Made by a program: the position numbers and the translations under genes. This document shows positions 1 through 38,016 of a DNA stretch of 38,016 bases, one piece after another (the stretch's first letter is position 1; the number at the start of each line of letters is the position of its first letter). A model generated the notes under the pieces. That model ran no database searches. It was not told where the DNA came from and was given only the letters and a program-made list of their open reading frames with translations. Origin of the DNA: Synechococcales cyanobacterium bin59.metabat.ball.084 (GTDB lineage: Bacteria > Cyanobacteriota > Cyanobacteriia > Cyanobacteriales > Chamaesiphonaceae); contig JAAFHZ010000032.1 of assembly GCA_013297675.1 (NCBI GenBank), forward strand, positions 1 to 38,016, in the 5' to 3' direction.

Positions 1-1491
1 GACAGCAACAATATTTTGACCCGTCAACACCGCACCCCCAGCGGAGTGGTCACGGATGTCTTTGTGCCAGTGGTACAGGATGGCAAGCCTTTGGGGGTCT
101 TAGCATTAGGCATCGAACCAAACCCCACCGTAGTGGCTTCTTCTGGTTTAACCCGTGATGTGACGATCGCGGTATTTGTGTCGATTTGGGTGATGGTGAT
201 TTTGGGGGCGGTGTTTAATGCCCTGCAAATTACTAAACCCATTAAAGAACTGCTTTCGGGAGTACAAAACATTGCCACCGGCAACTTTAAACAGCGGATT
301 AATCTGCCCTTGGGCGGTGAGCTAGGCGAATTGATTTACAGTTTTAACGAAATGGCCGAAAAACTGGAAATTTACGAAGAGCAAAACGTCGAAGAATTAA
401 CCGCCGAAAAAGCCAAACTAGATACCTTGGTTTCTACCATCGCCGATGGGGCGGTGTTGATTGATAAAGAGCTTTCGATTGTTTTGGCCAACCTCACTGC
501 TTGTCGGTTTTTTGGGTGGGAGCAAGAAGTAGTAGGCATCGAAATTCTGGAAGTATTACCGAGTCGAATCGCCACCGAACTAGGGCGACCTTTGAGCCAA
601 ATTATCAGCGGCGAAATCGAGAATGGCGAGTTTCGGATCTTTGCCGATAAACCATCCAATCGCACCCTGCGGATTTTGCTGAATGCGGTAATGGGTCAAC
701 GAGTGGTGATGACAGTACAAGATATCACCCGCGAAGTAGAGCTAAACGAAGCCAAAAGCCAATTTATTAGCAATGTCTCTCACGAGCTACGCACGCCACT
801 GTTTAACATCAAGTCTTTTATAGAGACTCTCCATGAATATGGCGAAGAGCTAAGCATCGAAGAACGCAAAGAATTTTTAGATACCGCCAACCGGGAAACC
901 GATCGATTAACCAGATTAGTCAATGACGTGCTAGACCTCTCTAAGCTAGAGTCTTCTAAGGTCTATAACTTTGATGCGGTGGAATTGTCCCAGGCGATCG
1001 AACAAACCCTGAGAACTTATCAGCTCAACGCCAAAGATAAAGGCATTGAGCTGCTGCAAGATATTGAGCCAGAGTTACCGGCAGTAGTAGGTAATTACGA
1101 TCTGCTGTTGCAGGTGTTTGGGAATTTGGTGGGCAATGCCTTAAAGTTTGCGAATAGCGGCGATGCGGTGGCGATTCGTACTTACGTAGCACCCGAGACA
1201 CCCGGCATTGTCCGAGTTGAAATCTCTGATACCGGCATTGGCATTGCCCCGGAAGATCAAAGCGCAATCTTCGATCGGTTCTTTCGAGTCGAAAATCGGG
1301 TACATACTTTAGAGGGTACTGGACTAGGACTATCGATCGTCCGAAATATTATCGACAAGCACCACAGCCAGATTCATTTAATCAGTGAAGATGGTGTGGG
1401 TACTACTTTCTGGTTCGATCTGGCTATTTACGATGCTTATGCCAGCATCAATAGCACCGAGGTATTAGCCACCTTGGAGCCGGTTCACTAA
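1..1491 (+). CDS. nblS: NblS/Hik33-type sensor histidine kinase, 5' end missing
   Basis: The frame is open from base 1, so the N-terminus lies upstream. Counting from the TTG at 16, the protein has the end of an extracytoplasmic sensor region, a TM helix (about 47-70), a HAMP linker (70-122), a PAS domain (130-235), a HisKA domain with SHELRTPLFNIKSF (phospho-acceptor His256) and an HATPase with GNLVGNALKF, DTGIGI and GTGLGLSIV. The H-box and the segment FFRVENRVHTLEGTG are characteristic of cyanobacterial NblS (Hik33/DspA). This membrane kinase signals high light, cold and nutrient stress and controls phycobilisome degradation and hli genes, normally through RpaB. The partner regulator is not in the window. 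The 3' end overlaps the convergent DUF4168 gene by 27 bp. Family assignment is confident; the stress role is known from the family, not seen here. Confidence 0.93.
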   Translation, partial: DSNNILTRQHRTPSGVVTDVFVPVVQDGKPLGVLALGIEPNPTVVASSGLTRDVTIAVFVSIWVMVILGAVFNALQITKPIKELLSGVQNIATGNFKQRINLPLGGELGELIYSFNEMAEKLEIYEEQNVEELTAEKAKLDTLVSTIADGAVLIDKELSIVLANLTACRFFGWEQEVVGIEILEVLPSRIATELGRPLSQIISGEIENGEFRIFADKPSNRTLRILLNAVMGQRVVMTVQDITREVELNEAKSQFISNVSHELRTPLFNIKSFIETLHEYGEELSIEERKEFLDTANRETDRLTRLVNDVLDLSKLESSKVYNFDAVELSQAIEQTLRTYQLNAKDKGIELLQDIEPELPAVVGNYDLLLQVFGNLVGNALKFANSGDAVAIRTYVAPETPGIVRVEISDTGIGIAPEDQSAIFDRFFRVENRVHTLEGTGLGLSIVRNIIDKHHSQIHLISEDGVGTTFWFDLAIYDAYASINSTEVLATLEPVH

Positions 1492-1977
1492 GCTCTGTAG
1501 CTTGCTTCGCAACCCAGCATCAGCCGAAACTGCGGCGGTAATCCGGTTGAAGCTATCCATCGACAAGCCATTTTGGGCAGCAATATCACTAGCTCGATCG
1601 CAGTGTTTGATAAAAATTCTTTGGGCATCAGTAGGCAGAGCATCCAAATTACCGGGCTGATGACACATTAAGCTGGGTACACTGCCCACTTTGCTTCTAA
1701 TTGCTTGTAGTGCTTCTAAACGTAGTGGTTCAATTGCAATTACGGCTCTAGCATATTTACGCAATTCGCCATCACCAACTGCTTGGTATAAGGCTATCTG
1801 TACCGGTTGCTCTGATGCTGGCACAGGGAATATTTCTGAGACCTGAATAGCTGGCGCAAAACTACGCGCCGAACCAACTTTTTCGATACTGGTAGCGGCC
1901 ATCGATCGCTGGGTTCCAGCAGCAATAGATACTACACAAACCAACAAAGAAACTTGTAACAAATGAGGGAGTTTCAT
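1465..1977 (-). CDS. DUF4168 family secreted protein
   Basis: The product is about 170 residues. I chose the ATG at 1977 because it begins MKLPHLLQVSLLVCVVSIAA, a typical signal peptide; an ATG 12 bp upstream is possible. The mature part has the DUF4168 pattern: LRKYARAVIAIEPLRLEAL, a Cys near MCHQP, a second Cys in HCDRAS, then NGLSMDSFNRI and a helical C-terminus. The family is common in cyanobacteria and proteobacteria, is presumed periplasmic, and has no established function. The two conserved cysteines could form a disulfide. It converges on the sensor kinase gene with a 27-bp overlap of coding ends. Confidence 0.8.
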   Translation of the reverse strand: MKLPHLLQVSLLVCVVSIAAGTQRSMAATSIEKVGSARSFAPAIQVSEIFPVPASEQPVQIALYQAVGDGELRKYARAVIAIEPLRLEALQAIRSKVGSVPSLMCHQPGNLDALPTDAQRIFIKHCDRASDIAAQNGLSMDSFNRITAAVSADAGLRSKLQSLVNRLQGG

Positions 1978-2142
1978 GACTAACAACAACTAGCAAAACA
2001 ATAAAGTCAACTGATATTTTGTTTGAAGGTTATTAGAACAAATAAGTTCCAGCGATCTTCAGAATTGCTCATAAAAACGGGGACGCAGATGAGAGCATTA
2101 AGATTGTAAGCAATTATTCTCGAAAAATCCTCTAAAAATTCT

Positions 2143-2721
2143 ATGCAAGAACTAGTTGTATCTACCGGCAATCCTGGCAAGCTAGCAGAAATGCAGGCTT
2201 ATTTAGCCGATACTGGCTGGCTATTAACCCTGAAACCATCTGAGCTAGACATCGCCGAGACTGGTGACACCTTTGCTGCCAACGCCAGTCTCAAAGCCCA
2301 GCAGACTGCTCTAGCCACCGGTAAATGGTCGATCGCCGATGACTCTGGGCTAGAAGTTGCCGCCTTAAATGGCGCACCCGGAATTTATTCTGCCCGCTAT
2401 GCCGCTACCGATGCCGATCGAATTGCCAGGATCTTGGCGGAAATGGCCGATCAACCCGATCGACAGGCCAGATTTATCTGTGCAGTAGCGATTGCTCGCC
2501 CCGATGGCCAAATTGCCGATCAGTTTGAGGGCGTTTGTGAGGGCGAAATCTTACTGGCTCCCGCTGGTAGCGGAGGCTTTGGCTATGACCCAATTTTTTA
2601 TGTCCCCAGCGTGGGCATGTCTTTTGCCGAAATGCCCGCCGCTACCAAAAAACAAGTTAGTCATCGTGGTCGAGCGCTGGCGCTAGCTCATGCCAGCCTA
2701 CTCCGGCTCATCGTCGTTTAG
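2143..2721 (+). CDS. rdgB: RdgB/HAM1 non-canonical purine NTP pyrophosphatase
   Basis: The 192-residue protein matches the Ham1/RdgB family over its full length. It has the N-terminal substrate loop STGNPGKLAEM, the core SIADDSGLEVAALNGAPGIYSARYA with the metal-binding aspartates, GGFGYDPIFYVP, and the C-terminal SFAEM...KKQVSHRGRALA. The enzyme hydrolyses dITP, ITP and XTP to monophosphates and so keeps deaminated purines out of nucleic acids; it is cytosolic and Mg-dependent. The length is normal for the family. The ATG at 2143 begins MQELVVSTGNPGK, the usual start. The last 24 bp overlap the 3' end of the convergent rne gene. Confidence 0.95.
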   Translation: MQELVVSTGNPGKLAEMQAYLADTGWLLTLKPSELDIAETGDTFAANASLKAQQTALATGKWSIADDSGLEVAALNGAPGIYSARYAATDADRIARILAEMADQPDRQARFICAVAIARPDGQIADQFEGVCEGEILLAPAGSGGFGYDPIFYVPSVGMSFAEMPAATKKQVSHRGRALALAHASLLRLIVV

Positions 2722-4698
2722 CCCGATAATGGCCGAAGATCGCCGCCGTCTGCGTCGATTGGCCTCGGCGCTATTGTCACTACTGATCTCGGCGGGATTC
2801 GGCACAATCACCGGCAATGGAGTAAGAGACAGTTGCTGCATCGGATAATCATTGTCTGGCTGATAGCCGTTTGCTGGGTTGTCATCTGCCAGCGGTTCTG
2901 GTGCCGAAGTAGCCGCCGGGATTTCTGCCGACAACTCTGGTGGTGGTTCTGGCGGCAAGCTGCCCGGTTCAACCACCGTGACAATCGCCGTGCGGGGGTT
3001 GCGAATTTCTCGCTCAATTTTAATTAACGGCGATACTCCAATCCAGGCATAGACTGCTTTTTCTTCGTCGGTCATTTCTACCGAGATTCTTTCTGGCGGC
3101 TCGATCGGCATCCGCATCGGCTTCGCCCGTTGGGGTTTACCAGCATCTTCTTCTTCGCTGAGCTGATTGGCCAAATTATTGGCAACAGCGACGCTGTTAG
3201 ATTCGGGAGTTTGTACCAAAATCGTGCCCAAACGCGGCACCACCCGAGGGTTTTCTTCCCGCGCCGCGATTTCGGGCCTTTCACCCCGTCGCCGCCGTCG
3301 TTTATCACCCCGTAATTCTAATTCTTCTTCACCGGCTGGCTCAAATGGATCGTTGCCATGATCCCAGGTGCGTTGAATCACTGGCGGGGCAATATCCATT
3401 ACTGGGGGAGGACTATAGCGATCGGCTGCGCCAAATCGATCGGTGTTCAGGGAAATAGTGCCTTGTTCGCCGGGCAAGTGTGCCAAGTGACCTAAACCAC
3501 CACACTGATTACAGGTATGACCAAACAGTTCGTAAATGTTCTGGCCTTGGCGTTTACGAGTCAGTTCGACTAAGCCCAGCTCCGAAAGCTGCGAAATTTG
3601 GGGCCGAGCTTTATCTGCTCGAAGCTGCCGATCGAAATGTTCGAGTACTTGCAGTTTGTCTTTGCGGTAATCCATATCGATGAAATCCACCACAATCACT
3701 CCGGCCAGGTTGCGCAGACGGAGCTGACGGGCAATTTCGGTGGCTGCTTCACAGTTTGTCCACAGCACCGTTTCCCGAGAATTGCTCGATCGGGTAAAAG
3801 AACCAGAGTTCACATCTATCACCGTAAGGGCTTCGGTGGGTTCAATGATGATATAACCACCAGAAGGCAGATCTACTCTGGGTTTTAAGGATTCGCGAAT
3901 TCCCGCATTAACCCGGAAATACTCCAAAATCGATTGGCGTTCGCGATGGTGATCAATAAACAAGCCTTCCGGAGGACGACCATTACCACCCAAATATTGC
4001 TTAACCCGTTTGACCGCATGGGGTGAATCAACTACGACCCGATTTACATCGCTGGTGTAGGTATCTCGCAGCACCCGCTGGACAAAATCATCATCGCGGT
4101 TGAGCAAAGCCGGAGCGCGGCTGGCCGATTCAGCATCTTGTTCTACTTTTTCCCACTGGCGCTGCAACCGTTCCAAATCTTCGATGATATCTTCTTCACT
4201 TTTGCCTTCCGCTTCGGTGCGTACTAGCAGCCCCATTCCAATTGGTTTGATTAATACTGCCAAAGCTCTGAGCCGGTTGCGTTCGGCTTCACTGCGCACC
4301 CGCCGGGACAGATTCACTCCTTTACCAAAGGGCATCAACACCACGTAGCGCCCCGGTAGGCTAATGTTGCCAGTCAAGCGCGGGCCTTTGTTACCGGTCG
4401 GCTCTTTCATGATTTGTACCAGCACTTTCTGCTGTGGTACCAGCAATTCGGTAATTGCTCCGGCACTGCGCCGCAATCTCAGAGGGCCTAAATCGGTGAC
4501 GTGAATAAAGCCATTGCGTGAAGGGTCGCCAATATTCACAAAAGCAGCATCAATACCCTGAACGATGTTGTCTACCAAACCCAAGTAAATGTCACAAACC
4601 TGATGCTGACCAGTAGAAACAATAATTTCTTGAATTTGATCTTCGGCAAAGACGGCACCAATCCGGTGCTGTTCTGCGATGATGATTTGCTTTGACAT
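2698..4698 (-). CDS. rne: Ribonuclease E/G family endoribonuclease (cyanobacterial RNase E)
   Basis: The 666-residue protein opens with the S1-containing RNase E/G core. Catalytic metal-binding aspartates are Asp295 (TVIDVNSG) and Asp338 (VIVVDFIDMD), and the zinc-link is CNQC (Cys396, Cys399). After about residue 410 comes a low-complexity Pro/Glu/Arg tail ending in a run of six arginines followed by SSA. An arginine-rich nonapeptide like this is conserved in cyanobacterial RNase E and has been linked to PNPase binding. The enzyme starts mRNA decay and processes rRNA and sRNA targets. The start at 4698 is supported by GAGGA about 7 nt upstream. The 350-bp leader upstream fits the autoregulation known for rne genes. 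It converges on rdgB with a 24-bp overlap. Confidence 0.95.
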   Translation of the reverse strand: MSKQIIIAEQHRIGAVFAEDQIQEIIVSTGQHQVCDIYLGLVDNIVQGIDAAFVNIGDPSRNGFIHVTDLGPLRLRRSAGAITELLVPQQKVLVQIMKEPTGNKGPRLTGNISLPGRYVVLMPFGKGVNLSRRVRSEAERNRLRALAVLIKPIGMGLLVRTEAEGKSEEDIIEDLERLQRQWEKVEQDAESASRAPALLNRDDDFVQRVLRDTYTSDVNRVVVDSPHAVKRVKQYLGGNGRPPEGLFIDHHRERQSILEYFRVNAGIRESLKPRVDLPSGGYIIIEPTEALTVIDVNSGSFTRSSNSRETVLWTNCEAATEIARQLRLRNLAGVIVVDFIDMDYRKDKLQVLEHFDRQLRADKARPQISQLSELGLVELTRKRQGQNIYELFGHTCNQCGGLGHLAHLPGEQGTISLNTDRFGAADRYSPPPVMDIAPPVIQRTWDHGNDPFEPAGEEELELRGDKRRRRRGERPEIAAREENPRVVPRLGTILVQTPESNSVAVANNLANQLSEEEDAGKPQRAKPMRMPIEPPERISVEMTDEEKAVYAWIGVSPLIKIEREIRNPRTAIVTVVEPGSLPPEPPPELSAEIPAATSAPEPLADDNPANGYQPDNDYPMQQLSLTPLPVIVPNPAEISSDNSAEANRRRRRRSSAIIGLNDDEPE

Positions 4699-5051
4699 TA
4701 AATTTCCTCAAAAATTTACAGCAAACTTAGGCATGAAGCATTGCGCTGCCTACTGCTGGATAAAATACGTGCTAACAAGTTTTGCTTCGCCTGCTAATCG
4801 AGACTGTGGCAGTCTGGGCTGAACTCGCCCAAAATAATCGAGCAGTCTATACCAAAGACTACCGGCAGTTGAACTAGCAAAAGTGAAAAATTTGTTGGGG
4901 GTGGGGCTTTGCTCTCTATAGCTGTCGATCGATTGATGAACTCACGCGATCGTCTACACGGCTACCAGATATTTCCACTCACATCCAAAATTATAACCCG
5001 AATGATGCGGATCGCAGTTGCAGGCATTTGCTGGATAAATTACTTGATAGA
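4699..5051 (-). promoter_or_regulatory. Long rne leader region with tandem hairpins
   Basis: There is no convincing gene in these 353 bp between rne and the upstream c-di-GMP gene. Read toward rne, it contains an AU-rich patch (about 4831-4836), a 4-bp hairpin at 4816-4830, and directly after it a 6-bp perfect hairpin with a 3-nt loop at 4801-4815. Known rne genes are feedback-controlled through long structured AU-rich leaders cut by RNase E itself, and this layout fits. I could not place a promoter or transcription start, so the regulatory role is inference. Confidence 0.35.
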
Positions 5052-7508
5052 TTATTTGACCCAGCGGCCATGATCAATCAAAATAGCCAATTCGTGAGCC
5101 GGTAAAGGCTTGCTAAAAAAGTAGCCCTGCACCGCGTCGCACTGGACAGATTCTAAAAAGTGCAACTGTTCGAGGGTTTCTACTCCTTCGGCGATTACTT
5201 CTAGTTTCAGCTCTCGCCCCAAATTAATCACCATCCGCACAATGCCTGCGTCGATCGAACCAACAGTCAGCTCTTTGATAAAAGACCGATCGATTTTTAA
5301 GCGGTCTAGAGGCAAATGTTTCAGGGCAGCCAAAGAAGAATGACCAGTGCCAAAATCATCTAAAGATACTTGCACCCCAAGCGATCGGATCTCTTGCAAT
5401 ACCTGTACAGCCAGCTCTAAATTGCTAATAGCAATACTTTCGGTGATTTCTACTTCCAAATACTGAGCAGCTAGGCCACTTTCAGATAAAGCCCGCTGTA
5501 CAGCTTTAACTAATCCGGGCTGTTGCACCTGTCTGACCGATAGATTTACGGCGATCGGGAAATAGCCTAAGCCTTCATTTTGCCAGCGCTTGTTTTGTTT
5601 ACAGGCATTAATCAGCACCCATTCGCCAATCGGTTCGATCGAACCGTTGTCTTCGGCCACCGGAATAAAATCTAAGGGGCTAACAAATTTTCCGGCGCTG
5701 TCATAGCAGCGGAGCAAGGCTTCTATCCCAATGACTTGGCGGTTAACCAAAGAAATTTGGGGCTGGTAATGCAAAAAAAATCGCTCTTGATTGAGGGTAC
5801 CAATGGCATCGATCGCCTGGTACAAAATATTTTCAATGCGCAGCCTTTGTACCGCCTGAGTACAGATCTGGGAGCTATAGGCTTCGTAGCGCACCCCATG
5901 CTGTTGGGCTAAATATAAAGCAGCGTTGGCGTGCTGCAATAATATTTCGGTATCTTCACCATCGTAGGGTGAGACAGCGATCCCCATGGTGCCCTGTAAG
6001 TACAAATAATTACTTTGCAGATGAGGGAAGCTCTCGGCAAATTCAAAAGGTGCAGCTAAACTATGAAAAATGGTATCGCAAACCATCTCTAGCTCGGCAG
6101 GCTGTGAGCAAGAGGTAATCAAAAAAGCAAACTCATCACCGCTCCAGCGAGCTAAGATATCGCCCGGTCTTAAAGTGCGCTGCAATCGACTTGCTACCAT
6201 TTGTAAAAGCTGATCACCAATGGTATGGCCGAGACTATCGTTGATGGTTTTAAATCGATCGATGTCAAAAAAAATTACGGCTAGGGTCGTACCAGTTTCT
6301 TGGCTTTTAGCTAAAGCCAGGGTCAAACGCTGCTGAAACAGCCAGCGATTGGGTAAAGTCGTGAGGGCATCATAGTAAGACTGATGGCGAAACATGTTCT
6401 CTACCCGCTGCTGCATCACTGCGGTGTAGAGGTGAACAGTCAGAGCCTGAGCCGTTTGCACTTCGGCCTCTGTCCACTGGTAGCTGCTGTTTTCTGGCCG
6501 AAACAGCGTCAGACAACCAATGCACTGATGGTTATAGGCCAGGGGAATCAGCAGCATCGATCGGATTTTGGCCTGATTCAAGGCAAAATACAGCGGCTCT
6601 AAACTAGCTTGCTGATATACATCAGATACGGCATGTACCACCGCTCGATGCTGCTCTTCTCCGGGCTGGCGCTCGTACATGACCTTTTGCCACAGCGCAT
6701 TTTGTTCAATGTTGATCGAAGTACTGGGCTGTTGGCCATGGGTACTAACGGGCAGTATTTCACCACAGATGGCTGGGACAGTATAAAGTCTGGCTCCACC
6801 GGCTTGAAAAGCTATAGCTAATTCGCCCAATAAGCTTTCGGTGCTATGGTCGAGATCTCCTAACAATTTACTAATGCCCTGAATCAAATTATCTTGATTG
6901 TTTTGTAGCCGAGCACGGGCAACTAATTGAGCTTGGGCAATGCCGATCGAGATTTGGTCAATTAATATCTGGATGGTTTGAAGCTGGCGATGATTAAAGC
7001 GCTTGGATTGTCGATGGTAGCAAGCCATTACTCCCCACAGATGATTTTGCTGGACGATCGGTACCAGTAGACAGCTCACCACCCCCATAGTTTTGAATTC
7101 GGCCTCATAGCTGGGGTGGTTGGGCTGATGGTGGAGATATTCACGAGTAATGGCGGGCTGATGATAAAAAGCAGTTTTGCCAGCTTGGGTATCTACCACT
7201 AACCACTGCTGCTGGCGCAATAACTCTCGCTGTTCAGGGGGAATATGACTGGCCGGTAAGCCGCTGCTGCTCAGAGCGGGTAGTCGATCATCCCGAATTG
7301 CCTCGGCAATTACTTCCCACTGATCGCTGTTATCGAGCTGATAAAAATTGGTGCGATCGACATCTAGTAAGCGCCGCATTGGTTCGACCACCCCAGTTAA
7401 TAGCTCCGACACCTGTCGCGCATCACGAATCTGACCAACGAGCTGGTTGAGGAGCTGCTCGCTATCGATTGCCGGTTGAATCCAGGTACGTCCGTAATCG
7501 CTAACCAT
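5052..7508 (-). CDS. GAF-GAF-GGDEF-EAL cyclic-di-GMP turnover protein
   Basis: The 818-residue soluble protein has four domains in order. GAF1 (about 30-190) has the LWGVMACYH strand seen in phytochrome-type GAFs but lacks the usual Cys-His bilin-binding pair. GAF2 spans about 215-365. The diguanylate cyclase domain (375-545) has an intact inhibitory site RPGD (447-450), but the active-site signature reads SGDEF (456-460) instead of GGDEF. The EAL phosphodiesterase domain (560-810) has EALLR (596-600), NLSVRQ, DDFGTG (717-722) and EGVET (774-778), so it should be active. The likely net role is c-di-GMP hydrolysis controlled by a GAF ligand or by GTP binding at the cyclase domain. The ATG at 7508 has no clear Shine-Dalgarno. 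The gene is divergent from the GlcE-like gene. Confidence 0.9.
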   Translation of the reverse strand: MVSDYGRTWIQPAIDSEQLLNQLVGQIRDARQVSELLTGVVEPMRRLLDVDRTNFYQLDNSDQWEVIAEAIRDDRLPALSSSGLPASHIPPEQRELLRQQQWLVVDTQAGKTAFYHQPAITREYLHHQPNHPSYEAEFKTMGVVSCLLVPIVQQNHLWGVMACYHRQSKRFNHRQLQTIQILIDQISIGIAQAQLVARARLQNNQDNLIQGISKLLGDLDHSTESLLGELAIAFQAGGARLYTVPAICGEILPVSTHGQQPSTSINIEQNALWQKVMYERQPGEEQHRAVVHAVSDVYQQASLEPLYFALNQAKIRSMLLIPLAYNHQCIGCLTLFRPENSSYQWTEAEVQTAQALTVHLYTAVMQQRVENMFRHQSYYDALTTLPNRWLFQQRLTLALAKSQETGTTLAVIFFDIDRFKTINDSLGHTIGDQLLQMVASRLQRTLRPGDILARWSGDEFAFLITSCSQPAELEMVCDTIFHSLAAPFEFAESFPHLQSNYLYLQGTMGIAVSPYDGEDTEILLQHANAALYLAQQHGVRYEAYSSQICTQAVQRLRIENILYQAIDAIGTLNQERFFLHYQPQISLVNRQVIGIEALLRCYDSAGKFVSPLDFIPVAEDNGSIEPIGEWVLINACKQNKRWQNEGLGYFPIAVNLSVRQVQQPGLVKAVQRALSESGLAAQYLEVEITESIAISNLELAVQVLQEIRSLGVQVSLDDFGTGHSSLAALKHLPLDRLKIDRSFIKELTVGSIDAGIVRMVINLGRELKLEVIAEGVETLEQLHFLESVQCDAVQGYFFSKPLPAHELAILIDHGRWVK

Positions 7509-7689
7509 AGGTGTTTGCTGAAATAAGTGAGTGGGAGTCAGCCTTTTGATGTAGTGTTAAATTGCCGGTTTGACACAATTGGCCGGTGCTGGTCAACAAA
7601 ATTCAGCTTTATTGCTTAAGCATAATAAAGATAATATTAAATCATCGTGACCATTTGCAACGATCTGGTCTTTTTGTGCCCTCTCTACT

Positions 7690-8913
7690 ATGCCTATTTC
7701 TATTGAATCTCTAGACTCCACTTGGCAGGGCTTGTGCGCAGCAGCAGCAAACGGCTCTGCTCCAGCGACAGTTACTCCTACCCTGGCAGAAATGCCTGAG
7801 TTAGTCCGGTCTGGCAAAAAATTGTTAATTGCCGGAAGTGGCAGTAAATTAGCCTGGGGCGGCTTGGTACAACAGCCCGATTTGGTGGTGCGCACCACTC
7901 AGCTCGATCGATTAATCGACCATGCAGTAGGCGATCTCACCGTCACAGTAGAAGCTGGGATCAGCTTTCAGCAACTGCAAACTCAATTGGCTACCGCCAA
8001 CCAATTTTTACCTTTAGATCCATTGTTCCCAAATCAAGCTTCGATCGGTGGCATTATTTCCACTGGCGATGCTGGGTCTTTACGCCAGCGCTATGGAGGC
8101 GTGCGCGATTTATTACTGGGCTTTAGCTGGGTACGTCCCGATGGAGAAATAGCCAAGGCCGGTGGCCGAGTGGTGAAAAACGTGGCGGGCTACGATTTGA
8201 TGAAGCTATTCACCGGAGCCTATGGCACCTTGGGCATTATTCAGCAGGTGAGCTTGCGGGTATATCCCCTACCGCCTGCTTCTGGCTCGGTGTGGATTAC
8301 TGGGGTGGGGTCTGATTTAACGCAGTTGGTGGCCAAACTAGGAGCTATGAGCTTAACCCCCACTGCTTTGGATTTACTGACAGCAAGTTTGGCGGCCAAA
8401 GCTCAGCTAGGTGATCGAGTAGGCTTACTAGCCCGGTTTCAAACAATTCCGGAAAGTATCACGGCACAAAGTAATCAGTTAATCCAAACTGCGCAGGAGC
8501 TGGGCTTAAATGCCGAGCGGCTAGATGGAGACCAAGAATCACAGGTTTGGCAAAGTCTGCGATCGACAGTCATGCAATCTCCAGTAACAGCCAAGATTGG
8601 CCTACGACCCACAGCATCCGTAGATTTTCTGCAATCTTTCAGCGCAACAGATCCAGCTCGCCTGGGTCTAATTCATGTGGGCAGCGGCATTGGCCTAATT
8701 GGTCTGACAGCTCATACTAGATCTACTGAGCTACTAGCGCTAAGGCAGCAATGCGAGGCAGCGGGCGGCTATTTATCTGTACTTACGGCCCCCAACCAAA
8801 CTAAGCAACAAATGGAAGTTTGGGGATATCAAGGAGCAGCCGTAGCCATAATGAAAAAGTTAAGAGAACAATTCGATCGGGAGTCTATTTTCAATCCTGG
8901 CAAGTTTTTTTGA
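7690..8913 (+). CDS. glcE: GlcE-like FAD-binding oxidoreductase
   Basis: The 407-residue protein has an FAD-binding type 4 (PCMH/VAO) fold: IAGSGSKLAWGG near the N-terminus, LPLDPLFPNQASIGGII, GDAGSLRQRYGGVRDLLLGF, and VVKNVAGYDLMKLFTGAYGT, all hallmarks of GlcE, the accessory FAD subunit of glycolate dehydrogenase. The C-terminus FDRESIFNPGKFF is also typical. In the photorespiratory route GlcDEF oxidises glycolate to glyoxylate. No glcD or glcF is nearby, as is common in cyanobacteria where these genes are scattered. The gene ends 47 bp from the convergent cobA gene. The family is clear; the exact substrate is inferred. Confidence 0.87.
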   Translation: MPISIESLDSTWQGLCAAAANGSAPATVTPTLAEMPELVRSGKKLLIAGSGSKLAWGGLVQQPDLVVRTTQLDRLIDHAVGDLTVTVEAGISFQQLQTQLATANQFLPLDPLFPNQASIGGIISTGDAGSLRQRYGGVRDLLLGFSWVRPDGEIAKAGGRVVKNVAGYDLMKLFTGAYGTLGIIQQVSLRVYPLPPASGSVWITGVGSDLTQLVAKLGAMSLTPTALDLLTASLAAKAQLGDRVGLLARFQTIPESITAQSNQLIQTAQELGLNAERLDGDQESQVWQSLRSTVMQSPVTAKIGLRPTASVDFLQSFSATDPARLGLIHVGSGIGLIGLTAHTRSTELLALRQQCEAAGGYLSVLTAPNQTKQQMEVWGYQGAAVAIMKKLREQFDRESIFNPGKFF

Positions 8914-8960
8914 ATCCTCAACCGAAGCCCAACACCCAAAATCCTCCTCATCCCCAAATA

Positions 8961-9710
8961 CTAAAATCCTGATCCGGCTGTTAGATATTTCTCCCGAAAC
9001 CCGATCGACTCCCCAATCACAATAATTGCCGGAGCACTAAAACCACTCTCTTGCACCTGCTCATTAATCGAATGCAAAGTCCCGATCAGTTCCTCTTGGG
9101 CAGCAGTAGTACCCCACCGGATCAGGGCGATCGGGGTAGTGCCTGTCAACCCGGCCTGCAACAACTTATCGACAATATAGGGCAGGTTGTGGATGCCCAT
9201 ATACACCACGATCGTCTCCGCACTTTTGGCGATCGCCTCCCAATTTACTGCCGGACGATACTTCCCTGCCGACTCGTGACCAGTCACAAAAATCACCGAA
9301 GAACTGTAATCGCGATGAGTTAAAGGAATCCCCGCATAGGCCGGAGCCGCAATCCCCGCTGTCACTCCCGGCACTACCGTAGTCTCGATACCTGCCATCA
9401 GCAAGTCGCCTAGCTCTTCACCACCGCGACCAAACATAAACGGATCGCCGCCTTTTAGCCGCACCACTGTTGCTACTTCCTGAGCCTTGGCAATCAGCAG
9501 TTTGGTGGTATCAGTTTGCAGCAGCGAATGCCGCCCCATCCGCTTACCAGCATTAATTTTTTCGGTTTGTTCCGGAATTAACGCCAAAATCTCTGGGCTA
9601 ACCAGGGCATCGTAAATCACCACGTCAGCCATGCCCAAAAGCTCATAAGCTCTCATTGTCAACAGCCCCGGATCACCAGGCCCCGCGCCTACCAAATAAA
9701 CTTTGCCCAT
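8961..9710 (-). CDS. cobA: Uroporphyrinogen-III C-methyltransferase
   Basis: The 249-residue single-domain SAM methyltransferase has VYLVGAGPGDPGLLT at the N-terminus, VIYDALVS, KGGDPFMFGRGGEE, VPGVTAGIAAPAYAGIPLTHR and the conserved FVTGHE. These are the SUMT (CobA/SirA) signatures, without the CysG dehydrogenase/chelatase part. It adds two methyl groups to uroporphyrinogen III to give precorrin-2, the branch point to siroheme and cobalamin. The CbiX-type chelatase gene lies 53 bp upstream on the same strand, so the two probably form a siroheme/corrinoid operon. Confidence 0.95.
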   Translation of the reverse strand: MGKVYLVGAGPGDPGLLTMRAYELLGMADVVIYDALVSPEILALIPEQTEKINAGKRMGRHSLLQTDTTKLLIAKAQEVATVVRLKGGDPFMFGRGGEELGDLLMAGIETTVVPGVTAGIAAPAYAGIPLTHRDYSSSVIFVTGHESAGKYRPAVNWEAIAKSAETIVVYMGIHNLPYIVDKLLQAGLTGTTPIALIRWGTTAAQEELIGTLHSINEQVQESGFSAPAIIVIGESIGFREKYLTAGSGF

Positions 9711-9763
9711 TGTGGAAACTTTAAGATAAAGACCCCCCTTCCAAATTTCGGCCCAAATCCTGA

Positions 9764-10483
9764 CTAGACACCAATCAGCAGTTGGCCGATTTTCTCAATC
9801 ACCGTAGGGTCTTCGCCCAATAGAGCAGTCGATCGAATATGGCTGTGGGGGAACCGCAATTTTAGCTCACTAATGGCCGCCGCAATTGCCGTGGAGGTCT
9901 TACCAGGAAAAAGAAAATAGAGCAACACGCCAATTTCAGCAGATTTTGCCCCAGATTCTACAAAGTTGGTGATGCGATTAGCTAAGGTCGCCTCTGGTAG
10001 AGCATCTGGAAAAATCGCCCAAAAAGCCGGGGTCGATCGCAGTGAACTAGCCAAATCCAGCAAAAAATCACCCGCATGACGACTACCATGGGCTAAAAAG
10101 ACCGTATCAGCAGGCAAAGTATCCCGAATTGGCTGGAGGATGCTGGCCATAGAGTCGCCCAAAGGTGCTAATAACACCAACTGACAACTCGCATCTAGTT
10201 CTGATTGGGCTTCTTGGATAGCGGCAGGGAGATCGATCGACGAATGTATTCCTGGTGCTAAAAACAATGGCAAAATGCGCAGTTCTTGGCAGCCAAGCTG
10301 ACGGGCAAATACGGTGATTTGATTGGTCAAAGAAGTTGGGGCTAACTCTAGATAAGCCGCTCCTACATAGACTTTACCCCGAGTGGCAGAGATCGATCGG
10401 GCACAGGCCGCCGCCACTCGATTGACTGACTGGGCAAACTCCGGGTCACGGCTACCATGGGCAACCAACAAATAAGCGATCAT
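9764..10483 (-). CDS. Sirohydrochlorin chelatase, CbiX/SirB family
   Basis: I start at the ATG at 10483, which gives MIAYLLVAHGSRDPEF, the normal N-terminus of this family. The longer open frame reaching 10552 has no family similarity. The 239-residue product has two internally similar halves, each beginning with an AHGSR motif (VAHGSRDPEF and VFLAHGSRHAGDF), plus LPLFLAPGIHS and LLYFLFPGKTS, whose histidines and surroundings form the metal-chelation site. It inserts Fe or Co into sirohydrochlorin made from precorrin-2. It sits directly upstream of cobA with a 53-bp gap. Whether Fe (SirB) or Co (CbiX) is the natural metal cannot be told from sequence. Confidence 0.9.
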   Translation of the reverse strand: MIAYLLVAHGSRDPEFAQSVNRVAAACARSISATRGKVYVGAAYLELAPTSLTNQITVFARQLGCQELRILPLFLAPGIHSSIDLPAAIQEAQSELDASCQLVLLAPLGDSMASILQPIRDTLPADTVFLAHGSRHAGDFLLDLASSLRSTPAFWAIFPDALPEATLANRITNFVESGAKSAEIGVLLYFLFPGKTSTAIAAAISELKLRFPHSHIRSTALLGEDPTVIEKIGQLLIGV

Positions 10484-11064
10484 GGAAACCTTGCTGTTTA
10501 AAAATCGACAGATTAGCAGAGATCGACATAATAATTTACAAAGCCTGGTCAATCTCTCAAACCAGCTTACTGTAATAGATCAACCAAATTTCGATTTTTT
10601 TTACGATTGATATTGTAATATCTGCACTACTTTTTGTATTGATGATCAGGATTTTCTAACGCTTCCTGGCAGTGAGCTTTCTAGACAAAATAAATGTTTT
10701 TTAGCTGGTCTTTTTATCCTGGGTTGATTAGTCCCGACTGTCATAAAACTCTTAGCGAGTAAGGAATTAGTAGTCAGAATAAGAAAATATACCTAAAATT
10801 AATAAAATCAGCAGCCAGGAAAATCTGAACTATCGATCTTTTACGGTCTATGGTTGAATGTTAAATCAAGATTAAAATTTTCTAATCACCAAATGTCATA
10901 CCAATCTTTCTTTTGTACTTCATCGTAAGCTGGGAGCCAGCTAAGTAAATTGGGGTAAAACCCCTACCGCAGATATTACTAGTTTACAAATAAAATTAAT
11001 ATTTTTCTAGATCTGCATCAATATCGTTTCGGCTACATTCTATCTCAGACATTAGGAAGCTAAC
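10484..11064. other. AT-rich divergent intergenic region with three dyads
   Basis: No gene is visible between the chelatase gene and the TPR gene. Three inverted repeats stand out: a 14-bp near-palindrome at 10609-10622 (6-bp arms, 2-nt centre) that could bind a dimeric regulator, a hairpin at 10928-10942 (6-bp arms, GAG loop), and a GGGG/CCCC hairpin at 10952-10964. The last two lie about 100-135 bp before the TPR start and could belong to its 5' UTR. None is followed by a convincing T-run, so I do not call a terminator. Promoters for both flanking genes must lie here, but I cannot place them. Confidence 0.4.
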
Positions 11065-14000
11065 ATGTTAGACAAGCTCCGGCGCATTGCAAGAAGCGAT
11101 AAATCTACCACTTCTACTCTAGAGGTGGTAGACGGGGATCAGCATATTGTCTATCCGGATCATGAAGCAGCAAATTACATGGCAGAAAGTAAAGAAGAAT
11201 TCGCCGCCCTGCCCGCCTGGGATTCCAGCGTAGCGATCGACACCAATGATCCGGCTGCTTGGTATCACCAAGGCAACCTCTACCGCGACTCCCAGAGAAT
11301 GGAGGCGGCTTTATCTTGCTACTACCGCACCGTCGAAATTCAGCCAGACAGATTAGAAGTATGGCAAAGCATTGCCTGGACGTTGGTAGCCCTTCAGCGA
11401 CTCCCCGAAGCGCAAGAGGTCTATTGCCGCATTGTAGAAATGGACCCCCATAGTCCAGAGGGCTGGGCAAATTTGGGCTGGGTGCAAAACCAGCTTGGCC
11501 AATATCACGAAGCCTTAGTCAGCATTGATAAGTGCTTACATATCGCCCCTCAAGACGATTTTGCTTGGGAGCAGCGCGGCGATGGCTTGGTGGCGATCAG
11601 CTTATTTCCTGATGCTCTACTAGCCTATGATCGAGTACTCGAACTCCGCCCCACCGATCACCGCGCCTGGAGTAACCGAGGCTGGGTGCTGTTTAATTTG
11701 GGTCGCTTAACCGAAGCCAAGCACTGCTATGAAAGATGTTTAGAAATAGATGGCATGGACCCCTATGCCTGGAACAACTTCGGTCAAGTGCTCTGTCAGG
11801 CAGGAGATCTAGAAAAAGCCGAAGACTGTTACCGTCAGGCGATCGACTGTGACAAAGAGTTTTGTCAGGCATGGAATAACCTAGGCGTAGTGTTATTTGA
11901 GCAGCGCAAGTTTCCGCTGGCGATCGAATCTTACGAACAAGCCGTTGCCATCCAACCCAGCTTTTACCAAGCCTGGGCAAATTTAGGTAAAACCTATTTT
12001 CATCTCAACCGTTACGAGCAAGCCCTGGCAGCCTACGATCGCGCCCTGAGTCATCAACCAGATTTCTATCAGGGTTGGCACTACAGCGGCAACATCTTAG
12101 TGCAGATGGATCGGAGTCCAGAAGCCCTCGATCGCTATGCCAAAGCCACCGCTTTAGCTCCTCACTTTGTAGAAGCTTGGCGGGCGCAGGGTGAAATCCT
12201 TGCCCGGATGGGTCAACAGCAAGATGCCCTAAGCTGTTTTCAGCGCGGTAATCAAGGCCAAAACACCAATCTAGAAAACCTGCACGGCGAAGGCAAATCT
12301 TTTTTCCAGCTTGGCAAATACGAAGAAGCGATCGAGTGCTATCAACGAATTTTGAAGGTGAACCCCCACCATGCTGAAGTCTGGAACGATCAGGGCAAGG
12401 CGCTGTTTCAACTGGGCAAATGCCCCGAGGCAGTTGAAAGCTATCAGCAAGCGATCGCCGATCGGCCAGACATGCCTGCCGCTTGGAATAACCTGGGAGT
12501 AGCCTGTTTTCAGCTTGGCAAATATCGTGATGCCATTAGCCATTATGAAGAAGCCTTAAAAATCGAGCCGCAGTTTTATCGGGCTTGGTACAACCGAGGC
12601 ATGGCGATGTTTCGCGCTGAGAACTTTGACCAGGCAAAATTTAGCTATGAGCAGTGTCTGAAGCTGCGATCGGAGTACCATCAGGCTTGGAACAACCTGG
12701 GGTACGTGTTAGCCCACATGGGCAATCACAAGGAGGCAATCAACAGCTACAACAAGGCCTTAAAAATCCAGCCCGATTTTTATCCAGCCTGGTACAGTCG
12801 CGGTAAGTCTCTGGCCGAAATCGGCGACAACAGCTCGGCATTATCTAGCTTTGAGTCTGCCTTAGAACTAGAAGATAACGATGCTCACCTGTGGTATTCC
12901 TATGGTCGCCTGCTGCTAGAGTTGGATTCTTGGGATGGTGCTTTAGAGAGCTTCGATCGGGCAATCACGATTCAAGACCGGGAAGCCGATTTTTGGTACT
13001 GGCGCAGTCAGGCACTCTCTAAGTTAGAAGACCACGCCGAAGCCTTAAACGGCTATCAAAAAGCAATTAACCTGACTCCCGAACGAGCTGAGTTTTGGCA
13101 TGGGCGGGGTTCGGCGCTCTCGGCGGTGGGTAATTACAACGAGTCTTTGGCCAGCTTCGATCGAGCCATTAAACTCAACCCTAGTCTGTACACCGCCTGG
13201 TATGAGCGCGGCAATTCACTCTGCGCCCTCACCCGCTATGAATATGCAGTCTCTAACTACGAAAAAGCCCTGGCCATCGATCCCAACTTTGCCCCCGCGC
13301 ACCAAGGACGGGGCTATGCACTGTTGCAGCAAGGACATTACCTGAAGGCCATCAATAGTTTTGATTGCTCTTTGACCATCGATCCTCATAGCTACATTAC
13401 TTGGTGTCAGCGAGGTAACGCTCTCTGGCAACTCGATCGCCATGAAGACGCTCTGCATAGCTACCGGGCAGCGATCGCCATCGATAGCGATCAACAGATT
13501 GGTTGGTATTCGGAAGCTAACGCCCTGCGCTATTTGCAAGAATATGATTTGGCCTTGACCAGCTACAATCGCGCCCTGACCATTGCTCCTACCGATGCCC
13601 GCTGTTGGAATGAGCGCGGTCTGACCTTGTTAAGCAAAGGCCAGTTAACGGAGGCGATCGACAGCTACCGGCGGGCCACCAATCTTCAGCCCGAGTATCC
13701 AGAGGCTTGGCAAAACCTAGCAGCGGCTTTGGCAGACAATAATGATGTGGAAGAGTCTTTAGACTGCTACCGCGAAGCGATCATGCACAAACCCCAAGAT
13801 GCCAAAAGCTGGTATGGGGTGGGCGAATTACTATTGAAAAACAAGCGCTGGTCAGATGCGGCCACCTCCTATCAGCGGGCTACTCAGATCGAACCAGATT
13901 TTAGCTTGGCCTGGTATGGCCAGGGCTTGGCCTTGGCAGGAATGCAGCAGTGGTTGCCAGCAATCAAATGCTATGACCGCGCTGCTCGTTTATTGCCAGA

Positions 14001-15963
14001 TAACTATGATTTGTTTCTAGACTATGGCGCAGCCTGTTCTCAAATGGAGCGCTGGCCAGAAGCTTTATCTTGTTACCAAAAAGCCACCACCATTAGCCAA
14101 AAGCTCGAATCATCTAAGTGCTTTTTGGCTTGGCAGCAGCAGGCCAACGTGCTCTCTAAGCTCCATCAATGGCCAGAAGCTGCCGATGCCTATCGCACTG
14201 CGCTTTGCTGCAACCGAGGTAGCTATGAAACTTGGTATGAATATAGTATTGCTCTCGGCTGTGCCGATCGCTGGCCAGATGCCTTAGTTGCTATCCAAGA
14301 GGCCATGAGCGGCGAACAGCCTACTGCCAGCTATTTTCACCAACAAGGAGTGGTCTACTATCATTTAGGTCGGTTTGAAGAATCTATTACCAGCCTAAAT
14401 AATGCGAACCAGCTTGCACTCAGAGATACGAACTGCTACAAATATTTGGGACGCGCTTATTTTGAATTAGGGCGCTTAGTCGAAGCTACCGGAGCCTATC
14501 GGCAGGCGATCGATCTAGATCCGTTTAATACCGAGGCTTGGTACTATCGTGGTGATTTGTTGGCCGTGCTCGATCGACAAGAAGAAGCTTTGGTTAGCTA
14601 TGATCGAGCCTTGCGCTGTCAGCCCGATTTCTATATGGCTTGGCATCAAAGAGGCAATGTCTTGTTCCAACAAGAGCGGTTTGAAGATGCCTTAGTTAGC
14701 TATAAGCGCTGTTTACAGTTGGCTCCTAATTACCACCCTGCCTGGTATCAGCAGGGCAATGTGCTGTTTCGGCTACAGCGCTTAGAACTGGCGCTCTCTA
14801 GCTATCAGCGAGTACTGAGCGTCGCTCCCCAAGATTACTATGCTTGGAATAACCATGGTAATGTGTTGGGCTGCTTAGGACGATATCATGAGGCGATCGA
14901 TAGCTATGATCGGGCTTTGGCCATTCAGCCCAATTTTTATCAGGGCTGGAACAATCGCGGCAAAGCCCTGTTTCATCTCCAGCGCTTTGCCGAGTCGGCT
15001 GCTGCTCATGGGCACTGTGTCACCATCAACCCCAACGATGCGGCGGCTTGGAGCTATCGCGGCTTGGCTCTGCAACAAATGCATCAGTGGCAAGAAGCCA
15101 TGGATTGCTACAGCAAAAGCACTGACCTAAATCCTCAAGACAAAGTAGTCTGGATGAATCGTGGTATTGCTCTAGGTGAACTAGGGCGTTATGATGATGC
15201 TCTGGTGTGCATCGAGAACTGTCTGGCAATTCAGCCTAGTTTTAGTCCAGCTTATTTCCAGCAGGGCAAAATTTATCAAAATATGTCGCAGTGGTCAGAA
15301 GCCATCAATGCCTTTGAACGCGCCTTGTTCTACGATCCATCTTTCCATCAAGCCTGGATTCAAAAAGGCACTGTCCAAGCGCAGATGGGAGAAGTTTCTC
15401 ATGCTCTGACCAGCTATCGACAGGCTACCAAAATTGCCCCTCGTAGCCCTTTGTCTTGGAATAGTTTAGGTGAGCTATTTAATCAGCTAGAGCGCTATCC
15501 TCAATCTATCTCTTGCTATCAGCGCAGCTTAAAGATTTTTGACCAAGATTGGCAAATTTGGTATCAACATGCCTTGGTTCTGCAAAAAATTGAAAAATTT
15601 CCAGAGGCGATCGCTAGCTTAGAGCAAACCCTCGCCATCCAGCCAGATTTTTGTCCGGCCTTATTAGAACTGGGCAATCTGTTAGTGCAAGCTGAGCAAT
15701 ACGACCAAGCCTTAGAAAACTACGATCGAGTACTGCAACTCAAGTCTGATATTCCAGAGGCTTGGAATGGGCGCGGGAACTGCTTAATAGAACTAGACCG
15801 CTTAGATAATGCGCTGTTTTGCTACGAGAGATCGATCGAAATTGATCCGGAGCAACAAGAAGCTTGGTTTAGCAAAGGCCGGGTGCTCAGTAAACTAAAT
15901 CGCATTCCAGAAGCCTTGGCTTGCTACGAACAGGCCCGTCACTGGACGAAAAAAGTTTGGTAG
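11065..15963 (+). CDS. Giant tetratricopeptide-repeat protein (46 TPR units)
   Basis: The 1632-residue protein has a 61-residue N-terminal segment without signal peptide or TM helix, then about 46 consecutive 34-residue TPR units with almost no linker. Each unit follows a W-x-x-x-G pattern at its start and closes with A-[IL]-x-x-x-P; most carry Trp at position 5 or 6. Only the unit near residue 1000 is longer than 34. There is no recognisable enzymatic domain at either end. TPR arrays form superhelical scaffolds that bind peptides; a 46-unit array would make several superhelical turns. The ATG at 11065 is preceded by AGGAAG at 11052-11057, a good Shine-Dalgarno. The function is unknown; a cytosolic assembly scaffold is the simplest guess. 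Confidence 0.93.
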   Translation: MLDKLRRIARSDKSTTSTLEVVDGDQHIVYPDHEAANYMAESKEEFAALPAWDSSVAIDTNDPAAWYHQGNLYRDSQRMEAALSCYYRTVEIQPDRLEVWQSIAWTLVALQRLPEAQEVYCRIVEMDPHSPEGWANLGWVQNQLGQYHEALVSIDKCLHIAPQDDFAWEQRGDGLVAISLFPDALLAYDRVLELRPTDHRAWSNRGWVLFNLGRLTEAKHCYERCLEIDGMDPYAWNNFGQVLCQAGDLEKAEDCYRQAIDCDKEFCQAWNNLGVVLFEQRKFPLAIESYEQAVAIQPSFYQAWANLGKTYFHLNRYEQALAAYDRALSHQPDFYQGWHYSGNILVQMDRSPEALDRYAKATALAPHFVEAWRAQGEILARMGQQQDALSCFQRGNQGQNTNLENLHGEGKSFFQLGKYEEAIECYQRILKVNPHHAEVWNDQGKALFQLGKCPEAVESYQQAIADRPDMPAAWNNLGVACFQLGKYRDAISHYEEALKIEPQFYRAWYNRGMAMFRAENFDQAKFSYEQCLKLRSEYHQAWNNLGYVLAHMGNHKEAINSYNKALKIQPDFYPAWYSRGKSLAEIGDNSSALSSFESALELEDNDAHLWYSYGRLLLELDSWDGALESFDRAITIQDREADFWYWRSQALSKLEDHAEALNGYQKAINLTPERAEFWHGRGSALSAVGNYNESLASFDRAIKLNPSLYTAWYERGNSLCALTRYEYAVSNYEKALAIDPNFAPAHQGRGYALLQQGHYLKAINSFDCSLTIDPHSYITWCQRGNALWQLDRHEDALHSYRAAIAIDSDQQIGWYSEANALRYLQEYDLALTSYNRALTIAPTDARCWNERGLTLLSKGQLTEAIDSYRRATNLQPEYPEAWQNLAAALADNNDVEESLDCYREAIMHKPQDAKSWYGVGELLLKNKRWSDAATSYQRATQIEPDFSLAWYGQGLALAGMQQWLPAIKCYDRAARLLPDNYDLFLDYGAACSQMERWPEALSCYQKATTISQKLESSKCFLAWQQQANVLSKLHQWPEAADAYRTALCCNRGSYETWYEYSIALGCADRWPDALVAIQEAMSGEQPTASYFHQQGVVYYHLGRFEESITSLNNANQLALRDTNCYKYLGRAYFELGRLVEATGAYRQAIDLDPFNTEAWYYRGDLLAVLDRQEEALVSYDRALRCQPDFYMAWHQRGNVLFQQERFEDALVSYKRCLQLAPNYHPAWYQQGNVLFRLQRLELALSSYQRVLSVAPQDYYAWNNHGNVLGCLGRYHEAIDSYDRALAIQPNFYQGWNNRGKALFHLQRFAESAAAHGHCVTINPNDAAAWSYRGLALQQMHQWQEAMDCYSKSTDLNPQDKVVWMNRGIALGELGRYDDALVCIENCLAIQPSFSPAYFQQGKIYQNMSQWSEAINAFERALFYDPSFHQAWIQKGTVQAQMGEVSHALTSYRQATKIAPRSPLSWNSLGELFNQLERYPQSISCYQRSLKIFDQDWQIWYQHALVLQKIEKFPEAIASLEQTLAIQPDFCPALLELGNLLVQAEQYDQALENYDRVLQLKSDIPEAWNGRGNCLIELDRLDNALFCYERSIEIDPEQQEAWFSKGRVLSKLNRIPEALACYEQARHWTKKVW

Positions 15964-16031
15964 AAAAAGTTTGCTAAACTGTTTGAACTGGTAGACTCTG
16001 AATTCAATTAAGCGCGTCTACACTGCATTTT

Positions 16032-17198
16032 ATGGTTGCTCGTACCCCCACTCGCAAAATTCGTCATTCTTTATGGCGCAGGTTTTTTCGTCGCCGTCGT
16101 CGGGTACATGCGGCACCAGCACAGGTGTTGCAGCGGCAGCAGCGGGCGGCTATGTCTAAAAAGCAGCGTCGCCAGCCCAAAAAAGTACGAGTATCAGCCC
16201 AAGAAACCATTCGCTCTCAGCATTCTCGGGCAAAAAAAGCTGCCCCCAGCCCGCCAGTACCTTTGTATGTATATGTTTCTCGCTGTTCGATCATCCTCTT
16301 CGGAGCGGCGGCGATCTGCGGCACGGTAATGTCGATAATTAACCCTCCAGCTAGCCAAGTGTCCGTAGCTAGTAAAGTAGCCCCCTCTCCAACAAAAGCA
16401 CCAGTGGTCAAACCAGAAAATCTTGCCCTGAAGCAAAGTTTGCAGGCCGTGATCGATCGGTATCCCGGCTTTCAGCCCCATGTGGCAATTGTTGATGTCA
16501 ATGGCGGCGTGGTAGACATCGCTGGTGCCGCAGTGATACCAGCAGCCAGCACGATCAAAATTCCAATTCTTATTGCTCTGTTTCAACAAATCGATCGGGG
16601 TGAAATTAAGCTTGATGAGCAGCTAACTCTGCAAAAATCTATGGTGGCTGCTGGTTCTGGTAGCTTAGCCCAGAGTCCAGCAGGCAGTAAGTTTTCGGTG
16701 CAGGAAGTAGCTACTAAAATGATTACGATTAGCGATAATACCGCTGCCAACTTGTTGATCGATCGGCTAGGGGGCAAAGATCAGCTCAATGCGCAGTTTC
16801 GGAGCTGGGGATTGTTGAATACTAATCTGCGATCGCCCTTGCCCGATTTTGCAGGCACGAATGTCACTAGCTCCCAAGAATTGGTGAAGCTGTTGGTTGG
16901 GCTGAAGTCAGAGCAAGGGGTGCTATCGGCATCTTCTAAACAGGCGGTGTTAGAAATTCTGCGCCAGACCAAACGAAATACCATGCTGCCCGCAGGCATT
17001 GATGACGATCAGGCCAAAATCGCTCACAAAACCGGCGAAATATCAACGATGGTGGCTGATGCTGGTCTGATCGAGCTAGCTAACGGTCAGATCTATCTAT
17101 TGGTAGCGATGGTACAACGCCCCAGTGATAATCAACGAGCAGAGTTACTTATTAGACAATTGTCTCAAGCTGTTTTCAAAAATGTGTTAAAGAAATAG
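16032..17198 (+). CDS. Class A beta-lactamase-fold serine hydrolase, membrane anchored
   Basis: The 388-residue protein has an unusually basic N-terminal tail (residues 1-70, with clusters such as RRFFRRRRR), one TM helix (about 79-103), a Pro/Ser/Lys linker, and a periplasmic class A beta-lactamase-like domain (130-385). Active-site motifs are STIK (Ser173, Lys176), SDN (234-236) and KTG (333-335). I see no ExxLN omega-loop glutamate that deacylates penicilloyl-enzyme in true class A lactamases, so a slow-turnover penicillin-binding or cell-wall role is as likely as resistance. It follows the TPR gene by 68 bp on the same strand and may be co-transcribed. Confidence 0.85.
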   Translation: MVARTPTRKIRHSLWRRFFRRRRRVHAAPAQVLQRQQRAAMSKKQRRQPKKVRVSAQETIRSQHSRAKKAAPSPPVPLYVYVSRCSIILFGAAAICGTVMSIINPPASQVSVASKVAPSPTKAPVVKPENLALKQSLQAVIDRYPGFQPHVAIVDVNGGVVDIAGAAVIPAASTIKIPILIALFQQIDRGEIKLDEQLTLQKSMVAAGSGSLAQSPAGSKFSVQEVATKMITISDNTAANLLIDRLGGKDQLNAQFRSWGLLNTNLRSPLPDFAGTNVTSSQELVKLLVGLKSEQGVLSASSKQAVLEILRQTKRNTMLPAGIDDDQAKIAHKTGEISTMVADAGLIELANGQIYLLVAMVQRPSDNQRAELLIRQLSQAVFKNVLKK

Positions 17199-17214
17199 AT
17201 TAATTCACCAATAT

Positions 17215-17502
17215 TCAGCAAAGTTTATAGTGTTCAACTACTGGGAAAGGATCATAGAAATGGTGTAGCAAAGCTCTCCATTCTTGATACTGAGGTGATT
17301 GCCGAAAACCGATTGTGTGATCCTCTAAAGTTTGCCAGCGCACCAATAGAATATATCGATCGCCCTTTTCTAAACATTTTTGCAGCTCATGAGAAATATA
17401 ACCGGGCATCGCAGCAATGATCTTCTTAGCCACTTGAAATGCTGCCTCAAATTCAGCACTTAAGCCAGGTTTAATATCCAGAACCGCAACTTCTAAAATC
17501 AT
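17215..17502 (-). CDS. ABM-domain (antibiotic biosynthesis monooxygenase-like) protein
   Basis: The 95-residue protein has the dimeric ferredoxin-like ABM fold pattern: ILEVAVLDIKPGLSAEFEAAF, then MPGYISHEL, YILLVRWQTLEDH, FRQSPQYQEW and a C-terminal FPVVEHY strand. The start is the ATG at 17502 (MILEVAVLD), with GGGGAG about 11 nt upstream; a TTG two codons earlier is less likely. ABM proteins include heme-degrading and quinone-oxidising enzymes and many uncharacterised small proteins. Its specific substrate is unknown. It is convergent with the serine hydrolase gene (16-bp gap). Confidence 0.88.
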   Translation of the reverse strand: MILEVAVLDIKPGLSAEFEAAFQVAKKIIAAMPGYISHELQKCLEKGDRYILLVRWQTLEDHTIGFRQSPQYQEWRALLHHFYDPFPVVEHYKLC

Positions 17503-17562
17503 GAGCAAAAATCTCCCCTAACTAGGTTAATGTATGCGCTATAAGGATAGCTGCAAGCTGGA

Positions 17563-18447
17563 CTAGACTTTCTGCAAAAACTCCTGGGCTAGCTTCATAA
17601 AGGCTTTAGAGCCAGCAGTACCGGGGTTGTCGATTACTACTGGCGTAAAAGTATCGATCGACCTGGCCACATTCACATCCATCGGAATACGGGTTTGAAA
17701 GATCTTTTCTGGCTTAAAATCTTGCGCCACCCGCTGAATTACCTGATCATAGTAACGATTAAACATCGTATTTCCCGACAGGACAAACACCACCCCCAGT
17801 AGTTGGCTAAGCATTTTGTGCTCATCCTGCTCATGGGCTTCGCGCATGGTTGTAATCCGTCGTTCTAAGAGCTGCATTCCAACCAAAGAAAGCGGTTCCG
17901 GGCGGGCGGGCATAATATAATAATTGCTGGCCATAATGCCACTGCGAGTTAGGAGGTTATAGCTAGGAGCACAGTCTAGAATAATAAAATCATAATCATC
18001 AACGATCGGAGCCAAGATATCGCGGATCAACGATCCTTCAAAGCCATTCCAAATATCCATGAAGTCAGATTTACTCCCCAACAGGGCTTCCTGGTGCAGC
18101 TTTTCTGAAACCCAGTACTCATCATATATATCAATGTCTCCTGAGAGTAAGTCTAAACCACTGACCCCGGCCACACTTTTGGTAATGGTATCTGGGATAG
18201 TGAACTTGTAACGGTGATTGGGTTTGAGCGATTTAGCCACCAAGTAGCTAATAGTCATTTTTTCCCGCCGAATCCGCGCAAAGTCTTGAGGAGAAACCAA
18301 GCTAAGCGTAGCGCTGATTTGAGTATCTAGATCAACCACCAGCACCCGCTTTTGATGAAATTTGGCCAGACAGGTTGCTAAATTGACGCTGAGGGTGGTT
18401 TTACCCACGCCCCCTTTCATATTAATTGTGGCAATTATTAATCCCAT
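17563..18447 (-). CDS. Orphan ParA/MinD-type P-loop ATPase
   Basis: The 294-residue protein has the deviant Walker A motif KGGVGKTT (11-18) with the signature lysine, the A' motif VLVVDLDTQ and Walker B FIILDCAPS, so it belongs to the ParA/Soj branch. No ParB, centromere-like repeats or replication gene is adjacent. Chromosomal orphan ParA ATPases position large cargos such as carboxysomes (McdA), chemoreceptors or plasmids. The cargo here is unknown and no McdB-like partner is visible. The ABM gene lies 60 bp downstream on the same strand and could be co-transcribed. Confidence 0.9.
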   Translation of the reverse strand: MGLIIATINMKGGVGKTTLSVNLATCLAKFHQKRVLVVDLDTQISATLSLVSPQDFARIRREKMTISYLVAKSLKPNHRYKFTIPDTITKSVAGVSGLDLLSGDIDIYDEYWVSEKLHQEALLGSKSDFMDIWNGFEGSLIRDILAPIVDDYDFIILDCAPSYNLLTRSGIMASNYYIMPARPEPLSLVGMQLLERRITTMREAHEQDEHKMLSQLLGVVFVLSGNTMFNRYYDQVIQRVAQDFKPEKIFQTRIPMDVNVARSIDTFTPVVIDNPGTAGSKAFMKLAQEFLQKV

Positions 18448-18596
18448 ATCTCACCTTTGGATGCACGCCGCTAACCATCATAGTACAAGTGCGGGATGTG
18501 GGAAACTCAGTGGCTTCAGCCCTGAGAGTAGTCAAATAGAGTGAATTGGTCAATTGGGAAAAACGTTACCGAAATATTGCAGATATTTACGGAAAA

Positions 18597-19622
18597 TCAT
18601 ACTTTTTGAGATAAATCTAACAGATTTGCTAATTTGTAGACAATCCTTGCGCCTACATTGCCGTCCCAGTCAGCATCACCCACTTCGGCTAGGTCAAAGC
18701 CAATAATTTGCCTACCACTCTTGACCACTTCTCGAAACAAGCAGTAAGCTTGCTCTAGCTCTAGTCCTCCCGGCACCGGTGTACCGGTATGAGGACAAAG
18801 CTTTGGATCTAGACCATCTACGTCAAAGCTGATATGTACCTGCGGTGGTAAGTTCGCTACAACCTCATGACAAATTTCTAACCAGTTTTGGCCACCATAA
18901 AGCCGCTGCTGCATCGCAGTATCATAATAGGCCACTACTCGCTGGTCAGAATTATTGATTAAATTTACCTCATCTTGGCAAATATCTCTTAAACCCACCT
19001 GCACTAACTTGGTAATTTGTGGGATCTGGATGGCGTTGAACATAATCGAAGCATGAGAATAGGTGAAGCCCTCATAGGAATTTCGTAAATCAGCATGGGC
19101 ATCGATGTGTAAAATGCCGAAATTGGGATACTTAGTGGCTAAAGCACGAAAGTATCCCAAAGGTGAACTGTGATCGCCACCAATTACTGCTACTCGTTTG
19201 CCTTGATTCATTGCTTGCTGACAGCGATCGAACAACCATTGATTCACTTCTTCGCCAGCCGCATTCACCGCAGCTAATACATTTGTTAAGTCTGGCTCCA
19301 GAGACTTACCTTGCTCTAGTCGATCGATCACTAAAGCCGCCTGCTGACGATAATGCTGGTTTTTGGCTAAGATCTCGGCAGAAATTGGCTCCATAAAAAT
19401 CCCCTGTTGCCAGCCAGTAGGATGGTCGAAGTCCAATAAATCTAATTGGGGCGAAGCCGCCAAAATCCTTTGGGGGGCGTTGGCTGTCCCGGCTCCATAA
19501 GAGACGGTGACTTCCCAGGGCACGGCAATCACAATCAGTTGGGCGGTTTCGTAACTGTGGGGGAGTCCAAACAGATTGCCGTTGGCACAGCCCACGCCAC
19601 TTGGATCATATTCAGAAGTCAT
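18597..19622 (-). CDS. speB: Ureohydrolase family (agmatinase/guanidine hydrolase-like)
   Basis: I start at the ATG at 19622 (MTSEYDPSGVGCANG, 341 residues). The open frame upstream to 19898 has no family similarity and crosses a divergent promoter region. The metal-binding motifs of the arginase/agmatinase superfamily are all present: VIGGDHSS, HIDAHADLR and SFDVDGLDP. These bind a binuclear metal centre that hydrolyses a guanidinium group and releases urea. The N-terminal GNLFGLPHSYETAQ and VPWEVTVSYGAGTA segment marks a subgroup in which cyanobacterial members annotated as agmatinase include a nickel-dependent guanidine hydrolase (GdmH). The symbol speB is therefore provisional: agmatine and free guanidine are both possible substrates. 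I found no guanidine riboswitch in the 170 bp upstream. Confidence 0.88.
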   Translation of the reverse strand: MTSEYDPSGVGCANGNLFGLPHSYETAQLIVIAVPWEVTVSYGAGTANAPQRILAASPQLDLLDFDHPTGWQQGIFMEPISAEILAKNQHYRQQAALVIDRLEQGKSLEPDLTNVLAAVNAAGEEVNQWLFDRCQQAMNQGKRVAVIGGDHSSPLGYFRALATKYPNFGILHIDAHADLRNSYEGFTYSHASIMFNAIQIPQITKLVQVGLRDICQDEVNLINNSDQRVVAYYDTAMQQRLYGGQNWLEICHEVVANLPPQVHISFDVDGLDPKLCPHTGTPVPGGLELEQAYCLFREVVKSGRQIIGFDLAEVGDADWDGNVGARIVYKLANLLDLSQKV

Positions 19623-19792
19623 AACTGGTCTTGAAGTTAGGGTTTGCACAGTAATTTGCACGGTAGCATAATTCTGGCTCAGACTGATTTGGTCAGCGCC
19701 GTGCCCAAGAAGACTCTGCCGGATCAAGAAGCGAGCCAAAGTGCAATATTTCCGATACAATCTAACCATCATTGCAAAGCTAAAATGCTGGC

Positions 19793-20296
19793 ATGATGCC
19801 AAAGATCGATCGACAAAATTTTGAATCCTACCAAACCATGGATAATTTCGATGTAGATCAAGCCGTGATTTCACCGCCCAAATCGTCCCCATCAGCACCA
19901 GAGCAAAAGGGTAGCAAACCTCGCAAAACTCTAGATTTATTGCGGTGGGTGGGCTTGATCGATCGACTAGAAGCCGGTGCCCGTTATTTGTTTTTGGGGA
20001 TGGCGATGATGTCTTTTGTAGCCTACGGTTACATGGTATACACCCAAGATCAATGGCAAACTAACCATCGTCAATTACAAAAGCTGCGCAACCAAGAAAG
20101 TCAGCAGGCTATTATCAATGCCCGCCTGCGCAACCAGGCCGCCGAGTTAGCCGAAAAAGATAGCAGTGGCACGATCGACCCATCGCCTGGTCGGGCAGTA
20201 TTTGTGCCCATTACCGATATTGCGGTACCAGCTCAGTCAGCTAGCCATAAATCGGCTGCTGCTCCCTCAGAAATTTCGACCACGGTAGGTTATTAG
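19793..20296 (+). CDS. Bitopic membrane protein upstream of ftsI, FtsL-like
   Basis: The 167-residue protein has a charged cytoplasmic N-terminal part rich in Ser/Pro/Lys, one TM helix (about 62-83), then a short periplasmic region predicted to be coiled coil (HRQLQKLRNQESQQAIINAR) and a low-complexity tail. It ends 9 bp before ftsI on the same strand, so the two are almost certainly co-transcribed. Topology, size and position match FtsL, the divisome protein that sits immediately upstream of ftsI in many bacteria and contacts FtsB and FtsI through its coiled coil. Sequence similarity to FtsL cannot be judged by eye. An alternative start is the ATG at 19838. Confidence 0.7.
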   Translation: MMPKIDRQNFESYQTMDNFDVDQAVISPPKSSPSAPEQKGSKPRKTLDLLRWVGLIDRLEAGARYLFLGMAMMSFVAYGYMVYTQDQWQTNHRQLQKLRNQESQQAIINARLRNQAAELAEKDSSGTIDPSPGRAVFVPITDIAVPAQSASHKSAAAPSEISTTVGY

Positions 20297-20305
20297 GAAA
20301 AACTT

Positions 20306-22129
20306 ATGACTAGCCGATCTTCGGGCAAAAAATTTGGCATCAGACAGCGGGCAGTCACTGCTCAAGCCTTAACTAACCGACTGTTGCTGGTGTGGGGAGT
20401 GTTAGTGCTTGCTGCTTTGGGTCTTCTGATTAAGCTGTTTACTATCCAAATTGTAGAGGGGGCAAACTTACAGCGCATTGCCCAAAGTCGTCAGCAAACC
20501 TCTCAGCGACCTTTTGTGCCTCGCCGACCAATAGTTGATCGCTATGGCGATGTGATGGCGGCTGATCAGCCTAGTTACACCATTTATGCTCATCCTCGGT
20601 TATTTAAGCAAGACAAGAAAGAGATCAGTAAAACCGAGACTGCGGAGGCTCTGGCTCCGATTTTACAAACGAGCACAGCAGTGCTGCTAGCTAAATTTGA
20701 AAAACAGGCTAGCGGCATTTTGTTGGGCAATCGGCTTAGTCAAGAAGTACGCGATCGAATTGTGGCTTTAAAAAATGATGGGTTAGAAATTCAGCAATCC
20801 ATGCAAGACTATCGGCGAATTTACCCTCAAGAAGACATGGCCGCAGAAGTTTTGGGCTATGTAGACCTCAGTTATAACGCCCAAGCTGGGGTCGAGCGCA
20901 GTCAGCAGCAGTTGTTGAAGCGCGAAGTCCGAGAGTTTCATTTCAGTCGATCGGCCAACGGCGGCATTTTGCCAGACTACGTGACCGAAGATTTTTTGCG
21001 CAATGATGACTTAAAACTCAAGCTCACTCTAGATATGCGCTTGCAGCGAGTGGCTCGTAAAGCTCTCCGTAACCAGCGAGCTAAGTGGAAAGGCAAGCGC
21101 GGCACGGTGATTGTCATGGATGCCGATACTGGTGCTCTGCGGGCGATGGTGGTAGAGCCGACTTTTAATCCCAATAAGTACAACGAATACCCACCTGCCA
21201 TGTTCCGCAACTGGGCAGTGGCCGACTTGTATGAACCAGGTTCGACTTTTAAGCCTTTGAATGTGGCGATCGCCCTAGAAAATAAGGCGATCACTCCTCA
21301 GACTCTGTTCAGTGACGGCGGGGCAGTTACCGTAGGCATCCATACAATTCGTAACTCCGACAAAAAAGGCCATGGCTCGATCGATGCTGCTCAAGTGTTG
21401 CAGTACTCCAGCAACGTGGGGATGGTAAATATGATGAGTCGGCTGAAGCCAGATTTATACTATAACTGGCTAGAGCGGCTAGAATTGGGGCATAAAGTAG
21501 GGGTCGATATTCCGTTTGAAGCCCAGGGAACGCTGAAGAATCGCAATGAGTTTTTGAAATCGCCGATCGAGCCAGCTACCACGGCTTTTGGTCAGGGTCT
21601 ATCGATGACTCCGATCCAGTTGGTGACTATGACCGGGGCTTTGGCTAATGGCGGTAAGCTGGTGCGGCCTTACGTGGTGGAAGGATTATTTGATAGCAAT
21701 GGCATTCGTCGCAATGCCGAAGAACGACCAGCCCCACGCCAAATTTTTTCGCCCGAAACCAGTGAGGCTGTGTTGAAAATGATGCAGTCAGTGGTAGAAA
21801 AAGGTACTGGTGGCAATGCTAAGGTGGCCGGGTTTGAAATTGCCGGGAAAACTGGAACTGCCCAAAAAGCTTCTAGCGGCGGCGGTTATCAAAAGAATGC
21901 CAAGATTACTAGTTTTATTGGGGTGCTGCCAGTAAACAGCAAGCACCGCTATGTGGTGTTCGCGGCGATGGATGAGCCACAGAGCGGTTCCCAAGGTGAA
22001 GCTTTTGGGGGAACAGTGGCTGCTCCGATTGTCAAAGAAGTGATGGATTCGTTAATTCTGCTAGAGAAGTTAACGCCAGTAAATGGCTCGGTGCCTCAGC
22101 CGGGTGCGACCGAGGCCAAAGCGCCTTAG
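20306..22129 (+). CDS. ftsI: Septal peptidoglycan transpeptidase FtsI/PBP3
   Basis: The 607-residue class B PBP has one N-terminal TM helix (about 25-47), a dimerisation/pedestal domain that begins with [14 protein letters not shown] (a classic class B box), and a transpeptidase domain with PGSTFK (Ser313, Lys316), SSN (368-370) and GKTGTAQK (KTG 515-517). It cross-links septal peptidoglycan together with FtsW. The length is typical. It follows the FtsL-like gene after 9 bp. Its last 4 bp overlap the stop codon of petN on the other strand. Confidence 0.95.
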
Positions 22130-22212
22130 AAACCGTTCCGACCCCAAACCACCATGGAGATGGAGAAGGTGAAGAGAACAAATAGGGATACCCAACCGAG
22201 TGTCAGAACCAT
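22126..22212 (-). CDS. petN: Cytochrome b6f complex subunit PetN (subunit VIII)
   Basis: The reading frame encodes 28 residues: it starts [14 protein letters not shown] and ends [10 protein letters not shown]. One TM helix fills almost the whole protein, and the C-terminal WGRNG(F/L) is diagnostic for PetN, a small subunit essential for stability of the cytochrome b6f complex in thylakoid membranes. Most PetN proteins are 29 residues beginning MDI(L/V); this one lacks one N-terminal residue. Its stop overlaps the end of ftsI on the other strand by 4 bp. It is easily missed because of its size. It is the clearest photosynthetic marker in the window. Confidence 0.93.
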
Positions 22213-22352
22213 GGCTAATTTAAGTGATTTTTAATAGATGTGGTCTATCATATCTGGCCATCATGGGGAAAGCCAAGGGAACTGAGCAAAACCGCACCGA
22301 ACTCCAGCAGCGGCTTCTTGAAGTTAAAATCTAATTATTTGTAAAAATTTTT

Positions 22353-22763
22353 ATGCCTCTAGACCCTGACCAGCCCGTAGACTATGCCAGCCTGACTTGG
22401 CCACCTTTACCAGCTTTAAATACCGATACCATCTGGGCAATCTTAAATAAAGAAATCCCCGATATGGTAATTAATCAGCTCTTATGGCAGGCATTGGGCT
22501 ATCGGTTTGATATCGCAACGCAGCGCTGGGATACTTCTTTGGTATCAGCAGAATGGATTGCCGATTATCCTCAGCCTCCAGATTTTATTGCCGGTCGTCC
22601 AGCTAGTGTGAAGTTAACTCGATCGATTCCTGCCGAAAACAAACAACTACTCAAAGAGAAACTCGGCTTTAAAGGCTACAAAATTGGCGAATTCGGCCCC
22701 GCTGAAACCCGTCGGGCTACTGCGGCCAATTGGTTGCTAGGTCATCTTCAAGAATATAGTTAG
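22353..22763 (+). CDS. DUF1823 family protein
   Basis: The 136-residue protein has the DUF1823 signature: TIWAILNKEIPDMVINQLLW, then LGYRFD, W near WIADYPQPPDFIAGRPASV, KLTRSIP, KQLLKEKLGFKGYKIGEFG and TRRATAANWLL. The family is found in cyanobacteria and plant plastids, which points to an ancient cyanobacterial-plastid function that has not been described. The protein is soluble with no signal peptide. It is the last ordinary gene before the toxin-antitoxin patch; a truncated parE remnant lies only 15 bp beyond its stop. Confidence 0.85.
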   Translation: MPLDPDQPVDYASLTWPPLPALNTDTIWAILNKEIPDMVINQLLWQALGYRFDIATQRWDTSLVSAEWIADYPQPPDFIAGRPASVKLTRSIPAENKQLLKEKLGFKGYKIGEFGPAETRRATAANWLLGHLQEYS

Positions 22764-22777
22764 TCAGTGATTTTCTA

Positions 22778-22849
22778 CTAACTTTGTGTATCGCTAGAGA
22801 TATCGTTAAGATCCTGAGTTGCAGTGGACGATAAAGTACAGTTACTCAT
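22778..22849 (-). pseudogene. parE toxin remnant, cut after about 20 codons
   Basis: The frame reads MSNCTLSSTATQDLNDIS and then stops after 23 residues. This matches the start of RelE/ParE-family toxins (a 'Y-x-L-S-x-x-A-x-x-D-L-x-x-I' pattern), with Cys where Tyr is usual. The ATG overlaps the stop of the upstream parD-like gene as ATGA, the classic translational coupling of parDE operons. The remaining 70 or so residues of a ParE are absent; ordinary sequence leading to the DUF1823 gene begins within about 20 bp. I infer a deletion that removed the toxin and left the antitoxin. Confidence 0.65.
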
Positions 22850-23112
22850 TTTTGATCTGGTCGATTTTGATGTAGCTGAGAGCGAAGTTGAGTCATTGCG
22901 ATATCAAGGGGTATACCTTCGCCTCGATCGATCTCTTGTTGAGCTTCGTCTATTTTCGCTCTGGTGTCTGCGACCCAATTATCGTACTCAAGGTACTGAG
23001 ACGATAAGAGTTGCAGCGCTTTTTCTAAAACTTCTTCTTCAGATCCAAATCGCCCTAATGCAATTTGCTGCTGAATAAACTGCTGTTGTTCTGGTTTGAG
23101 TGCGAGCGACAT
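22846..23112 (-). CDS. ParD-like ribbon-helix-helix antitoxin, toxin lost
   Basis: The 88-residue protein begins MSLALKPEQQQFIQQQIALGRFGSEEEVLEKALQ in outline, the ParD/CopG pattern of a short beta strand, two helices and a 'GRF/YxSxxEVxxxAL' motif, followed by a long acidic helix that normally wraps the toxin. Residues about 60-75 (DRGEGIPLD) also fit type II antitoxins of this group. It should bind DNA and autoregulate. A sigma70-type promoter lies 27 bp upstream. The overlapping toxin frame is truncated, so the antitoxin is solitary here. Confidence 0.8.
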   Translation of the reverse strand: MSLALKPEQQQFIQQQIALGRFGSEEEVLEKALQLLSSQYLEYDNWVADTRAKIDEAQQEIDRGEGIPLDIAMTQLRSQLHQNRPDQK

Positions 23113-23138
23113 TGTGACCTCACTTCGTGAATGTCTCT

Positions 23139-23167
23139 ATTTTAGCGTGGTTTTAGGCTGCGGTGAA
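23139..23167 (-). promoter_or_regulatory. Promoter of the parD-like gene
   Basis: On the minus strand a -35 box TTCACC (23162-23167), a 17-bp spacer and a -10 box TAAAAT (23139-23144) stand about 27 bp before the start codon, giving a leader of about 20 nt. The same boxes with the same spacer, and 12 of the spacer bases in common, occur before the PIN-module antitoxin at 25543-25571, which supports a real promoter module. Confidence 0.6.
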
Positions 23168-23254
23168 GCGATCGCACTCTGAATAACATTTGCTAAGTTC
23201 TTTTGGTCTGGTCAGTAGGCATTAGTGGTAGCGATTTTTTAGGAAAAAATAACT

Positions 23255-23479
23255 CTATGCTGCAAAGCGTAGAATTTCAATTTCAGATTGACGATTGATC
23301 GATTGCTCGGCACGAGACAAGACTGCGGCTGTGGTACTTTGGCTAAGGTAATATTCCTCACAATTTTCGCAAATATCGGCAGGCACATCTTTTACGATAA
23401 TAATGCAGTCATCTCGTTCTAGAGTAACAGTGACGTTACCGGGATGGGTAGTTCCATGTTTACAAAGGACGCATTGCAT
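23255..23479 (-). CDS. YgiT-type zinc-finger protein (MqsA-like antitoxin family)
   Basis: The start at 23479 gives a 74-residue protein with CVLC near the N-terminus and ICENCEEYY in the middle, two CxxC knuckles that bind zinc in YgiT/MqsA-type proteins. The N-terminal zinc-binding half of MqsA is present but no HTH_XRE domain follows; the C-terminal SQSTTAAVLSRAEQSI helix is typical of these short forms. The gene begins 4 bp after the stop of the DUF4258 gene, so the order is toxin first, antitoxin second, as in mqsRA. It is probably the antitoxin of the pair. Confidence 0.8.
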   Translation of the reverse strand: MQCVLCKHGTTHPGNVTVTLERDDCIIIVKDVPADICENCEEYYLSQSTTAAVLSRAEQSINRQSEIEILRFAA

Positions 23480-23483
23480 ATTG

Positions 23484-23765
23484 TTATTTCCTGCTACTAA
23501 AGTTGTTTTGCCAGATTGCTGGATCTGGAATGTATGTGGTAATTGCGTAACATGTGTTGGTTGCTTCATCGATTGAGTAAACGACATGAATGGGAAGATC
23601 GTTGATGAAGTCTAGGGTGAGATAGCTGGGAAAGGGTTTGTCATCTGGGTATGATTCGATGACTGTACCGTGGATTATGGTGGTTGCAACGTCTGTTTCA
23701 GAGATTCTGCGTGAGAACATTCGTTTGATTGCATGGCTGGAGAAGATTAGGGTGTGATCATTCAC
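23484..23765 (-). CDS. DUF4258 family putative toxin
   Basis: The 93-residue protein begins MNDHTLIFSSHAIKRMFSRRIS and continues with VATTIIHGTVIESYPDDKP, PSYLTLDF, LPIHVVYSID and YAITTYIPD. DUF4258 has a RelE/BrnT-like fold, and its members usually sit beside YgiT-type zinc-finger genes as here, so a ribonuclease-like toxin is likely. The neighbouring zinc-finger gene starts 4 bp downstream. The pair appears complete. Toxicity is inferred from family and context only. Confidence 0.8.
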   Translation of the reverse strand: MNDHTLIFSSHAIKRMFSRRISETDVATTIIHGTVIESYPDDKPFPSYLTLDFINDLPIHVVYSIDEATNTCYAITTYIPDPAIWQNNFSSRK

Positions 23766-23841
23766 TGCTATGAGTGCTATTTGTTATCTGTATATTAGTT
23801 TAGCTGATCGAAGACCGCTGCCTGTAATGTTTTTTTACTCT

Positions 23842-23887
23842 GAGAAGCGATCGATCGTTTCCTCTACATCTGAGGCTAGTTTGGATT
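23842..23887 (+). repeat. Dispersed short repeat, copy B
   Basis: This intergenic stretch opens with GAGAAGCGATCGATC and continues to TGAGGCTAG. It resembles copies that begin at about 23163, 24429 and 25567, all in gaps of the toxin-antitoxin patch. The shared core is GTGAAGCGATC plus a pyrimidine-rich segment and then GCTAG(G/T)TTG. Similarity is judged by eye and is weaker here than between the copies at 24429 and 25567. Confidence 0.4.
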
Positions 23888-23997
23888 AGAGGCTGTGGTA
23901 AATTAGAGGATTTAGTTGAGGCTTCTAGATTTTATTGTATTTGGTTGTTGAAGCTAAGCTACAATTTGAGGATGTATTTACTTAGGAGTCAGATCTG

Positions 23998-24249
23998 ATG
24001 CAGGCTTATAAGGCTAAAGCTGTTGTGACTGAGCATGGATTAGCTATTTTGGATCGGTTGCCTTTGCCGATCGGTGCGGCAGTGGAAGTGATTGTTTTGG
24101 ACAGCGGGATTAATAGTCAGACCATTGCTAAAGATGCTTCTGATGAGAAACTGACTGACTCTTCTAAATTAGAGTATCTAGCTAGTGTTTCTTCGCTAAT
24201 GACTGAATGGGAGTCAGCAGCCGATGAGTTCGCCTATCAAGATTTATAG
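23998..24249 (+). CDS. Type II antitoxin of a MazF/PemK-like pair, toxin internally deleted
   Basis: The 83-residue protein begins MQAYKAKAVVTEHGLAILD and LPLPIGAAVEVIVLD, a short beta-rich part resembling MazE/AbrB-like or DUF2281-type antitoxins, followed by a flexible acidic tail ending WESAADEFAYQDL that would bind the toxin. GGAG about 10 nt upstream of the ATG supports the start; a TACAAT box lies near 23959. Its last 26 bp overlap the start of the following MazF/PemK frame in the +1 register, which fits translational coupling. The family name is tentative; the role is clear from position. Confidence 0.7.
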   Translation: MQAYKAKAVVTEHGLAILDRLPLPIGAAVEVIVLDSGINSQTIAKDASDEKLTDSSKLEYLASVSSLMTEWESAADEFAYQDL

Positions 24250-24391
24250 TCAGTTTGATGTAGTTGTGGTGCCGTTTCCTTTTACGCTGGATTATTCTTT
24301 GATTGTGAGGCAGATTAGTCATTTGGGAAAATCTGATGCAGATGCTGTTATGCAATCGATCGAAAAGTTGTTTAATTTCACTTTGGAGTAG
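24224..24391 (+). pseudogene. MazF/PemK-like toxin with in-frame internal deletion
   Basis: The 55-residue frame starts MSSPIKIYSQFDVVVVPFPF, the conserved N-terminus of PemK/MazF toxins, then after about residue 22 jumps to SLIVRQISHLGKSDADAV, which matches the usual C-terminal end of the same toxins. Normal members are about 110-120 residues, so roughly 55-65 residues including the RNase core (the RPALV region and following strands) are missing, with the frame kept. The ATG overlaps the upstream antitoxin by 26 bp. The remaining protein is very unlikely to cut RNA, though it might still bind the antitoxin. Confidence 0.75.
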
Positions 24392-24428
24392 ATTTGATCA
24401 AAGACTATTATCCGTATTATTTTACTCA

Positions 24429-24484
24429 GTGAAGCGATCAATCTCTTTCTGGGTGGCTGAGGCTAGGTTGATTTGTGTCTGGGA
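24429..24484 (+). repeat. Dispersed short repeat, copy C
   Basis: This stretch starts GTGAAGCGATCAATCTCTTT and continues through GCTAGGTTG. It closely matches the sequence at 25567-25613 (GTGAAGCGATCAGTCTCTTC, then GCTAGGTTG) with a short indel. Both lie in gaps between toxin-antitoxin modules. Such copies could mediate the deletions and rearrangements seen in this patch. Confidence 0.5.
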
Positions 24485-24535
24485 AAAGGGAGGTGCTAGA
24501 ATGTGGGGTATGTTTTATTTCTTTTGAGGCACAGG

Positions 24536-24730
24536 ATGAACCCTAAAGAAGCCATTATTCAGGCGATCGATCAACTTCCGAATTCGCGGTTGCCATATCT
24601 GCTGGTGTTTATCCAAAAGTTGCAGGAGAAGCCAATTACGGAACAATGGGCTGGGGCGTTGATGAGTGAATCGAGTTTACAGAAAGATTGGTTGCTAGCA
24701 GAAGAAGATGAGGCATGGCAGGATTTGTAG
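24536..24730 (+). CDS. DUF2281-like antitoxin, toxin lost
   Basis: Starting at the ATG at 24536, the 64-residue protein reads MNPKEAIIQAIDQLPNSRLP, then LLVFIQKLQEK and an acidic tail LLAEEDEAWQDL. The pattern 'I..I..LP...L..l..Fi..L' is that of DUF2281-type antitoxins that pair with MazF- or PIN-type toxins. An upstream ATG at 24503 is less likely because the added residues (MGYVLFLLRHR) do not fit the family. The next frame starts inside this gene (16-bp overlap) with a MazF-like N-terminus that is cut short. The antitoxin appears intact but without a partner. Confidence 0.7.
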   Translation: MNPKEAIIQAIDQLPNSRLPYLLVFIQKLQEKPITEQWAGALMSESSLQKDWLLAEEDEAWQDL

Positions 24731-24756
24731 TCAATGATGTAGTTATTGTACATTCA
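24715..24756 (+). pseudogene. MazF/PemK toxin remnant, N-terminus only
   Basis: The ATG at 24715, overlapping the antitoxin by 16 bp, reads MAGFVVNDVVIV, which matches the first strand of MazF/PemK toxins (usual form GFxxGDVVxVPFPFSDLS). After HSW the frame runs antisense through the 3' end of the PIN gene and stops at 24885 with no further toxin similarity. I infer that the rest of the toxin was deleted when the PIN module came to lie here. Confidence 0.5.
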
Positions 24757-25308
24757 TGGTCTATTTTCAACAAGTCTAGATCGGAAGCGAAGACATTTCT
24801 GAATAGCCAGTTTATCCAGCAAAGATTCAGGGAGAATTCTTGGGTTCTTCAAGGCATTAGATTGTTGGCATATGATTTCATATAAACTCTCATTACCCCA
24901 AATATCACATAGCATTAATAAAAATTGGTCTGGATGAATTGCTTCAATATTGTAGTTACTTAAAGCTTTTTCGGGAAAGTCTTTGAGATTGAAGGTTACA
25001 ATATACTGGGATTGGCTGATAATCGCAGTTGCGGCAACATGTTGATCGGTTTCTGCGTTAGTCATGGCTGAGATGATTTCTGGCGGTGCCTCAAAGAAAT
25101 TTTCAGGAAAAGCATTTTGAATCTGTTGCTGATAATAGCTCTCTTTTTCAGGCTTTAATCGGCCTTTGATTACCATGTTACGAGTGGCATCTCCTATTAT
25201 TTTTTGAGAGAGGACTATTTGATATAAATCGGCTTCTGCTGCTCTGAGGAGGGTATCGCACAAAGGCATCCCAAAAATTATGCAGGAATCGATGACGGCT
25301 TTAATCAT
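24754..25308 (-). CDS. PIN-domain ribonuclease toxin (VapC-like)
   Basis: The 184-residue protein has the PIN pattern: AVIDSCIIFGMPLCDTLLRAA with the first catalytic Asp at residue 6, a central acidic NAETDQHVAATA, and IVTFNLKDFPEKAL near residue 115. These acidic residues bind Mg for RNA cleavage. It belongs to the longer PIN subgroup rather than classic 130-residue VapC. Its ATG overlaps the stop of the upstream antitoxin gene as ATGA. The C-terminal about 50 residues lie against the truncated MazF remnant of the other strand. The module looks complete. Confidence 0.82.
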   Translation of the reverse strand: MIKAVIDSCIIFGMPLCDTLLRAAEADLYQIVLSQKIIGDATRNMVIKGRLKPEKESYYQQQIQNAFPENFFEAPPEIISAMTNAETDQHVAATAIISQSQYIVTFNLKDFPEKALSNYNIEAIHPDQFLLMLCDIWGNESLYEIICQQSNALKNPRILPESLLDKLAIQKCLRFRSRLVENRP

Positions 25309-25514
25309 TTAGCTTCCAGCTCTGCCATACTTTGTTGAATATAATCGTCTTCATAACAGCCTTCAGTTTGTAGAAATTCTGAGAAGCGATCAAGTTTACT
25401 GACTTTCCTGCCGGAGTCTTTTGTTTGCGCGGTCAGGTGTTGAAGTATTTGGGCTTGCTCTGTGGAAGAGAGCCGATCGATCGCCTGCAAAATCTGTGTG
25501 AGTTGGGGACTCAT
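25305..25514 (-). CDS. Antitoxin of the PIN module
   Basis: The 69-residue protein starts MSPQLTQILQAIDRLSSTEQ and has an amphipathic helix pair followed by a linker and an acidic C-terminal helix (DDYIQQSMAELEAK). This is the size and layout of small antitoxins that precede PIN toxins. It overlaps the PIN start by 4 bp (ATGA), which implies translational coupling. A promoter with -10 TAAAAT lies 29 bp upstream. Confidence 0.75.
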   Translation of the reverse strand: MSPQLTQILQAIDRLSSTEQAQILQHLTAQTKDSGRKVSKLDRFSEFLQTEGCYEDDYIQQSMAELEAK

Positions 25515-25542
25515 GGTGCTGCCTCGTTGCTGGGGTATGGCT

Positions 25543-25571
25543 ATTTTAGCGTGGTTTTAGGTTTCGGTGAA
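25543..25571 (-). promoter_or_regulatory. Promoter of the PIN toxin-antitoxin operon
   Basis: On the minus strand a -35 box TTCACC (25566-25571), a 17-bp spacer and a -10 box TAAAAT (25543-25548) precede the antitoxin start by about 29 bp. The whole module is nearly identical to that before the parD-like gene at 23139-23167. Copies of the GTGAAGCGATC repeat begin inside the -35 box and extend away from the gene. Confidence 0.6.
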
Positions 25572-25654
25572 GCGATCAGTCTCTTCCTAAGCTGCTAGGT
25601 TGTATTTTGGGAACGGCATTAGAGATGGAGGTGATGTCGTTGAGGATAGTGTGT

Positions 25655-28600
25655 TTATTGAGTATCGAGTTCTAAACCACAGATTTCGCAATATCGTGAA
25701 ATATTGAAGTCATTTTCATAGCCACAATCATCACATGCAATTGCGTGTACATCTTTTCGCATGGCATGAGATTTTTGGAGTGAGTCTTTTGTGGTATTAT
25801 CATCAAATTCGTATCCACAAATGTCGCAATATTGCGAACTAATGAGGTTTTTTCCGTAGCCGCAGATATCACAATCGATCAAGGGTGGATTCCATACGGC
25901 GTAGAAATCCGAAAAAGACAATATTTGTGCACAATGAAAAACTATATCATAAGAGGGTCCATATAGTGATGAGTAAGCCAAGCTTATATCCATAATTGCT
26001 TTGTTGTTGTATAAGTCGGGAAACTGATTTGGAAATGTTCCATCATATTCGATAAATTCTTTTAGCCTCCAAATATTTCCAACCTCTTTTTCAGTAATAA
26101 TTGATAGCAATATTTCAGTAATATTGCGACAGAGGAAATCCTTGTTTTTGTTAATCCAATGCCAGCTTTGCGTGTTAAGTAATTCCAGTAAAGTATTGAT
26201 GGTGTATTTGTCATTAACTGCAATTGTTGAAAGCATCCCTGCAAAGAGATATGCATCAGGTTCTTGAACAGTAAACAACAAACACAATAGAATTTCTACT
26301 ATCTTTTTGTCATATATGATTTGACTATCGTCTTTCAAACTCGTTAATAAATCCATTAGCCAGTATAATTCATTTGAACCAGAATAAGATAAATAAATCA
26401 TGATGGCGGGAGTTAATTTGTTTTCATTTCTTCTTAAAATAATCTCTCTCAATATATCAACCTGGCAAGACCGAACAAGCAGATTAGAGCTTAATGAATC
26501 AAAGGCATCTTCAAGAAAAATACTTTCGCCTAAAACTGTTTTTTTCAATGCTTCATAAAAGAACAAGTCTTTCCCAGGTCGCTGCTTTAATAATATTAGA
26601 AAATCGGAAATTAAAGATTCTTTGGAAATATTTGATATTTTTTTAATGAATATAGATTCAAGCAAAACATAATCTTTTTCTGAGGAAGATTTTATTAGCC
26701 CAATTAAGGCGATACCTTCCTTAGAGTTTTCAGTAATCATCTCATCGATCAATATTTCCATTTCTTCAATTCTTGGTTGAGGCCATTGTGGAATCATCGC
26801 AACAATTAAATCAAGAATTTTTTCATGGCTAATAACAATTTCTCCTCGATTTTCTGGAATCATTTCAATTAAACTCTCAAGAATTGCACGGCTATGCAAA
26901 GGATTTGAATACTTGTTTCTACAGAGTTCGATTAAAAAAATAAACACTTTCTCTGTCTTTCTACCAATTACGCAAAGTACCTCAACTATTTCAGGTATCA
27001 ATGATTCATATGACTTGCTTCGAATGATTGAAATCAATAGTTCGATCACATCATTATTTTCAATAGCAATGACTTTTAATATTGATAATATGTCGCAAGT
27101 TAATTCTCTGTCTATATTTGCTAGAAGCAATATTTTTAACATGGAAATTGCATCTTTGTCGTTCACTCCAATTATTTTTAATGCCGAAATAAAAGAGTGT
27201 TTGTTCTCTTTAAAAGTGGGATTCTGCAAAAATGTAATTATAGAAGTAATTGCATTTTTATTGCCGACAGCAATCGTTTCCAGCAAACTGATTGTGCGAT
27301 AGAATAATCCGTTATCTAACGTTTTTATTTCTAGAATTTCGATTAACAGAGAAATTATTTTGTTGCTGCCATTAAAGATTTTATTGTCGGCAATTTTCAC
27401 CACAGACCTTATTATTTCATTTGGCAAATCAAATTGATTGGTATCGATTAATTTACTTTTTTGATAAATACATATTAAGACATTAATTGCATCTTTTATT
27501 TGTTTTTCACTATCGAAAGTGGTTTCTCTAATTGCTAAAACTAATTCAAAAAGCAACTGTTCATTCAAGTCAGCTCTAGATGAAAGATCGAACAATGCTT
27601 TAATAACTTCTTTGTCAGTATTTATACTTTCTAGTATTACTTTTGAGAGATGGTCAAACAAAAGATAATTTTTACTGAGTTCTTGAACTAGCTTGAAAAC
27701 TACTTTTCTGTTACTAAATACTTTCTCTCTTAACAACGGAACTATTACACGCCGAAAATAATTTGAGTCTCCCATGGAATACCTCAAGAATTCAATTACT
27801 TCTGCTGCTTTATTTTTATTCTTTAATGCAATACTTTCATTTTTTAATGCGATTGCTTTTTCATACCCAATATCAATTCCAAGCAAAATTGTATCAATGT
27901 CCTGCTTGTAAAATAATGCCGAAATTCTTTCGTCACCAATAGATCGTGCGGCCAAATCCCTGATTAGATGTAAATCAGTGTGTCTCTTTGTTGGCCCATT
28001 AAAATATCCAAATTTCCATATAACAAGCTGCTTTGTGATTTGTCGATACTGAGATGAAGACCTGAATTCATTGATACATAAAGCCGCTGTACAATAGGCA
28101 CGATAATAATAAAGTTTTTTTCCTTGTTCATTGAAGTTAGTCAATTTCCAGAGAAATTTCTCCTTTAGTTCATTTTCTAAATTCCCACGCCCAAACCATA
28201 ACAAAATTGACTGTCGCCATTCCAACTCAAATACCCGATAAGTAGGCTTATCGTCACCCAAGCAAGGCACAGGCCGATCGACATGCGCCCTCGGCAAAAA
28301 ATAATCCCAATCATCAATACTACAAGCCGCAAAATATTCCTGAAACGTCGGATGAAAAAAAGCAAACACCGGGCGCTTATTCTCCTCCCCCACACAATTC
28401 AACCACCCCAAATCCATCAAAGCCTGACAATGTTCCACCACCGGCACCCATTTCCTCAACTCCGCCTCCGTAAAACGAAACCGCAAACTCGGCTTATTAA
28501 TTCCCTGCTTCGCCAAATCCCCCAAAGCCCGATCGAGTTCTCCCCGCAGCTTCACCGCCTCCGGGAATTCATTAGCCTTCCAGTCATACACATAGTCCAC

Positions 28601-29950
28601 AAACAACTCATACAAGCCAGCTTGAGTCTCGGGCAACTTCTGCTCGTCATCCCAAACATCACACAACAGCGCCAACCGCAGCGGATTCTGGGCTAAATCC
28701 TTAATGCGCTCCTTCCCCACCTCATCCAGAGCCGCCCTTAACTTGTAACCAGTCTCCGGTTCCTGATTCGATCTAAACCAATTATCAATGAAAGCTTTAA
28801 CCTCATCCTGCCCTGCTGGATTCACATACTTAAAATCCAACGTGCGATACACCTGAAAATTTGCACTAGTTTGCAACTTATGAGAGCTAGCATCCCAAAG
28901 ATTCAACCGACAGGTAACTATTGCTCTCGTCGATCGCGCCCAAACTTCCCGCAACGTCACCTCCAACTTACCCAAAGCCTCCCCACCCATCTCATCCGCC
29001 CCATCCAAAAGCAGCCACACCCGCCCAGCATCTGCCAACTCCTCAAAAGATGCCCAATAGCGATCGATTTCACCAGTCTTACAAAATTGCTTGATCCAAG
29101 ATTTGTGCAGGTATTCTTCTAACTCATTATTCTTCACCGCCGCCAAAGGCACCCAAGCAACAATAATGTCTTCCCCCGGCTGCTCATGCTCCAATAACCA
29201 TTCCCACACCTTCATCAGCAACGTTGTTTTCCCTGCCCCAGGTTCCCCCAAGATCACCATATGTTCCCCCGGCTGACGCTGATTGATCGCTGCCAAAAAT
29301 GCATCATGCTCCACCCGTTTAGTCTCGGTATATCCCTGTTGATAAGCTTCCGAACCCCGCTCTGGTGAGATCTCTTGAGTTTGATCGAACTTTGGCCGCT
29401 CCGACTCCTTCCGCTCCATCAACCCCAAAGGCACATGGACACTATCCAAGTCTTTAGCTTTTCGGTGCAGAGGGCTACTTGTAATTTGTTGCTTTTGCCG
29501 ATCTAGTAGGTTTTGACAGGCAGTGCGCCAATTAATTTCTTGTTTCCTCTTTGATACAGACTTTATTTTGGTTGATACCTTAGATTGATTTTCCCACTCC
29601 TTATCAAATCGCTCTAAATTCCCTTCCTTCGTCTCATGCCATAGATGTAACTCAAATTCCCGCAAGTCCTTACGAGTCTTCATATTTTCAATGACACCCA
29701 AAACCTTCAAGTAGCTAGTAATCGCAGGTCGAATTTCATTTTCAAAGGTCTTTTCACTGTGCAGACCACCATAAAGGTCTTGAAGTTGTGCCTTACTAAC
29801 TTTGAACTTAATAGTTCTACCGGTTTCAATCCAACTACAGCCAATAGCTCGATCTCGTTCGTCCTCATCCAAATAAGCAAAATCCAACAAAGACTTAAAG
29901 ATCTTCCTTGTAAAATTTTTTGTTCGATCTGCAAAGTAGATTTTGGTCAT
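25655..29950 (-). CDS. NACHT STAND NTPase with HEAT-like sensor and twin zinc ribbons
   Basis: The 1431-residue protein has an N-terminal region (1-110) with a winged-helix look, a linker, and a NACHT NTPase: Walker A GEPGAGKTTLL (235-245) and Walker B VWLLLDGADEMGG (Asp316), then an arginine sensor region TRAIVTCRLNLWD. From about residue 590 to 1330 is a long helical, Leu/Ile-rich repeat region that resembles HEAT/armadillo-type sensors. The end has two C-x2-C-x11-C-x2-C ribbons (1360-1378 and 1406-1424), 46 residues apart. STAND NTPases detect an invader molecule and oligomerise; bacterial NACHT proteins are known antiphage factors. The coding sequence for residues after about 590 is visibly more AT-rich than the NTPase part. 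The start at 29950 directly follows an attenuator-like hairpin. Confidence 0.85.
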   Translation of the reverse strand: MTKIYFADRTKNFTRKIFKSLLDFAYLDEDERDRAIGCSWIETGRTIKFKVSKAQLQDLYGGLHSEKTFENEIRPAITSYLKVLGVIENMKTRKDLREFELHLWHETKEGNLERFDKEWENQSKVSTKIKSVSKRKQEINWRTACQNLLDRQKQQITSSPLHRKAKDLDSVHVPLGLMERKESERPKFDQTQEISPERGSEAYQQGYTETKRVEHDAFLAAINQRQPGEHMVILGEPGAGKTTLLMKVWEWLLEHEQPGEDIIVAWVPLAAVKNNELEEYLHKSWIKQFCKTGEIDRYWASFEELADAGRVWLLLDGADEMGGEALGKLEVTLREVWARSTRAIVTCRLNLWDASSHKLQTSANFQVYRTLDFKYVNPAGQDEVKAFIDNWFRSNQEPETGYKLRAALDEVGKERIKDLAQNPLRLALLCDVWDDEQKLPETQAGLYELFVDYVYDWKANEFPEAVKLRGELDRALGDLAKQGINKPSLRFRFTEAELRKWVPVVEHCQALMDLGWLNCVGEENKRPVFAFFHPTFQEYFAACSIDDWDYFLPRAHVDRPVPCLGDDKPTYRVFELEWRQSILLWFGRGNLENELKEKFLWKLTNFNEQGKKLYYYRAYCTAALCINEFRSSSQYRQITKQLVIWKFGYFNGPTKRHTDLHLIRDLAARSIGDERISALFYKQDIDTILLGIDIGYEKAIALKNESIALKNKNKAAEVIEFLRYSMGDSNYFRRVIVPLLREKVFSNRKVVFKLVQELSKNYLLFDHLSKVILESINTDKEVIKALFDLSSRADLNEQLLFELVLAIRETTFDSEKQIKDAINVLICIYQKSKLIDTNQFDLPNEIIRSVVKIADNKIFNGSNKIISLLIEILEIKTLDNGLFYRTISLLETIAVGNKNAITSIITFLQNPTFKENKHSFISALKIIGVNDKDAISMLKILLLANIDRELTCDILSILKVIAIENNDVIELLISIIRSKSYESLIPEIVEVLCVIGRKTEKVFIFLIELCRNKYSNPLHSRAILESLIEMIPENRGEIVISHEKILDLIVAMIPQWPQPRIEEMEILIDEMITENSKEGIALIGLIKSSSEKDYVLLESIFIKKISNISKESLISDFLILLKQRPGKDLFFYEALKKTVLGESIFLEDAFDSLSSNLLVRSCQVDILREIILRRNENKLTPAIMIYLSYSGSNELYWLMDLLTSLKDDSQIIYDKKIVEILLCLLFTVQEPDAYLFAGMLSTIAVNDKYTINTLLELLNTQSWHWINKNKDFLCRNITEILLSIITEKEVGNIWRLKEFIEYDGTFPNQFPDLYNNKAIMDISLAYSSLYGPSYDIVFHCAQILSFSDFYAVWNPPLIDCDICGYGKNLISSQYCDICGYEFDDNTTKDSLQKSHAMRKDVHAIACDDCGYENDFNISRYCEICGLELDTQ

Positions 29951-29964
29951 AGCTCAAAAAACCT

Positions 29965-30008
29965 AAAAAAACTTGGAACCAGTTCTAAGTAGCCGTTGAG
30001 TTCCAAGT
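29965..30008 (-). terminator. Attenuator-like alternative hairpins before the NACHT gene
   Basis: Read on the minus strand, two copies of a 9-bp arm (ACTTGGAAC at 30008-30000 and ACTTAGAAC at 29990-29982) are followed by one GTTCCAAGT (29979-29971) and then six T. Either upstream copy can pair with the last arm: the far one perfectly with a 20-nt loop, the near one with one G-U-type mismatch and a tiny loop. Both pairings place the stem directly against the T-run, which is the form of an intrinsic terminator, only 14 nt before the start codon. It could also be a 20-bp operator dyad (29971-29990) with a third half-site. The function is inferred. Confidence 0.45.
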
Positions 30009-30188
30009 CTCAAAGTCCTGCTCAGAGAAGCTTTGACAAAAAGATATGGAGTTCAAACTTCATGGTTCATCATACTTTCATCGGCAAGAAACAAGCCAAG
30101 CGAATACCTCCAAGAGTCAAACAAGCGAGGAGATTCAAAAGGTTCTGTGAACTGTTGATGACCCATAACATCTTATCAAGGAAACACT

Positions 30189-30491
30189 ATGTCTCTCAAA
30201 AAGAAACTCTGGAATACTTTGGCAATCGTCTTGGTGAATGCTTTACCAACGACTCTCCAAGTCAAACCGGTAAATACGGGTACCTGCCCTGGCTTGCCCT
30301 CAATCGTTAATGATACTTTGCCCTGCAACAAATTCTCTAATTGCATCATGCTCAGAGAAAGAGTCAACATCTTTCAAGAGCTGGGTAACAGTAGATCTGC
30401 GATCGATTACTGCCGTGCAAAATACGGCAATGAAGCCACCGTCGAATGGAGATTTGGCTTGTGCTGGTGTGCCACCCCCTACCAAATCTAG
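30189..30491 (+). CDS. Small cysteine-rich hypothetical protein
   Basis: The 100-residue frame starts at an ATG with AAGGA 6 nt upstream. It has a Lys-rich then hydrophobic N-terminus (MSLKKKLWNTLAIVLVNALP), possibly a weak signal or membrane segment, and six cysteines in the rest, ending GLCWCATPYQI. I do not recognise it. A second frame on the same strand (about 30062-30310) overlaps its first 120 bp and also has plausible codons, so I cannot say which is real or whether they are a frameshifted pair. A terminator-like hairpin follows at 30573. Single-gene region between two STAND genes. Confidence 0.4.
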   Translation: MSLKKKLWNTLAIVLVNALPTTLQVKPVNTGTCPGLPSIVNDTLPCNKFSNCIMLRERVNIFQELGNSRSAIDYCRAKYGNEATVEWRFGLCWCATPYQI

Positions 30492-30572
30492 ATTCTGAGA
30501 TTTACTAGCTCTCTAGATCATACCGATCCGCAACCCTTCTCCATTTCCGACTTCCCCAACAACTAACCATCA

Positions 30573-30606
30573 GGAGGCAAGCGATCAACACCGATCACCT
30601 GCCTCC
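30573..30606 (+). terminator. Terminator-like hairpin in the inter-STAND region
   Basis: GGAGGCA (30573-30579) pairs with TGCCTCC (30600-30606), and inner GATC arms can extend the stem. The bases after it are CCCTTATT, a weak T-run on the plus strand. It lies 80 bp after the small cysteine-rich ORF and could end its transcript. Confidence 0.4.
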
Positions 30607-30636
30607 CCCTTATTCTCCAAAACCACTAGTAAAACT

Positions 30637-30825
30637 ATGTTTATCAACGCCACCCGCGACCAAATCCATGCCTCTCAAGTTCAAAAAGCAACTATGATGA
30701 CCCAATATCGTTACCTGCTAGCACAACTAGATCGACGTATGCTGGTAGCCGTTACTAATAATGACCGCTACCTAATCAACCAACTGCAAGCTGATCAGGA
30801 ATTTATAGCCAAACAACTTTTGTAA
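30637..30825 (+). CDS. Small helical protein, possibly PirA-like
   Basis: The 62-residue frame is rich in Gln, Arg and Asp and predicted all-helical. Its core YRYLLAQLDRRMLVAV, then NNDRYLINQLQADQEFI resembles the small cyanobacterial PII-interacting regulator PirA, whose members carry a similar 'RL..A...ND..L..QLE.E..yl' pattern. I am not sure of the match, and no Shine-Dalgarno is visible before the ATG. If real, it would be a small regulatory protein unrelated to the neighbouring defence genes. It could also be a chance frame. Confidence 0.35.
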   Translation: MFINATRDQIHASQVQKATMMTQYRYLLAQLDRRMLVAVTNNDRYLINQLQADQEFIAKQLL

Positions 30826-30992
30826 TCATTTTTGCCGATCTGTGCGGCTTCCCTTCTCTCACGTCAGGACAAGGGATTTAGAGCTGCCATGAGCCAGCCG
30901 AAGGGGGATGAGGGGTCTTTTAATGTTTTCTTTGCATTTTCTGTAACCTTCCTTCCCTATCGCCCTGATCGAAAAATCTGCTCTGCTGTCAA

Positions 30993-33900
30993 CTACAAAT
31001 CAATGAAAGCTTTTGTACAAGCACCTAATGTAACCAAAGTTGTTTGAGTGGCGATCGATAACCCGCTCACCCCCGCAATCTGCATTCCCTCATAGGGCTT
31101 GGACATGATCAGGGTTGCTTGGCATTCCCCGGTCTGTAAATCCCAAATTTTAATGGTTTCATCTTGACCACAGCTAAACAGCGTTTGTAGGTCAGGGCTG
31201 TAACATAGTGACCAAATACCCTGACTATGACCTTCCAGAATTCTTAAACATTCTCCCAGGGCTACATCCCAAATTCTAATCGTCAGGTCATCACTAGCAC
31301 TAACCAGCAGTTCGGGAGTGGTGGCTGATGCCGGAATAAAGATTACTGTGCGAATTTCGCGATGGTGGCCAGAAAAAGTTTGTAAACAGCTCTGCTGCTC
31401 TACATCCCACAGTTTAATTGTTAAATCATCGCTACTGCTGGCTAATTTAGTACCGCTGGCATTAAATACGATCGAGCGAATACGCTGTTGATGACCGGTG
31501 AGAATATGGGTAATTTTGCCATTATATTTGTCACGAAGTTCGATCTGTTCGCTGACTCCAGTTACAGCTAGCAAGGAAAGATGAGGATGAGTAGCGATCG
31601 CCCAGATCCAAACGGTATCTAGTTCTGGTAAGGATTGGGCGGTACTGGTGGCAATATTCCAGCGCAAAATTGTTCGATCGTCGGCGGCGCTAATGAGGGT
31701 TTGGTCATCTTGGTCAAATATTACTGACCACACCCAGTCGGTATGTTGATCGTAAGTAGTGAGGCATTCGCTGGTAGCTACATCCCAGATTTTAATGGTG
31801 CGATCGTGGCTGCCGCTAGCTAAGAGTTTGCCACTGGGGCTAAAGGCTAATGAGCGAATACGGCCTTGATGACCTTTGAGGGTTTGGAGTAGCTCACCGG
31901 TGGCAGCATTCCAAAGTCTAATTTGGCAATCATCGCTACCGCTGGCTAAGTAAACGATGCCCGAAGATGTAAGAGAACTAACGGCGATCGTCCAAATTCG
32001 GTTGGAGGCTCCAGTGAGGGTTTTAATTGGTTGGCTGGTTTTGGTGTCCCAAATACGCACTAGTTGATCATCGCTGCCTACCGCTATCATAGTTTGGTCA
32101 GAGCTGTAAGAGATCGATCGGATGCGGCTGCGGGGTTCAATCATGGTGGCGATCGGTTGCCAGGTATTAGCATTCCAAATTTGAATTTTGTCGGTGCCTG
32201 CGCTAATTAATTGTTGACCGTCAGGACTGAAGCTTAGTGACCAGATGGCGCTGTTTGCAGGTAATTTGCAGGTTTTGATACATTCGCCGCTTTGGAGATC
32301 CCAAATTTTGATGTAAAAATCGTCACTACCTACTAAAGTTTTGCCGTTGGGATGAAAGGCGAGGGCGCGGACTCGATCGGCATTGTCGGTAAAGGTTTTA
32401 AGGCATCTCCTGGTCAGGACACTCCAGAGCTTGACATACTCAGTACTACTGGTGGCCAATAGGCGACCATTGTTGCCAAAGGCTACCGACCAAACTAGCT
32501 CTTGGGGCTGACTAAAAGCGCGGATCAATTTGCCGAAGTTGATGTTCCACAAGCGGGCGGTGCGATCTTGGCTAACGCTGATTAAAAAAAGAATTCCTTT
32601 GACAGCGATAAATTTAGCTGACCAAACCCAGTCGGTGTGTCCTGGCAGGTTGTAGAGACAGTGAATGTTTCCCCAGTCTGGGGTTTCACGCTGGGATATT
32701 GCACTGTGGGGGATTTTCCAGATTTTGACGCTGCGATCGTTGCTGCAACTGGCGATTAATTGACCATCGGGGCTAAAGGTAACATGTCTAATCCAGTCGT
32801 CATGTGCTAGCCATGCGTGGATTTGTTTGCCATCAGCGACTTGCCAAATGCGGATTTTGCCATCCATGCCGCCAGTAACTAAGATGCGTTGGTCGAGGCT
32901 GAAGGTGACGGTAAAAATGCTGCCGAGGTCTTGGGAAAAGATGGTTTGGTCAAAATGGCAGCGGGTGAAGTTGACTTGATGGAGTTGTGCTTGTTGGAGG
33001 TAGGCTTGACGAATGGTGAGATGGGAGAAGTCGTAGCCGGTGAGATCAATATTAAGGGCTAATAAAAGGTTGATAATGTTGCCGATCGCGTAGCCGGTGG
33101 GATATGTAGATTGCTGGCGAAATTGTTGGATGATTGCTTGAAGATTTTCGGCAACTGTAGTGATATTTTGGTGGTTACTGATTTTTTGGCCGATCGGGGT
33201 GAGTAATAGCTTCTTTTGGGCGTCGCGAATATATTCTTTGGCGGTGGCCTGCATGATGGCGTGGGTGCGCAAAAAGTGAAATTTGTAGCTAGTGAATTCT
33301 TGGGCGATCGATTTAATCAGTCGATCGGTGGCATATTCCATAATCACGTTTTGGAGAGTAAAGCTAGGAACGCTGTGTAAATGGTTGGCCTGAATAAGTC
33401 CTCGATCGTGGAGGGAATTCAGGGCAGCGGTAATATCCAAATCTTCGTGATCTTCTTCTAGGCTGTCATCATTGAGAGTTTGAATAGTGACTGGTTCCCG
33501 GTGGATGGCTAGCCAATAGATGACCGAGGTTTCGGCGGGGTTCAGTCGATCAAATTGGGATTGTAGTAGTGGTCTAATCTGACCGACGGCAAAGCCGGAG
33601 GCTTGGGAGAAGCTGTGAATGCTGCCATAGAGGTTTTTGATGGTTTCGGTAACTATTTCTAGAGCCAGGGGGTTGCCTTGATATTTATTGATCAGCCAGT
33701 CAATTTCTGGCTTGGTGCCAGTGATACCCCGATCAGTGAAGATTTGGCTAGCTTGTTGGATACCAGTGAGTTGAATGGTGCGAATGGTATTGCTTTGAAT
33801 TTGACGCAGGCTATGGGGCTGTTCGCGGCTAGTGATCATTAGGCAGCTTTGGTGGCTGGCTTTACCAATTTCTTGGAAGAGCTTTTCGTAGTCGTTAGTT

Positions 33901-34580
33901 GCTGATGGGGTATGTGGCAAGATTGATTCGATGTTGTCGAGGATAATCAGGCAACGATGTTGTTTGAGTTGTTGGATGAGGAGTTCGATTTGGCTAGAGA
34001 GATCCAAAGGCAGTTGGAGAGATTGGTGTTGGGTGAGATGTTTGATGATGTCGCTGATAATTTTTGCCGCGCTGGGGGCTTCCCGGAGGCTGCGCCAGAT
34101 GATGTGTTCAAATTCGGGGCTAAGGTTTTGGGCAATTTTGGTGGCGATCGATGTTTTACCGATGCCGCCAATTCCAAGAATAGTGATTAACTGGGTTTGT
34201 TCTTGGTTAATCCATTGTTGAACGGTGTTGATTTCGGCGCTGCGATCGAGTAAAAGTTTCAGGGGAGGCGCTGCGCCCCAGTCATGATTTGTAGTTGTTT
34301 TTTGAGATGCAGTGACGGTTTCTTGCCAGGGTATGTCTAGGATTTGGCAGAAGGCTTTGTATGTTGTTGGTCTGATGGGTTTTCCGGCCAGGAAGCGTTT
34401 CCAGGTGCCGATCGAGACTTCTAGTTGGATGGTTTCATTCCAGTTATCCCATTTTGGGGCGGGTTCAAGGATTTTGCTGGCGGCAACTAGCCATTTGGGG
34501 TCATCGATCGGCCAACCAATTTCGATGCGGGTCTGTCTGATGCGTTGGAGCTGCTCGGGAGTGGCTTGGAGGCTGGACAT
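30993..34580 (-). CDS. NB-ARC STAND NTPase with 14 WD40 repeats
   Basis: The 1195-residue protein has an N-terminal helical/HTH-like region (1-95, with GTWKRFLAGKPIRPTTYKAFCQIL), an NB-ARC NTPase with P-loop ILGIGGIGKTS (Lys142) and Walker B LIILDNIES (Asp215), a winged-helix and linker region, and from about residue 555 fourteen WD40 repeats, enough for two seven-bladed propellers. The end SKPYEGMQIAGVSGLS is a tail common to cyanobacterial NB-ARC/WD40 proteins. It has the Apaf-1 layout: propellers sense, NB-ARC oligomerises, the N-terminus signals. No effector enzyme is obvious, so the N-terminal region may recruit one. A defence or programmed-death role is inferred from class and neighbours. 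Confidence 0.9.
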   Translation of the reverse strand: MSSLQATPEQLQRIRQTRIEIGWPIDDPKWLVAASKILEPAPKWDNWNETIQLEVSIGTWKRFLAGKPIRPTTYKAFCQILDIPWQETVTASQKTTTNHDWGAAPPLKLLLDRSAEINTVQQWINQEQTQLITILGIGGIGKTSIATKIAQNLSPEFEHIIWRSLREAPSAAKIISDIIKHLTQHQSLQLPLDLSSQIELLIQQLKQHRCLIILDNIESILPHTPSATNDYEKLFQEIGKASHQSCLMITSREQPHSLRQIQSNTIRTIQLTGIQQASQIFTDRGITGTKPEIDWLINKYQGNPLALEIVTETIKNLYGSIHSFSQASGFAVGQIRPLLQSQFDRLNPAETSVIYWLAIHREPVTIQTLNDDSLEEDHEDLDITAALNSLHDRGLIQANHLHSVPSFTLQNVIMEYATDRLIKSIAQEFTSYKFHFLRTHAIMQATAKEYIRDAQKKLLLTPIGQKISNHQNITTVAENLQAIIQQFRQQSTYPTGYAIGNIINLLLALNIDLTGYDFSHLTIRQAYLQQAQLHQVNFTRCHFDQTIFSQDLGSIFTVTFSLDQRILVTGGMDGKIRIWQVADGKQIHAWLAHDDWIRHVTFSPDGQLIASCSNDRSVKIWKIPHSAISQRETPDWGNIHCLYNLPGHTDWVWSAKFIAVKGILFLISVSQDRTARLWNINFGKLIRAFSQPQELVWSVAFGNNGRLLATSSTEYVKLWSVLTRRCLKTFTDNADRVRALAFHPNGKTLVGSDDFYIKIWDLQSGECIKTCKLPANSAIWSLSFSPDGQQLISAGTDKIQIWNANTWQPIATMIEPRSRIRSISYSSDQTMIAVGSDDQLVRIWDTKTSQPIKTLTGASNRIWTIAVSSLTSSGIVYLASGSDDCQIRLWNAATGELLQTLKGHQGRIRSLAFSPSGKLLASGSHDRTIKIWDVATSECLTTYDQHTDWVWSVIFDQDDQTLISAADDRTILRWNIATSTAQSLPELDTVWIWAIATHPHLSLLAVTGVSEQIELRDKYNGKITHILTGHQQRIRSIVFNASGTKLASSSDDLTIKLWDVEQQSCLQTFSGHHREIRTVIFIPASATTPELLVSASDDLTIRIWDVALGECLRILEGHSQGIWSLCYSPDLQTLFSCGQDETIKIWDLQTGECQATLIMSKPYEGMQIAGVSGLSIATQTTLVTLGACTKAFIDL

Positions 34581-34681
34581 GGCAATTGCACCTATTTAAA
34601 AACAGGCTGGACGGATGCCTGTGATTTAGGAATTGCCAACCCCATCGAATATTGTAGTATTACATTACATGAGGTCGTTGA

Positions 34682-34945
34682 TCAATTTTGAGCAGATTTA
34701 AAGTGTTCAATCAGTTCTTGCTTGGAGAGCTGAAAAATTAATGGAGTGTATTCGATACTGGTAAGGGTCATGAGCTTAGGTAGGATGGCGGTGAGTTGTT
34801 CGTCGATCGATTCATAGCGCAGTTCCAAGAGTCCAGAAATAGCCGATCGACGCTCCTGTTCTAAGCCTTGAGTTAAACCTTGTTCAAGCCCCTGTTCAAG
34901 TCCTTGTTCAATGCCACGTTCCATCCAGCTAGTGGTTAATTGCAT
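34682..34945 (-). CDS. RpnS-like internal ORF in the broken Rpn copy
   Basis: An ATG at 34945 in the C-terminal frame is preceded by AGGAG with a 6-nt spacer, a good internal ribosome site. It would give 87 residues: MQLTTSWMERGIEQGLEQ, the repeat segment, then the conserved RRSAISGLLELRYESIDE C-terminal domain. In E. coli, Rpn genes produce a small C-terminal protein (RpnS) from an internal start that inhibits the full-length nuclease. This frame is intact although the nuclease part is broken. Expression is inferred, not shown. Confidence 0.4.
   Translation of the reverse strand: MQLTTSWMERGIEQGLEQGLEQGLTQGLEQERRSAISGLLELRYESIDEQLTAILPKLMTLTSIEYTPLIFQLSKQELIEHFKSAQN
34856..34915 (-). repeat. 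Five 12-bp tandem units in the Rpn pseudogene
   Basis: Five imperfect 12-bp units encode GIEQ, GLEQ, GLEQ, GLTQ, GLEQ. The intact neighbour has a single unit at the same place. Rpn genes are known for such length variation in this linker, so this is a small variable tandem repeat. Confidence 0.8.
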
Positions 34946-35633
34946 GATTTTCTCCTGTTCAGCTATTGGTTCTATTTTAGCAATTTCTGTTTGAAAGACT
35001 TGTTCCTCTTTTTGGTTCAGGCGAAGATAGGTGTCCACAAATCCTGAAATCAAAAAATTCCTGGCGGGATCTAGTTGCAGGTTGGCTAAGAGGCGGAGGC
35101 ATTCGATCAAAGGAGAAAATAGCAATTGGGTAGATGGGGATGCGGTATTGGCGGTAAAGTTCAGCGAAGTAAAAGAAGATGCGTTGGGCGAAGTCTGTTT
35201 CGCTGGTGGATTGGTTTTCGATGTGGACGAGGATGGTGTGGGTGGGTTGAGAGTTGGTGATTTTGTGAGGCTTGACGGGTAATTGCACGAGGATATCAAT
35301 GGCTTTGCGGTCGCCGTCGATGATGTCGGTGAAGTATTGTTGGGGAAGGAAGGTGAGTTGGGTTAGGTCTAAATGTTCGGTGAGGGCGGGGGCAAAGAGT
35401 TGGATAAAATCTACGAAGAAGGTTTCTAGAAGTTGCTTGAAGAGTTGGTCGTGATCTATTGCTGAAGTCATGACTTGGAGTAATGCTAACTTTGCTCTTC
35501 TAATTTGCTGAATCTTGCTTGATCGCCTTTGGCGCAAGCAAATCTATCGGCGGCCTGAGCGTATCTGAGGACAATTCTCAGTATCTGCTCTGACCGGGCA
35601 ATATTTCGGGTAGTCTCCGCCGCAAGAGTTGTG

Positions 35634-35849
35634 TCAATTGTGAGTAACTTTGAAGTGTTGGATGAGTTCTTGTTTGGAGAGCTGAAAGATGAGAGGAGTG
35701 TATTCGACGCTGGTAAGGGTCATCAGGATAGGTAGGATGGCGGTGAGTTGTTCATCGATCGAGCCATAGCGCAATTCCAAGAGTCCAGAAATAGCCGATC
35801 GACGTTCCTGTTCAAGGCCGCGCTCCATCCAACTAGTAGTTAATTCCAT
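35634..35849 (-). CDS. RpnS-like internal ORF in the intact Rpn gene
   Basis: An in-frame ATG at 35849 is preceded by AGGAG with a 6-nt spacer. It would give a 71-residue protein, MELTTSWMERGLEQ followed by the C-terminal domain. The same signal and position occur in the broken copy (34945) despite base changes in the spacer. By analogy with RpnS of E. coli this small product could inhibit the nuclease. Not proven: the AGGAG also arises from the coding sequence for Glu-Gln-Glu. Confidence 0.42.
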   Translation of the reverse strand: MELTTSWMERGLEQERRSAISGLLELRYGSIDEQLTAILPILMTLTSVEYTPLIFQLSKQELIQHFKVTHN

Positions 35850-36557
35850 GATTTGCTCCTGTTCGTTAACTGTTTGTATTTTAGCAATTTCTTCTCGAAA
35901 GACTTGCTCTTCATTGTTATTCAATCGCAGATAGGTATCAACAAAACTAGAAATCAAGAAATTTCGAGCTGGGTCTAATTGAAGGTTAACGAGTAATCGC
36001 AGACATTCAACCTTGACTTTGGGGCGATCTTTTTCATCAATACTCATTTTGGCCATGAGAGCTGCGGCTACTGGATTTTGATATTGGAGAAAATCTCGCC
36101 AGTTGAGTCGATTGAGCTGGATTGATTGAAAGTTGAATGTCAACACATCAAGCTCTGCTAGAGCAATGCGATACTGATTGGGTTCTGAGCGCTCGGGTTC
36201 ATCGAAGGAAAAGACAGCGATGGGATAAACGGGTAAGCGGTATTCTCGATGAAGTTCAGCAAAGTAGAAGAACATGCGCTGGTTAAATCTTGCTTTGCTG
36301 GTAGATTGGTTTTCAATGTGTACAAGAATCGTGTGAATTGAGCGTTGAACATCTATTTGACTCTCTTTAATTGGCACCTGCACTAAGATGTCGATCGCTT
36401 TCCGTTCACCATCAACAATGTCGGTAAAATATTGTTGAGGTAGAAATATTAACTCAGAAAGATCCAAATATTTGGAGAGCGTGGGGGCAAAGAGTTCGAT
36501 AAAATCCGCGAAAAAGGTTTCTAAGAGCTGTTTGAAGAGTTGGTCATGGTCAATCAT
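35634..36557 (-). CDS. Rpn-family PD-(D/E)XK nuclease (recombination-promoting nuclease)
   Basis: I start at the ATG at 36557 (MIDHDQLFKQLLETFF), which matches the family and the other copy; the open frame upstream adds an unrelated 28 residues. The 307-residue protein has the restriction-like core: FLPQQYFTDIVDGERKAIDI with the catalytic Asp, HTILVHIENQS (ExQ), and QRMFFYFAELHREY. The C-terminal part has the GLEQ linker and a helical dimerisation domain. Rpn proteins are DNA endonucleases related to IS605-neighbour transposases of the PDDEXK type; in E. coli they are toxic and give phage defence, held in check by an internal small protein. The copy is intact. Confidence 0.88.
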   Translation of the reverse strand: MIDHDQLFKQLLETFFADFIELFAPTLSKYLDLSELIFLPQQYFTDIVDGERKAIDILVQVPIKESQIDVQRSIHTILVHIENQSTSKARFNQRMFFYFAELHREYRLPVYPIAVFSFDEPERSEPNQYRIALAELDVLTFNFQSIQLNRLNWRDFLQYQNPVAAALMAKMSIDEKDRPKVKVECLRLLVNLQLDPARNFLISSFVDTYLRLNNNEEQVFREEIAKIQTVNEQEQIMELTTSWMERGLEQERRSAISGLLELRYGSIDEQLTAILPILMTLTSVEYTPLIFQLSKQELIQHFKVTHN

Positions 36558-37092
36558 CGTAGAAGTAAGCGAAGCTGGTGTAAGTGGGTCCATGGATGGT
36601 GGCATGGCCTGGGGTATAAGGCGGGATGGGAACTGAATCAATTGTAGTACGCATAGTTTATCATGTTGTCCCTTGAAGTGGATTGGGCGATCGGGGTGTA
36701 TCTCTAGAAGAGAATCAGCAGCTCACAATTAAGGGGCAATTATTGCCTTGAATGTTAAAGGTTGTAAATTTTTCAATGGACTTGGGGTATCGATCGAGCT
36801 GATAAATAGCAAGCAGAGATGAAGAATCTGCAATTTGTTTGATTGGGCTGGGATGTTGTAATGCCATGGTTTTCGGTTGGGGAGGTAGTCGGACTTACTA
36901 GGTAATTGGTGGGTCATTTTGCTGGGGTTTGCGGTGGGTAGGGCTAAAAGTGATCCGAAACTGTGCTTGTTGGATTTTTAGGTAAGACACATAATGCCCT
37001 AGAGAACTGCTAGTGCGATCGAATCATTGTTATTGACAGAATTTTGGAAATAGATCGCGCTCACAACATAACTACTTTTAGAGGCTCTACCC
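36558..37092. other. Intergenic region before the Calx-beta gene
   Basis: No gene is supported in these 535 bp. A 62-residue minus-strand frame at 36729-36917 has no recognisable features and I do not accept it. A TTGACA box lies at 37033-37038 upstream of the Calx-beta gene, but no good -10 box follows at 16-18 bp. Upstream of the Rpn start I see no clear promoter. Confidence 0.4.
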
Positions 37093-37911
37093 ATGGCATT
37101 ACCTAATATCACTGTTGCTCCTGGTCTCAATGCGATCGAAGGCGGCACTTTCGGTGAATTTATTATCACTTTGGATGCTCCAGCTCCGACTGGGGGTTTG
37201 ATTGTTAAGTTTGCGGTTGCTGGCAGCAGCACTGCTACAGCTAATACTGATTATACTTTTGGTGCTGGTAACAATATTACTTCTTTGACTGCTAACACCT
37301 TTACTGTTGCAGCCGGTGCTACTACTGCTACTATTCGGGTAAATGCTCCGATCGATGGGGTGTTTGATCCCAATGAAACTATTACACTGAATCTTACAGA
37401 TTCAGTGAAGTATTCACCTACTTCTCTTTTTAATGCCGGAAACAGACCGATGTCCGTAACATCTGCCGATATTAATCGTGATGGAAAAGTTGACTTAATC
37501 GTAGCTAATGGTTATGACGATATAACTAAGCAAGTAGGCGGGGTATCGATTCTCTACGGTAACGGCAGTGAGGGGTATTCATCTCCTAGTTTTATCGGGA
37601 ATGGTCTGTCAGGAGCCAGTGCAGTGGCTGTGTTCGATTTTAATGGTGATGGTATATTAGATATTGTAACAACTGATAGCGGACGAGATGTTGAACGGAA
37701 TGTAGGTAAGGTTTCAGTTCTACTGGGTACTAGTACTGGTGGTTTTAGTGTTTCTCAAATATTGAGTGCTGGCCCTTGGCTTAAATCAGTTGCAGTAGGT
37801 GATTTTAATGGAGATAGTAAATCTGATTTGGTTGTAACAAGTTTTGACATTACTGCGCCTTCTGAGAGTCCTAAAATCTCAATATTCAATATTAGACCTG
37901 TCGGGAAATAA
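37093..37911 (+). pseudogene. Calx-beta/FG-GAP surface-type protein, 3' part cut by an IS
   Basis: The frame has an N-terminal Calx-beta domain (about 1-110: VAPGLNAIEGGTFGEFIITL, DYTFGAGNN, DGVFDPNETITLNL) followed by three FG-GAP/VCBS units with calcium-binding loops DINRDGKVDL, DFNGDGILDI and DFNGDSKSDL. These are typical of large secreted or RTX-like adhesins in cyanobacteria, which usually exceed 500 residues and have no N-terminal signal peptide, consistent with type I export. After KISIF the similarity ends and seven unrelated residues (NIRPVGK) lead to a stop; IS-like sequence starts at about 37894. I infer that an IS inserted in the gene and removed its distal repeats. Confidence 0.75.
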
Positions 37912-38016
37912 AGTATACTGTACAAAAGCTGTATAAGACTTACCCAATGCTGAATCTAGAACTTATTCTTGCACAAGATCGTTTGATACGGGCAATGACC
38001 GGACTAAACCTTAAAT
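37894..38016 (+). mobile_element. Left end of an IS (IS5-like), runs off the window
   Basis: The boundary is placed where FG-GAP similarity ends: AGACCTGTCGGGAAA at 37894 is a plausible terminal inverted repeat, followed 53 bp later by a transposase start. The right end and target duplication lie outside the window, so the family and exact end are provisional. Confidence 0.55.
37947..38016 (+). CDS. IS5-family-like transposase, first 23 codons
   Basis: The frame starts at 37947 and reads MLNLELILAQDRLIRAMTGL up to the window edge. This matches the start of cyanobacterial IS5-family DDE transposases (usual form MNLE.(L/I)L...RL.RA.TGLN). Only 23 residues are visible, so no catalytic motif can be checked. 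Confidence 0.65.
   Translation, partial: MLNLELILAQDRLIRAMTGLNLK

Follow-up and report, generated by a model that had tools for sequence, protein, structure and literature searches.

Does a cyanobacterial Rpn nuclease gene carry, nested within its own codons, a second gene for the antitoxin that restrains it? The question is raised by a 38,016-nucleotide stretch of the Synechococcales cyanobacterium bin59 assembly (GCA_013297675.1, contig JAAFHZ010000032.1, positions 1 to 38,016; hereafter the window), in which two tandem Rpn copies each contain a Shine-Dalgarno (SD) motif and an in-frame ATG at the same internal point. In Escherichia coli, the rpn genes encode RpnL, a toxic full-length nuclease, and RpnS, a small protein from an internal start that binds and blocks RpnL (Zhong et al. 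2023, PMC10327210). That paper further describes, from earlier dRNA-seq, a transcript start inside every rpn gene, the detection of all five E. coli small proteins, free rpnS copies, and a Clostridioides difficile gene that expressed an RpnS when cloned in E. coli. Previous demonstrations of internal antitoxin starts thus concern E. coli itself and a single C. difficile gene carried there on a plasmid. The string 'cyanobac' does not occur in the main text of PMC10327210, and a literature search, largely outside subscription journals, turned up no study of internal starts in the Rpn genes of cyanobacteria. The analysis below indicates that cyanobacterial Rpn genes very probably do contain a nested antitoxin gene of the RpnS type. 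It adds the RpnL/RpnS kind of arrangement in Cyanobacteria and, as a new detail, a probable compact internal promoter.

An intact Rpn gene and a broken copy

The two copies lie in tandem on the minus strand, with copy A downstream of copy B in the direction of transcription (Table 1). The AGGAG, the 6-nt spacer and the in-frame ATG originally described at the two internal starts are exact in both copies, as are the lengths of the C-terminal products. The spacers, said to differ while the signal is kept, are AAAATC in copy A and CAAATC in copy B, one base apart. Because they are paralogues, the two copies do not constitute independent evidence. The description of two tandem Rpn genes holds for copy B, which is intact, and fails for copy A, a frameshifted remnant in which only the C-terminal unit survives.

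Table 1 Features of the two Rpn copies, in positions of the window
Feature	Position	Strand	Details
Copy B, intact Rpn-family nuclease gene, predicted RpnL toxin	35634..36554	-	306 aa, ATG at 36554
Copy B nested ORF, predicted RpnS-like protein from internal ATG 35849	35634..35849	-	71 aa
Copy B internal Shine-Dalgarno AGGAG, 6-nt spacer to ATG 35849	35856..35860	-	
Copy B predicted -10 hexamer TAAAAT	35878..35883	-	-34..-29 from internal ATG; predicted transcript start A 35871; inferred from homologue constraint
Copy A, remnant of second Rpn gene, 191-nt frameshifting deletion	34682..35471	-	junction ~35106/35107
Copy A surviving C-terminal unit, predicted RpnS-like protein	34682..34945	-	87 aa
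Copy A Shine-Dalgarno AGGAG, 6-nt spacer to ATG 34945	34952..34956	-	
Copy A four-residue repeat tract IEQG LEQG LEQG LTQG LEQ	34856..34912	-	begins 11 residues past internal Met
Copy A predicted -10 hexamer TAAAAT	34974..34979	-	predicted transcript start A 34967; from homologue constraint

The 191 nt are absent from the middle of copy A in comparison both with copy B and with the intact orthologue in a genome of the same genus (G001), and the N-terminal part (to about 35107) and the C-terminal part (from 35106) are read in different frames. The reading of copy A as a second intact Rpn gene is rejected, since the deletion puts its halves out of frame. An assembly error is conceivable as the source of the deletion. 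In the fetched stretch of G001 (matching contig L211, a Synechococcales MAG), one intact gene lies upstream of the same WD40 gene region, and its DNA is, by region, 86-92% identical to copy A and 72-86% identical to copy B. Because the G001 gene matches copy A better, copy A is the local orthologue that broke, and copy B an extra copy.

Copy B itself matches TIGR01784 with an E-value of 3.6e-5 and 23.7 bits, under the curated cut-off of 52.1, and 15 of the 16 clade members scanned match this model at E ≤ 0.001, the best at 2.3e-15. Residues D56, E82 and Q84 form a D...ExQ core that is invariant in 16/16 clade members; we take them to be the catalytic residues of the Rpn, or COG5464-type PD-(D/E)XK, nuclease family. 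The segment IENQS aligns with IEHQS of RpnA, and the profile match to RpnA spans the N-terminal 85 aligned columns only, with 31% identity. Among the window proteins no Pfam family exceeds its cut-off, the best nuclease-type match being Transposase_31 against the N-terminal part of copy A (E 0.0038). The full-length profile gives six weak matches in a PDB sequence search, taken as unrelated (best, amyloid precursor chains, E 0.0037), and the full-length model gives no Foldseek match at E ≤ 0.001, with the nucleases 2vld, BstEII and EcoO109I among the weaker rows. The Rfam search returns no match, and PADLOC reports only its 'putative invertase' model, in 6/16 members.

The C-terminal unit and its E. 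coli counterpart

The likeness to the E. coli system begins with the register of the internal start. In K-12, the sequences read AAGGAG-AGTTTA-ATG in rpnA, AAGGAG-AAACTG-ATG in rpnB, AAGGAG-AGATTA-ATG in rpnE, AGGGAG-CGAATA-ATG in rpnD and GGGGAG-TCTATG-ATG in rpnC, where the second of two ATGs is taken as the start. Like these, the cyanobacterial genes encode an Rpn nuclease and contain an in-frame internal start in the register xxG GAG N6 ATG. A glycine stands at Met+10 in all five rpn genes and in 113/117 of the homologues of copy B described below. Four-residue repeats follow soon after the internal Met in both groups, here at 11 residues; in PMC10327210, RpnS repeats begin 8-20 residues past the internal Met, and repeat number sets specificity in E. 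coli. The repeat tract varies in length among the homologues, and C-terminal domains are variable in both systems.

The two systems also differ. They belong to different phyla, and their proteins are far apart. DUF4351, a domain linked to RpnS in PMC10327210, is matched by 29 of 34 C-terminal segments of the cyanobacterial set, whereas the C-terminus of copy B is of a type that matches neither DUF4351 nor any other Pfam family. The model of the copy B small protein is all-helical, with four helices and a mean pLDDT of 82. A few homologues have C-terminal units of a short form resembling the E. coli ones. One such segment aligns colinearly with 7TH0, residues 3-44 on 3-44, at a weak E-value of 0.28; this PDB entry, a three-helix bundle, comprises RpnA 244-292, and its first residue is the internal Met. 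The sequence search with a second such segment does not list 7TH0. In the structure comparison of the small protein, 7TH0 is not among the 10 chains compared, and the best Z of 4.3 is uninformative for small helical proteins.

Broken and free copies that retain the small protein are a further shared trait, seen in E. coli as rpnD and ypaA. The K-12 rpnD gene contains an in-frame stop, yet its small protein is among the five detected, and it is a precedent for copy A. In the rpnE-ypaA pair, an rpn gene is followed by a free rpnS-like frame that has its own SD, as copy B is followed by copy A; ypaA is without a nuclease part, whereas copy A still contains one, shortened by the deletion, and its repeat tract exceeds that of copy B by 16 residues.

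By homology with RpnS, the small protein would act as an antitoxin. A genuine internal start could instead yield a free regulator or a structural partner of the nuclease. For a partner, a precedent exists in the same phylum: in the Synechocystis type I-D CRISPR system, translation also begins inside the Cas10d gene and gives a second product, Cas11d, which has a complementary role (cited in PMC10327210). Cas10d is nevertheless a different protein, and Cas11d inhibits nothing but serves as a subunit that the system needs. Family membership, the identical register and the repeat architecture are all shared with RpnS, the E. coli inhibitor of RpnL, and they leave the partner or regulator reading improbable.

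Selection on the internal Shine-Dalgarno sequence and start codon

Homologues of copy B were collected by blastp within the same order and class, and five region fetches covered a subset of the listed matches. The 191 matches, in 189 loci, yielded 162 distinct sequences covering the site and 117 at an 85% identity limit; this set includes copy B and omits the broken copy A. At the internal Met column, 113 of the 117 sequences have ATG, two GTG, one CTG and one CAG, the last with an ATG one codon later. The residue at codon -4 varies among Q, R, K, E and W, and its third base is G in 100/116 sequences (the single Trp omitted), against 39.6 expected from each gene's codon usage. The third base of codon -3 is G in 96/117, against 41.1 expected on the same basis. 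These two codons rank first and second of about 297 columns for silent-site constraint, with z-scores of 12.3 and 10.7.

The column z-scores are overdispersed, with far columns reaching 6-9 (7.6 at -266, 8.9 at +53), so a test on sequence pairs gives the safer number. From the 162 sequences, 54 pairs at 70-95% identity were formed, each sequence being used once, and positions more than 12 codons away served as the reference. At codons for Glu, Lys or Gln whose residue is identical in the two members of a pair, a silent change is found in 2/77 comparisons at the SD versus 559/2404 elsewhere (Fisher p 1e-6), which makes such changes about nine times rarer at the SD. In 11 pairs the residue at -4 is replaced, and in all 11 both members have a G-ending codon. 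The comparison of homologues therefore shows selection on the predicted SD/start signal beyond that on the protein sequence. The original prediction had proposed exactly this comparison, with synonymous loss of the AGGAG or ATG at a normal rate as the outcome that would count against it; the G excess at -4 and -3 and the depletion of silent changes among the 54 pairs give the opposite result.

Pairing strength and motif counts agree with this. The mean anti-SD pairing energy is -8.4 kcal/mol, whereas synonymously resampled sequences average -4.6 (Wilcoxon p 3e-20, the sequences being related); gene by gene, the pairing reaches p<0.05 in just 20/117. An SD core (GGAG, GAGG or AGGA at -15 to -5) precedes the internal start in 104/117 sequences, against 22/603 other interior ATGs. 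The anti-SD itself is seen in 8/20 relatives, and a search of the window's own draft genome did not find a 16S 3' end. With the identity limit lowered to 60% (n=28), G is present at -4 in 23 sequences, at -3 in 21 and at both in 18, and ATG in 24. In a set from named genomes, intended as an independent replicate, 68 of the 80 loci yielded 70 ORFs, of which 62 are redundant with the first set and 7 sequences are new. All 7 have the ATG and the T/A/T triplet of the upstream element described below, and 5/7 have G at -4 and 5/7 at -3. With redundancy kept, the site is present in 79/80 named loci, with ATG in 79/79 and an SD core in 74/79. Synechocystis salina LEGE 00031 (L269), Nostoc carneum NIES-2107 (L273) and Calothrix brevissima NIES-22 (L275) are among those that carry both the SD and the ATG, and N. 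carneum also has the upstream hexamer described below. The signal in the window's branch is strong, though not universal: one lineage (L030/L116) has lost it, with CTG at the start position and GAA GCC replacing the SD, Leptolyngbya sp. PCC 7375 (L260) has the ATG without an SD, and anti-SD pairing is weak in a same-genus sequence (L045) and in one from the window's own genome (L003).

A second, distant cyanobacterial Rpn branch, about 25-30% identical to copy B, was sampled with the sequence L043 as query (81 matches, 78 kept, 67 at the 85% limit). Its local sequence differs, being mostly E-E/Q-E-x-x-M-P-Y. An SD core stands before the corresponding Met in 67/67 sequences, against 5/319 other interior ATGs. 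Codon -4 ends in G in 61/67, versus 25.1 expected, and is the top of 297 columns; codon -5 does so in 51/67, versus 26.3 expected, and ranks third, the second rank being held by a far position, -116 (z 9.0). The Met codon is ATG in 58 and GTG in 9 of the 67. Wherever valine replaces the internal Met in either branch it is encoded by GTG (11/11), a codon that makes up 27-30% of valine codons there. In the same alignments, other columns with at least 75% Met are replaced mostly by Ile or Leu, with valine in 3 listed cases, and less conserved Met columns by other residues. As the sole common substitute for the internal Met, GTG points to the behaviour of a start codon and not of a methionine.

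Initiation at the conserved ATG is thus strongly supported by comparative evidence. The two branches are distant and selection is measurable in both, so the gene-within-gene antitoxin is likely to be an old property of Rpn nucleases. The idea that the intragenic antitoxin design extends to cyanobacteria gains support from this constraint in two branches and from the same register in E. coli rpnA-E; the product and its antitoxin action we infer.

The original prediction also named a reason for doubt: the signal overlaps Glu-Gln-Glu codons, and these residues and the Met might be conserved as the opening of a long helix, with AGGAG-ATG as a by-product. The internal site does lie close to where a predicted helix (230-264) begins, and the Glu at -3 and the Met are highly conserved; the nuclease part meets the C-terminal helices at this point. 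Helix conservation does not account for a third base that stays G while residue -4 changes, for the rarity of silent changes or for a valine that is exclusively GTG. Nor do the Glu/Gln-rich codons just downstream show a comparable G excess, the highest z among codons +1 to +14 being 2.0. Conservation at the protein level only is rejected on the silent-site constraint, the 54-pair test and the GTG-only valine, short of some unrelated force on codon choice that would have to hit just these codons; it is now a very remote prospect, and the doubt is largely removed. Equally improbable is ribosome pausing on purine-rich codons for folding, without initiation, which would suit the domain boundary and yet needs neither an ATG or GTG at a fixed distance nor a -10-like element and an A at -19 upstream.

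A promoter-like element and the proposed mode of action

The third-base scan of the window's branch also shows a signal 7-12 codons upstream of the internal start. This conserved -10-like element was not foreseen in the original prediction. It reads TAnAAT at -31 to -26, with T in 89, A in 96, any base, A in 81, A or T, and T in 104 of the 117 sequences; the T/A/T triplet is complete in 80/117. An A at -19, seven bases after the hexamer, is present in 91/117, and transcription usually starts about seven bases after a -10 hexamer. In the window copies, TAAAAT lies one codon farther upstream than the branch consensus position, with an A at the right distance. An internal promoter that gives the small protein its own transcript, with a leader of 19-22 nt, is probable in the window's branch on this pattern of constraint. 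No -35 element is recognized by eye at the predicted promoter, and a promoter scan of 34500-36900 returns three sites, against 3.4 in shuffles, none of them at the predicted hexamer. In the distant branch, the offset scan for a promoter-like signal has no sharp peak.

One of the scan sites lies inside copy B on the minus strand, at 35941-35913, and ends 64 nt before the internal ATG. A good hexamer at its offset is found in 0/116 homologues.

An alternative, which concerns the promoter part only, is that the A/T-rich third positions result from selection against mRNA structure in the region of the internal start. It would explain why the A/T preference touches several third positions, why a -35 element is missing, and why several other near-start offsets (for example -36, -29 and -20) also beat synonymous resampling while their hexamers are poor. 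It does not explain the single phase of the good hexamers: with a hand-entered -10 matrix, 58 sequences score at least 5 at -31, and no other offset between -120 and -6 has more than 9 such sequences. Of the Arg codons that fall inside the hexamer, 28/31 are AGA or AGG and not CGN, against 19% of Arg codons in these genes. The A is kept 7 nt past the hexamer, and positions -13 and -16 have little or no A/T excess. Selection for low structure is accordingly unlikely, and the internal promoter is preferred.

The predicted leader also separates this arrangement from the E. coli one. In EDL933 rpnB, an internal transcription start lies 650 bp past the start codon (PMC10469882). The K-12 rpnB internal ATG is at 730, about 80 nt past the EDL933 transcript start if the annotated starts agree, so the cyanobacterial leader would be much shorter. 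As a base-resolved prediction, the conserved -10-like element can be compared directly with transcript-start data.

In the proposed mechanism, ribosomes would start at the internal ATG behind the SD and produce the C-terminal domain alone. In the window's branch, the -10-like element and the start-site A would probably provide a separate short transcript for this. By homology with RpnL/RpnS, the small protein would bind this same domain where it forms part of the full-length nuclease, which would stay inactive until released. The Rpn gene would then be a one-gene toxin-antitoxin unit, probably directed against phage. Many cyanobacterial genomes with Rpn genes annotated as 'nuclease/putative transposase' may hold small proteins that have been missed.

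Copy A would represent a further step, in which the nuclease is lost by deletion and the promoter-like element, the SD, the start and the small-protein frame are kept. It is possible, if somewhat doubtful, that the nuclease codons hold a complete second gene, with its own promoter, a leader near 20 nt in length, an SD and a start, and that a nuclease-dead copy A persists as a free antitoxin beside a live toxin gene, so that the antitoxin can be made independently of the toxin. Relative to the G001 orthologue, dN/dS in copy A is 0.09 for the small-protein frame and 0.08 for the dead N-terminal part. Because the two values are alike, the deletion is probably recent, and the low value for the small-protein frame does not prove that copy A is retained for its antitoxin. 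Given the 16-residue difference between the repeat tracts of the two copies and the repeat-number rule for specificity in E. coli, the product of copy A is predicted not to inhibit copy B.

Likeness of the two Rpn copies and silent-site biases

Between the intact Rpn gene (copy B) and the deletion-bearing remnant (copy A), DNA identity reaches 86% in the nested C-terminal frames (34682-34945 and 35634-35849) versus 70% in the N-terminal parts, and a run of about 29 nt within these frames is identical. This distribution suggests either gene conversion between the copies or a stronger constraint on the part encoding the predicted small protein. In the clade-1 alignment of homologues from the window's Rpn branch, a strong silent-site bias is present 53 columns after the internal Met, within the small-protein part, where T occurs in 57 of 117 sequences against 23.0 expected (z 8.9). 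A further bias is found in the distant Rpn branch at column -116, with A in 59 of 67 sequences (24.8 expected).

Loss of the nested start, and free or repeated C-terminal frames

Two homologues from the same genus, L030 and L116 (genomes G039 and G062), represent a natural case in which the nested start is lost: the internal ATG is replaced by CTG in both, the Shine-Dalgarno sequence is absent at this site, and the L030 copy additionally carries an internal stop. A free frame at locus L009, lacking the nuclease part and any Pfam match, is a possible stand-alone RpnS-like gene. At locus L042, the pair formed by a protein and a frame that repeats part of its C-terminus recalls E. coli rpnE-ypaA, in which an rpn gene precedes a free rpnS-like frame with its own Shine-Dalgarno sequence.

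Coordinates of the genes flanking the Rpn pair and of the free or repeated frames
Feature	Position	Strand	Remark
WD40-repeat protein, 1195 aa, many repeats	30993-34580	minus	downstream of copy A
FG-GAP repeat protein	37093-37911	plus	opposite strand, other side of Rpn pair
Free 118-aa frame	L009:1366-1719		similar to C-terminal domain of copy B; C164, window's own genome
Another protein, C-terminus similar and repeat-containing	L042:331-1293		
134-aa frame	L042:1324-1725		directly after the preceding protein, repeating part of its C-terminus

Genes flanking the Rpn pair

Synteny across the WD40 region extends to G001, a genome of the same genus, in which this region is broken into several frames. 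By eye, the N-terminal part of the WD40 protein appears NTPase-like.
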